This document shows positions 1 through 45,710 of a stretch of 45,710 nucleotides of DNA, in pieces. How positions within the stretch are numbered: position 1 is the first letter of the stretch; the number at the start of each line of letters is the position of its first letter. A model generated the notes under the pieces. The model was not told where the DNA came from, did not search any database, and saw only the letters and a list, made by a program, of their open reading frames with translations. The translations under genes and the position numbers were made by a program. The DNA is from Patescibacteria group bacterium (lineage in GTDB: Bacteria > Patescibacteriota > Doudnabacteria > UBA920), in contig JAMDAY010000032.1 in NCBI GenBank assembly GCA_023484515.1, forward strand, positions 1-45,710, read 5' to 3'.

Positions 1-39
1 CTGTCTTCAAGGGAGATGAGGGCTGTCTTCAAGGGAGAT
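1..39. repeat. Two direct copies of a 17-nt motif at the window edge
   Basis: CTGTCTTCAAGGGAGAT occurs at 1-17 and again at 23-39, a 22-nt period. The array may continue to the left of the window. The core CTTCAAGG / CCTTGAAG recurs as palindromes near 29.03 and 29.11 kb. Function is unknown. Confidence 0.6.
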
Positions 40-77
40 AAAAAATCAAGGCGGAACCAGCAGTGCTGGCCCGCCTT
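40..77 (-). terminator. Intrinsic terminator of the 685-to-136 gene pair
   Basis: Read on the minus strand, a stem (AAGGCGG 71-77 with CCGCCTT 48-54, and an inner CCAGCA/TGCTGG stem at 57-69) is followed by a run of six T at 40-45. This is a standard Rho-independent terminator, placed about 60 nt after the stop of the gene ending at 136. Confidence 0.7.
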
Positions 78-135
78 AGTGTAAGCGACGCATTGCCGCT
101 TTGCTTCTGGCGGCGCACAATGACGCAGGGCATGG

Positions 136-504
136 TTATACGAAAAAATTATGGAGCGACCCGGAAGGCCGGGTGGTTGCCGCAACCGGTTCTTTGGCCG
201 TTGCCGGCTCTTCCCGCACCAATTCCGGCCTATGCTTGCGGGCGATTGCAGCAAGAACGCCCGAGGAGATAAAAAATTCAAATCCCGGCTTCCAGCCTTT
301 GCTGACCAGCTCGGATCGGATTTCCCTTTCCAGATCTTCAGCCCCGCTGTCTTCCGCTATTACGCGGCACAGTGTTTTGCCTTTTTGATCTTCTTGGCCC
401 AAAACCTCCCACCACCAGCCGCGCCAAGGCAATCTTGTGCCGACAGGAAGATCGGTTTTCCATGTATATTTCATCAATTTCGCCCCCTTATACTTCTCCG
501 ACAA
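136..504 (-). CDS. Hypothetical protein, 122 aa
   Basis: The family is not recognised. The protein is soluble-looking, with a Trp-rich segment (WRGWWWEVLGQ) near residues 28-38 and no signal peptide or membrane helix. Its start overlaps the end of the upstream gene (488-685) by 17 nt, which suggests translational coupling. An internal ATG at 474 (before KYTWKTDL) is an alternative start. A terminator follows at 40-77. The base and codon use looks somewhat richer in GC than the mur genes downstream, so the pair may be an acquired cassette, but this is only an impression. Confidence 0.55.
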   Translation of the reverse strand: MSEKYKGAKLMKYTWKTDLPVGTRLPWRGWWWEVLGQEDQKGKTLCRVIAEDSGAEDLEREIRSELVSKGWKPGFEFFISSGVLAAIARKHRPELVREEPATAKEPVAATTRPSGSLHNFFV

Positions 505-685
505 TCTTTTTCAGATTGTTAATCTGCACCCACCGTTCGTATTGCCTCTTGTCCCGCAAGGTTAAGCCTCGCTTTTCCCCGCGATTGAAATTTCTTTGGG
601 TTGTCCGCAAGAACTTTGCCCTGCGTTTGATTGCCTCGTTAACAACCATGCCGCACTCGCAGCCGTCCCATGACCAGCCGCACAT
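488..685 (-). CDS. Small basic Cys-containing hypothetical protein, 65 aa
   Basis: The product begins MCGWSWDGCECG, with three Cys in the first 11 residues, and continues with a Lys/Arg-rich helix-forming segment. It could be a small metal- or nucleic-acid-binding protein, but no family is recognised. The start has a G-rich ribosome site (GGGGG, about 5 nt before ATG). It overlaps the next gene by 17 nt. It lies downstream of a leader that begins at the promoter at 923-951 and contains a terminator at 785-823, so its expression may depend on read-through. Confidence 0.5.
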   Translation of the reverse strand: MCGWSWDGCECGMVVNEAIKRRAKFLRTTQRNFNRGEKRGLTLRDKRQYERWVQINNLKKIVGEV

Positions 686-784
686 ATTTAACCCCCTATA
701 TTACAGGCAGCCGTATTCGCGCTTTCTGCCCGTGTTTTTTTTGCGCTGGCGGAATGCCCCTAAAATACTCAGGGATAAACCGCC

Positions 785-823
785 AAAACAAACAAAAAAC
801 GCCTTCCGCAAAATCCGAAGGCG
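785..823 (-). terminator. Intrinsic terminator inside the leader
   Basis: On the minus strand CGCCTTC (817-823) pairs with GAAGGCG (800-806) across a 10-nt loop. A T-rich tract of about 15 nt (785-799) follows. It lies roughly 100 nt after the predicted start of transcription near 916 and 100 nt before the first gene at 685. It therefore either ends a small RNA or acts as an attenuator. Confidence 0.65.
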
Positions 824-916
824 CCGCTGGCATAATTTCAGGCAATCTTAACTCCGGACTTTGCGTATAAACAAAGCCCGCCACCAGGAATTTAATTGTC
901 GCCTAATTATTTTCAT
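785..916 (-). ncRNA. Candidate small RNA or attenuated leader, about 130 nt
   Basis: This transcript is predicted from three signs: a consensus promoter (923-951), an internal hairpin (CTTTG/CAAAG near 860-877) and an intrinsic terminator (785-823). A GTG-initiated frame of 62 codons (884-696) crosses the terminator and has no convincing ribosome site, so a non-coding leader is preferred. A TrpR-type operator sits 6 bp upstream of the -35 box, so the neighbouring regulator probably controls it. Confidence 0.4.
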
Positions 917-922
917 AACTTA

Positions 923-951
923 ATACTACTCCTCGCCTTTTCCTTTGTCAA
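923..951 (-). promoter_or_regulatory. Consensus promoter for the minus-strand leader
   Basis: TTGACA (946-951), a 17-bp spacer and TAGTAT (923-928), read on the minus strand. It diverges from the TrpR-family gene, and the operator at 957-974 lies immediately upstream of the -35 box. Confidence 0.75.
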
Positions 952-956
952 CTACT

Positions 957-974
957 GTGCTAGCACAATAGCAC
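957..974. promoter_or_regulatory. TrpR-type operator 1
   Basis: GTGCTA, 6 bp, then TAGCAC. The half-sites and spacing match the E. coli trp operator layout (GTACTA, 6 bp, TAGTAC). It sits next to the -35 box of the divergent minus-strand promoter. The TrpR-family gene is 128 bp away. Confidence 0.6.
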
Positions 975-1031
975 ATGTAAATAAGCGTAAAATTTTACCG
1001 AATATCACAAGAGTCCGGTTATCCATAGTTA

Positions 1032-1060
1032 TTGACTTAAAATTATTTGCGTGCTACTTT
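1032..1060 (+). promoter_or_regulatory. Promoter of the TrpR-family gene
   Basis: TTGACT (1032-1037), 17 bp, then TACTTT (1055-1060). The -10 box lies inside operator 2 (1051-1068), as expected for autorepression. The start codon is at 1102. Confidence 0.65.
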
Positions 1061-1068
1061 ACTAGCAC
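1051..1068. promoter_or_regulatory. TrpR-type operator 2, overlapping the -10 box
   Basis: GTGCTA, the spacer CTTTAC, then TAGCAC, again an 18-bp site with a 6-bp spacer. It agrees with the E. coli consensus at most fixed positions, including both CTA/TAG cores. Binding here would block RNA polymerase. Confidence 0.6.
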
Positions 1069-1101
1069 AATAACAAACCTTAACAATTCTACAAATATCA
1101 T

Positions 1102-1389
1102 ATGGAATATTTGCACAAATACGCGGAAGAACTGGAGAGTCTTTTGGCCAAAGTGGCTAAAGACCAAAAACTATTACACGAATTCCTGTTTGACCTGCTT
1201 ACGCCCGAAGAATATAAGGACATTGCCATTAGGTGGCAAATAGTCAAGCAGATCAAACAGGACATACCATTCAGGGATATTGCCAAAAACCTGAAAGTCG
1301 CTACTGCCACGGTTTCTCGCGGGTCCAGGGAACTTATGAGCAAAAAAGGCGGCTTTAACCTGGTTTACGAAAAATTCTACCAAAAATAA
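1102..1389 (+). CDS. TrpR-family (YerC/YecD-type) transcriptional regulator
   Basis: This 95-residue protein has the all-helical TrpR-like fold expected of the YerC/YecD group. The conserved helical core is residues 27-53 and the helix-turn-helix is at about 55-77 (FRDIAKNLKVATATVSRGSR), with the family signature ATVSRGSR. It should bind DNA as a dimer. Known TrpR recognises CTAG-cored half-sites, and three such sites surround this gene (957-974, 1051-1068, 1402-1427), which points to autoregulation and control of the divergent leader. The effector cannot be told from sequence, and no trp genes are present. The ATG at 1102 follows its promoter by about 40 nt. Confidence 0.85.
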   Translation: MEYLHKYAEELESLLAKVAKDQKLLHEFLFDLLTPEEYKDIAIRWQIVKQIKQDIPFRDIAKNLKVATATVSRGSRELMSKKGGFNLVYEKFYQK

Positions 1390-1393
1390 AATA

Positions 1394-1435
1394 TTCCTTT
1401 TGCGCTATTGTGCTAGCACAGTAGCGCAAAAGGAA
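1394..1435. promoter_or_regulatory. 42-bp palindrome holding two overlapping TrpR-type operators
   Basis: A near-perfect inverted repeat centred at 1414.5 with only one mismatched pair. Inside it are two overlapping 18-bp operator-like sites, 1402-1419 (GCGCTA..TAGCAC) and 1410-1427 (GTGCTA..TAGCGC). It lies between the convergent regulator gene and hpf, so as RNA it could also fold as a bidirectional transcription stop. There is no clear U-tract. Confidence 0.6.
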
Positions 1436-1481
1436 ATTGCGAGGTTGTTTTATAAAATTTATTTTTCAGCCTGTCCCTGTT

Positions 1482-1802
1482 TTAAGCCGCGCGCTTTTTT
1501 CTCCGGCGCAGGCTTATTTTTTTGTCTTTCTGCTTGGCCAGCTGTTCCTTAATTTTCGGCAGCGCCAGGTCCAAAGCCTCATAAAAGTCATTCCCCCTGG
1601 CTTCCGCGTAATACTTGGGCGGGTTTATGGAAATTTCCATCCTGAACACCAGCCCGCTCTTGTGTTTTTTGTCTATTTCCGTTTCTATAAACGCCTTGTC
1701 GCCGTCTTTCATAAAGCTGGCCAGCGATTCCAATTTGTCGGCTATATAGTCCTTGTCCGATTGCGTTAGCGATGTATTGGTAGATTTATAATTGATGTTC
1801 AT
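1482..1802 (-). CDS. hpf: Ribosome hibernation-promoting factor, short form (HPF/YfiA family)
   Basis: The 106-residue protein starts MNINYKSTNTSLTQSDKDYI and has the family's beta-alpha-beta-beta-beta-alpha layout. Conserved features are the KLESLASFMKD helix and the YAEARGNDFYEALDLALPKIKEQL segment. A basic tail (RRRKKR) follows. The family binds the 30S decoding and tRNA sites to idle ribosomes in stress. It has only the N-terminal domain, so it is the short form without the dimerisation tail. It is the last gene of the long minus-strand series and meets the TrpR-family gene head on. Confidence 0.9.
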   Translation of the reverse strand: MNINYKSTNTSLTQSDKDYIADKLESLASFMKDGDKAFIETEIDKKHKSGLVFRMEISINPPKYYAEARGNDFYEALDLALPKIKEQLAKQKDKKISLRRRKKRAA

Positions 1803-1845
1803 AGTAGCTTATTTAATGTTTCAAATTTATTATACAGGATAAATA

Positions 1846-2955
1846 TTAATTCTCCAATTTTTCCAGCTCTGCTTTGGAAAATCCCACTAATTCCGGCTCA
1901 TGACAAAGCTTTAATCCTGTTTTTTCAAAAACTTTTCCCCTTACTATAGCGGCAACCCCCAAAATCTCTTCGGCAGATGCCTGGCCGGTTTTGTTTAATA
2001 TTACCAGCGGCTGGCCGGGGTTAATGGCCGCGTTGCCAGTCCGGATGTCTTTAAGCCCGCAAATGTCCAGTAAAAATGCGGCGGGGATTTTTAAGCAACC
2101 ACCAGGTTCATGAAAAACCTTCTTTTTCATGTTTCCCAAAATTTCTTCCCCGAATCTATCTTTGATAATGTTTTCCACGCAGCCATAGGTTTCGGCGTCT
2201 AGCACGATATTCTTAAAGAACGATCCTGCGTTGCCATTTGCCGCTTCTGACGGATAAGGAAATTTTTTGTCCCTAATTTTAATTATTGCCTGCCTGATTT
2301 CGGCAGCCGCAGGCTGCCTGCCTGCAAAAAGTTTTGCCAAATCCCGGTAAGATAAATTAGGCTTATCTGTTTTGGAAAGCTTAAATTTTACTGAAAGAAT
2401 TACGTACCTGCCTTTTTCCCGATTGTTAAAAATGCTGCTGCGATAACCGAACTTGCAGTCTTTATTGGCAATTTTCTTAATCTCCCCCGTTAAAATGTCA
2501 AAAGCCGTGACTTGCTCTATGACCTGGCTGGCTTCCTGGCCGTAAGCGCCCGCGTTTTGGACGGCCACGCCCCCCACGTTTCCGGGGATATGGGAAAGGT
2601 TTTCTACGCCCCACAGGTTTTCGTCAACGGTTTTCTGGACAAATCCATCCCAATATTCCCCTGCCGCTACTTGATAAGTAACGCTTCCGTTGCCATCTGA
2701 AATTATCCCCATTCCTTTAAATTCAATCTTTACCGCCAATCCGCCAAAACCTTTGTCGCTCACCAGTATATTGCTTCCGCCGCCAAACACGAAAATTTGT
2801 TCGCCGCGATCCGCCGCAAACTTTATCGCCTCCTTCAAATCATCCAGACTTTCCGCAACGCAAAACCACTTGGCTTTCCCGCCAATTTTAAAAGTGGTAT
2901 ACGGGGCTAAAGATATGCCGGATTTAATTTCCATGGAAAAATTTATTTTTTCCAA
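1846..2955 (-). CDS. murB: UDP-N-acetylmuramate dehydrogenase MurB
   Basis: MurB reduces UDP-GlcNAc-enolpyruvate to UDP-MurNAc with FAD and NADPH in the cytoplasm. Visible motifs are the FAD-binding loop FGGGSNILVSDKGFGG (about residues 58-73), HIPGNVGGVAVQNAGAYGQE (about 122-141), the catalytic-serine motif GNAGSFFKN (about 240-248) and a C-terminal HEPELVG. Length (369 aa) fits the family. The listed start is a TTG at 2955. An ATG at 2934 gives 362 residues and keeps every motif. The TTG start would overlap the upstream AbrB-like gene by 13 nt. Confidence 0.93.
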   Translation of the reverse strand: MEKINFSMEIKSGISLAPYTTFKIGGKAKWFCVAESLDDLKEAIKFAADRGEQIFVFGGGSNILVSDKGFGGLAVKIEFKGMGIISDGNGSVTYQVAAGEYWDGFVQKTVDENLWGVENLSHIPGNVGGVAVQNAGAYGQEASQVIEQVTAFDILTGEIKKIANKDCKFGYRSSIFNNREKGRYVILSVKFKLSKTDKPNLSYRDLAKLFAGRQPAAAEIRQAIIKIRDKKFPYPSEAANGNAGSFFKNIVLDAETYGCVENIIKDRFGEEILGNMKKKVFHEPGGCLKIPAAFLLDICGLKDIRTGNAAINPGQPLVILNKTGQASAEEILGVAAIVRGKVFEKTGLKLCHEPELVGFSKAELEKLEN

Positions 2956-3116
2956 TCCTTGATTAATATTCCTCCGCGGACCTTGGACACTTTAACCTTT
3001 TGCCTTTCCCGCCATTTCAGGTCCGCAACCATTTCTATGGGTAAAGTCACGGCCATGCTGGTTGAGCCTTGCCTGTAAAGCTTGCGGATATTTTTTTGGT
3101 CATTTTTCCTGTTCAT
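2943..3116 (-). CDS. AbrB/SpoVT (MazE-like) DNA-binding protein, 57 aa
   Basis: A short gene from ATG at 3116 to TAA at 2943. The product has the swapped-hairpin pattern KLYRQGSTSMAVTLPIEMVA, followed by a second strand set ending GGILIKDWKK. This is typical of small SpoVT/AbrB-domain proteins in CPR genomes, which act either as antitoxins or as free transcription factors. No toxin gene is next to it. It overlaps or abuts murB and follows murC in the series. The AT-rich repeats just upstream (3112-3165) could be its own binding sites. Confidence 0.8.
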   Translation of the reverse strand: MNRKNDQKNIRKLYRQGSTSMAVTLPIEMVADLKWRERQKVKVSKVRGGILIKDWKK

Positions 3117-3165
3117 ATTTAAATATGAATTTAAATATAAATTTAAATATATACTTATAACAATA
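3112..3165. repeat. AT-rich iterated palindrome ATTTAAAT(A)
   Basis: ATTTAAAT-type palindromic units recur at roughly 11-12 bp spacing between the murC-type gene and the AbrB-like gene. This may be a regulatory target for the AbrB-like protein or a promoter UP-like element. Confidence 0.45.
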
Positions 3166-4743
3166 TCACAAAGCTTCTTTCAGCTCGTACGCCAAACGGT
3201 TGAAAGAACCTACTGCCATAACCACGATTACGTCTCCCGGCTTGGCTTCTTTTTTCAGGATATCCAGGGCTTCTCGCTTGTCATGGACCAGACGGATGTT
3301 TTGCGTTTTGTAGTTAGTTAATTTACCCGCCCCCGCTGAAGCTTTGGCGGACAGGCCAGATGCCCCGTTTGAGCCGATAAATCGGCTGACTACATCTGCG
3401 GAAGTAATTGTATATTCCGAAGACTTTTCCCTGGCAGGATAAATTTCGGAAATTAGCACTTCGTCAGCCGCGCCAAAACTTTTGGCTAGTTCGGGCAGGA
3501 CCGCCTTTGTCCTGCTAAAAGTATGTGGCTCAAAAACGGCCCAAAGGCGTCCTTGGCGTTCCTTGCCCCTTGTCTCCGGTTCTTTGCCGGGATTGCTTGA
3601 GCCTGGAGCCAAAGTGATAATATCTTTCTCCGCATCTTCCGGAAAATACCGAAGCCGAGCCGCTTCCAAGGTTTCCCTGACGGCCGTGGGATGATGCGCG
3701 TAGTCGTCAATAATGGTAATTCCATTTTTTTCGCCGACAACTTCAAACCTTCTTTTTACGCCTTTGTAAGACAATAAATCCAAAGCAATCTGGTCGCGGC
3801 CGAAACCCAACGTCCTTAGCAAAGCAATGGCAGCCAAGGCGTTATAAACGTTCATTTTGCCCGGCAACTGGGTTTGGTAGTCTTCCGTATGCCCAAGCTG
3901 GGACAAAATGTCCTTGGAATGTTTATTTAAAACGCGAAAGTTTGCGTAACCTTCGGCAAACCCGACTTCTTCCGCCTTAAAATCCGCTTCCTCGCCCATA
4001 CCAAAACTGACTGCGGTAATGTTGGTCTTATGGATTAATTTCGGCAAGCGGGGGTCGTCCGCATTGTAAATAATCAAACCGTCTTCCGGCATGTCGGCTA
4101 TGAGCAGTTCAAATTCCCGTTCCATACTTTCTACGTCCGCAAACACGTCAGGATGGTCAAATTCCAAGTTGGTCAAGACCAGGATATCTGGCTTGTAATA
4201 GGAAAATTTTGGGGCAGGGTCGTCGAACTCGGACTTGTATTCATCCCCTTCAAACACGAAATAGTGCCCGTCGCCCCGGTAAAAATTAGTCTCATAATTC
4301 TGCAAAACCGCGCCAACCATAAAAGAGCTGTCGTCAAGGTTTTTAAACAAATGCCCCAGCAGGCCGGCAGTAGTAGACTTTCCGTGAGTTCCGGCAACCA
4401 CCACGCGCAACCGGTCTTCGGCCAAAACCTTAAGCATCTTGGGGAAAGAACAGTGCGGCAATTTGTGTTCGTAGATGTATTTTACTTCCGGATTATTCAA
4501 GTCTTCCCCGGCCGACAAGACGAACAAATCGGCTCGCGATTCCTTAATATGGCTTTCGTTGTAACCCGGAAAGTAGGGAATTTTTTCCCGGTCCAAAACC
4601 CTTTTCGCCGGATCGTATACTTCTTTGGAGTCGCTGCCGGAAACGGTAAAACCGTAGGTTTTGGCTATGCCAGCAGCCGCGGACATGGCAATGCCGCCAA
4701 TGCCCACAAAGTAAATTTTGTCGGTATTGTTTAAATCTATCAT
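3166..4743 (-). CDS. murC: Mur ligase, MurC position with Mpl-like features
   Basis: An ATP-dependent Mur ligase of 525 residues: Rossmann-type N-terminus (IYFVGIGGIAMSA, 10-22), P-loop AGTHGKSTTA (117-126), EGDEY (165-169), LTNLEFDHPDVF (190-201) and DDYAHHPTAVRETL (346-359). MurC adds L-Ala to UDP-MurNAc, and the cluster with murB and murG supports that role. The EGDEYKSEFDD...LEFDHPDVF stretch, however, resembles Mpl (tripeptide-recycling ligase) more than typical MurC. About 30 extra residues (368-398, Gly/Pro/charged) and a second Ala/Gly/Ser-rich insert near 480 are unusual. The start ATG overlaps the stop of the patatin gene by 4 nt. Confidence 0.8.
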   Translation of the reverse strand: MIDLNNTDKIYFVGIGGIAMSAAAGIAKTYGFTVSGSDSKEVYDPAKRVLDREKIPYFPGYNESHIKESRADLFVLSAGEDLNNPEVKYIYEHKLPHCSFPKMLKVLAEDRLRVVVAGTHGKSTTAGLLGHLFKNLDDSSFMVGAVLQNYETNFYRGDGHYFVFEGDEYKSEFDDPAPKFSYYKPDILVLTNLEFDHPDVFADVESMEREFELLIADMPEDGLIIYNADDPRLPKLIHKTNITAVSFGMGEEADFKAEEVGFAEGYANFRVLNKHSKDILSQLGHTEDYQTQLPGKMNVYNALAAIALLRTLGFGRDQIALDLLSYKGVKRRFEVVGEKNGITIIDDYAHHPTAVRETLEAARLRYFPEDAEKDIITLAPGSSNPGKEPETRGKERQGRLWAVFEPHTFSRTKAVLPELAKSFGAADEVLISEIYPAREKSSEYTITSADVVSRFIGSNGASGLSAKASAGAGKLTNYKTQNIRLVHDKREALDILKKEAKPGDVIVVMAVGSFNRLAYELKEAL

Positions 4744-5714
4744 ATAGTTTTTGCCGCGCTTATTTCGGGAACTTCCGCCGGCACGCCGGCGGCTTTTTGC
4801 CTGATCAACTCCTTAATTTTCGGCGCGTATTCCGCGGCTGTTTGCCTGCCCAATTCATAATACGGCTGGAATTTGGAAAAAATATCTTTTTTGGTTTTCG
4901 GGACATTCGGGGTAATCATTAGATCGCAGGTTAAATCCTGGGCCACGGCCTGCTTGTCCGCCTTTATGGCCAGGTCCATGCTTTTTCCTAAAACCGAAAG
5001 CAGCCCTGGATTATTTTCAAAATCTATATCTTCTTTGGCCCAAAATCCGGAAAACAACGCCCCCATCTCGTCAATAAAAAAAAGTTTTTTAAACAAATTG
5101 TAAAATTTCCGCAGGGTAATTTGCCCTTCCGTAAAAATATGCTTGGTGCCCCTCATATTTATCCCAATGACTATATCCACCGGAAATTTTTTCAGGCTGC
5201 TTATGGGCACCAGGCTTAGCAGGCCGCCGTCCACCAAAGTCCGGCTGCCCCATTTGACCGGCTCAAAAATCCCGGGCAGCGTGCAGGACACGCGCGCCGC
5301 CCGCGCAATATCCCCCATGCACAAGTCTACCTGCTCCCCGCTTTCAATATCCACGGTAACAAAAGACATTAGCGGCCGGACTTCTTCAAAATTTAAGCCG
5401 TTGGTAAATTTCCTTAGTTCGTCTTCCATGGCATCCAAAGAATACAGGCCGCCTTTGCTGGCGCGTTTGCCAATAAGCTTTCTGAACGATTCATTATTCA
5501 GCGTCAAGGCCAGCGCTTTAAATTCTTCCAGCTTGCCGCCGGCGTAAACCGCCGCTATCAGCGAACCGCCGCTGCAAGCGCTAATGTAATCTATAGGGAC
5601 ATCCAGCTCCTTTAGTTTCTCCAAAAAACCAATGTAAAAAGTGCTTCGGTTCCCCGAACCGCTCAAGGCCAACCCTACCGTAGGGCGGTATTTATTTTTT
5701 CGCGCTTCATTCAT
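4740..5714 (-). CDS. Patatin-like phospholipase (RssA/NTE type)
   Basis: A 324-residue patatin-fold acyl hydrolase. The oxyanion loop is LALSGSGNRS (15-24, usually G-G-G-x-R/K). The nucleophile motif is ACSGGS with Ser48 (usually G-x-S-x-G, so the first Gly is Ala here). The Asp of the dyad is in LVDGG (Asp162). The catalytic dyad is therefore intact but the surrounding glycines vary. The enzyme would hydrolyse membrane lipid acyl esters. It is wedged between murG and the murC-type gene with 0-4 nt gaps, so it is co-translated with peptidoglycan enzymes and may act in envelope lipid turnover. Confidence 0.82.
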   Translation of the reverse strand: MNEARKNKYRPTVGLALSGSGNRSTFYIGFLEKLKELDVPIDYISACSGGSLIAAVYAGGKLEEFKALALTLNNESFRKLIGKRASKGGLYSLDAMEDELRKFTNGLNFEEVRPLMSFVTVDIESGEQVDLCMGDIARAARVSCTLPGIFEPVKWGSRTLVDGGLLSLVPISSLKKFPVDIVIGINMRGTKHIFTEGQITLRKFYNLFKKLFFIDEMGALFSGFWAKEDIDFENNPGLLSVLGKSMDLAIKADKQAVAQDLTCDLMITPNVPKTKKDIFSKFQPYYELGRQTAAEYAPKIKELIRQKAAGVPAEVPEISAAKTI

Positions 5715-6815
5715 TTAAGATTGTTTCGCGCTTGCTTCTTTAATGATAATTTCCGCAATTTTCCCGCCGGAATTTTTTGGCATAATCCTGCTAATGTTGG
5801 TTTTAAGGATTTTCTGGGTATTTAAATCAAACAGCAATTTCCTGACCAGCCTGGTCAAAAAATCCGGGGTCATTTTGTCTTGCCCGACAACAATGGCGGC
5901 TTTCTCCCGCCGCAACAGCATGGCGTTTATTTCCTGGTGGCTGCGGGGCATTGGCACCACAATGGCCGCCTTGCCCAAATTTGCCAGTTCCGTAATGGTA
6001 GAAAGGCCGGCGCGGCACAACACCATGTCGGCTGCGGCATAAGCCGCGCCTATATTTGCTATAAAAGCATAGGCATGGTAATGGGGCGCGTCCTGATTAC
6101 CGATATTTTTATTGCTGCCGGTAGCGTGGATAATTTGCACCGATTTGGCAAGAACAGGCAGGCTTTCCTGCATCAGCTTGTTTAAATACAATGCGCCCGT
6201 GCCGCCGCCTAAAACCAGCAATGTGGGGAAATCGGGCTCCAGCTTAAAAAATTTTTGGGCGGCAGGCTTGTCGGCGTCCTTTAAGTTAGCGCGGAACGGA
6301 TTGCCTGTTAATACTATTTTATCAGGTTTTTTCCTGTAAAAAAAGCCCAACGATGCCGAAAAGTCGGTAAGCGAACTTTCAAAGGTCACCGTAATTTTTT
6401 TTGCCGGAAATTGGCATAAAGTATTGGCCAGGCTGGGAAGCAGGTCTTGTTGATGGATTACAACCGGGATTTTTTGCAGCCAGGCCGCCCAAATTACCGG
6501 GACCTGGACAAAGCTGCCGGCGCCAACCACGCAATCTGGCTTAAACTTGCGCAAGATTATCCAAGCCTGGAAAAAACCGGCAATAACAAAAAAGGGGGCA
6601 AATAAATTTTTCAAACTAAAATATCTCCGTAATTTGCCGGCCGCAATATGGACAAACGGCAGTTTGGCCTGCTTGGCCATTTCCTTCTCCGGCCCTTGTT
6701 TTGTGCCGACAAACAGGAACCCTGCCTGGGGATGGATTTTTTTTATTTCTTCGGCAATGGCTAATAGGGGCGCTACCGGTCCTCCGCTGCCGCCGCCGGT
6801 TAGAAGAATTTTCAT
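5715..6815 (-). CDS. murG: MurG-type UDP-GlcNAc transferase (lipid II synthesis)
   Basis: MurG transfers GlcNAc to lipid I at the inner face of the membrane. The N-terminal loop is LLTGGGSGGPVAPLLA, where most bacteria have GGTGGHxxPALA, so the usual His is replaced. Other family features are GAGSFVQVPVIWAA, VIHQQD, a C-terminal LVLGGGTGA, and CRAGLSTITELANLGKAAIVVPMP (donor-binding). The ATG at 6815 puts the glycine loop at the usual place. A GTG at 6830 would add five residues. It is followed directly by the patatin gene. Confidence 0.88.
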   Translation of the reverse strand: MKILLTGGGSGGPVAPLLAIAEEIKKIHPQAGFLFVGTKQGPEKEMAKQAKLPFVHIAAGKLRRYFSLKNLFAPFFVIAGFFQAWIILRKFKPDCVVGAGSFVQVPVIWAAWLQKIPVVIHQQDLLPSLANTLCQFPAKKITVTFESSLTDFSASLGFFYRKKPDKIVLTGNPFRANLKDADKPAAQKFFKLEPDFPTLLVLGGGTGALYLNKLMQESLPVLAKSVQIIHATGSNKNIGNQDAPHYHAYAFIANIGAAYAAADMVLCRAGLSTITELANLGKAAIVVPMPRSHQEINAMLLRREKAAIVVGQDKMTPDFLTRLVRKLLFDLNTQKILKTNISRIMPKNSGGKIAEIIIKEASAKQS

Positions 6816-6906
6816 ATTGTATTTTATCACTGATCTTAAAGCGGATCTTTTACGCAGATCTGCCGCTGATTAGATAACCAATGTGCGTCATCTCTGCCTC
6901 TTCTGA

Positions 6907-8061
6907 TTACCGATTGCTACAATTTTCATTTGCGCATAAAGCAATCGCCTGTTCGTATACTTTAATAGTCTGCCACGCCGTTTTTTTCCAGTCAAAGTCC
7001 TGTACCCTGTTAAACCCGTTCTCCTGAAGTTTGGCGTAAAGCGCTTTGTCCCGGGCAAGCTGGCCCATTTTAGCCGCAATGTCTTCCGTGTCCAGCGGGT
7101 CAAAGTAAAGAGCTGCGCCTTTATAAATTTCCTTAAACACTTCCAGGCTGGAAACGGCCAGGGGCAAATTATGCTTCATTGCTTCTACGCCGGGCAAACC
7201 GAACCCTTCATGCAAGGAAGCCGAAACAAAAGCGAAAGCTCCTTGGTATAAGGCGGTTAAGTCCCCATCTTCAGTGCAGCCGGTAAATACCAGGCGGTCG
7301 CTGAATTTTATGTCCAAAGCCTTGTGTTTTATTTCGGGATGATGCTTGTCAACTTTGCCGGCAATAACCAAATCCATATCCAACCCGTATTTTTTTATGA
7401 ATACGTCAAAGCCTCGCGTTAAGTTTACTACGTTTTTTTTTCTTTCCAATACGCCGACAAACAAAAAATAAGGCCGGGATATTAAATATTTTCGTTTAAC
7501 CGATTCCATTTGGTCCGCAGGCATCTCTGTGCCAAGGGAAATACCCTCGTAAATTACCGTAATCTTGTTTAAAGGCACTCGGAAATATTTGGCAATATCC
7601 TGCCTGGAATATTCCGAAACCGTAATAATGGCGCGGGATTTTTTTGCGGCATTGGCAATAATTTTTTTATAAGCCTGGAAGTGGAAAAAATGGCTTTTTT
7701 TGGAGCTGCCGATTTTGTGGTGAATGGCGTCGTGGATGGTTACCACGTAAGGCTTGCGGTAAAGCAATGGCACGTTAAAATTCGGAAAATGCGCCAGGTC
7801 CAATTTATATTTATTCAAAATTCTTACGAACGACGTCTGTTCTCCAATGGAATAATGGCTAATATTTACCGGAATGAATTCGGCTTTGGCATGATTGATC
7901 TTTTTAAGCAGCAAGACATCTTCTTCGGCGTCGTTGTTATAAAACAAAAAATATTTATTCTGCTTGTCTATTTCCAAAATATTTTTTGCCAATTCCAAAA
8001 CATACCTTCCTATCCCTCCGTGCCTGAAGCCAAGCATGCGAATGTCTATGCCTATATTCAT
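6907..8061 (-). CDS. GT4-family glycosyltransferase A
   Basis: A 384-residue GT-B enzyme of family GT4. It has an N-terminal MNIGIDIRMLGFRHGGIGRYV, a mid-protein SEYSRQDIAKYF and GVLERKKNVVNL, and the donor-binding EGFGLPGVEAM motif near residue 286 with the E-x7-E spacing. These retaining enzymes move a sugar from an NDP-sugar to a lipid-linked acceptor. The exact sugar cannot be assigned. It belongs to the surface polysaccharide series running from 12755 to here. An imperfect GCGGATC/GATCTGCCGC hairpin lies in the 76-bp gap to murG. Confidence 0.88.
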   Translation of the reverse strand: MNIGIDIRMLGFRHGGIGRYVLELAKNILEIDKQNKYFLFYNNDAEEDVLLLKKINHAKAEFIPVNISHYSIGEQTSFVRILNKYKLDLAHFPNFNVPLLYRKPYVVTIHDAIHHKIGSSKKSHFFHFQAYKKIIANAAKKSRAIITVSEYSRQDIAKYFRVPLNKITVIYEGISLGTEMPADQMESVKRKYLISRPYFLFVGVLERKKNVVNLTRGFDVFIKKYGLDMDLVIAGKVDKHHPEIKHKALDIKFSDRLVFTGCTEDGDLTALYQGAFAFVSASLHEGFGLPGVEAMKHNLPLAVSSLEVFKEIYKGAALYFDPLDTEDIAAKMGQLARDKALYAKLQENGFNRVQDFDWKKTAWQTIKVYEQAIALCANENCSNR

Positions 8062-8137
8062 AATAAATTTTGGATTATAAGATTATGATCACCATTCGCC
8101 AATCTTAAGATAGCTGGCTCCAAGACTGCCTTTATTT

Positions 8138-9256
8138 CTATATTTCATTCAACCCTTCCAGCACTTTTTCCGCCGCTCTGTCCCAGTTAAAGTTTTTGGC
8201 GCGGGACAAGCCCTTTGCGACCAGCATTTCCCTTAATGGTTGGTTATTAGTAATTTCCTTCAGGGCATTTGACATTTCGGCAATATTGTAAGGGTTAACC
8301 AGCAAAGCGGCGCCTCCCGCCACTTCCGGAACGGACGTAACCGAGCTGGCAACAACCGGCACGCCGCAAGCCGCGGCTTCCAAAGGCTGAAAACCGAATC
8401 CTTCGTAGAAGCTGGGATAAACCAAAGCTTGGGACAATTTTATTACGGCCGGCTTGTCCTGTTCTTTAACATATCCTATATAATGTATTTTAGCCGATTT
8501 TTTGCTTTGTTTCATCTGCTGAAAAATATTTTTATATTTCCAGCCTTTTTGCCCCGCTATGACCAGGTGCGATGTAATTTCTGCCTGTTCAAACGCTTTA
8601 ATCAGGTTTGATAAATTTTTCCGCGGCTCAATGGTGTTTAAAAATAATAAAAATTCCGCGGGCAGGCCGTATATGTTCCTGGCCTGGCGCAATTTGTCTG
8701 ACGTAATATCCGGATTAAAATGCCCAAGGTCCATGCCGGGGTAAACCACTTTGATCTTGTTTTCGGGCAATTTGCATATCTTAATTAAATCCTGCTTAGT
8801 ATATTCCGAAACCGAAAAAATAACATTAGCCCTTTGGAACGCGCGACGATAATTTAAAAATTTGTGCCACAGCCTTCTTTTCGCGTTGTAAAATTCCGGG
8901 GTCATTACCGGGGAAAGGTCGTGGACCGTAACGGCCAGCTTGGTTTGCGGCAATATATTGAACTGGTTGGGGTTGGGCATGAACAGGCAGTCAAACTGCC
9001 CGGCCAGCTTTTCCAAATTGGTAATATTGGCCTTTAGGGCCAGATTTAAAATTTTATTGGGAAAGTTCGTCTTTTTAATTTGGGAATTAATATAATGAAA
9101 ATCTCCCGGCAGCCCCTGGCGCCAGGAATTGTAAAACAAAGTATAGGAATTTTTCTTGTCCAAAGGCAGCAGGTGTTCCAGCAAATTCACAATGTAATTT
9201 TCCACCCCCGTAAAATTCCCGCCCTGCAAGCTCCTTAGGTCTATGGCGATTTTCAT
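8138..9256 (-). CDS. GT4-family glycosyltransferase B
   Basis: A 372-residue GT-B transferase with the same architecture as its neighbour: MKIAIDLRSLQGGNFTGVENY at the N-terminus, SEYTKQDLIKIC, NTIEPRKNLSNLIKAF, and the donor-site motif YEGFGFQPLEAAACGVPVVAS. It is likely a retaining mannosyl- or glucosyl-type transferase in a lipid-linked glycan. It is a paralogue of the next two GT4 genes and is separated from the methyltransferase by only 8 bp. Confidence 0.88.
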   Translation of the reverse strand: MKIAIDLRSLQGGNFTGVENYIVNLLEHLLPLDKKNSYTLFYNSWRQGLPGDFHYINSQIKKTNFPNKILNLALKANITNLEKLAGQFDCLFMPNPNQFNILPQTKLAVTVHDLSPVMTPEFYNAKRRLWHKFLNYRRAFQRANVIFSVSEYTKQDLIKICKLPENKIKVVYPGMDLGHFNPDITSDKLRQARNIYGLPAEFLLFLNTIEPRKNLSNLIKAFEQAEITSHLVIAGQKGWKYKNIFQQMKQSKKSAKIHYIGYVKEQDKPAVIKLSQALVYPSFYEGFGFQPLEAAACGVPVVASSVTSVPEVAGGAALLVNPYNIAEMSNALKEITNNQPLREMLVAKGLSRAKNFNWDRAAEKVLEGLNEI

Positions 9257-9264
9257 ATAAGATA

Positions 9265-10113
9265 TTAAGCGTCCGGTTCCATTACGAATAAATATCTCGT
9301 TTTCAGATTCAAATCTATTTGTTTTTTTGGAAATTGCAACCTTTTTAAAATCACAAGTTCGTTTTGTATCTCGGAAAATTGATGAGATTCGACCTTAAAA
9401 CCCAAATTAGAAAAAAAGCTTTTAGCCTCTGCAATATTTCTAAAATAATTTTTTTCTATATCTCTGCCGGTAAGTTGGGAAAACCCGGCTGTGCTCTTAC
9501 GCATATTTTGCGTTCTTTTGTCTTGAGTTTGCGTATCCGGAGTCAGCCAAACCCCTCCTGCTTTGAGCAGCACAGCCCGGATATTTCTGGCCAATAATTT
9601 TTTTTCCTTAAAAGTCAAATAGCGCAACAAGCCTTCGGTCACTATTGAAACGGGTTTGCTTAAATTTAAATTACCGCTTGCCTTCTCCAAATCTGCGCTT
9701 ATTAAAGCATTGCCAGATACAAAACGCAAATTAGGCAGCGGCGTAATTATACGCTTCTTTTCCAATATTTTAATTATCTGCCGTTTCTGCGCTATAATGG
9801 CAGGCAGATCAAATTCTACAAAATTAACACTGCGATCTTGGCAAAATTCCAAGCCTCTCGGCGTTAAACCGGCAGCGATTTCCAGAATTTGCTTATAACC
9901 CTTTTGTTTTAAAAACCGGTTTATTAATTTATACCTTGCTTCAAATTGAACCGCCACGACCCGCTTTTTTTTGCCGCCTGGTATTTTTGCGCTTTCCTTT
10001 TGCCTTAAAATATCCAATTCGTTAAAAATTTCCCGGGAAAACGGCACGTCCGAAAAAGTTCTTCCATACGCAACCGACCAGGCAGTAGGGCTTATTTTTT
10101 CATGAGATTTCAT
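9265..10113 (-). CDS. Class I SAM-dependent methyltransferase (LCM/O-MT type)
   Basis: The SAM-binding motif EIAAGLTPRGLEF, the acidic FVEFDLP, and the EGLLRYLTFKEKKLLARNI segment are typical of the leucine-carboxyl-methyltransferase-like O-methyltransferases. In this setting it may methylate a glycan or a lipid-linked intermediate, but the substrate is unknown. A start at 10137 is possible, but its first eight codons (MQVYFFYF) are the T-rich tract after the palindrome at 10138-10173, so the ATG at 10113 is preferred. The protein is then 282 residues. Confidence 0.8.
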   Translation of the reverse strand: MKSHEKISPTAWSVAYGRTFSDVPFSREIFNELDILRQKESAKIPGGKKKRVVAVQFEARYKLINRFLKQKGYKQILEIAAGLTPRGLEFCQDRSVNFVEFDLPAIIAQKRQIIKILEKKRIITPLPNLRFVSGNALISADLEKASGNLNLSKPVSIVTEGLLRYLTFKEKKLLARNIRAVLLKAGGVWLTPDTQTQDKRTQNMRKSTAGFSQLTGRDIEKNYFRNIAEAKSFFSNLGFKVESHQFSEIQNELVILKRLQFPKKQIDLNLKTRYLFVMEPDA

Positions 10114-10137
10114 AAAATAAAAAAAATAAACTTGCAT

Positions 10138-10173
10138 GACTAACGATTTTCACGGCCGTGAAAATCGTTAGTC
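10138..10173 (-). terminator. 36-bp perfect palindrome with a T-rich tail
   Basis: A perfect inverted repeat centred at 10155.5. On the minus strand a T-rich run follows, so it looks like a strong terminator or processing hairpin. It begins inside the last codons of the upstream glycosyltransferase (product end TNDFHGREN R) and ends next to the methyltransferase. It could tune relative expression within the operon. Confidence 0.6.
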
Positions 10174-11261
10174 CTTTGGGATATTATATTTAAAACCTGT
10201 TTTTTAAATTTTTCTTTGCTGAATTTTTCGGCTTGGGAGCGCAAGGCGTCAGAAGAATAGTTTTTATAATCCCATGATAAAATTTTTTCCTTAATAAGGC
10301 TGGGGTCGTAAGAGTCAAAAAACTCGCCGGTTAGGCCGGGAATAACGGTTTCCAAGGCTCCGCCTTTGGCGTAGGCAAGGGTTGCCGTGCCGCAAGCGGC
10401 TGCTTCCAGCGGAATAAGGCCGAAATCTTCCTTTTGCGGAAAAATTACGCCTAAGGCTTTGGAATATTCTTCGCGAAGCTGCTCATCGGGAACCTTACCG
10501 AGAAATTTAACGTTCCCCCTGGCTATGGATTTTAAGTAATTTTCCTGCCTGCCGGTTCCGACAATATGCAGCGGAATATTAAGTTCATTGAATATCTTAA
10601 CTATCAAATCCGTTTTCTTGTGCGCCTGCAGCCTGCTGACTATTAAAAAATAATCCGATTTTTCCGCATTGGCAGGGCGCCAAAATTCCGTATCCACAAA
10701 CGGATACAGCACTTCGCTGTCACGGTTGTAATACGCTTTTATGCGCTTTTGCACTTCTTGGGAATTGGCTAAAAAATAATTTACCCGCTGCGCCCCCCTG
10801 TAGTCCCACTTCCGCATTTGCCTGACTATAATTCGGACCAAGGGCCGCAAGAATTTTGGGGTTTCCTGGTCCACGTAATCCGCGTCAGTCCACAAAAATC
10901 TCGGCGGCGTGTGGCAATAATTTATGTGCGCGCATTCCCTGGCAACGCGGATGTTTTTTATCCAGCTGGAGCTGTTGGAAAACACTATGGTATTTTCCCC
11001 GCTTTCCGGGCTGTTGATTTTTATTGATTGCACGGCCAAAGGTATTATGGGCAAAAAGTATTGCAGCCTGGGGAAAAAATTAAAAAAAATCTGGAGCCAC
11101 GAAGTCCTAATATCCCAATCGCGGTATTTGTATTCTAACTGGCGGTCCAACACCAGCGAATAAACGGGCGAACCCGGGAACATTTCGTGCAAAACGTCCA
11201 TTATGCGCTCCGCCCCGCCAAGCTGGGTAAAAGAATCATGGGCCAAAATAACCTGCATCAT
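10140..11261 (-). CDS. GT4-family glycosyltransferase C (WbaZ-like)
   Basis: A 373-residue GT-B enzyme. It begins MMQVILAHDSFTQLGGAERIM, has INYCHTPPRFLW, SRLQAHKKTDLIVKIFNEL, and the donor motif EDFGLIPLEAAACGTATLAYAKGG. This resembles the WbaZ-like mannosyltransferase branch of GT4, but the specificity is inferred only by resemblance. The last codons lie in a perfect palindrome. It follows the sugar transferase by 42 bp in the same direction. Confidence 0.87.
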   Translation of the reverse strand: MMQVILAHDSFTQLGGAERIMDVLHEMFPGSPVYSLVLDRQLEYKYRDWDIRTSWLQIFFNFFPRLQYFLPIIPLAVQSIKINSPESGENTIVFSNSSSWIKNIRVARECAHINYCHTPPRFLWTDADYVDQETPKFLRPLVRIIVRQMRKWDYRGAQRVNYFLANSQEVQKRIKAYYNRDSEVLYPFVDTEFWRPANAEKSDYFLIVSRLQAHKKTDLIVKIFNELNIPLHIVGTGRQENYLKSIARGNVKFLGKVPDEQLREEYSKALGVIFPQKEDFGLIPLEAAACGTATLAYAKGGALETVIPGLTGEFFDSYDPSLIKEKILSWDYKNYSSDALRSQAEKFSKEKFKKQVLNIISQRTNDFHGRENR

Positions 11262-11303
11262 TAAATAAAATTAATTGATTAAGTAAAATTTTTATTTATT
11301 ACT

Positions 11304-12755
11304 TCAATAGTCTTCCTTGGGCTTGGAACCGAAAAAAAGGATAACAAAAGTCTTGGCCAGAATTTTTATATCCAGCCACACCGACCAGTTTTCTATATAA
11401 TAAGTATTCAATTTGATTTCTTCCTCAAACGGAAGGTCGGGCCAGGAGCTTTGCGCAATTTGCGACATGCCGAAAATGCCCGGTTTTATGGAAAACATGC
11501 GGCGGTAGCGGTTGCGGTAGCGTTCCACTTCGTCCAACACGTGCGCGCGCGGCCCCACCATGCTCATATCGCCTTTTAAGACGTTCCAAAATTGCGGCAG
11601 TTCGTCCAGTTTGGTTTTGCGCAGAAACCTGCCCACCTTGGTTACCCGCGGATCCTTTTTAATTTTTAAAAACGGGGACGTTAAGCCGCCGCGGTCATTC
11701 TTTTTCCATAACTCCATCCTGACTTTTTCGGCTTCCTCGCCGCCGTATTCTTCACCGATGCACAAATGATTATACATGCTGCGAAATTTGTAAAATTTAA
11801 AATCCTTGCTACAACCACCGCGCATGGCCGTATATATTATCTTACCCTTGCTGTCTAGCTTTATCGCTATCGCGATAAGCAAAAATAACGGTGAAGTAAT
11901 AATCAGGCAAACGGACGCGATTAACACGTCCATAACCCTCTTGGCTACTTTTCCCCAGCCGTCCAAAGGCGTATTTTTTAAACTGATAACAGGCACGCCG
12001 CGGATATTATAGGTTTCTATCGCGTTGCGCTGCACTTCAAAAAGATTGGGTACAAAACTGAATTGCAAGCCTTTGTTCCTGGCAAATTCCACCAGTTTCA
12101 GGTTTATCTCGTCCGAAAGCGAGGAGTCGGCCTGCAGCAATTCGTCAATCCTGTTTTTCCGGTATAAATTTTCCAACGTTTCCAGTATTCCCGCCCCGTA
12201 AACTAGTTCCTCGCTCACTTCGTATCCGTAACTTTTGTTCTTATACACTTTTTCTATGACGCCAGTGCCTGAGTTTTGCCCGTTTATAATGACTAACTTA
12301 TGCAAGCCTACGTTCTTTTTAAACAACAAAATTTGTATCCATTTCAATACCAGCCTGCCGCAAACCACAAATAAAATACCAAGCCCCCAAGCCGCCAAAA
12401 TTATAAAGCGGGAAGGGAAAATGTTCTGGTTGAAATCCTGGTTAAAGAAAAACATTAAAATAATTATTAAAAGCCCCAAAGAAATGCCAGCCGCAATTTT
12501 TCCCAGTTCTTCCGGAAATTTCCTGGATCCGCGCAAATTATATAATCCGAATAAGGCAAAAATAAGCAGCAGGACAGGGATAACTTTGACTGACAATACT
12601 ATAAAGCTGTTTATTTGCAGGTTAAATTTAATAGGAATTTTCGCGACTATGTCCGGTTGCAGCCTTAAATAAAAAGAAACAATACCGGCCAAAAGCAGCA
12701 TAATTGCGTCAACCGGTATGGAAATTAAATTAAAAATTAATTCGCTTTTTTTCAT
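11304..12755 (-). CDS. Polyprenyl-phosphate sugar-1-phosphate transferase (WcaJ/exopolysaccharide type)
   Basis: This enzyme starts a lipid-linked glycan by moving a sugar-1-phosphate onto undecaprenyl phosphate. The 483-residue protein has four N-terminal membrane helices, a cytoplasmic Rossmann-like CoA_binding_3 region, one re-entrant helix (VLIASVCLIITSPLFLLIAI), then the catalytic domain with FYKFRSM, KLDELPQFWNVLKGDMSMVGPR and the final PGIFGM. It is the first gene of the polysaccharide operon. Its start codon lies 1 nt past a 44-bp palindrome in the leader. Confidence 0.92.
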   Translation of the reverse strand: MKKSELIFNLISIPVDAIMLLLAGIVSFYLRLQPDIVAKIPIKFNLQINSFIVLSVKVIPVLLLIFALFGLYNLRGSRKFPEELGKIAAGISLGLLIIILMFFFNQDFNQNIFPSRFIILAAWGLGILFVVCGRLVLKWIQILLFKKNVGLHKLVIINGQNSGTGVIEKVYKNKSYGYEVSEELVYGAGILETLENLYRKNRIDELLQADSSLSDEINLKLVEFARNKGLQFSFVPNLFEVQRNAIETYNIRGVPVISLKNTPLDGWGKVAKRVMDVLIASVCLIITSPLFLLIAIAIKLDSKGKIIYTAMRGGCSKDFKFYKFRSMYNHLCIGEEYGGEEAEKVRMELWKKNDRGGLTSPFLKIKKDPRVTKVGRFLRKTKLDELPQFWNVLKGDMSMVGPRAHVLDEVERYRNRYRRMFSIKPGIFGMSQIAQSSWPDLPFEEEIKLNTYYIENWSVWLDIKILAKTFVILFFGSKPKEDY

Positions 12756-12756
12756 T

Positions 12757-12800
12757 TAATTTTCCTGCGATTTTCCTGCAGGAAAATCGCAGGAAAATTA
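12757..12800. repeat. 44-bp perfect palindrome in the leader of the polysaccharide operon
   Basis: Perfect inverted repeat centred at 12778.5 on CCTGCAGG. It lies in the predicted 5' leader between the minus promoter at 12826-12854 and the ATG at 12755. As RNA it would form a 22-bp hairpin touching the start codon, leaving no free ribosome site. It may be a translational switch, an RNase III site or a terminator-like roadblock. Confidence 0.6.
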
Positions 12801-12825
12801 GTATTTCAGTTAAAATCTTGATTTT

Positions 12826-12854
12826 ATTATATCATTTAAAGTTGTTTTTGGCCA
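12826..12854 (-). promoter_or_regulatory. Promoter of the polysaccharide operon
   Basis: TGGCCA (12849-12854), 17 bp, TATAAT (12826-12831) on the minus strand. The -10 is perfect and the -35 weak. It is back to back with the rnpB promoter, with 8 bp between the -35 boxes. Confidence 0.55.
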
Positions 12855-12862
12855 GTTGAAAG

Positions 12863-12891
12863 TTGACAAAAGTGCGGTTTTCTGTTAAAAT
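12863..12891 (+). promoter_or_regulatory. rnpB promoter
   Basis: TTGACA (12863-12868), 17 bp, TAAAAT (12886-12891). The first nucleotide of helix P1 of RNase P RNA is at 12898, 7 nt after the -10 box, which is the expected transcription start. Confidence 0.8.
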
Positions 12892-12920
12892 TTTAAGGCT
12901 TTAAGCAAACCGAATAATCG

Positions 12921-13209
12921 CCCCGCTCTTTGGATTGTATGCATTATGTTTATGTTATTAAAAGTTTAAACCACGATTTTGTATATATCGGACAAACGTG
13001 CGATTTAAAGTTAAGGTTTCCTAAACATAATGCTGGTAAAGAGATTGCGACAAAAGCGTATGTTCCTTATAAACTAATCTATTATGAGGCATATGCTAGC
13101 AAAAAAGATGCTCTGGTACGAGAAAAAAAGTTAAAACAGTTTGGCAGTTCTTGGGGACATTTAATGAAACGCATTGCAAATTGTCTTTAATACAATCCAA
13201 AGAGCGGGG
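12921..13209 (+). repeat. 20-bp perfect inverted repeat forming an extended P3 stem
   Basis: 12921-12940 pairs without mismatch to 13190-13209. The outer part (CCCCGCTC / GAGCGGGG) is the native P3, next to P2 and CR-I. The inner part (TTTGGATTGTAT / ATACAATCCAAA) extends it. The 249-nt loop is nothing but the nuclease reading frame: ATG at 12939-12941 and TAA at 13188-13190. Confidence 0.85.
12939..13190 (+). CDS. GIY-YIG nuclease (YhbQ/COG2827-like) inside the RNase P RNA
   Basis: An 83-residue single-domain GIY-YIG endonuclease: YVYVIKS (Tyr5), FVYIG (Tyr16), LKLRFPKHN (Arg26, His30), and the metal-binding Glu62 in ALVREKKLK. All family catalytic positions appear intact. Small proteins of this type are common and scattered in CPR genomes, and GIY-YIG enzymes elsewhere act in homing and repair. 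The frame fills the loop of RNase P helix P3 almost exactly. A TTG at 12930 would add three residues from the stem. No Shine-Dalgarno is seen, and the start lies at the stem end. The only visible promoter is that of rnpB. Confidence 0.85.
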   Translation: MHYVYVIKSLNHDFVYIGQTCDLKLRFPKHNAGKEIATKAYVPYKLIYYEAYASKKDALVREKKLKQFGSSWGHLMKRIANCL

Positions 13210-13642
13210 AGGAAAGTCCGAACACTTATTTGATAGCACCTTAAGAGCTATCAAGGCAGGTAGCGGGTAACGCCCGTCCATATAAGAGGTTGGAGATTAG
13301 AGTTTAGATATTGTAGATTAGCGCAGGTTTTTTGCCGCTTCCAATATCCAACTTCCAATCTCCAACTTCAAAATTGCGAGATGCGAACAGAAACGCCTGA
13401 TTCCGAAAGGATAGGGATCCAATGCAAATTGGATATCCTGGCGGCAACGCCAGGGTGAAACGGCTAAATTCTTACCTGAGTGCAAGGCCAAATTTGGTAG
13501 GCTGCTGGAGCCTGGTGGCAACATCAGGCCAAGATAGATGATTATTTATTCAGTATCGCCTTTTTCTTTACCATCGGTTAAAGATAGCGAAGAAAAAAGC
13601 GATACTGAAAAAACAGAATTCGGCTTATGAGTTTGCTTAAAG

Positions 13643-13686
13643 CTTAAAAAACAGCTTTTTCCTTGGGGAAAAAGCTGTTTTTTAAG
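13643..13686. terminator. Bidirectional terminator between rnpB and the lysozyme-like gene
   Basis: A 20-bp stem (13643-13662 with 13667-13686) with loop TTGG. Each arm has a run of A or T (AAAAAACAGC...GCTGTTTTTT), so it can end transcription in both directions. It begins at the last base of rnpB P1 and ends 15 bp from the stop of the minus-strand gene. Confidence 0.8.
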
Positions 13687-13700
13687 TAATGTGTTTGGCG

Positions 13701-15560
13701 CTATTTGGTTAATATCTCACCCTTGGCATAACTGTCAACTTCGGCTTGCGGCAAAATGATAATTTTCTTGGCAGCGATGCGGCGGTTTTTGTACGCCTGG
13801 TAGGTTAACGGCCTAAGCTGCGCTCCGCTTACCAGGTATACGGTTTTGTCGTTCTTGTTGTCGCCCATTATTACGGTGCCGTCCCGCGGCGGAATAGGGA
13901 TGCCGTCGTACCAGGTTACGGCCATGGAATTGCTAAAGACATAGTCAGGAGTAATTCCCCGCTGCTTGGCCACGTAGGCGGAAATTAAATGCTTGGTACC
14001 GTCCTTAAATTCATACAACGGCCCGATTTTGGAATCTACGGCAAAGAATGTCTTGTTTTTCGGCGATGCGAACGGCCCTAAAGCCAAAGACCCCACCTCT
14101 TCACCGGCCAGCGTAACTACGTTTTTAAAGCTATATCCCAAATTTTTAAACAATTCGGCGGTTAAAGGCTTTTTTACTCCCGTATCTATTAAGTATACCG
14201 TGCCGTTGTCCGGCGCTTTAACCAGCGTCCCGTCCAAGGGAGGGACAAAACCGTTTTGCGTATAAGTGGAAATTTCCCCGTCCGGCACCATGGTTATCTG
14301 CTTGGCCGTAATTTTGCGCTGCTTGAAAATAGCGGCGCTGAACAGCTTAATCTGTCCGCCGTCTACCAAGTATATCGCCGGGTCTGTCTTGCCGCGGATA
14401 ATTGTCCCGTCTTTTGGCGGCAAAACCGGGCCGGTATCAAACAAGGCAGCGTCAGACGAAGAAATATCCAATGCCGCAGAAGGATTCAAACCGCGTTGCG
14501 TAAGGACGAACACAGAGGCCAAATGCTTTACGCCGTTAAGAAAAACATAAGTTTTGCCGTCGCCGGATTTGGCAATAGTATTGTCCGCTGGCGCAAACAC
14601 CTTGTCCGTAGGATAGCTTTCAAATTCATTGGGCGATACCGTAATTTTTCCTGCCAGGTTCAAGCCGCGGGCCGCTGCCACAAAATTCGGCACTAACTGC
14701 TTGGTGCCATTTTGGATAATGTAGGTATTAACGTCGCTGGCCATGGACAATAACGTGCCGTTAGGATACCTGAACCAGGCGGTAAAAAATTTCCAAAAGT
14801 TATAATTGCCGTTAAACACATGCGGCGTATAGCGGTAAAGCGCGGCAGTGGCCGAATTCACTAACTGGATAGCCTGCTGGGGCAAAATCCCTTCGTATCC
14901 TCCCATGGTATTATCCAAAGTAATTACGTCGCCTACGCGGGCCGCTTGCCCGTTAATTGCGGGACCGCGTCCTCCGGGAGTGGCAAAAGATTTCATCAGG
15001 GACTTGGCCGCGCCCAAATAGCGGTTGCCGTCGGCATCCAAATTGCCGAACAATTGGTAATAAAATCCCGGGAACAGGCTATCGCAGCCGCCACTGTCAG
15101 GGCATGCAAAACCCATAGCATGGTCCAAAGCGCGCTGCAAATCGCCGTCGGAATTAAACTGTCCGGTGACGAGGCTTTGTTCCTTATTTAACGTCACTAA
15201 AATTACCTGCGGGTTTAAGCCGCTCTGTTTCGATGCGTCCCAGATTAATTCCGCAGCAGTCCTTAAGCGTCCCAAATTCGGGCGGGGGTCTTCCAGCGCC
15301 TCTTTAAGCATAGTAATTCCCGGCTCTTTGAGTTTGGCTATAAATGCGGGGCTGGTATTGGCCAAAACCGAACCCTTTACTTCCAAAAATTTTTGAACAC
15401 CTTCCGCGCCGCCAAAAGTTTGCGTGTCGCTAAAAACCTTGTCGTCTATCAGCTTGCCGGGGTTGAAAGCAGGATCCACCCCTTGGGCCAAGGCCGTCCA
15501 GGGCAAAGATGCAACAATGATAATAGTGACAAAAATTTTGGCAATTTTTTGTTTCATCAT
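13701..15560 (-). CDS. Secreted lysozyme-like protein with C-terminal VYLI-type repeats
   Basis: 619 residues with a signal peptide (cleavage near ALA-QG, about residue 26). Residues about 95-260 resemble the glucosaminidase/lysozyme-like domain of secreted actinobacterial proteins: AAELIWDASKQSGLNPQVILVTLNKEQSLVTG (candidate catalytic Glu in KEQ), ALDHAMGFACPD and NYNFWKFFTAWF. The likely role is peptidoglycan cleavage. From about residue 270 onward, repeats of about 65 residues follow the pattern DGTxV...VYLIxxGxKxxLxxxxFxxxxxxxxxVxxxxxxExxxY. The same repeats occur in the next gene and in the FG-GAP protein, so they are probably a surface-binding module. Confidence 0.7.
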   Translation of the reverse strand: MMKQKIAKIFVTIIIVASLPWTALAQGVDPAFNPGKLIDDKVFSDTQTFGGAEGVQKFLEVKGSVLANTSPAFIAKLKEPGITMLKEALEDPRPNLGRLRTAAELIWDASKQSGLNPQVILVTLNKEQSLVTGQFNSDGDLQRALDHAMGFACPDSGGCDSLFPGFYYQLFGNLDADGNRYLGAAKSLMKSFATPGGRGPAINGQAARVGDVITLDNTMGGYEGILPQQAIQLVNSATAALYRYTPHVFNGNYNFWKFFTAWFRYPNGTLLSMASDVNTYIIQNGTKQLVPNFVAAARGLNLAGKITVSPNEFESYPTDKVFAPADNTIAKSGDGKTYVFLNGVKHLASVFVLTQRGLNPSAALDISSSDAALFDTGPVLPPKDGTIIRGKTDPAIYLVDGGQIKLFSAAIFKQRKITAKQITMVPDGEISTYTQNGFVPPLDGTLVKAPDNGTVYLIDTGVKKPLTAELFKNLGYSFKNVVTLAGEEVGSLALGPFASPKNKTFFAVDSKIGPLYEFKDGTKHLISAYVAKQRGITPDYVFSNSMAVTWYDGIPIPPRDGTVIMGDNKNDKTVYLVSGAQLRPLTYQAYKNRRIAAKKIIILPQAEVDSYAKGEILTK

Positions 15561-15577
15561 ATCTATTTTATTAATAT

Positions 15578-17455
15578 TTATCTTATATACGCCTCGCCTT
15601 TGGGGAAATTTTCCAAATCCTGGGGAGAAACGTTAAATATAGGAAACAAATTCAACCCGCGCTGCTTGTAAAATTCCGCATTTACTGGATGCAGCACGCC
15701 GCCAACCACCCAATACACGGTAGGGTTATTTGCAGATTTGGCTAACGAGCCCTCGGAAGGCGGCAAAAAATTTCCGGTTGTCCATGAATTAATTTCGCCA
15801 AAGCTGGCTATGGAGACATCTTGAAAATTTAACCGTCGCTGCATAAAAATCTGATACGTTATAGGCAATTTCTGGCCCTTGGAAACCATATATACCGTAG
15901 GATCAGCAGCCCACTTAACCAATGTGCCGTCCTCGGGCGTTACATAAGAGCCTTCAGGGTAGGTTTCCAGATTACGGGAGGAAACGACGGTAATGGATGC
16001 TCCTGGAAACTTCTGGTTTAGGACAAAAGGGGAAACCAGGCGCTTTTGTCCGCCTAAAATTTGGTAAACCGCGCCGGTGGAACTATTCTTGACCAATTCC
16101 CCTTCTGCCAAGTTTTGCCCAGGAATTTCATCCTGCAGGCTTTTAGGCACGTTAATTCGGCCCGATCCCAGCAAGCCGCGGCAAGACGCGTTTCCGCACT
16201 GGGTTAAATTTAAATTATCCACCGGGTCGGCAGTGGCAATAATCCGGTCGCGTATCTGGACATTGGTAGCATTGGGATATAACGACTTTATTAAAGCGGC
16301 CTGGCCGACCACAAAAGGCACGGCCAGCGAAGTGCCCGAAGCGTAAGCGTAAGAATTGGGCGAAGGTTTTTTAGTGAGCGGGTCAAAATTTATAGTTGAT
16401 AAAATCCTCTTGCCCGGTGCGGTTACGTCTATACAATTTTTTCCGTAATTGGAAAAGGCAGGTTTTAGATCGTTCTGGTCAGTAGCGGCCACGCCTATGA
16501 TCATATTGGCGTTGTTGTCGTCGCAAATGGGATAAACCGGTTCGCTGTCCAGACTGGTGCCAGTGGCCTCCATATCGTTTCCTGCAGCGGCCACAATTAA
16601 TACATTCCGGTTATAAGCGTAAGAAATGGAATTGGCCAAGGCGGTATCGTGTCCAAAACCTATTCCGCCTACGCTTAAATTGATAAAATTAGCGCCATGG
16701 TCAGCGGCCCAAACAACCGCTTCGGCAATGGAAGCGGAGTCCCCTTTGCCCGAGGCGTCCAAAGCCTTGAGCGGCATAATGGAGATATCCCAATTCGTCC
16801 CGGCCACGCCGATATTGTTATTGGCAGCGGCGCCCAGCACGCCGGCCACCAAAGTGCCGTGTCCGTTGTCGTCGGAATTTATGTTACCATTAATAGGCTG
16901 TTTGGCCGTAAAATCAAAACCGCCCACGAATTTTATGGACTGCAAATCTTGGTGCGTGGCATCTATGCCGGTATCTATAACCGCTACCACATTTTTTACG
17001 CTGCCAGTGGTTTTATCCCAAGCTTCAGGGAAACCGGCTTTAGCCAGTCCCCATTCTTTGTCTATATCCTGGACATTCAATGTAAAGCCCGGATCGTTCA
17101 CGTAAACCGTTTGGGCGGCATATTGCTTGTCCAGTTCCAAATAATCATATTTGCCGCTTAACAATTGCTGCAAATCAGCCAAAGGATATGGCGATTGGAA
17201 AGAATAGACATTTGCAAATTCGGGATTGGAAGAAAAAATAAAGCGGCGGTTAATGTCCCTGCCTATGCTGCCGACTAATTTGAGGCCGTTTTGATTGCGC
17301 AGCTTGATTACGTAAGAAATATCCTTGGATGCGTTCATATTTGCGGCAGCCTGCGTTTGTCCGGCAAAAATAAAAATCAGGCAAAAAAACAGCAACAATT
17401 TTGCCGTAAATTTTGCCCCTCCCCATTTGCGAGGCTTGGTATTTGGCATTGGCAT
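15578..17455 (-). CDS. Secreted subtilisin-like serine protease (S8) with shared C-terminal repeats
   Basis: A 625-residue exported S8 protease. A signal peptide/TM lies at about 18-37. The catalytic triad is Asp161 (VVAVIDTGID), His199 (NGHGTLVAGV) and Ser376 (ASGTSLAVP), with the oxyanion Asn293 (AAAGND). Residues about 40-120 look like an inhibitor propeptide. From about 450 come three VYxIxxGxKxxI repeats of the kind found in the preceding and FG-GAP proteins. It likely matures or degrades surface proteins. It lies 17 bp upstream of the lysozyme-like gene and is probably co-transcribed with it. Confidence 0.9.
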   Translation of the reverse strand: MPMPNTKPRKWGGAKFTAKLLLFFCLIFIFAGQTQAAANMNASKDISYVIKLRNQNGLKLVGSIGRDINRRFIFSSNPEFANVYSFQSPYPLADLQQLLSGKYDYLELDKQYAAQTVYVNDPGFTLNVQDIDKEWGLAKAGFPEAWDKTTGSVKNVVAVIDTGIDATHQDLQSIKFVGGFDFTAKQPINGNINSDDNGHGTLVAGVLGAAANNNIGVAGTNWDISIMPLKALDASGKGDSASIAEAVVWAADHGANFINLSVGGIGFGHDTALANSISYAYNRNVLIVAAAGNDMEATGTSLDSEPVYPICDDNNANMIIGVAATDQNDLKPAFSNYGKNCIDVTAPGKRILSTINFDPLTKKPSPNSYAYASGTSLAVPFVVGQAALIKSLYPNATNVQIRDRIIATADPVDNLNLTQCGNASCRGLLGSGRINVPKSLQDEIPGQNLAEGELVKNSSTGAVYQILGGQKRLVSPFVLNQKFPGASITVVSSRNLETYPEGSYVTPEDGTLVKWAADPTVYMVSKGQKLPITYQIFMQRRLNFQDVSIASFGEINSWTTGNFLPPSEGSLAKSANNPTVYWVVGGVLHPVNAEFYKQRGLNLFPIFNVSPQDLENFPKGEAYIR

Positions 17456-17511
17456 ACTGCAATTTCCTGACAGCGGGCATTTAAAACTGCCTGGCGCATG
17501 TCATCGGGAAA

Positions 17512-18297
17512 TTACGCTCTTTCCTTAATCCGATCCGTTTGGACTGATTCTTCAGACGGATTATCGGTCTTTTTTAGTATTTTATATTTTCCGGTCCATA
17601 AATTCCACCTAATTTCCAAGACTTCCAAAAGCATGTGCACTTTTCCGGAAAACTTTACATGACTATCTGCATCGTTCACCCATGTTACAGGCACTTCTTT
17701 TATGTTAAATTTCATTTTTCTGGCCAGGGCTAAAATTTCCACATCAAAAGCCCAGCGGTAAATTCTTTGCAAAGGAAAAACGGACTGTGAGGCTTTGGCG
17801 GAAAAGGCTTTAAATCCGCATTGAGAATCCGTTACTCCCAAAGGAACTAATGTGTGCACGATTAATCGAAATACACTACCCTGAAAATCCCTAATCCAAG
17901 GCTGATGCACCGCAATCTTGGAACCAACAATCCTTCGGGAACCGATAACAATGTCATACCCCTGCTCAAATAGCGGTAACATCTTTAATATTTCTTCCAC
18001 CTTTGTGGAATTGTCCGCGTCCATGAACAGCCTAACGTCACCAGCCGCTTCCAGCATGCCTTGCTTGGTCACCCATCCTTTGCCGTGATTCTCTTTATTG
18101 TCAACCAGCCTTAATTTTGGAATGCTTTGTTCCAAATTGCGCACCACTTCCGCAGTATTGTCTTTTGATCCGTCATTTACCACTAAAATTTCATAATTAA
18201 AATTTTGGGTTTTTAAAAACTCCGCCACATCCCGCAAGGTATGCTCAATTCTCTGTTCTTCGTTATAGGCGGGAATGACTATGGATAATTTGTTCAT
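17512..18297 (-). CDS. GT2 glycosyltransferase, dolichyl/polyprenyl-phosphate glucosyltransferase type
   Basis: A 261-residue GT-A enzyme: IVIPAYNEEQRIEHTL at the N-terminus, VNDGSKDNT, the metal-binding DADNST (DxD type), QCGFKAF, and RWAFDVEILALARK. This pattern is that of dolichyl-phosphate beta-glucosyltransferase-like GT2 enzymes, which charge a polyprenyl phosphate with a hexose for use outside the membrane. It lacks obvious membrane helices. It has its own promoter (18348-18376). Confidence 0.88.
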   Translation of the reverse strand: MNKLSIVIPAYNEEQRIEHTLRDVAEFLKTQNFNYEILVVNDGSKDNTAEVVRNLEQSIPKLRLVDNKENHGKGWVTKQGMLEAAGDVRLFMDADNSTKVEEILKMLPLFEQGYDIVIGSRRIVGSKIAVHQPWIRDFQGSVFRLIVHTLVPLGVTDSQCGFKAFSAKASQSVFPLQRIYRWAFDVEILALARKMKFNIKEVPVTWVNDADSHVKFSGKVHMLLEVLEIRWNLWTGKYKILKKTDNPSEESVQTDRIKERA

Positions 18298-18347
18298 TTT
18301 TTTTATTTGTTAACCGCCCGCGCCTTTAGCGCGGATTAATCACCCCA

Positions 18348-18376
18348 ATTATACCACGACTTTGGCATAGCGGCAA
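18348..18376 (-). promoter_or_regulatory. Promoter of the GT2 gene
   Basis: TTGCCG (18371-18376), 17 bp, TATAAT (18348-18353) on the minus strand, about 50 nt before the GT2 start at 18297. A GC-rich hairpin (CCGCGC...GCGCGG) lies in the leader. Confidence 0.65.
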
Positions 18377-18426
18377 TTATGATTGCCGCAACTTACGACG
18401 GTCTTATGGCTGTTTTGTTACTTTTC

Positions 18427-18464
18427 CAAATGCGGTTTTTGCCTGAAGGCAAAAACCGCATTTG
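18427..18464. terminator. 17-bp hairpin after galE
   Basis: CAAATGCGGTTTTTGCC (18427-18443) pairs perfectly with 18448-18464 across a TGAA loop. It lies 55 nt past the galE stop and 50 nt before the GT2 promoter. No strong U-tract follows on the minus strand, so termination may be weak or the hairpin may protect the 3' end. Confidence 0.5.
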
Positions 18465-18519
18465 AAAAAAGTTGCTTTACTCAGGCTGCAAACCCCCTGC
18501 CGGATTTTCCGCATGGTTA

Positions 18520-19707
18520 TTATATTTCCGCTGTGACCCTGTTGTTTGCCTGGTTCCAGGCGGTGGACAAAATATTTTGCAGGTCGCTGTATTGCAGCTT
18601 GTATCCCAATTGCGAATTTAGTTTGGAATTGTCCGCAACCATTTCCGGCGCGTCGCCCGGACGGCGCGGCCCCATTTCCATGGGGATTATTTTATTTAAG
18701 GCCTCGGAAGCCGCGTTAATAACTTCTTTTACGCTGCTGCCGCGACCCGTGCCGATGTTGTAAACTTCAAAATCATTTTTCAAAACATCCATCTTTTCCA
18801 AAGCTTTCAAATGGGCTCCCGCAATATCCAAAACATGCACGTAATCGCGGACGCAAGTGCCGTCCGTGGTGGAATAATCCGACCCGTTTACCGTAATGTA
18901 AGGCCTTTCTCCTTTGGCCGCCTGCATGACTACGTGGATTAAATGGGTTTCGTGCGTATCCTGGATCGCCCCGTCAAAGTCGCAGCCGCAGGCGTTAAAA
19001 TAGCGGAACACCACGGCCCGCATGCCCGCAAAATTGCAATAATAATTTATCAGGTCTTCCCCCGTCTTCTTGGTGAACCCGTAAGGGCTTAGCGGTTTTA
19101 TTGCGGATTGTTCGTTAATGGGCATGGCGTTTTGCGGGTCATAGACCGCGCAGGTTGAAGAAAAAATTATGCGCCGGACGCCCGCTTCGTCCATGGCCGC
19201 CAGCAAATTGGCGGTCCCCAAAACGTTGTTGTTAAAATATTTTTGCGGCTCGCGGACCGATTCTTCCACTTCCAGGCTGGCGGCCAAATGCATTACCGCG
19301 TAAAAATTATGGGCGGCAAAAATGTCCCTTAATAAATTCATGTCTGCCAGGTCGCCTTCCAGGAAAACTGCGCCGGCAGGGACGTTCTCCCGCAGTCCCG
19401 TGGATAAATTGTCCAGCACTAACGTTTCGTAGCCTTCTGCCAGCAGTTGCCTTGCCACGTGCGCGCCAATGTATCCGGCTCCGCCAGTCACTAAAATTTT
19501 TAATTTCTTGTTATTAACCATGGATTGCTCTTGCAAGCTGTTTTGGGTATTTTCTTCGGCACTAAGGTTTTGCGACTGCCCCAATATTTTGTTATATTTG
19601 TCTATGGTCAAAACCACGGCGGCCGGCCTGCTGTTTAAGTTTAAAATCATGCCTCCCCCGCGGTAACCCGCTTCTTTGATTAATTCCTGCAAGTCGTTAT
19701 TGTCCAT
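18520..19707 (-). CDS. galE: UDP-glucose 4-epimerase GalE with an N-terminal antitoxin-like extension
   Basis: An extended SDR enzyme interconverting UDP-glucose and UDP-galactose. The catalytic part begins at Met63 (ATG at 19521): KILVTGGAGYIGAHVARQLL (NAD-binding), FSSTCAVYD, SPYGFTKK (YxxxK) and FRYFNACGCD, with the usual length of about 330. The 62 residues before it are in frame and coding-like. They contain RPAAVVLTIDKYNKIL, which resembles the C-terminal strand-helix of Phd/YefM antitoxins. It is either a true fusion or an ORF read in frame with the real start at 19521. The leader carries a terminator-like hairpin. Confidence 0.85.
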   Translation of the reverse strand: MDNNDLQELIKEAGYRGGGMILNLNSRPAAVVLTIDKYNKILGQSQNLSAEENTQNSLQEQSMVNNKKLKILVTGGAGYIGAHVARQLLAEGYETLVLDNLSTGLRENVPAGAVFLEGDLADMNLLRDIFAAHNFYAVMHLAASLEVEESVREPQKYFNNNVLGTANLLAAMDEAGVRRIIFSSTCAVYDPQNAMPINEQSAIKPLSPYGFTKKTGEDLINYYCNFAGMRAVVFRYFNACGCDFDGAIQDTHETHLIHVVMQAAKGERPYITVNGSDYSTTDGTCVRDYVHVLDIAGAHLKALEKMDVLKNDFEVYNIGTGRGSSVKEVINAASEALNKIIPMEMGPRRPGDAPEMVADNSKLNSQLGYKLQYSDLQNILSTAWNQANNRVTAEI

Positions 19708-19732
19708 ATTTCCGCTGAATTAATTGCTGATT

Positions 19733-19762
19733 AAAAAAACAGCTTATAAATGGTAAAAGCTG
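19733..19762 (-). terminator. Terminator-like hairpin in the galE leader
   Basis: On the minus strand CAGCTT (19757-19762) pairs with AAGCTG (19740-19745), followed by seven T (19733-19739). It is 25 nt upstream of the extended galE start and downstream of the promoter at 19802-19829, so it could attenuate galE. It could equally be a leftover terminator of the FG-GAP gene. Confidence 0.5.
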
Positions 19763-19801
19763 TGAATTGGGGTTTTGTTTTATTTTTACTGCTTTAGTTT
19801 T

Positions 19802-19829
19802 ATAATACCACCTTTAGCCATTTATGCAA
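19802..19829 (-). promoter_or_regulatory. Promoter upstream of galE
   Basis: TTGCAT (19824-19829), 16 bp, TATTAT (19802-19807) on the minus strand. The transcript would start near 19795 and cross the hairpin at 19740-19762 before galE. Confidence 0.5.
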
Positions 19830-19842
19830 GTGTGGTTATGGT

Positions 19843-19878
19843 TTAACGGCTCAACGGAAATTTCCGTTGAGCCGTTAA
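19843..19878. repeat. 36-bp perfect palindrome
   Basis: Perfect inverted repeat centred at 19860.5 (AAA/TTT). It is the second of two back-to-back hairpins in the gap between the FG-GAP gene and galE, and lies just upstream of the galE promoter. Confidence 0.6.
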
Positions 19879-19907
19879 GTTTTAGCGATAACCATAATGG
19901 AAGAAAT

Positions 19908-19944
19908 CAAGGGGACTCCTTGTGCTGCACAAGGAGTCCCCTTG
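19908..19944 (-). terminator. 37-nt palindrome after the FG-GAP gene
   Basis: 18-bp perfect arms (19908-19925 with 19927-19944) around a single T. It is the first hairpin met by transcription leaving the FG-GAP gene, 27 nt past its stop. It lacks a U-tract on the minus strand, so it may be a 3'-end stabiliser rather than a classic terminator. Confidence 0.5.
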
Positions 19945-19970
19945 GTTTGTTGGTATTGTTAGAGCGAAAA

Positions 19971-22900
19971 CTACTGCCCTACCCTGCTGTCATGCATCAC
20001 CATCAGCGGCAATATGGGACGAGGGTCTATAATATCGGCATGGTTGGCTTTCAGGATGAAGGAAGCTGATCCCCCGTTATTTAGAAAGATCTCCCAGGAA
20101 GGAACCGGGATGTAGCCTGTCTTGGAGACGTAAAAGACAGTGCGGCCGGAAATAATCCAGGAGCCGTCTATGTGGGTCTGAGTAGCTAAAGAGATTACTC
20201 CTGTTTGGGGATAAGCGGAAGCGTCTCCTTTGACGACATGCTTTAATAAATAACCTAAGCCTAAGAAGGCTTTTAAGCTGGTAAAGCCATACTTAGCTTG
20301 GCCCATGATCAAATAGACGGTGCCTTGGTCTAAGACTAGGGTGTTGGAAATGTAGTTAGCTGATTCATCAGCTGTTTGGTGGTCCTGGTTATCACTGCCG
20401 GGATTACCGTTATTGTCATTGCCTTGGTTGTTATTGTTATTCTGATTTTGAGTATTATCCTGGTTATCTTGGTTATTCTGATTATTATCGTGATTGCCTT
20501 GGTTGTCGTTATTGTTATTATCCCCCTGGTTATTGTCCTCTGCCACATAGCTGATAGTGGCAAAGAATGGGTCAGAAGGGCGGCCAAAGGCGTTAAAGGC
20601 CTTGGCATAGACAGTCTTTAGGCCAAAGGAGCAGTTATCGGGGCTATGGAAGGCAGAGCTGGTCCAGCACAGGTTCCAGTCCCAGGCTTTATTGGGAACA
20701 TAGGGCTCTGGGACAGCGTTTTCAAAGCCGGGGATATTGGACAAGGCAATGGCTGTGGTATCAGGCCCTGCGGTTAAGGACAAAGAAACATTGGGATTGG
20801 TGGTAAAAGCCTGGCCGTTGTTGATCTGCAGGGCAAAGCCTCCTGCTGGAGCTATGGGCGGGCTAAAGGAAGCAGGATCTATGCGGGAGCCGGAAGCGGT
20901 ATTGTTTTGGACGGTGACGGTAATGGGGGTGGAGGTGGTGGTGTTGCCGGCATTATCCGTAGCTACGGCAATGAGAGTATGGGAGCCGTCCAGGCCGACT
21001 GAATTCCACGATTGGGTATAGGTGTCGGGAGAGGATGTCGAGGTTTGTTCTCCGATAAGGTGGGTGTCGTCGTAGTAGAATTTGACAGAAGCTGCGCCGG
21101 AGGCGGCATCAGTGGAAGTGGCAGTGAGGGTAATTGTGCCGGAAACAGAGCTGCCGACTGAAGGAGAAGTGATGGCGGCTGAGGGAGCGGTAGAATCGGT
21201 ATCGCCGGTTACGGTTAAGGTGACAACGTTGGAATCGGACGACAGGCCGGTGGAATCCGTGGCGGTAAAGGTGACGGTTTCGCTTCCGGCCCACCAGGCA
21301 GGCTGGGAAAAGGAAACGGTATTGTCGGGATTAATGATAACGTCAACATGGGAATTGTCAGCCGTAGAAGCGGCATAGGTTACGGTCTGGCTTCTGGCGG
21401 GAACGGTGGAATTGTTGGGGTCGGAAAAATATCCGTCCAAATCAAAGGCATTGGCATTGGAGGAATCCTGCGGCCAGGACTGGCTGATAATATTGCCGGT
21501 GGAAGAATAGATATATGCCGAACCGGCGAAGGTTTTGCCGCCGGGATCGGCCGCATACGCCCCTACCAGAACATCTGCCTTGCCGTCGCCGTCAATGTCG
21601 GGAATGGAAGATACGGGATAGCCGAAGTAATCTCTCGCAGCCGCGCCGTTAAACTGCTTGATGATGCTGCCGGTATCGGAAGAAAAAATGTATGCCGAGC
21701 CGGCATCGGTTTTGCCGCCGAGATCGGCAAAATACGCCCCCACCAGAACATCTGCCTTGCCGTCGCCGTCAATGTCGGGAATGGAAGAGACAGAATAGCC
21801 GAAGTAATCGCTCGCAGCCGCGCCGTCAAACTGCTTGATGATGCTGCCAGTGTCAGAAGAAAAAATGTATGCCGAGCCGGCATCGGTTTTGCCGCCGGGA
21901 TCGGCAAAATGCGCCCCTACCAGAACATCTGCCTTGCCGTCGCCGTCAATGTCGGGAATGGAAGAGACGGAATAGCCGAAGTAATCACCCGCAGCCGCGC
22001 CGTCAAACTGCTTGATGATGCTGCCGGTATCGGAAGAGAAAATGTATGCCGAGCCGAAATTAACTTTGCCGCCGGGATCGGCAAGATACGCCCCCACCAG
22101 AACATCTGCCTTGCCGTCGCCGTCAATGTCGGGAATGGAAGAGACGGAGTGGCCGAGACAATCACCCGCAGCCGCGCCGTCAAACTGCTTGATGATGCTG
22201 CCAGTGTCAGAAGAAAAAATGTATGCCGAGCCAGCGCCGGATTTGCTGCCGGGATCGGCCTGATACGCCCCTACCAGAACATCTGCCTTGCCGTCGCCGT
22301 CAATGTCGGGAATGGAAGAGACGGAATCACCGAAAAAATCACTGGCAGCCGCGCCGTTAAACTGCTTGATGATGCTGCCAGTGTCAGAAGAAAAAATGTA
22401 TGCCGAGCCGGCATTGGATCTGCCACCGGGATCGGCATAAGATGCCCCTACCAGAACATCTGCCTTGCCGTCGCCGTCAATGTCGGGAATGGAAGAGACG
22501 GAATAGCCGAAGTAATCACCCGCAGCCGCGCCGTCAAACTGCTTGATGATGCTGCCAGTGTCAGAAGAAAAAATGTATGCCGAGCCGGCATTGGATCTGC
22601 CGCCGGGATCGGCCTGATACGCCCCTACCAGAACATCTGCCTTGCCGTCGCCGTCAATGTCGGGAATGGAAGAGACGGAAATGCCAAATCTATCGCTCGC
22701 AGCCGCGCCGTCAAACTGTTTAAGGAGCAGTTTCCCGAAAGCCGGAGACTGGTCCGGGTCAACGGGATTTAAGCCGTTGTCAATTTCGTAGTTGTCGGCA
22801 AAACCGTCGGCATCGGTATCGGCAACATACGGGTTGGTGTAATACGTAAACAGCTCGTCATAATCGGAGATGCCGTCACTGTCAGTATCCAGGCCTTGCA

Positions 22901-23954
22901 GGATGGCATCGTCAGGCAGATTGAGGATAACAAAGGAAGCCTGGCTTGGGTTGGAAAGTAAGGACGGATAGGATCCGGTAAATTTAATCGCGAAATTGTA
23001 AATATTGTTGCCCAATACGGACTGCGGAGAGGAAAAAACCTGCTTGCCCGCATACAAATATTGACTGCCGACATAGTCCGGAGAAGCGGCGGAACTTACG
23101 GCAAGGCTTTCATTTTCCGTTTCCTCAGTGGAGCCGGTCGTGTCATATCCCAAACTCCCCGAAGCGTCGGCGGACTGCCACCAAACATGGTAATAGGCAT
23201 TGGAAACGGTGTTAGTCTGGGAATAGGTGCCGTTGGCGTCAAAAAAGAAAATGACCGCATCAAGATCAGCTCCGCCTCCGTCTGAAACCGGAGGAGTTGC
23301 GGAAAGTGTGCCGATGTAATTTCCTGTTCCAATTGAATTATTATTCTGATAATGGGTTTGGGAATCGTCACGGAGGTAATACAGGCCGCTTATGGGCGTT
23401 TCGGAATGAATGTCGGCAGCGCGGAAGTAAACGGAGTTAGTGGGGCCGTCTTTAACGGCGTTCAGATCGGACTTGGTGGTTACGATAACCTGGTAATTGT
23501 CCGCAGGAGTGGCAGAATTTACTACGTTGGAAAGGGCGACGGTCTTGACTCCGGCGGCGGAGGAAGTGCCGCCGGTGCGGGTAATGGTTAGAACCTGGCC
23601 GGTAGTAGAAGTGCTATATGTGCCGTCTATGCCGGTCAAGGAAGCAACGCCGGCTTGAGAGATGTCAAATCCGGCCGGAAATTCCAAGGTGATCTTATAA
23701 TTGTTGGCTAAGGCACTGGTAGTCTTAAAACTTACGGTGTAGCTGGTGGCAGCGGAAACCGTAACATCGGCTGGTGTGGCGGTGATTTGGGTTAAGGTGA
23801 AGGCGCTAGCTAATTTGATGTTAATTCCGAAGGCTACAAACAGCACCCCCAAAACCGCCGCCCCCAAGGCTGGCAGGAGAAGGCGGAAAAAAGGTTTAGC
23901 GATTGTTTGCTTGTTTTTGACTCTCTCTGTATTTTGATTTGAATTTCCAAACAT
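19971..23954 (-). CDS. Giant secreted FG-GAP/Ig-like surface protein
   Basis: About 1327 residues from ATG 23954. The order is: N-terminal export helix (LLLPALGAAVLGVLFVAFG), an all-beta domain, Ca-binding DTDSDGISDYDE / DTDADGFADNYE repeats (thrombospondin type-3 style), seven 59-residue FG-GAP repeats (DIDGDGKADVLVGA) expected to form a seven-bladed integrin-like propeller, Ig/cadherin-like domains, a low-complexity Asn/Gln/Asp linker, and two C-terminal VYLI-type repeats shared with the lysozyme-like and S8 genes. It is likely an adhesin. A TTG at 24017 would add 21 residues, but those bases are the promoter. Confidence 0.85.
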   Translation of the reverse strand: MFGNSNQNTERVKNKQTIAKPFFRLLLPALGAAVLGVLFVAFGINIKLASAFTLTQITATPADVTVSAATSYTVSFKTTSALANNYKITLEFPAGFDISQAGVASLTGIDGTYSTSTTGQVLTITRTGGTSSAAGVKTVALSNVVNSATPADNYQVIVTTKSDLNAVKDGPTNSVYFRAADIHSETPISGLYYLRDDSQTHYQNNNSIGTGNYIGTLSATPPVSDGGGADLDAVIFFFDANGTYSQTNTVSNAYYHVWWQSADASGSLGYDTTGSTEETENESLAVSSAASPDYVGSQYLYAGKQVFSSPQSVLGNNIYNFAIKFTGSYPSLLSNPSQASFVILNLPDDAILQGLDTDSDGISDYDELFTYYTNPYVADTDADGFADNYEIDNGLNPVDPDQSPAFGKLLLKQFDGAAASDRFGISVSSIPDIDGDGKADVLVGAYQADPGGRSNAGSAYIFSSDTGSIIKQFDGAAAGDYFGYSVSSIPDIDGDGKADVLVGASYADPGGRSNAGSAYIFSSDTGSIIKQFNGAAASDFFGDSVSSIPDIDGDGKADVLVGAYQADPGSKSGAGSAYIFSSDTGSIIKQFDGAAAGDCLGHSVSSIPDIDGDGKADVLVGAYLADPGGKVNFGSAYIFSSDTGSIIKQFDGAAAGDYFGYSVSSIPDIDGDGKADVLVGAHFADPGGKTDAGSAYIFSSDTGSIIKQFDGAAASDYFGYSVSSIPDIDGDGKADVLVGAYFADLGGKTDAGSAYIFSSDTGSIIKQFNGAAARDYFGYPVSSIPDIDGDGKADVLVGAYAADPGGKTFAGSAYIYSSTGNIISQSWPQDSSNANAFDLDGYFSDPNNSTVPARSQTVTYAASTADNSHVDVIINPDNTVSFSQPAWWAGSETVTFTATDSTGLSSDSNVVTLTVTGDTDSTAPSAAITSPSVGSSVSGTITLTATSTDAASGAASVKFYYDDTHLIGEQTSTSSPDTYTQSWNSVGLDGSHTLIAVATDNAGNTTTSTPITVTVQNNTASGSRIDPASFSPPIAPAGGFALQINNGQAFTTNPNVSLSLTAGPDTTAIALSNIPGFENAVPEPYVPNKAWDWNLCWTSSAFHSPDNCSFGLKTVYAKAFNAFGRPSDPFFATISYVAEDNNQGDNNNNDNQGNHDNNQNNQDNQDNTQNQNNNNNQGNDNNGNPGSDNQDHQTADESANYISNTLVLDQGTVYLIMGQAKYGFTSLKAFLGLGYLLKHVVKGDASAYPQTGVISLATQTHIDGSWIISGRTVFYVSKTGYIPVPSWEIFLNNGGSASFILKANHADIIDPRPILPLMVMHDSRVGQ
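21488..22721 (-). repeat. Seven 177-bp tandem repeats (FG-GAP units)
   Basis: Units begin at 22721, 22544 and then every 177 bp, the last being slightly shorter. They differ by scattered substitutions, mostly at residues such as AYQADPGG/ASYADPGG, which implies duplication followed by drift or gene conversion. The reverse strand of the array is open for 474 codons only because of the repeat. Confidence 0.85.
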
Positions 23955-23988
23955 TTTGGCTGGATTTTGGTTATCTGGTTGTAAGTAT

Positions 23989-24017
23989 ATAGTATCAAAT
24001 TTTCGCACCTTTTTCAA
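23989..24017 (-). promoter_or_regulatory. Promoter of the FG-GAP gene
   Basis: TTGAAA (24012-24017), 17 bp, TACTAT (23989-23994) on the minus strand. Its position argues that the coding start is the ATG at 23954, not the TTG at 24017. Confidence 0.6.
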
Positions 24018-24065
24018 CTAAACCACTCTAGACTAAATTCCAGAAACTTTAATTGGACACAGAAC

Positions 24066-24101
24066 AAAAAACACGGCCCTTTGTGGAGGACCGTGCTTTT
24101 T
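24066..24101. terminator. Intrinsic terminator after the DUF11 gene
   Basis: CACGG (24072-24076) with CCGTG (24091-24095) form the stem base, with six A at 24066-24071 and six T at 24096-24101, so it works on either strand. It lies just after the stop at 24116 of the minus-strand DUF11 gene. Confidence 0.75.
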
Positions 24102-24115
24102 TAGAATCGTATTAT

Positions 24116-27100
24116 TTAGGTAAAGATAAACTGCATTAGGTATTTGCGCTTGCGGATTAAGGCTGCGGCTGCGGTCAGCAGGCCGGAAAAGGTAAACGCT
24201 GCCGTCGGGGCGCCTGTCTTGGGGGCAATAAAGCCGCCTTTGACCTGCGGCGTGTTAATCCGGACGGTAACGGTGTTGCCGTAAGTGTTGGTCATGACAT
24301 AGCTTAAATTGTCAGCCAAGGAATACTTGACGCGCACGCGGAAACTTTTGGAAACCGAACCGTTGGCCGGCACGGTAATGCCCGGGAAGCTGATAACGTT
24401 GCCGCTTACCGTCCCGCCGCCGTTGTCCGTGATGTCGGCGTAAGGCAAAACCTGTGAAAGGTCGTCGGTAATTACAAAGTTAGTTGCGGGCGCATTACCA
24501 TTATTGGTCACGGTCAATGTATAGGTAATATAGTCTTCCTTGGAAGCAACAACCGAGGTCGCATCAGCCGGAGCGCCTTGTCCGCTCTTGGTGTCATTGA
24601 CTGCCTTTTTGCTGAACAACAGATTTATATTATTGTTCGGCGCGGCGCCAATGAATATCCAGGCGTCATCCTGCACCTGCGGAATGTTATCCGCCCGGAC
24701 CTTTGCAATGTTTTGGATGCTGGTTCCGGCCGCGGCGCCAACCTGCGCCTGGAAAGTAACCCTGCGCTGCTGGCCGACTCCCAAACTGCCCAGGTTTAAA
24801 TCGCCGTTGACAATGGTTCCCGAACTATAACTGCCGTCCACGCGGACCGTGCCGCTTTGGTAAAGCAAATTGCCGTTCCAAATATCGGTCATTACTACGT
24901 TATTGGCGGCAATATTGCCAGTGTTGGTTACCACTATCTCAAATTCCACCAGGTCGTTGGGATTGGCGGTTACGCTGTCCTGGAAAGTGCCGGAATTCTG
25001 GAGCCTGACGCGCTTACTAATGCTTAACTGCCCGTATTCATTCGCCGGCACGGCATTGCCCGTAGTGTAAATGTAGTAAGTATTTGTATTGCAGGAATTA
25101 TTGACGCAGGTATTATTATAAGAATTGCTGATGATTGTACTATTGCCGCCCGGAGTGACGGTGGTGGAAATATTCACCACTGCCGTGCTGGACTGGGTGG
25201 CCGCATTACTGGCGGAAACTGTCGCCATGTTCAAAATGCTGCCGTTGTCCTGGCTGACGGTAATGCTATAAGTCACTGTCACTGTCTGCCCAGCGGACAA
25301 AGTAGGAATAGTAATTCCCGAAGGCCAACTACCGGTATAATTTCGGTCGGTGTTAAAGTCCTGCACGCTTCCCGGGTTGCTGTCGCTAATGACCACGTTA
25401 GTGGCCGCAGCCTGTCCGGCATTGGTTACCGTAATCTTATATTGGATCTTATCGCCTTTCTTGGCGTTAATGGACGAACCATAACCGGTGGTTTGGCTGG
25501 GTCCCAAATTTTTCGCCTGTTTTAAAATAGTCAAGCTGGGCTGGCCGGGAGTGACAATGGTGACATTGACCACCGCCTGGTCGCTGGGGGAATTTAAGGC
25601 ATTGTCAGCCGTAGCCGCGGCGGTATTAATTATGCTGCCGCTGGAAGCGGTAACAGTCGCCTGGTAAGTTATAACAACCTGGTCAGCAGATCCGACGGAA
25701 GCGAACAGCAGCCCCCCGGACGTCAAGCCCGTGGCATGGGAAACGCCATTTACTTTAAGAGTATTGTTGTTATAGGTTAGCCCGCTCATTAAGGTGTCTG
25801 TCACGCGCAGATTGCTGATGTCTACGCCGTTGGCGGAACCGACTGTAATTTTATATTCCACGGTTTCGCCGTTCTTGGCATTAATGCTGTCGCTAAAGCC
25901 GCCGTTTTGGGTAACGTTCCTGACTTCCTTGTCCAGTTGAAGCAATACTTTTTGTTCGGCCGGCTGGTTTACGACCACGCTGCACTGCGCGGTTTGGCCG
26001 TCGCTGCTGCTGACAGTCACGGTTTTCGCGCCGGCGGAAGAATATTTCACGTTGCTGAAAGTCCTGGTATCTTGCGAAGGCGCGCCGGAAATTGCCCCGG
26101 GCGCAGACCAGGCCAAGGGCGAGGTGCCGCCGGTTGAGGTAAAGGTTACGGGCACATTAACGTCTACGGAAGCCTCGTTAGCTACGCAAGTCAAAGTTTG
26201 GGGAGATGTCGGAACGGTGACTTGAATAGTAGTCAATAAAACATTACAGGTCGCGTCGTACATCCTATAGATATAAGTGCTGCCTGCGACTAAATCAACG
26301 TCCGTCTTCTGGCCGGTATTGCCGCCCGTGGCAAATACGGTTTCCGAAGTTGATCCCGGAATGACCTTGGTAATTTTAATTTGATTGCTCCCGGTGGATG
26401 TCCAGGAAATATTTGTGGAATAAAAGGAACCGGATTTTACAGGAGTGGTAAAGTTCAAGGCATAATTTTGATTAACCACGCATTGGGCCGCCGCAACCTG
26501 CACGCTGCACTGCGCGGTTTGGCCGTCGCTGCTGCTGACAGTCACGGTTTTCGCGCCGGCGGAAGAATATTTCACGTTGCTGAAAGTCCTGGTGTCCTGC
26601 GAAGGCGTGCCGGAAATTGCCCCGGGCGCAGACCAGGCCAAGGGCGAGGTGCCGCCGGTTGCCGTAAAAGAGGCATTTTGGTTTACGTTAACATTCTGGC
26701 TGGCTGGAGAGCAGGTTAAAGTCTGCGAGGGAGCGGCAACCACAACACCGCAAGTTGCGGATTCTCCGCCGCTGCTGACAATTACGGTTTTAGATCCTGC
26801 AAATGAATAGCTGGTGCTGAAAGAAGCGGTGGAGCCGATGCTGGGACTGCCTCCGGGAGCCGACCAGGTAAAATTGCCGTTGCCGCCGGTAGCGGTAAAG
26901 AACGCGACCTGGCCGATATTGGCATTCTGGCTGGCTGGAGAGCAGGTTAACGTCTGGACGGGAGAGGTCACGACAACACTGCAAGTGGCTGACCTGCCGC
27001 CGCTTCTTACGGTTACGCTTTTCGTCCCGGAAGATGCGTAGCTGGTGCTAAAGGAAGAATTGAATCCGTCGTCCGGACTGCCGCCCGGCGCTTCCCAGGC

Positions 27101-28756
27101 AAAAGACCCGTTGCCGCCGCTTGCGCTTAAATACGCTTGCTGGCCAATGCTTACGGTCTGGGTCAGCGGGGAACAATACACTTCCGGCTCAACAGGCTCG
27201 GTTATGGTTACGGTCGGACAGTAAGCAAAATGCCCGCTGTCGTCGGAAACAGTGGCGCGGCCTTGCGCAACGTCGTGATAATGGGTGGCAAAAGTATTGC
27301 CGCTGCCAGTGGCGGGATTAGCGCTTTCCGCTGCCCATAAATAGCCGCCTGTGCCGCCGACCGCATGGTAATTTACAGCCGCTCCTTCGCTCACCGTTGA
27401 AGGGGAATCCAAAACGCAGCTTAAAGCTGTTGGCGCCGCGCATTGCGACTGGTAAGAAGACATGTCAACCGTGGCAGTATCTATTAAGGTGCGGTTGCCT
27501 TCGGCATTCTCGTTATACAATTTAAATTGATAGGTATCGGGCGGCGCAAACCAGTTTTCGCTGCGGTCAGTGCTGCCATTGGGGCCTTGCGGATCGTTAT
27601 ACGTATAAGTGGTTTCCGCAGTGCCGGCAGTTATGTCCTGCACCGTAACCACGGGAATGTAAAAATTCTGGAAATCGTAATGCACGTTGCCGTTCCAAGA
27701 GCATTGATTGTCTACCCGGCTGTAAATGGATACGGAAATATTCCCGCTCGGCTCGGCCTGGGCGCATTGCGACTGATAAGAAGACATGTCAACCGTGGCG
27801 GTATCTATTAAGGTGCGATTGCCGCTTGAGTCTTCGTTGTATAATTTAAATTGATAGGTATCAGGCGGCGCAAACCAGTTTACGCTGCGGTCAGTGCTGC
27901 CATTGGGGCCTTGCGGATCGTTATACGTATAAGTGGTTTCTGCAGTGCCGGCAGTTATGTCCTGCACCGTAACCACGGGAATGTAAAAATTCTGGAAATC
28001 GTAATGCACGTTGCCGTTCCATACGCATTCGCTGCCAATCCGGCCGTCTGCGGAAGCTGAAATGCTGCCGCTGGCTTGGGCTTGCACGCCTATGACGCGG
28101 ACTTTAAACCTAATAAACCTGGCATATTCAAAACAAGCCTGCTGGCTGCCCATATCTACTGTAAAAGCTTCGCCGCCAACCGGAGCGGAACCGATAACAT
28201 TGGCGTTGTAGTCAAAAATTTCGCCGCTACCCGGAATTACTTCCAAACGGTCGGTTGCGCCGGTATGCACGCTCATGCTGCCGTAAAGCGGGGCCATGGG
28301 CTGGCCATTTTGGTCTTGGCCGGTAACGGTTACGCCAATAACATGCTCAGGCTCAACGCTGCCGTCCACGGTAATGGCAGCCTGAATATTATGAGCGGTA
28401 GTTTCGTCGCCCAAATCCTGCCTGGCACCGTTGTGGATGTATATCCTCACATACAATTCATCGTCAGCCTGGGCATTTACTCCCGCTGACATTTGCCCAA
28501 TATCCTGCGGATAACTTTGGCCTTGAGTAACGTTGCGTATGACCAAAGGCGCAAAATCCGTGCAGTCGTATCCGGCAGTATCGCCAAAAGTCCACGGGAA
28601 CGGATTAAAAGTCGGGACCGAAGGCGCGTTGGCGCAGCTTTCGGCCTTGGTGTGGTCAATGTTGCGCGGGGCTAATCCCAGCACGACTAAAAACGCTATC
28701 GCGAAAACTCCTGCGACCTTTAAACTTAGGCTGGAAAACGGCTTTGACAGGCTCAT
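24116..28756 (-). CDS. Giant DUF11/Ig-like surface protein with an APKTG sorting signal
   Basis: 1546 residues. Order: signal peptide/TM (about 10-30), a Cys-containing N-terminal domain, two tandem 108-residue beta domains, several Cys-bearing Ig-like repeats (LTCSPASQN...TATGG), three to four DUF11 domains (NGETVEYKITV..VTDTLMSGLTY), then a C-terminal GFIAPKTGA (1508-1516), a hydrophobic helix and RKRK. That end is a cell-wall sorting signal with Ala in place of Leu in LPxTG. The sortase gene 2.1 kb away is the likely partner. It has a consensus promoter and a good AAGGAG site before ATG. Confidence 0.88.
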   Translation of the reverse strand: MSLSKPFSSLSLKVAGVFAIAFLVVLGLAPRNIDHTKAESCANAPSVPTFNPFPWTFGDTAGYDCTDFAPLVIRNVTQGQSYPQDIGQMSAGVNAQADDELYVRIYIHNGARQDLGDETTAHNIQAAITVDGSVEPEHVIGVTVTGQDQNGQPMAPLYGSMSVHTGATDRLEVIPGSGEIFDYNANVIGSAPVGGEAFTVDMGSQQACFEYARFIRFKVRVIGVQAQASGSISASADGRIGSECVWNGNVHYDFQNFYIPVVTVQDITAGTAETTYTYNDPQGPNGSTDRSVNWFAPPDTYQFKLYNEDSSGNRTLIDTATVDMSSYQSQCAQAEPSGNISVSIYSRVDNQCSWNGNVHYDFQNFYIPVVTVQDITAGTAETTYTYNDPQGPNGSTDRSENWFAPPDTYQFKLYNENAEGNRTLIDTATVDMSSYQSQCAAPTALSCVLDSPSTVSEGAAVNYHAVGGTGGYLWAAESANPATGSGNTFATHYHDVAQGRATVSDDSGHFAYCPTVTITEPVEPEVYCSPLTQTVSIGQQAYLSASGGNGSFAWEAPGGSPDDGFNSSFSTSYASSGTKSVTVRSGGRSATCSVVVTSPVQTLTCSPASQNANIGQVAFFTATGGNGNFTWSAPGGSPSIGSTASFSTSYSFAGSKTVIVSSGGESATCGVVVAAPSQTLTCSPASQNVNVNQNASFTATGGTSPLAWSAPGAISGTPSQDTRTFSNVKYSSAGAKTVTVSSSDGQTAQCSVQVAAAQCVVNQNYALNFTTPVKSGSFYSTNISWTSTGSNQIKITKVIPGSTSETVFATGGNTGQKTDVDLVAGSTYIYRMYDATCNVLLTTIQVTVPTSPQTLTCVANEASVDVNVPVTFTSTGGTSPLAWSAPGAISGAPSQDTRTFSNVKYSSAGAKTVTVSSSDGQTAQCSVVVNQPAEQKVLLQLDKEVRNVTQNGGFSDSINAKNGETVEYKITVGSANGVDISNLRVTDTLMSGLTYNNNTLKVNGVSHATGLTSGGLLFASVGSADQVVITYQATVTASSGSIINTAAATADNALNSPSDQAVVNVTIVTPGQPSLTILKQAKNLGPSQTTGYGSSINAKKGDKIQYKITVTNAGQAAATNVVISDSNPGSVQDFNTDRNYTGSWPSGITIPTLSAGQTVTVTYSITVSQDNGSILNMATVSASNAATQSSTAVVNISTTVTPGGNSTIISNSYNNTCVNNSCNTNTYYIYTTGNAVPANEYGQLSISKRVRLQNSGTFQDSVTANPNDLVEFEIVVTNTGNIAANNVVMTDIWNGNLLYQSGTVRVDGSYSSGTIVNGDLNLGSLGVGQQRRVTFQAQVGAAAGTSIQNIAKVRADNIPQVQDDAWIFIGAAPNNNINLLFSKKAVNDTKSGQGAPADATSVVASKEDYITYTLTVTNNGNAPATNFVITDDLSQVLPYADITDNGGGTVSGNVISFPGITVPANGSVSKSFRVRVKYSLADNLSYVMTNTYGNTVTVRINTPQVKGGFIAPKTGAPTAAFTFSGLLTAAAALIRKRKYLMQFIFT
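25976..26664 (-). repeat. Two nearly identical about 160-bp copies, 525 bp apart
   Basis: 25976-26139 and 26501-26664 differ at only a few bases. Each encodes an Ig-like repeat (AWSAPGAISGxPSQDTRTFSNVK...). The identity suggests a recent duplication or gene conversion inside the DUF11 gene. Confidence 0.75.
27442..28090 (-). repeat. Two tandem 324-bp units
   Basis: The marker CATGTCAACC occurs at 27461 and 27785, exactly 324 bp apart. Each unit encodes a 108-residue beta domain (WNGNVHYDFQNFYIPVVTVQ...) and they are largely identical at the DNA level. Confidence 0.75.
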
Positions 28757-28823
28757 ATATCTCCTTTTTCCATCATTAAAGATGGAGAATCAAAGAATTA
28801 TAATGTTGTTTAAATAACTTATA

Positions 28824-28852
28824 ATTATACTCCTTTTTACTGCTTTTGTCAA
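28824..28852 (-). promoter_or_regulatory. Perfect consensus promoter of the DUF11 gene
   Basis: TTGACA (28847-28852), 17 bp, TATAAT (28824-28829) on the minus strand. A small CCATC/GATGG leader hairpin and AAGGAG follow before ATG at 28756. Expression should be high. Confidence 0.85.
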
Positions 28853-28859
28853 GAATATT

Positions 28860-29251
28860 GCCCCAAGATTATGCTAAAATAAGGTGTTAATTTTATAAAT
28901 TCCCTTATTTATGAGCAATTACTTGATTTATTATTATAGCATTGCTGTCAAATTTCTGCCATTTTCATCTACAATGACGAAAATTGGACAATAATGTTAG
29001 AGCTGGCATGATTGAAGACCGGTCCTTGAAGACTGTCTTCAAGGACGACGCAGTTTAAAGATTGGCTAATGATAACTCATATTAACCTGTTTAATATAAT
29101 TATCCTCGAAGACAGTCTTCAAGAAATTCAAGGAATTGAAAACGCCCTTCAAGGAACGAGTATTAAATTGAAAGGGAGAACTTGCCGGATGCTTTGGCCG
29201 AAATGCCAAGCATTGCCTGCAAGCCCCCCGCTTTCATAAGGTATGCGAACC
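28860..29251. other. Gap with CCTTGAAG palindromes
   Basis: No gene was seen. It holds a 21-bp perfect palindrome CCTTGAAGAC-T-GTCTTCAAGG (29024-29044), a related TCGAAGAC-A-GTCTTCAA (29106-29122) and single CTTCAAGG/TTGAAGAC half-sites between and after them. The same motif is at 1-39. The left part (28860-28980) is AT-rich with no clear signal. Confidence 0.55.
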
Positions 29252-30661
29252 TTACCACGAAATCCTGATCCCGCCGGGGCGAGGATTCGTTCGGGCCGGA
29301 CTAATGACCGAAATGGGCGGTTTGGGCCCTCCAGTCGTTGACGGTTTTTCCTTCTCGCCGCCGGCTAATTTCACCCCTGCCACTATGGCACCAACGGCTA
29401 GCAGGCCGCCGATGGCATACCACTTCTTGTGGCCATGTTGCTCCTGGATGAACGCCAGTTCGTTGCCGCACCTTACTGTCTGGCCATTGACATCCCCGAC
29501 AAACCCTACCGCGACCTTTCCGCCATTCTTCCCCGGCGTCCGGTTCTTAACCTGGGCGCCGTTGTAAGGAAGACTGGTTGCGTCAGCCGAGCTTGCCGTG
29601 GCAGGCAGCCCGCCTAAAGTCCACGCCGACCCAGTCATGGGCGCGGCGGGGATGCTTTCCCCGCGGCAAGTGCCCTGCTGCGACTCCTTGGTCAGAGTCG
29701 TCAGATCGCACTCCACGCGACAGCTATAAACTACTGGCGGAGCCTTCCGAGGCGGTGCCTCGGTAACCACTGGCGGGGGCGCAGGTAGTTCTTGGCCGTT
29801 CTTGGTGAGGATCGCAGTGATCCCGCCGGCACCAATATCAAACTCACCGCTTATCGGCCAATGACCCAACTGCGTCCAGCCCTTAGCAGACAGCTCTTTA
29901 TATCGGTAATGGCCGACGAGGATTTTCTCGAACACCGACCCTGAGGCGTTCATAATCAGCCGTGTCACTTCAACCCCGTCGCGATAAATGACGAGGGAGA
30001 AAGTGTTAAAAGGTATCGCGATCTTGTTCAGTTGGTCTCTGGTCCCGTCCTCTTTTTGAGGACCAAAGATCTCCTTGTCCCACCTTACCGTGCCGTATTG
30101 CACCACTGGTGGTAGTGGAACAGCAGGCATATTGGCGAACACCGGATTGCCACACTCGCCGTCGGCGAGCATTCGGCCGGTTCTTGCGTCGTAAAACATG
30201 GGTGATCCTACTTTCTTGCGGACATTTTGGATGCCCATGGCCGATGCGGTGTTAATGCACCAATCAGCCTCAAGGTTTCTTAGAACCACCTCTCCTCGCC
30301 TCTCACGTTCCTTCCAGGAAGCGAGATGTGTGAAATCGCTGGGCTGATAGTATACATAGTTCGTAGCTACAGAACAGCGATCCAATGAAGAAAAATACTT
30401 GACTTCGTCAATCGCCGACACTCTGGTGGGCGTCCAACCGCGACGGGATTGCACCGGGACGGCGGGAGCGACTTTCTGCGGATCCGCGTTCGCAGGCGAT
30501 TTTGCGGTCTCACCTGCGTTTTTCATTGCCTCACGGATCTTTTGCCGCATCGAATCCGTCTGTGGACCAGCGGCCTGCGCCGGCGTCATCGGCGTAAAGC
30601 CTAAAAGCATCACTAGCACGAGCGCCAGGATGCCGGAATTCGTTCGATTCGCAATTTTCAT
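29252..30661 (-). CDS. Secreted or membrane-anchored orphan protein, 469 aa
   Basis: The family is not recognised. ATG 30661 is chosen because it has a perfect AAGGAGGT site 5 nt upstream and a signal peptide at once (ILALVLVMLLGFTPMTPAQA). The mature part has several Cys (RCSVATNYVYY, DWCINT, GECGNP, YSCRVECDLTT, GTCRGES, VRCGNE), likely disulphide-forming. A C-terminal membrane helix (WYAIGGLLAVGAIVAGVKLAGG) and a Pro-rich tail follow. Its codon use is richer in GC than its neighbours. With its flanking TTGAAGAC palindromes this suggests transfer, but that is inference. Confidence 0.7.
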   Translation of the reverse strand: MKIANRTNSGILALVLVMLLGFTPMTPAQAAGPQTDSMRQKIREAMKNAGETAKSPANADPQKVAPAVPVQSRRGWTPTRVSAIDEVKYFSSLDRCSVATNYVYYQPSDFTHLASWKERERRGEVVLRNLEADWCINTASAMGIQNVRKKVGSPMFYDARTGRMLADGECGNPVFANMPAVPLPPVVQYGTVRWDKEIFGPQKEDGTRDQLNKIAIPFNTFSLVIYRDGVEVTRLIMNASGSVFEKILVGHYRYKELSAKGWTQLGHWPISGEFDIGAGGITAILTKNGQELPAPPPVVTEAPPRKAPPVVYSCRVECDLTTLTKESQQGTCRGESIPAAPMTGSAWTLGGLPATASSADATSLPYNGAQVKNRTPGKNGGKVAVGFVGDVNGQTVRCGNELAFIQEQHGHKKWYAIGGLLAVGAIVAGVKLAGGEKEKPSTTGGPKPPISVISPARTNPRPGGIRISW

Positions 30662-30903
30662 TGCGACCTCCTTGAATTTTTTTAAGTACTCTTCCGGCTG
30701 GCCAGGCCGGCATCTACTTTGCCAACCCGGCTGGCCAGTTGCCGGATAAATAATATCCAACAGCTTGGATGCTATTTGCCAGGCAACTTTAATTTGCAGA
30801 ATTAGGCATGGCAATTACACAATTTTCAATCTTCAATCTTCAATTTTTAATACGTTAGGCATTTGTAATTTGATATTTGAAATTTGTAATTTGGCATTTC
30901 CAG
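30662..30903. other. Gap with iterated AATTTG/CAATTTTCAATC sequence
   Basis: No gene was seen. 30815-30903 consists of degenerate short units (TTCAATCTTCAATC, ATTTGATATTTGAAATTTGTAATTTGG). The same style appears at 38704-38835 and inside rnpB at 13289-13366. The left part includes the AAGGAGGT site of the orphan gene and a GGCTGGCCAGCC-like inverted repeat near 30698-30736. Confidence 0.5.
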
Positions 30904-32364
30904 TTACTTCTCCACCTGCGTCAGCTCGCCGAAAACAACCAGCCTTTTGGCCGTGGATCCCACGGGCCAGCAGGTGGAAAGCGAAACAACGGACTTGCCC
31001 CCGTTTTGGAACTGGGCCTGGTCTTTGGGATCGTATTCCTGCCTGCCTGTCACCACATAATGCAATATGGCATCTTTGCCGTTCTTTTGGACAACCGTAA
31101 TCTTAAACGATTCATTGTTTGCCAAATCCCCCAAATGCGTGAACACGTGGTTGTAGTCCCCTTTTGCCCAAATATAATTGCTGGAGTGTCCGGAAATATA
31201 AGTATTGCCAATCTGCCCGGGCAGGGCCGTTCCCGGATAATGCACTACCCCGCTCTGCAAGTCCTTTTCAAAATTTTTCGGGTCAGTTGACCACATGAGC
31301 GGCGCGTTTACGTTTAAGGCCGGAATTTCCAGGCGGCCGGGAATGCTTAAGTCAATATCCACCTTGTTTAAGTCTTCGGCAAACGCGCTGGGAGCGCCGG
31401 AATTCGGGTTTCCGAAACTGTCGCTGTTCCCGTTTCCGTCCATGGATTGCCGCGGCGTAACGCTGCCCGAAGAACCAACCGGGGAGCTGCTTGGCTGGCT
31501 AGTCGGCTGGCCGGACAAATAACTGTTAAAAGAACTTGCCGAATCCACCTGGCCGGCCTGCTGCAAATGCGACAAAGCCAGGCGGTTCATAATGGTTTCC
31601 ATGTCAAAGTATTTGTCTATAATATTTTTTTGCGCATCGGTCAGCTTGTTGCCGGTCAAGGGGTTCAGTCCGGCGGCCAAGGTTTCGCTGTCAGCGCGGC
31701 CCAGGCCCAAGGTGTCATAGCTTTTGGGGTTCAAGTTCAGCAAGAATTTTTGGAAATTGGACAAGCCGTTTCCGGAATTGTCGCTTTCCGGGTTTGTGAT
31801 TTTGGCGTCAGTAACGTCATAATAAAACCCGTTAATCCAGCTTTGGTATTCCGCCAGGCTGGATTGTTCCAGTTGCGCCAGGGCGGTCTGCTTGGGGGCG
31901 GAAGAGTGCGGCTTCGTCCGAAAAAACGCAAAAACATCCAGGCTGGAACTGCCAAAAAAGAAAAAATACAAAAATACGCCGGTAACAAATACCGCGGCAT
32001 AGGGGCCGGCTTTTTTTAGAATGTTTAAAATTATCTGCGGGTAATTCCGCGAAAGCGAGTCCGGCACAGGGCTGCCAACAGGAAGATTGTTTGCCTGGCT
32101 GCCGCGGCCGGATTCAAAATGCCCGCCAGCGCCGGCTTCGGCCAAAGGCAAATTAGCCGGAATCGTTTTTCCGTTTTTTTCCGCTCCGGGCTTATTGCCA
32201 TGGCCGTTTGCGGCAGCCGCGTTTCCGGCAATACCATGATTATCCGCATCCGTTTCGCTAACTGTCGGCAGGCCGCCGGCAGTTTCGGCATCAAAAGGCA
32301 GGCCAAAAAATTTTGCAGTCTCCTGCGTTACCGGCGGATATTTTTTTATAGGATTATCGGACAT
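30904..32364 (-). CDS. Sortase with a long cytoplasmic N-terminus and EF-hand-like segment
   Basis: A 486-residue sortase. Residues 1-115 are disordered Gly/Asn/Pro-rich and cytoplasmic. One membrane helix follows (YAAVFVTGVFLYFFFFG), then a region with Ca-binding-like DNSGNGLSNFQKFLL repeats, then the sortase barrel with TYISGHSSNY (His393), SLSTCWPVGS (Cys465) and AKRLVVFG (Arg474). The triad is complete. The TCWP context fits class D/E rather than A, but the class is unsure. It would anchor the APKTG-ended DUF11 protein. It is transcribed from a consensus promoter at 32432-32460. Confidence 0.9.
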   Translation of the reverse strand: MSDNPIKKYPPVTQETAKFFGLPFDAETAGGLPTVSETDADNHGIAGNAAAANGHGNKPGAEKNGKTIPANLPLAEAGAGGHFESGRGSQANNLPVGSPVPDSLSRNYPQIILNILKKAGPYAAVFVTGVFLYFFFFGSSSLDVFAFFRTKPHSSAPKQTALAQLEQSSLAEYQSWINGFYYDVTDAKITNPESDNSGNGLSNFQKFLLNLNPKSYDTLGLGRADSETLAAGLNPLTGNKLTDAQKNIIDKYFDMETIMNRLALSHLQQAGQVDSASSFNSYLSGQPTSQPSSSPVGSSGSVTPRQSMDGNGNSDSFGNPNSGAPSAFAEDLNKVDIDLSIPGRLEIPALNVNAPLMWSTDPKNFEKDLQSGVVHYPGTALPGQIGNTYISGHSSNYIWAKGDYNHVFTHLGDLANNESFKITVVQKNGKDAILHYVVTGRQEYDPKDQAQFQNGGKSVVSLSTCWPVGSTAKRLVVFGELTQVEK

Positions 32365-32431
32365 AATAATTTGAGCTATGATTATTGAAAAACAAGGCTT
32401 AAGATTAACTAAATTGCAGTTTTAACTATAT

Positions 32432-32460
32432 ATATTAGCACATTTTTAACATTTTGTCAA
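32432..32460 (-). promoter_or_regulatory. Sortase promoter
   Basis: TTGACA (32455-32460), 17 bp, TAATAT (32432-32437) on the minus strand, about 60 nt before the ATG at 32364. Confidence 0.75.
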
Positions 32461-32727
32461 GGCTGTTATTTAACTTTTCTACAACTAAAAACGGCTTATA
32501 TTAGCCTTGCTTACGGGGAAAAATCCGATTTGAAGATAAAAAAACACCAATTTTGCGCATTTGCCGCTCTCTATTGGTGATCACGTATAAACTATACTAG
32601 CTTTAAATTGTAGCGATTATGACCGTCGCCTTCTGGGAATAACAGGCTTAAGATTGTTAGCCTATTGTATATTATCGTCCGCTAATCTTTAAAATTGGCT
32701 ATCCAAAAAATGGCGCCCATTCCCAGT
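32461..32727. other. Gap between rmlA and the sortase promoter
   Basis: No gene was seen. CACCAAT (32548-32554) and ATTGGTG (32574-32580) can pair around a 19-nt loop and might end the rml transcript, but there is no U-tract. Confidence 0.4.
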
Positions 32728-33459
32728 TTAACCGACAGCCGGCATATTTTCTCCCGATTTTCTCCTGGCCAACTCCCCTGCCTGGAACAAGGATTCAAAT
32801 GTCCCGGCGTCTATCCATTCGCCTTTAACAATATCAACTTTCAGTTCGCCTTTCTCCAGATACCAGTTATTAATGTCCGTAATTTCCAGTTCGTTGCGCC
32901 AGGACGGCTTAATTTCTTTTGCGGCGCTGACCACGCGGTTGTCATAAACATACAAACCGGTCACAGCATAATTCGACAAAAATTCCTTGGGTTTTTCCAC
33001 AATTTTTTCCACCTGCATTTCTCCATTGAACTTTACCACGCCAAACCTCTCGGGATCTTTTACCTCTTTTGCAAAAATATGCCCGCCGCTTTTAAAATTC
33101 CGAATGTTCCCGGAAAAATCATCCTCAAAAATATTGTCGCCCAGCACCATGCACACGCTGTCCCGGTCTATAAAGTCCGCGCCGATAATAAACGCCTGGG
33201 CCAGGCCTTCGGGCTTGTCCTGGATTTCATAAGTAATTTTTGCGCCAAATTCTTTTCCGCTGCCTAAAAGCTTTAAATAGTCTCCGGCATGGTCCGGCGC
33301 GATAATTACCAAAATATCCTTTATGCCGGCCCTAAGCAAAGTCTGCAACGGATACATAATCATGGGCCGGTCGTATATGGGAAGCAGTTGCTTGCTGGTG
33401 ACTTTGGTCAGCGGATGCAGCCTGGTGCCGTGCCCGCCCGATAAAATTATGCCTTTCAT
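32728..33459 (-). CDS. rmlA: Glucose-1-phosphate thymidylyltransferase RmlA, short form
   Basis: Makes dTDP-glucose from dTTP and glucose-1-phosphate, the first step to dTDP-rhamnose. It has the nucleotidyl-transferase signature GIILSGGHGTRLHPLT (3-18), KQLLPIYDRPMI, VLGDNIFED and the catalytic/sugar-binding EKPKEFLSNYAVTGLYVYD. At 243 residues it lacks the C-terminal allosteric tail of the 290-residue enzymes. It is the last gene of the rml series. Confidence 0.92.
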   Translation of the reverse strand: MKGIILSGGHGTRLHPLTKVTSKQLLPIYDRPMIMYPLQTLLRAGIKDILVIIAPDHAGDYLKLLGSGKEFGAKITYEIQDKPEGLAQAFIIGADFIDRDSVCMVLGDNIFEDDFSGNIRNFKSGGHIFAKEVKDPERFGVVKFNGEMQVEKIVEKPKEFLSNYAVTGLYVYDNRVVSAAKEIKPSWRNELEITDINNWYLEKGELKVDIVKGEWIDAGTFESLFQAGELARRKSGENMPAVG

Positions 33460-33466
33460 AGGAATA

Positions 33467-33514
33467 GAATTATGAATTATGAATTATGAATTAAAAGAAT
33501 CTCCTAATTCATAG
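33467..33514. repeat. Short tandem GAATTAT repeat with inverted partner
   Basis: GAATTAT occurs three times at 33467-33487 plus a partial unit, followed by CTAATTCATAG (33504-33514). It occupies the rmlA-rmlD gap and belongs to the same class of degenerate AT repeats as elsewhere in the window. Confidence 0.5.
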
Positions 33515-33524
33515 TCCGCAATTC

Positions 33525-34367
33525 TTAATTCCGTTGCATGTATTCTCGCAACGCCTCTCGCCAGGGGCGCAAAGGGGGAAATTTGGTGTTTAGCAGTACT
33601 GATTTTTGGGGACGTCTGGCAGGCCGGGGATATTCAGACGAATGGATGGGAACAAGGTTGGCGGTTTTCCCCGCTATGCGGAAAATTTCTCCCGCCAGTT
33701 CATACCAGCTCGCGCACCCAGAATTTACCAGATGGTAAATCCCGTAAGGATATTTTTCTTCCAGCAGGGTTTTCACGGCCGCTGCCAAGTCCCTGGCATA
33801 AGTAATGCTGTTTATTTCGTCGCTTACCGCCTTAATTGTATCAGCTTTTTTGCTTAAATCCAACATTAAGTCCACAAAGCTTGGCTTGGCCTTAGGGCTT
33901 TCCCCTTTTGGTCCGAATAACACGGCTGTGCGGACCAAATAAAAATTCCCGCCGTTTTTTTGCAATTCCTGCTCGCCTTGGAATTTGGACTGGGCGTAAA
34001 CGGATTCGGGATTAGGCCGATCCGACTCGGAGTATTCGCCCAAGCGGCCGTCAAACACGTAATTGCTGCTGAAATGCACTAAGGAAATACCGTTCTCCTT
34101 GCAAATTGCAGCCAGCTCCCCGACAAATTCCGCGTTCAGTTTAAATGCCGTTTGCCTGTCAGTCTCCGCGCCGTCCACGTTATTGTAAGCCGCGCAATTA
34201 ATTACGGCCGAAAGGCTGCCGCCTAAGCCCTTTATCTTTCTTGCCAAATTACGGTAATCCAGCACGTCGCACTCTTCCCGGTCCCAGGCTATCGCGCCAT
34301 TTCCAAATACGCCCTTCAGCTGCCCTCCCAACATCCCCCTTCCTCCCAAGACCAATATCTTCTTCAT
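33525..34367 (-). CDS. rmlD: dTDP-4-dehydrorhamnose reductase RmlD
   Basis: Reduces dTDP-4-keto-rhamnose to dTDP-L-rhamnose. It has the NAD(P)-binding ILVLGGRGMLGGQL, NCAAYNNVDGAE, HFSSNYVFDG, and YAQSKFQGE (YxxxK), plus a C-terminal PRPARRPQKSVLLNTKF typical of RmlD. Length 280 is normal. RmlC (3,5-epimerase), needed between RmlB and RmlD, is not in the window. Confidence 0.92.
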   Translation of the reverse strand: MKKILVLGGRGMLGGQLKGVFGNGAIAWDREECDVLDYRNLARKIKGLGGSLSAVINCAAYNNVDGAETDRQTAFKLNAEFVGELAAICKENGISLVHFSSNYVFDGRLGEYSESDRPNPESVYAQSKFQGEQELQKNGGNFYLVRTAVLFGPKGESPKAKPSFVDLMLDLSKKADTIKAVSDEINSITYARDLAAAVKTLLEEKYPYGIYHLVNSGCASWYELAGEIFRIAGKTANLVPIHSSEYPRPARRPQKSVLLNTKFPPLRPWREALREYMQRN

Positions 34368-34375
34368 AAGCCCAA

Positions 34376-34411
34376 TATGAACATAAAGTCTGGCCAGACT
34401 TTATGTTCATA
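34376..34411. repeat. 36-bp perfect palindrome after the PaaX/Cas2-like gene
   Basis: Perfect inverted repeat centred at 34393.5 (TGGCCA). It begins 3 nt past the stop of the PaaX/Cas2-like gene. Its left arm TATGAACATAA and centre GGCCAGA recur in the same order at 34945-34979, on the other side of that gene. Confidence 0.7.
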
Positions 34412-34414
34412 AAA

Positions 34415-34945
34415 TTAAAGTTTAAACTTTTTTCTTAAATCCTTATCATTATCCATTTCTTCCACTTTTAAAATACGGATATAGTTTATTAATTTTGTTT
34501 GATTTAAATAATTTACCGCCTCACGATTCAACGGATGGGGATTAACATATACGCTGTGCTGTAATTTTATATAATGATTTTTTATTAAAAGCCTGCGGAA
34601 AAAATTTCGTTTTTCTTCGCTTTCCTCAGGAATATCGAACATTATCACCCTCCATTTTCCATCCCAGTGCTTAGGTTTGGTTGGCGTTCTGGCTTTAGCC
34701 AACAGCGCTTCTAATTCGCCCTTTTTTGTGAGTTTAACAAACCTTTGATTATTTTTGTCTACGTATTTAATCCAGCCCTTTTGTGCCAAATAGTACATTA
34801 CCCGATAAAGTTCTTTACCGTCGCCTAACAACTTTCCGCTGCCTAATCTTTTCCGTAACTCGTACGGAGTTACTAAAAACATATCAGCCGCTGTCAGCAG
34901 ATTCATTAAAATTTTGCTAGTTAATGTAAAATCTTTTTTTGCCAT
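34415..34945 (-). CDS. PaaX-like winged-helix protein with a Cas2-like domain
   Basis: 176 residues. Residues 8-75 form a winged helix (ILMNLLTAADMFLVTPYELRKRL...LYRVMYYLAQKGWIKY). Residues about 95-176 match the Cas2/PaaX-C ferredoxin-like fold: WRVIMFDIPEESEEKRNFFRRLL, with Asp104 at the Cas2 metal site, and QHSVYVNPHPL. Such proteins are common in CPR genomes and annotated as PaaX-family or Cas2. No CRISPR array or cas1 is present, so a regulator or stand-alone nuclease is more likely. It interrupts the rmlB-rmlD order and is bracketed by two related palindromes. Confidence 0.8.
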   Translation of the reverse strand: MAKKDFTLTSKILMNLLTAADMFLVTPYELRKRLGSGKLLGDGKELYRVMYYLAQKGWIKYVDKNNQRFVKLTKKGELEALLAKARTPTKPKHWDGKWRVIMFDIPEESEEKRNFFRRLLIKNHYIKLQHSVYVNPHPLNREAVNYLNQTKLINYIRILKVEEMDNDKDLRKKFKL

Positions 34946-34979
34946 ATGAACATAAGATCCGGCCAGATATGATATTCAT
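34945..34979. repeat. Degenerate second copy of the palindrome, before the PaaX/Cas2-like gene
   Basis: It shares TATGAACATAA and GGCCAGA with the palindrome at 34376-34411 but its right arm has drifted. It overlaps the start codon of the gene and reaches the rmlB stop at 34980. Confidence 0.6.
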
Positions 34980-35987
34980 TTAGCGGTTTTTGTATTGGAG
35001 AGTGTAATATTTTTGGTATTCGCCGCTTTTAACGCGCTGCCACCAGGACTTATTATTTTTATACCAATCAACGGTAATTTCCAGCCATTCCTTAAATTCA
35101 TGTTTCGGCTTCCAGCCCAGCTCTGTCTGAATCTTTTGCGCGTTAATGGAGTATTTCTGGTCATGGCCCGGGCGGTCTTTGACAAATTCTATGCAGTCTT
35201 CGCCTTCTCCCATTATTTTTGCCAGGATTTTTGCAACTTCCAAATTCGCATATTCGCGATGCTCGCTGCCGACCAAGTACGTATCCCCTATTTTACCTTT
35301 ATGCAAAACCAAATCAATGGCGGAACAATGGTCGTCCACGTAAAGCCAGTCCCTTACTTGCCGGCCGTTCCCGTAAATCGGAATTTTTTTGCCTTCCAGC
35401 AGGTTGGTAATGGCAAGCGGCAAAAATTTTTCCGGAAACATAAAAGGTCCGAAATTGTTGGTGCAGTTGGTAATGGTAACTGGCAGGCCATAGGTATGGT
35501 AAAACGCCCTGACTAAATGGTCGCTTCCGGCTTTGCTGGCGGCATAAGGGCTGCGCGGGTTATAAGGGCTTGCTTCATTCCATTTAATTTTTGAATTAAG
35601 CGGCAAGTCGCCGAAAACTTCGTCGGTTGAAATGTGGTGGAACCTTTTTACCTTGCGCCTTAAGGCTGCTTTTAACAAAACATGCGTGCCAAAAACGTTT
35701 GTCCGGACAAAAACGTCAGGGTCCATAATTGCGCGGTCGTTATGGCTTTCCGCCGCAAAGTGGACAACCATATCGGCTTTTGCCATTGCCTTGTCGGCTG
35801 CGGCTTCGTCGCAGATATCGCCTTTGACAAAACTGATCCTGTCCTTAACGTCAGCCAGATTTTCCAGGTTGCCGGCATAGGTCAGTTTGTCTAGGACGAC
35901 AATTTCATCTTTAGGATAATGTTTTATCCAGTAGCGGACAAAATTGGAGCCAATAAACCCCGCGCCGCCGGTGATTAATATTTTCAT
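34980..35987 (-). CDS. rmlB: dTDP-glucose 4,6-dehydratase RmlB
   Basis: Converts dTDP-glucose to the 4-keto-6-deoxy sugar. Motifs: MKILITGGAGFIGSNFVRYW (NAD), HFAAESHNDRAI, HISTDEVFGDLP, the catalytic SPYAASKAGSDHL (YxxxK) and a C-terminal NAQKIQTELGWKPKHEF. 335 residues from the ATG at 35987. A start three codons upstream is possible. It is the first gene of the rml series. Confidence 0.93.
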   Translation of the reverse strand: MKILITGGAGFIGSNFVRYWIKHYPKDEIVVLDKLTYAGNLENLADVKDRISFVKGDICDEAAADKAMAKADMVVHFAAESHNDRAIMDPDVFVRTNVFGTHVLLKAALRRKVKRFHHISTDEVFGDLPLNSKIKWNEASPYNPRSPYAASKAGSDHLVRAFYHTYGLPVTITNCTNNFGPFMFPEKFLPLAITNLLEGKKIPIYGNGRQVRDWLYVDDHCSAIDLVLHKGKIGDTYLVGSEHREYANLEVAKILAKIMGEGEDCIEFVKDRPGHDQKYSINAQKIQTELGWKPKHEFKEWLEITVDWYKNNKSWWQRVKSGEYQKYYTLQYKNR

Positions 35988-36013
35988 AAGATGCAATTCT
36001 TAAAATACGGATT

Positions 36014-37078
36014 TTATTTCAATTCTCCCGCAGTGATGGTTAAATCCAAAATGTCCTGGCCCCTGGTTATTGTAATTTTTACGGCGTCACCCGGCTTGTG
36101 CGCTTGCAAAAGCAATTCCAGGAGGCTGCCGGGACCAATGTTATTTCCGTCCACTGCCGTAATTATATCATTGACTTGCAAGCCCGCCTTGTGGGCAGGG
36201 CCGCTTGCCAGGACATCTGCAACCCGGGCTCCGGCAGGAACGCCTGTAAGGCCGGCTTCCACCGAAGAAATATTTTTATACTTGAACCCGAAAGCGGGGC
36301 GCATAATGTTTCCCTGGCTCCCTAAATACAAGTTAACCAGATCTTTGGCGACATCGCCGGAAACAATGCCGGTTCCGTCCCATATGCCGACTACTTCGCC
36401 GTTGCTATTTAATACCGGTTCGCCCAAAACCAGCGGGCCGGTGCTTTGGGCGTTAAAAGTCCTGGAAGGCTGGTCGGAATTTTTAACCTGGCCGTAGTCG
36501 TCCTGCTGGCCAAAAGCCACAAAGCTGTTTTGGAACTCCGGAGAATGGTCCAGGAAAGATCCGGCCAAAAAAATAATCTTTTGTCCTACCGCCAAATCTT
36601 TGGAAGAGCCAATGCCGGCTACCGGCACATTGCTGATATTCGCTTTTAAAATTTCCAGGTTAGTGGCCGGGTCTAAGGCAACGGCAGCCACCGGAGCGGT
36701 GCGGCCGTCGTCCAGCTTTATTATCAAATTCTCCATTTTCATTCCGGCCGTAACCGGCTTTGCTGTTAAAAATGCGCCGTCCGAAGTTAAATTTACGGCT
36801 GCGCCTAAAATTCTAACCTGGCCGGCTTCCGCAAATATTACGCTGCTAATTTTAGACTTAGTGGTATTTATGGTTTGTAAAACATCGCTGCCGTCGCCGC
36901 TGCGGACCTCTTCCCGGGTATTAATTACTATGGGCGCCTGGGGGCTTAAAATTTTCCAGCGGTTCAATATGGGGATAGTGGAAACTTTTACCGCCAGGAG
37001 CCTGCCGAAAAACACGTTGGCCAAAACGGACAAGGCAACTGAAAGGATTATAACGTATGCAAATTGTTTTTTTCCCAT
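36014..37078 (-). CDS. HtrA/DegP-like protein with a degenerate catalytic triad and PDZ domain
   Basis: 354 residues. An N-terminal membrane helix (6-28) is followed by a trypsin-like S1C barrel and a PDZ domain (262-345: PAFGFKYKN..GARVADVLASGPAHKAGLQVNDIITAVDG). The His position reads TAKPV (Pro108 instead of His), the Asp position DPATNLEIL (Asn140 instead of Asp), and the Ser position AQSTGPL (Ser212 kept, GNSGG lost). Two of three triad residues are therefore missing. It is likely a membrane-tethered chaperone or peptide sensor rather than a protease. It is 10 bp from the next gene. Confidence 0.85.
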   Translation of the reverse strand: MGKKQFAYVIILSVALSVLANVFFGRLLAVKVSTIPILNRWKILSPQAPIVINTREEVRSGDGSDVLQTINTTKSKISSVIFAEAGQVRILGAAVNLTSDGAFLTAKPVTAGMKMENLIIKLDDGRTAPVAAVALDPATNLEILKANISNVPVAGIGSSKDLAVGQKIIFLAGSFLDHSPEFQNSFVAFGQQDDYGQVKNSDQPSRTFNAQSTGPLVLGEPVLNSNGEVVGIWDGTGIVSGDVAKDLVNLYLGSQGNIMRPAFGFKYKNISSVEAGLTGVPAGARVADVLASGPAHKAGLQVNDIITAVDGNNIGPGSLLELLLQAHKPGDAVKITITRGQDILDLTITAGELK

Positions 37079-37088
37079 TATGTTATGA

Positions 37089-37886
37089 TTAGCCGATTAT
37101 TTTCCAGGGCGTTGCCAGCAAGGCAATGCCGCTGCATAAGACAATTAAAGCCAGGTGGAACTGGATTTTTTTAAAATTCAGCGCCTGGAACATGTGGTAA
37201 TAATTTAAAATTAGACTGAAATAAAACAAATTAAACAGCAGCAGCCCCGCAACGGAATAATGGAAGGGGAGAAAACTCAAGCCCCAGAAGAATTCAGAGC
37301 AAAACAGCCCAATGGCAATGGCCGATGCATTTTTTATGGCATCAGGCTGGGGGGTAAATTCATAAAAAGCCCTGGTAGTCAGAAAAGCGGCAAGAAAAGC
37401 CGCGGCAGTATAGGCAATCTGCAAAGAAAGGTGTAGGGGAAGTGAGCTTCCGATATTGGGAAAATATTGGGTAAAAGCAGAAAGGGAAATGAAAAAGCCG
37501 AAGGCGATCAGGAGGGTTTCGTTTATTAATATATTTTCGGCAAAACTGTCCAGGAAATATTCCACCAGGGCGAAAATGGCGGCGCTGGCTATTAAAAAAA
37601 TGCCGCGCAAAAACAAGGAAGGAATAATTAAAAATATCCCAAAACCGCTCAGCGACAACAAAAACGGCCGGAACGCTATCCAAAAATTGTATTTTTTCAA
37701 GGATTTTAAATATAAGCGGTTATAAACAAAAACCGCCAGGGAAAACAATGCCAAAGCCGGAACCAGGAACCTGAAAATGGGCTTGGGAAGCGACAATTCC
37801 TGGAGAATTACCACAAATAAAATTCCGACTGCCAAGGAAACGATTTTATGGTATTTTTGCGTTAACATTAGCCTGTCTGCGTCCAT
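37089..37886 (-). CDS. Multi-pass membrane protein, unknown
   Basis: 265 residues with about eight hydrophobic segments from residue 13 onward and few charged loops. The family is not recognised. The frame begins 41 nt inside lgt. An internal start (MLTQKYHKIV, at 37868) shortens the overlap. Both readings suggest translational coupling with lgt, and the HtrA-like gene follows 10 bp later. An envelope function is plausible but unproven. Confidence 0.7.
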   Translation of the reverse strand: MDADRLMLTQKYHKIVSLAVGILFVVILQELSLPKPIFRFLVPALALFSLAVFVYNRLYLKSLKKYNFWIAFRPFLLSLSGFGIFLIIPSLFLRGIFLIASAAIFALVEYFLDSFAENILINETLLIAFGFFISLSAFTQYFPNIGSSLPLHLSLQIAYTAAAFLAAFLTTRAFYEFTPQPDAIKNASAIAIGLFCSEFFWGLSFLPFHYSVAGLLLFNLFYFSLILNYYHMFQALNFKKIQFHLALIVLCSGIALLATPWKIIG

Positions 37887-38703
37887 ACAGCAAGCCTAAG
37901 GCCGCAATTACGCATAACAACAGGCTGGATAAAACGTTCAAGCGGAGCGGGCCTAAAAACGTGCTGTCTATCCTTAAAAATTCCAAAAAAAACCTTAACA
38001 TATTATACAACAAAAGATAAGAAAAGAAAAGGCCGCCGGGACGCGTTTTTTTTTGAAATTTTAACAAATAAGCCAGAATTAAAATGTTTCCTGTTATCTC
38101 ATATAAGAACCACGGATGGAAATAGCTAAAATTGCCGTAATTTTCCGGGCGGAACGCGGCAGGCACGAACATTTTCCACGGCAAATTTGTCGGATAACCG
38201 AATGCTTCGTAGTTGAAAAAATTTCCCAAGCGGCCAATAATCTGCCCGAGCAGCAGGCTGGGAGCGAGCCAGTCAAGAAGATTTGAGATTTTAAATTTAA
38301 GATTGAAGATTTTACGAAGAACCAGAAGAACTGCAATCCCGCCAATCAAGGCGCCGTAAATGCTTAGGCCGCCTTTCCAGACCTGGAAAATTTGAATCGG
38401 ATGCTGCCAATAATACGGAAGGTCGGAAAACACATGATACAGCCTGGCGCCTAAAAACCCGCCTATGACCAGCCACAGCAAAAGGTCTTCGGCCTGGTTT
38501 TTGCCAATTCCATATTTTTCCGCCCGGCTTATTGCCAAATAAAAAGCCGCGGCTACTGCCGCTGCCATGGTTATGCCGTAATAATGGATTTCCAGGGGAC
38601 CGAGGAAAAAATATTGGGGAAGAACGAGGCGGCCGGAAAATGCAAACATAAACAAGATCGCCATAACGAATATAGGTACAACGATTAAAATATATCTTTT
38701 CAT
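37846..38703 (-). CDS. lgt: Prolipoprotein diacylglyceryl transferase Lgt
   Basis: Moves diacylglycerol from phosphatidylglycerol to the Cys of prolipoproteins in the membrane. The 285-residue protein has seven membrane segments, the signature GRLGNFFNYEAFGYPTNLPW, YHVFSDLPYYW and HPWFLYE (usually HPTxLYE). A tiny lipoprotein gene near the right edge (44754-44876) is one possible substrate. Confidence 0.92.
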   Translation of the reverse strand: MKRYILIVVPIFVMAILFMFAFSGRLVLPQYFFLGPLEIHYYGITMAAAVAAAFYLAISRAEKYGIGKNQAEDLLLWLVIGGFLGARLYHVFSDLPYYWQHPIQIFQVWKGGLSIYGALIGGIAVLLVLRKIFNLKFKISNLLDWLAPSLLLGQIIGRLGNFFNYEAFGYPTNLPWKMFVPAAFRPENYGNFSYFHPWFLYEITGNILILAYLLKFQKKTRPGGLFFSYLLLYNMLRFFLEFLRIDSTFLGPLRLNVLSSLLLCVIAALGLLYGRRQANVNAKIP

Positions 38704-38835
38704 AATTTCAAATTACAAATTTCAGATATCAAATTAAATCCTAATTTCCAATCATTGAAATGGCAATTATGGAGCATTTGTAATTTAAATTTGGATATTC
38801 ACTTGACATTTGGAATTGAGAATTTGATATTCTTT
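38704..38835. repeat. Iterated AATTTC/ATTTG intergenic sequence
   Basis: Units such as CAAATTACAAATTTCAG and ATTTGTAATTTAAATTTGG repeat every 10-12 bp, partly in inverted order, so the gap can fold on itself. The same style is at 30815-30903 and within rnpB. No gene is seen. Confidence 0.5.
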
Positions 38836-38846
38836 TTGAACTTCGC

Positions 38847-39425
38847 TCAAAAAAGCGCTGCCTGGTGCATTACGCCGGTGCGCGGCTGCGGCTGGCTGAC
38901 TTTTAAGGGAATTTCTTTTATCTTGAAAAAATCGCGGTAAAGCACTTTCTGGTTCTTAAGCGCGTACTCGTAAACCTGTTTGGTAATTTTCACGTCGTCA
39001 AGGCAATATTTTTTCAGCAAGTCCATGCGCCCGTTGCGAAAATACAAAATCGCCTCCTTGCCGCTGCCGGACTTGCCGCTGCCAATAGTCCCCTGGGCCA
39101 CGCTCTCCAGTTTAAGGCGGTGCCCCAAGACTTTTTCTATTTCCTCCAGCAGGTCATAATACGGGACCTGGTAAATGTCAAAATTCAAATACGGCCGCAG
39201 CACTTCAAAGTCAAAGTCCTTAATATTGTATCCGATTATCTGGTCTGCCGTTTGCAAAAGCGGCGCTAATTTTGGCAATTCGTTTTCTTCGTAAATGGAA
39301 TATTTGTCCGTAACGTAGTCATATATCCCGCACACGCTCACCTTAAGCAAATGGTTCTTCCCCCGCCCCCCGACTTCCGCGAATTCTTTTTGCGTTTCCA
39401 AGTCTAACACGATTTTTTTTAGCAT
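38847..39425 (-). CDS. DEDD-type 3'-5' exonuclease (RNase H-like, YprB type)
   Basis: 192 residues with the exonuclease motifs in order: IVLDLETQKEF (Asp and Glu of Exo I), YNIKDFDFEVL (Exo II Asp), and YCLDDVKITKQVYEYA (Exo III Asp). The family trims or degrades nucleic acid with two metals. It resembles the ribonuclease-H-like YprB group, but the substrate is unknown. It is the last gene of the minus-strand block before the structured RNA. Confidence 0.8.
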   Translation of the reverse strand: MLKKIVLDLETQKEFAEVGGRGKNHLLKVSVCGIYDYVTDKYSIYEENELPKLAPLLQTADQIIGYNIKDFDFEVLRPYLNFDIYQVPYYDLLEEIEKVLGHRLKLESVAQGTIGSGKSGSGKEAILYFRNGRMDLLKKYCLDDVKITKQVYEYALKNQKVLYRDFFKIKEIPLKVSQPQPRTGVMHQAALF

Positions 39426-39501
39426 TATTTATTTTCCTTGCTACTTTGTTACTTTCGCGCTTTTAATAATTATAATCAGTTTTCCAAAAAAAAACAAAAA
39501 C

Positions 39502-39544
39502 TAAAATTCCTTAAAAATTTAACGAAAATTTTTAAGGAATTTTA
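39502..39544. terminator. 19-bp perfect hairpin next to the RNA terminator
   Basis: 39502-39520 pairs with 39526-39544 around AACGA. It lies between the structured RNA's own terminator and the exonuclease gene. It probably blocks read-through. Confidence 0.5.
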
Positions 39545-39547
39545 AAC

Positions 39548-39935
39548 AAAAAGAAAATCCCACTGTCCAAGCTTCAGTGGGGGACCCAATGCCTCTATGC
39601 TATCCGCGTCAACGGTAGGTGTAGGGTATTGGGGTTTAGGCGGGGTTTGCCTTGTAAAAACCTTGCTTGGGACAAGGCAAATACTATGATTGCGGCCCAG
39701 GCCTTGGGTTAAATTCTCAGCACAGCATCCGCAGATACTGGTGGGAAACTGCATAACCTGTACCCAGGCTTTCCCCTTTTCAGGGGACTTCTCCCTCTTC
39801 ACTTGTCGTTGGAATTCAGTGCAATCATAAAACGATTGCCTCCTTATAAAAACCACATCTGGTCCGACTCGAAAGTCGGTGGTCGTGCCCCGCAAGGCTC
39901 CAGACAGGCTCCTGTCCAAAAATCGGATTGGTTAA
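39548..39935 (-). ncRNA. Unidentified structured RNA, about 390 nt
   Basis: The ends are defined by a consensus promoter (39941-39969) and an intrinsic terminator (stem CCCACTG/CAGTGGG, 39559-39581, with a T-rich tail to 39548). Between them are many local stems: GACAGG..CCTGTC, CCGAC..GTCGG, GCAATC..GATTGC, CCCCT..GGGG and a 9-bp TTGCCTTGT/ACAAGGCAA. An AAGGAGG lies ahead of a nine-codon frame (MIALNSNDK), which may be chance. It lacks the tmRNA acceptor/T-arm and ALAA tag and does not look like SRP or 6S RNA. A 125-codon TTG frame crosses the terminator and is not favoured. Confidence 0.55.
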
Positions 39936-39940
39936 GCCAA

Positions 39941-39969
39941 ATACTACTCTCTCTCTCTGCTTTTGTCAA
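39941..39969 (-). promoter_or_regulatory. Promoter of the structured RNA
   Basis: TTGACA (39964-39969), 17 bp containing GAGAGAGAGAG, then TAGTAT (39941-39946). It shares TTGACAAAAGCAG with the DUF11 promoter. Confidence 0.8.
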
Positions 39970-39970
39970 T

Positions 39971-40019
39971 TTAAATTCCCGCAATTTTTTATTGGAAATA
40001 AAAAATTGCGGGAATTTAA
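39971..40019. repeat. 23-bp perfect hairpin between divergent promoters
   Basis: 39971-39993 pairs with 39997-40019 around GGA. It separates the promoter of the structured RNA from the aspS promoter and could insulate the two. Confidence 0.6.
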
Positions 40020-40023
40020 GAAT

Positions 40024-40053
40024 TTGGCAAAAGTCCAAAATTTATGATAAAAT
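40024..40053 (+). promoter_or_regulatory. Probable aspS promoter
   Basis: TTGGCA (40024-40029), 18 bp, TAAAAT (40048-40053). The leader is about 90 nt and holds ATCAGCG/GATCCGCG-type short repeats seen also near 6.85 and 42.6 kb. Confidence 0.45.
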
Positions 40054-40151
40054 GCAATTACATTATTAATCCCTGCCGACTGTTAATCGGTAAGGGCTTT
40101 ACGATCAGCGTGCAGATCCGCTTAGCCGATCCGCGTGCAGATTTGCGGTTT

Positions 40152-41981
40152 ATGGAAAGAACTTTAGCTTTAGATACAACCAAAAAAATCGGGGAAACCG
40201 TAAGGGTTTCCGGGTGGGTAGCCTCGCGCCGCGACCATGGCGGGGTTATTTTTGTTGACTTGCGCGACCAAAGCGGCATTGTCCAGTTAGCCATCCACCC
40301 GCAGGAACAAGCCGCTTTCAGCGCGGCGGAAAAATTAAGGGATGAATTTGTCATAACCGCGTCCGGAAAAGTTACCGAGCGCTCCCCGGAAACCAAAAAT
40401 CCGAACTTGCCGACCGGCCAGGTGGAAATTTTACCCGCGGAAATTGCCATCTTAAATTCTTCAAAACCTTTACCTTTTCCGGTCATGCATCAGGAAGACA
40501 TTAACATTAACGAGGACTTGCGCTTGAAATTCCGCTTTTTGGATTTGCGCCGGGACAAAATGCAGCAAATGCTGCGCCGCAGGCACGAAATGATCAAGAT
40601 GATCCGCGAATACATGGACGGACGCGGCTTTATAGAAATAACCACGCCAATTTTGACTTCTTCTTCCCCCGAAGGCGCGCGCGACTTTTTAGTCCCCTCC
40701 CGTTTGCATCCCGGAAAATTTTACGCGCTGCCGCAGGCGCCGCAGCAATTTAAACAGCTTTTAATGGTGGGCGGCGTGCCAAAATATTACCAGATCGCGC
40801 CGTGCTTCCGCGACGAAGACCCGCGCGCGGACAGGAGCCCCGGAGAATTTTACCAGTTGGATTTGGAAATTGCTTTTGCGGAAAAAGACGAAACCGTTTT
40901 CCGGGAAATGGAACCGCTGTTTGTAAAACTGACCGAGGAATTCGCCGGCAAGAAAGTCTGGCAAAAGCCGTTCCCGCGCATTCCTTATCTGGAAGCCATG
41001 GACTTGTACGGCAGCGACAAACCCGATTTAAGATTTGAAATGAAGATGGTTGACCTGACCGAAGTTTTAAATAATACAAAATTCAGTGTTTTTGGCAACG
41101 CCATAAAATCCGGCGGAGCAGTAAAAGCCATCTGCTGCCAGGGCGGCGCGGAACTGACGCGCAGCCAAATAGACGAGCTGACAGAAATGGTAAAAAAAGA
41201 AGGAGCCGGCGGCTTGGCCTATATTGTTTACGACAAAAACCACGGCGACAAGAACGTGGAATCTACCCAACTTGACACGGAACGCGCACACAAGGACTTG
41301 CGCTCGCCCATTTTAAAGTTCTTGTCCGATGCGGAAATCCTATCTATTATTGAAAAAACCCATGCCGCACCCGGCGACATTATATTTTTTGGCGCCGACC
41401 AAAAAACAATAGTCAATAAAGTTTTAGGCAAGCTACGCGACAAGCTGGGCGACATTTTCGGGCTGAAAGATCCCGGAGTAGTCGCCTGGGCCTGGATAAC
41501 GGACTTCCCCATGTTTGAATACAACGACCAGGAAAAACGCTGGGATTTTATGCATAACCCGTTTTCCATGCCGCAAGGCGGTTTGGAGGCCTTGGAAACG
41601 CAAAAACCGGACGAAGTCCGGGCTTACCAATACGACATAATCGCCAACGGCCTGGAACTGTCTTCCGGCGCGATTCGCAACTACAAACCGGAAATTATGT
41701 ATAAAACTTTTGAAATTTGCGGCTATGATAAAGAAACGGTAGACGAAAAATTCGGCGGCATGATCCGCGCGTTTGAATACGGCGCGCCGCCGCACGGCGG
41801 CTTTGCCCCCGGCATTGACAGGATGCTAATGCTGTTTGAAAACGAACCCAACATCCGCGAAGTCATTGCCTTTCCCAAAAACGGCAGCGCCGAAGACGTT
41901 ATGATGGGCGCGCCGGGAACGGTGGAAGAAAAACAGCTTAAGGAATTGCATATCAAATTGGATTTGCCTAAGAAAAAATAA
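40152..41981 (+). CDS. aspS: Aspartyl-tRNA synthetase (bacterial type)
   Basis: Charges tRNA-Asp (possibly also tRNA-Asn) with aspartate. 609 residues from ATG 40152: N-terminal OB-fold anticodon-binding domain (VRVSGWVASRRDHGGVIFVDLRD), class II motif 2 (FRDEDPRADRSPGEFYQLDLE), the GAD insertion typical of bacterial enzymes (about 285-420), and motif 3 (GGFAPGIDRMLML). A longer frame to 40044 adds 36 residues not found in the family. A gat operon, needed to tell Asp-only from Asp/Asn use, is not in view. Confidence 0.94.
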   Translation: MERTLALDTTKKIGETVRVSGWVASRRDHGGVIFVDLRDQSGIVQLAIHPQEQAAFSAAEKLRDEFVITASGKVTERSPETKNPNLPTGQVEILPAEIAILNSSKPLPFPVMHQEDININEDLRLKFRFLDLRRDKMQQMLRRRHEMIKMIREYMDGRGFIEITTPILTSSSPEGARDFLVPSRLHPGKFYALPQAPQQFKQLLMVGGVPKYYQIAPCFRDEDPRADRSPGEFYQLDLEIAFAEKDETVFREMEPLFVKLTEEFAGKKVWQKPFPRIPYLEAMDLYGSDKPDLRFEMKMVDLTEVLNNTKFSVFGNAIKSGGAVKAICCQGGAELTRSQIDELTEMVKKEGAGGLAYIVYDKNHGDKNVESTQLDTERAHKDLRSPILKFLSDAEILSIIEKTHAAPGDIIFFGADQKTIVNKVLGKLRDKLGDIFGLKDPGVVAWAWITDFPMFEYNDQEKRWDFMHNPFSMPQGGLEALETQKPDEVRAYQYDIIANGLELSSGAIRNYKPEIMYKTFEICGYDKETVDEKFGGMIRAFEYGAPPHGGFAPGIDRMLMLFENEPNIREVIAFPKNGSAEDVMMGAPGTVEEKQLKELHIKLDLPKKK

Positions 41982-42058
41982 CTCCAAAAAACGCTTATAA
42001 TTAAACCTGACCCGCCTGCTTAAAAATTTAAGCGGAACGATCCTTACAAAGGACTAAA

Positions 42059-42379
42059 ATGCAAGAAACCCTCGCCAAAATAAATGCATTTTTAGAAAAC
42101 CAAAAATCTAACATATCCAATATATTCATCCTTTTAGGACTGGTAGATGTTTTGTTCGCGGCCTTTTTCCTGCCGCAATATTTGCATACGCGCCAATTCC
42201 GCAATTATATGGTATTCGGCAGCCCCATGCAGGCGGAGTCCTGGCTCCAATTTTTAAAATTTGGATGGGGTTGGCTGGCATTTGCCGACATATTCCTGTT
42301 TTTGCCGGTTATTGTGATTTCCATGATCCTTCCGCACATGCTGGAACTGCTTGCGGCAGCCCAGGACGGGGAAGAATAA
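42059..42379 (+). CDS. Small membrane protein, 106 aa, unknown
   Basis: Two hydrophobic helices (IFILLGLVDVLFAAFFL and WLAFADIFLFLPVIVISMIL) separated by a polar stretch, with a short charged N-terminus. It has an AAAGGA site before the ATG and follows aspS by 77 bp in the same direction. No family is recognised. Confidence 0.65.
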   Translation: MQETLAKINAFLENQKSNISNIFILLGLVDVLFAAFFLPQYLHTRQFRNYMVFGSPMQAESWLQFLKFGWGWLAFADIFLFLPVIVISMILPHMLELLAAAQDGEE

Positions 42380-42454
42380 TTATAATATTTGATGAAATCA
42401 ATATAACTTAATTCAATAAAGCCGTGGACATAAAAATAAAATAAAAAATTAATC

Positions 42455-42547
42455 TTGTCCGCCGGAAGCTACACCGAAAGCCTGGAACTGTCCGTCAAAG
42501 ATTATGAAAAATTGTCTTACCCTATCTTGGGCATTTACACCGAATAA
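42455..42547 (+). pseudogene. Probable 3' remnant of a gene
   Basis: A 30-codon open stretch with coding-like composition ends in TAA (SAGSYTESLELSVKDYEK..LGIYTE). It is preceded by an in-frame stop and AT-rich DNA, with no ATG or ribosome site, so it looks like the tail of a decayed gene. A TTG start at 42455 is possible but unlikely. Confidence 0.35.
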
Positions 42548-42664
42548 TTGTTTATAATTATTCCGGCGGATTAGCGGTAAATCAGCGGCATATAAAAGTT
42601 ATTCCTTATGGTTATTAGATTCGCGACGGATCGGCGTACTTGATCAGCGTTATATCAGCGGCAT
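42548..42664. repeat. Gap with two ATCAGCGGCATAT repeats
   Basis: The 13-mer occurs at 42581-42593 and 42654-42666, the second overlapping the scpA start codon. Related ATCAGCG/GATCCGC strings occur near 6.85 and 40.1 kb. A hairpin at 42541-42566 (CGAATAATT/AATTATTCCG) may end upstream transcription. Confidence 0.45.
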
Positions 42665-43387
42665 ATGGACCACATTAGAATCCAACAATTTGAAGGGCCA
42701 CTGGACCTGCTGCTCAATCTTATTGAGCAGCAGAAACTTGACATTACCCAAATTGCCTTGGCCCAAGTGACCGAGCAGTTTTTGCAATATATCCGCCAAT
42801 TGGAACAAATTGACCCTACCGCCCTGGCTGATTATTTGGCGATTGCCGCCAAACTTTTGGTAATTAAATCCAAGGCCATCCTGCCTACCCTGGAAGTGGA
42901 ACAGGAAGAAGAGGACGCGGGAACAGACCTTGAAGCCAAGCTGCTGCTGTATAAGCAGTTTAAGGAAGTGGCCAAATATTTGCACAAGCTGGACAACCGG
43001 CGGCGGCAAAGTTTTGGCCGTACCTTGACGTTTGAGCAAAAAATAAGCTTCTTTCCCGACCCCAACACAACCACGGAAGCCCTGCATGCGTCCATCCTGG
43101 CGGTCTTAACGGGATTGAAAGAATTAGATAATTTGCCTAAAGCCAAAATCCGCGAAGCCATTTCCATCCAGGAAAAAATTGACCATTTGCGGGTGCTGTT
43201 AAGCAGCCAGGTTGAAACCAAACTTTCCGACCTGCTGAAAAATGCCAAAAACAAGTCCGAAGCCATTGTAACTTTTTTGGCCTTGCTGGAACTGATCAAA
43301 CAAAGAATTTTTACAGCCAACCAGGAAACCTTATTTACGGACATCACCATCAAAAAATATAATTCCAATCCGGATATCCCGAATTAA
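42665..43387 (+). CDS. scpA: Segregation and condensation protein A (ScpA, kleisin)
   Basis: The kleisin of the SMC-ScpAB condensin. 240 residues starting HIRIQQFEGPLDLLLNLIEQQKLDITQIALAQVTEQFL, the highly conserved N-terminal SMC-neck-binding helix region, then LAIAAKLLVIKSKAILP, and a C-terminal winged helix (IVTFLALLELIKQRIFTANQ). It is paired with scpB 250 bp downstream, as usual. Confidence 0.94.
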   Translation: MDHIRIQQFEGPLDLLLNLIEQQKLDITQIALAQVTEQFLQYIRQLEQIDPTALADYLAIAAKLLVIKSKAILPTLEVEQEEEDAGTDLEAKLLLYKQFKEVAKYLHKLDNRRRQSFGRTLTFEQKISFFPDPNTTTEALHASILAVLTGLKELDNLPKAKIREAISIQEKIDHLRVLLSSQVETKLSDLLKNAKNKSEAIVTFLALLELIKQRIFTANQETLFTDITIKKYNSNPDIPN

Positions 43388-43419
43388 TTTTACATTGCCG
43401 GATAACATAAGGCGCCAAC

Positions 43420-43650
43420 ATGGACAAGACTATTATAGGCATGCTATTTATTACCGCCGGAGCCATATACGGCTCGCTCGCCCTGGACGGGATATACAAC
43501 AGAACCTTGGGATACCTGGTAGAGCACGAATGGTTAAAACCGCCGGTAATTAAACAACTAGAAAAAAATCTTTTAGGACGCAAAGCCACTATCTTATTTT
43601 ACAGTGCCATTTTAATAATTATCGGGGTTTACATACTTTATGCCCAGTGA
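43420..43650 (+). CDS. Small two-helix membrane protein between scpA and scpB
   Basis: 76 residues with membrane segments at about 5-22 (IIGMLFITAGAIYGSLAL) and 57-74 (TILFYSAILIIIGVYIL) and a basic middle. It overlaps the scpB start by 11 nt, so the three genes are coupled. Its function is unknown. The placement may hint at a link between the condensin and the membrane. Confidence 0.7.
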   Translation: MDKTIIGMLFITAGAIYGSLALDGIYNRTLGYLVEHEWLKPPVIKQLEKNLLGRKATILFYSAILIIIGVYILYAQ

Positions 43651-44530
43651 TAAGCAAGATTTAAAAAATTCTTTGGAAGCGATATTGTTCGTTTCCAACA
43701 AGCCGCTAAAGCCGAAAGATTTCGCCGCCATTTTGGGAGCGGACGAAACGGAAATTATAGCCGCTTTAAACGAACTGGCCGAAGAACGCAAAAGCCGCGG
43801 GCTGGTATTGCTGGAAAACGGAGGAGAATACCAATTGGCGACTAACAGCAAATATTCCACGGCCGTAAAAAATTTCCTTAACGCGGAGCTGCGGGAAAAA
43901 TTGACCGATGCCACGGTGGAAGTCCTGGCGATAATCGCCTACCGCCAGCCAATTTCCAAGGCGGAAATAGAAGCTATCCGCGGCGTCAATTCCCAATACA
44001 GCATTAGGAACCTGCTTATGCGCGGCCTGGTGGAAAAAGTCCCCAATCCCGGGGACGCCCGCAGCGTGCTTTACCAGACTACTACGGAATTTTTAATGCA
44101 TTTGGGCATAACTTCCGTAACCGACCTCCCCGAATTCCAAACCTTGGTGGAAAAAATCAAGCTGCCGCAAACCGCGCCATTAGCCATGGAAGCCGCGGCC
44201 CAACAAACTCCCAATACTGACGAAGGAAATAAGATGGAATCCCAAAAGGAAATTAATCAGCCGGGTCCGGACCACGCCGCCAGTAAAGAAAGGGCGGGCG
44301 ACACGGGAATTTCCCAGGATCCTGTGCGAATGAGCCCGGAACAGATTGACTACGAAATAAATACTGAATCTAAAATTGAAAAGGAAAATTTGCCGGAATC
44401 GGCGGTTAAAGCCGAAGAAATTGCTTCCACCGATTTGCCGCCCGCGGAACCGGGTCCGGCAGAAATTGAGAATGCCGAAGAAGATGAATTTGCAGACGAA
44501 GACGAGAATGAAGAGAGCGACGAAGATTAA
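43640..44530 (+). CDS. scpB: Segregation and condensation protein B (ScpB) with an acidic tail
   Basis: 296 residues. The first 180 are the ScpB tandem winged helices: LKNSLEAILFVSNKPLKPKDFAAIL, TVEVLAIIAYRQPISKAEIEAIRGVNS and RGLVEKVPNPGDARSVLYQTT. The last 110 are disordered and end in a run of Glu/Asp, longer than in most ScpB. ScpB dimers bind ScpA in the condensin complex. A strong terminator follows. Confidence 0.93.
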   Translation: MPSDKQDLKNSLEAILFVSNKPLKPKDFAAILGADETEIIAALNELAEERKSRGLVLLENGGEYQLATNSKYSTAVKNFLNAELREKLTDATVEVLAIIAYRQPISKAEIEAIRGVNSQYSIRNLLMRGLVEKVPNPGDARSVLYQTTTEFLMHLGITSVTDLPEFQTLVEKIKLPQTAPLAMEAAAQQTPNTDEGNKMESQKEINQPGPDHAASKERAGDTGISQDPVRMSPEQIDYEINTESKIEKENLPESAVKAEEIASTDLPPAEPGPAEIENAEEDEFADEDENEESDED

Positions 44531-44552
44531 CACTTTCAAACGGCCAATATTT

Positions 44553-44587
44553 AAAACAAAAGCCTGTTTTTCACAGGCTTTTGTTTT
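44553..44587. terminator. Terminator after scpB
   Basis: 15-bp stem (44553-44567 with 44573-44587), loop TTTTC, arms rich in A and T at the base (AAAACAAAAGCC / GGCTTTTGTTTT). Works for scpB, and possibly for the minus strand. Confidence 0.8.
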
Positions 44588-44753
44588 GATGTCAGCTGAC
44601 CTTAACTTTTGCGGCAGTGAAGTCCCCCTTCAGGGACAAACAGGCTTTAAATTATTTACATGTTAATTATCATCAATCTTACTTTAGCAGGCTAATCCTG
44701 GAAGTGCGCCTTCACCCTGATTATGCGATAGATGTCCCTGATTACCAAACCTC

Positions 44754-44876
44754 TCATCGAGGAAGCTGATTGTAAGATTCGCGAGGCGAACTGGGAATTT
44801 CCTGCTTAAGCCGGACTTTCGCGCAGCCCGCTGCCAACAAAGTTAAAAGTGATATTATGATAAATATTTTTTTCAT
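44754..44876 (-). CDS. Tiny lipoprotein, 40 aa
   Basis: ATG 44876 to TGA 44754. The product is MKKIFIIISLLTLLAAGC followed by 22 polar residues. L-A-A-G-Cys18 is a clear lipobox, so it is a likely substrate of Lgt. It follows the ROK kinase by 6 bp and is probably in its operon. The mature part is only about 23 residues, so it may be an entericidin-like peptide lipoprotein or the remnant of a longer gene. Confidence 0.65.
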   Translation of the reverse strand: MKKIFIIISLLTLLAAGCAKVRLKQEIPSSPRESYNQLPR

Positions 44877-44882
44877 ATCAGA

Positions 44883-45650
44883 TTATTGATTAAACAACAG
44901 CGCCGCACCAAGCGCGCCGGCACTATTGAGATGGGAGATTAATATTTTTGATTTGAATTTTCTGTTATTTAAATATTTACTAAAGGCTCTTGCAATTTGT
45001 GTAGAAAATTTCTTGTAATGCAACTTGCTCACTGTACCTCCTAGAATAAAGCAATCGGGATCGAAAATTTTTGCCAAATCAACGAACCTCACGGAAAGCA
45101 GGCGGCCTACTTCGGAGAAATTCCCCTTATCTTTTGCCTTCTGGTAATGATGCTCTAACGTATCATTGCACATAATTAGCTGGCCAATCTCCCCTCCGCC
45201 GTGATGGCTGCCGCGATAATTTTGCCCATTTAGGTACAATCCTGAACCAATCCCGGTTCCCAGGATGACCCCAACTACATTTTTATATTTCTTCCCCTGC
45301 CCCAGCAGCATTTCGGCGCGGGCGAAACAGTTGGCGTCGTTGTCAATTTTTACGTTTTGGTATCCCAGGGATTTAATGTAGGCGGCAAACTTAAAATTTT
45401 TCAGGAATTCTAAATTCGGCGAAGCCAAAACAACGCCCTTGTCCGAGTCTACCACGCCGGCAGTGCCAACCCCGACCGCGCCAATATGAATTCCCAAGGA
45501 TAAAAATTTTAACAGCTCCGTAAGGCTGTATTTAAAATCTGAAAGATTACGCGGCGTGACTATAGTCAGGCTTTTTACAGCTCTCCTGCCGTCAAACACC
45601 ACTCCTTCTATTTTTGTCCCTCCAATGTCCAAACCAATCATTTGTTTCAT
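44883..45650 (-). CDS. ROK-family sugar kinase (glucokinase-like)
   Basis: 255 residues: phosphate-binding MIGLDIGGTKIEGVVFDG at the N-terminus, GVGTAGVVDSDKG, KIDNDANCFARAE (catalytic Asp in DNDAN), GVILGTGIGSGLYLNG and HHGGGEIGQL. It would phosphorylate a hexose such as glucose or N-acetylglucosamine/mannose with ATP. The ROK zinc site CxCGxxGCxE is absent and the protein is shorter than usual (about 300), so substrate assignment is open. Confidence 0.85.
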   Translation of the reverse strand: MKQMIGLDIGGTKIEGVVFDGRRAVKSLTIVTPRNLSDFKYSLTELLKFLSLGIHIGAVGVGTAGVVDSDKGVVLASPNLEFLKNFKFAAYIKSLGYQNVKIDNDANCFARAEMLLGQGKKYKNVVGVILGTGIGSGLYLNGQNYRGSHHGGGEIGQLIMCNDTLEHHYQKAKDKGNFSEVGRLLSVRFVDLAKIFDPDCFILGGTVSKLHYKKFSTQIARAFSKYLNNRKFKSKILISHLNSAGALGAALLFNQ

Positions 45651-45710
45651 ATAAAGTTTACACTATAAATTAACATCTATAAAAACTTACCGGCCCAACA
45701 AGGGGCATCT

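Follow-up and report, generated by a model that had tools for sequence, protein, structure and literature searches.

A GIY-YIG nuclease gene in the P3 helix of a Patescibacteria RNase P RNA, probably carried by a very small mobile element

The RNase P RNA gene (rnpB) found in the window, that is, the whole 45,710-nt stretch of Patescibacteria DNA analysed here, carries an intact GIY-YIG nuclease gene in the loop of helix P3, enclosed by a long perfect stem. To judge from its relatives, the insert appears to come from a widespread Patescibacteria family of minute mobile elements, most of them about 280-320 bp long and each with one GIY-YIG gene. On the genomes compared, insertion into P3 happened more than once, and members of the element family are found well outside rnpB. 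A protein gene within the catalytic RNA of RNase P contradicts the expectation that this single-copy ribozyme admits no mobile genes. Moreover, occupied rnpB loci score under the Rfam cut-off, so that annotation pipelines can miss them.

The interrupted rnpB of the window

The source genome is a draft of 1.30 Mb in 36 contigs (97.8% complete, 0.5% contamination). On the plus strand of the window, positions 12898-13643 hold a complete class A-like rnpB of 746 nt with P1, P2, P4, CR-I and CR-V intact. The 5' strand of P1 (12899-12911) pairs with 13631-13643 (GCTTTAAGCAAAC/GTTTGCTTAAAGC) by sequence and consensus fold; the 5' strand of P4, or CR-I (AGGAAAGTCCGAACA, 13210-13224), adjoins the right arm of the insert; a conserved GTGCAAGGCCAAAT segment is recognised by alignment at 13480-13493; and the CR-V / P4 3' region (ACAGAATTCGGCTTA) is placed by sequence and alignment at 13613-13627. 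A putative sigma-70-like promoter (12863-12891; TTGACA, 17 nt, TAAAAT; 11 of 12 consensus matches in a scan) and an intrinsic terminator with a 20-pair stem (13643-13686) flank the entire unit of rnpB and insert, and folding of the 12898-13643 region gives a z-score of -10.5 against shuffles.

Without its P3 loop, the RNA makes 80 of the 89 family consensus pairs, compared with 79-86 in 13 ordinary relatives. Membership of class A RNase P RNA is indicated by these pairs and by the intact conserved blocks, with a score under the cut-off for Rfam RNaseP_bact_a (RF00010): the locus reaches 53 bits against a cut-off of 100, and the match is displaced to 13421-13643, because the insert disrupts the alignment. 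The RF00010 search of the genome returned a single match, the P3-interrupted gene, and the second rnpB that the original prediction had named as a possible refutation was not found by it. The genome also encodes the RNase P protein subunit rnpA and RNase III. A sugar-transferase gene lies upstream of rnpB here and near rnpB in several relatives (L005, L019, L020, L023, L029), which marks the window gene as the orthologous locus. From single copy and conservation, we infer that the occupied RNA retains RNase P activity.

The insert occupies the stretch from P2 to P4, which in relatives holds an ordinary P3 hairpin of a few tens of nucleotides, and its 289 bp consist of an ORF and a stem. The left arm (12921-12940), which provides the 5' strand of P3, and the right arm (13190-13209), which provides the 3' strand, form 20 of 20 Watson-Crick pairs (CCCCGCTCTTTGGATTGTAT/ATACAATCCAAAGAGCGGGG). 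Between them, the plus-strand ORF (12939-13190) comprises 83 codons and a TAA, with the ATG (12939) at the loop-side end of the left arm; the stop codon (13188-13190) ends on the base with which the right arm begins. Its product matches the Pfam GIY-YIG family PF01541 at E 3e-15 and 56 bits (cut-off 22.6). Residues G18, R26, H30 and E50 are invariant in an alignment with about 13-14 relatives, and the YVY and YIG motifs are conserved along with R26 and E50 among the relatives aligned, one of which has CIG for YIG; a domain with the active-site Tyr, Arg and Glu places the protein in the GIY-YIG superfamily. The pairing and the Pfam match bear out the perfect stem around an intact gene that had been read from the letters alone, the conserved R26, E50 and YIG motif do the same for its catalytic residues, and the rnpB call proved exact to the base for P1, the stem and the ORF.

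Both the protein and the stem carry marks of maintenance. Compared with the nearest intact P3 copy (G017), the ORF has a pS of 0.76, which is saturated, a pN of 0.13 and no coding-region indel; on this comparison, the protein is under purifying selection. Across nine elements (eight in P3, one in an RNA-like locus), two-sided changes occur at 17 of the 20 pairs, so that pairing has been maintained while the sequence diverged.

Other origins for the insert were considered. The Rfam matches at 12850-13700 include no intron family, and a group I or group II intron is rejected on this ground and because a 289-bp ORF and stem leave no room for a ribozyme. Phage origin was likewise rejected: there is one weak phage match (39% identity) and no relative among viral contigs.

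Two further hairpins enlarge the same rnpB. An 84-nt imperfect palindrome (13286-13369; 28-nt arms, 82% complementary), rich in TTGGAGATT-type words and without counterpart in 13 aligned relatives, takes the place of their short P12 tip; it is a second expansion, unrelated to the P3 insert. In L087, the rnpB contains a motif resembling these words, CCAATCTCTCCAATCTGACCAATC, on the downstream side of its P3 insert. At the P19 position, a mostly AT-rich hairpin (13545-13613; 31-nt arms, 84% complementary) stands where relatives have none or another hairpin, as in L021 and L023. In L013, an identical palindrome is present in P3 and in P19, and the P10/P11 regions of L029 and L030 contain related insertions of 50-60 nt (GGCTCCG...GGAGTTCCG...GGAG).

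Recurrence in rnpB and at other genomic sites

Recurrence was assessed in a phylum survey of 380 sampled Patescibacteria genomes (G labels) and among further relatives (L labels), those of an independent collection included. The GIY-YIG subfamily was detected in 244 of the 380 genomes, and the other ORF-bearing P3 loops that the original prediction had proposed to look for turned up in seven of them (G000, G009, G017, G028, G062, G128, G236) and in one further genome beyond the survey, L044. Survey cases were identified by a sequence pattern linking the ORF start to the P4 motif; since a first pattern, AATCGC...GAGGAAAGTCCG, gave six matches of which one was genuine (G128), a stricter one was adopted. 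An eighth pattern match, in G365, has neither a GIY-YIG match nor a CCCC stem there and was taken as chance. In the independent collection, the proteins nearest to that of the window are L043 (73%) and L044 (67%), both P3 residents. L045 has a GIY-YIG gene in the P16/P17 region of rnpB, another helix than P3.

The P3 inserts of G017, G028, G062, G128, G236 and L044 share the junction GGGG|AGGAAAG, and that of G009 reads GGAG|AGGAAAG. Close relatives without the insert, also proposed at the outset, are found in genus g2, where G017 is filled and G001, G018, G020 and G021 have an ordinary P3; this genus therefore holds empty and filled alleles among close relatives, as homing genes do. No rnpB other than the filled one was found in G009, G017 or G028. 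The ORF of G009, a member of the window's family, is frameshifted by two 1-nt deletions, yet its stem still pairs at 19 of 20 positions; with a contig coverage of 4.9, the deletions could be sequencing errors. Searches of four relatives (three of genus g2, one of g7) found no rnpB; the gene is interrupted by a contig end in G019, the apparent match in G010 is false, and G014 and G016 gave no match.

The repeats themselves extend beyond P3. A strong inverted repeat surrounds the ORF in 31 of 64 relatives and is lacking in the other 33, as against 0 of 230 control ORFs. The 64 were selected for their resemblance to the window protein, and GIY-YIG genes at large are therefore not represented by these proportions. 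The repeats measure 19-22 bp and have CCCC.CACC-like outer ends at unrelated sites, the outer bases following a loose consensus of CCCC[GTC]CACC or CCCCGCYCTT. At the non-rnpB locus of L077/L042, stems whose CCCCGCTCTT outer part matches that of the window stem flank a sister ORF. Because of these shared outer stems and the related CCCC-CACC termini at unrelated sites, the window stem most plausibly consists of terminal inverted repeats that belong to the element and act as P3. Of the extended P3 helix originally proposed, the part that stands is that the stem serves as P3; on the same evidence, it does not appear to be an elongated host helix. A chance hairpin or chance ORF in P3 is ruled out by the recurrence, by the lack of repeats around the control ORFs and by selection.

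The L042/L077 locus (2880-3390) resembles an RNA gene: its ends look like a promoter and a terminator, and one of its hairpins holds a GIY-YIG element. Rfam and tRNA searches gave no match there, and the window-type stem is its sole recognised similarity. In one subfamily found in several candidate phyla (L051, L052, L060, L062, L065, L069, L072, L102), a near-constant inverted repeat, ATCCCGTTAGAG(A/C)(T/C), has its arms close to or inside the ORF ends, and the seven members that have it group with L066 in a single clade.

Short target duplications accompany part of the family. At sites outside rnpB and rRNA, duplications of at least 4 bp were found in 10 of 22 cases, against a shuffled mean of 1.4; none of 2000 shuffles reached this number. 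Six of the ten, of 4-10 bp, are well founded: TTTA at L049, where the match extends to 10 bp, TAAA at L099, TGTG at L101, GTTGAC at L096 (TTGA outside the C-run), GCCGGTAGC at L090, and TTTA on either side of an ORF-less hairpin in L103, which lies near the ORF and has the same ends as the elements. The remaining four (TGAA of the ATCCCGTTAGAG type) are discounted, as they may be mere coding ends. No duplication was found at rnpB and 16S sites in any of 11 elements with repeats, the window included, and a transposition step is therefore visible only at other sites.

Beyond rnpB, residents of 16S helix 6 were found in L048, L084 and L088; an element in L093 lies in 16S near the 3' end, probably in helix 44, and one in L089 directly follows the 16S 3' end. 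Nine elements occupy the 5' end of tRNA genes (L063, L064, L078, L079, L086, L090, L095, L097, L100), and elements at such sites often have part of the tRNA duplicated on the far side; a sense tRNA end is close by in 15 of 64 elements, compared with 8 of 223 control ORFs. L078, L086, L095, L100 and L067 are at tRNA-Glu genes, several with a second tRNA 5' part on the far side, and this second copy preserves a complete tRNA downstream. Two proteins of one clade are at pilin genes, and the insert in L049 splits the GFTLVE codons. In the window's own genome (L034, C10), a GIY-YIG ORF lies upstream of an apparent tRNA 5' half; its neighbour is a group I intron (98.5 bits; minus strand, 906-1131), and one tRNA gene possibly holds both a mobile gene and an intron, stacked together.

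The GIY-YIG protein tree is based on few alignment columns; on its supported branches, P3 residence needs at least three origins, with six changes at best. The P3 residents represent at least three protein lineages, and an AU test of all of them as one clade gave p 0.086, which is no outright rejection. The 16S helix 6 clade (three genomes, one site, support 100/99), the pilin clade (two genomes, one site, support 100/97) and the P3 clade of the window's family (f1, support 100/92) show orthologous nucleases that keep to one site, as expected of homing genes.

Possible routes of spread

The explanation that we regard as probable is that a small GIY-YIG mobile element, whose terminal repeats replace P3, spreads by cutting empty rnpB. 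In the RNA, the repeats would pair and stand in for helix P3, allowing the catalytic core to fold, with the ORF held in the P3 loop. The nuclease most likely cuts element-free rnpB alleles near the base of P3, and repair of the cut allele would copy the element in (homing), while a rarer, transposition-like step would move elements to new sites and leave short target duplications. The nuclease is probably translated early, on nascent or precursor rnpB RNA whose right arm has yet to close the stem, since a long stem later has the start codon at its edge; the closed stem would then leave the RNase P core free. Cleavage of the stem by RNase III, suggested at the outset, would release the mRNA and leave a two-piece RNase P RNA; the genome encodes the enzyme, but this step is speculative. 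Mirror-image ends turned into a hairpin stem probably let these elements occupy essential RNA genes without destroying them. A decayed ORF with a kept stem, as in G009, is what the homing cycle would lead one to expect. The core of the original prediction, a mobile GIY-YIG passenger tolerated in P3 of the sole rnpB, is upheld by recurrence, patchiness and single copy.

A transposon of the insertion-sequence type, in which the GIY-YIG protein serves as a transposase on the terminal repeats and each P3 case is an independent entry into a CCCC/GGGG hairpin with no homing, is unlikely, although it would account for repeats with CCCC.CACC-like ends at unrelated sites, for the target duplications at L049, L090, L096, L099 and L101, for the ORF-less L103 hairpin flanked by TTTA, and for the spread of P3 residents over several lineages. 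However, the rnpB and 16S sites are without target duplication, and protein clades faithful to one site across genomes are more homing-like. To our knowledge, transposase-type chemistry by a GIY-YIG protein has no precedent in bacteria, and none of the known transposase chemistries (DDE, HUH, serine, tyrosine) was recognised in the element, whose single ORF is the GIY-YIG gene.

Selection on the protein, the repeated arrival of several lineages at one and the same position and the targeted positions in other RNAs make it improbable that the insert is a passive passenger that entered P3 by chance recombination, its stem kept as P3 must pair and its protein having no role in its own spread, even if the peripheral hairpins P12 and P19 of the window rnpB tolerate other palindromes and the G009 copy is frameshifted. 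Domestication, whereby the host would keep the nuclease in rnpB so as to link its expression with the making or processing of RNase P RNA, had also been suggested at the outset. Two genera of the window's family have an intact gene under selection, and any transcription would occur together with an essential RNA; its patchy presence within one genus, the decayed G009 copy and the sister copies at unrelated places nevertheless leave this option unsupported and very improbable. Finally, an assembly artefact or a dead second rnpB is hardly credible and is refuted for practical purposes, since, draft genome of 36 contigs or not, the same junctions recur in independent assemblies (G017, G009, L044), no other rnpB matches in the genome, the core is conserved and P1 pairs across the insert.

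A broader generalisation can be put forward tentatively, as a serious possibility: these elements may constitute a hitherto undescribed, minimal autonomous class, with one GIY-YIG gene between terminal inverted repeats, that duplicates its target in ordinary DNA, is site-faithful in structural RNA genes and has repeats shaped as a helix of the host RNA, keeping essential RNAs, RNase P RNA included, functional. The suggested rule is that paired ends which replace a host helix enable mobile genes to persist, unspliced, in structured RNAs that are essential. Testable questions opened by this work are whether occupied RNase P RNA is active intact or in pieces, and whether terminal-repeat DNA can be moved in bacteria by a GIY-YIG protein acting alone.

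Relation to known systems

In the literature covered, from which most subscription journals are absent, no insertion of a homing endonuclease gene in rnpB was found for bacteria or CPR, nor any report of terminal repeats of these GIY-YIG elements; within these bounds, the rnpB cases and the paired-ends rule appear new. The closest solved relative by sequence is the UPF0213 / YhbQ-like protein of PDB 1zg2 (BH0048; E 7.6e-5, residues 2-68). That relative is a free-standing protein of unknown function, and the window protein differs in a distinct tail after residue 66.

Homing endonuclease genes (LAGLIDADG or GIY-YIG, free-standing or intron-borne) are likewise small nuclease genes within conserved genes, with site-faithful clades, patchy presence, and intact and decayed copies. 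Unlike them, the present insert is removed by no intron or intein, the host RNA seems to retain it as a hairpin loop, and cutting is here something we infer. Insertion sequences share the terminal repeats, the 4-10 bp duplications at some sites and, in the ORF-less hairpin, something akin to a miniature element; they differ in that the sole protein here is a GIY-YIG nuclease and the structural-RNA sites are without duplications.

Bacterial 23S rRNA intervening sequences, which RNase III excises without religation (PMC11270868), resemble the window insert in their helix-tip position and pairing stem, and their host RNA can function once the loop is removed. The window offers features of this type in its 20-bp stem and encoded RNase III; unlike those sequences as outlined in that source, its insert encodes a GIY-YIG nuclease and sits in rnpB.

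The nearest counterparts are the GIY-YIG genes in insertions of CPR 16S and 23S rRNA genes, which are neither group I nor group II introns and lie mostly at the tops or bases of stem-loops (Tsurumaki et al., 2024; PMC11270868). Its authors placed these genes outside spread by homing because the genes are rare and their sites poorly conserved, and the terms inverted, hairpin and RNase P are absent from its main text. By that description, domain, phylum, a position at the tip or base of a helix in a structural RNA and the lack of an intron are common to both, and L048, L084, L088 and L093 are probably insertions of the same kind. Set against the main text of that paper, the present family differs in occurring also in rnpB, in tRNA genes and in a protein gene, in its paired ends and, at some sites, in its target duplications.
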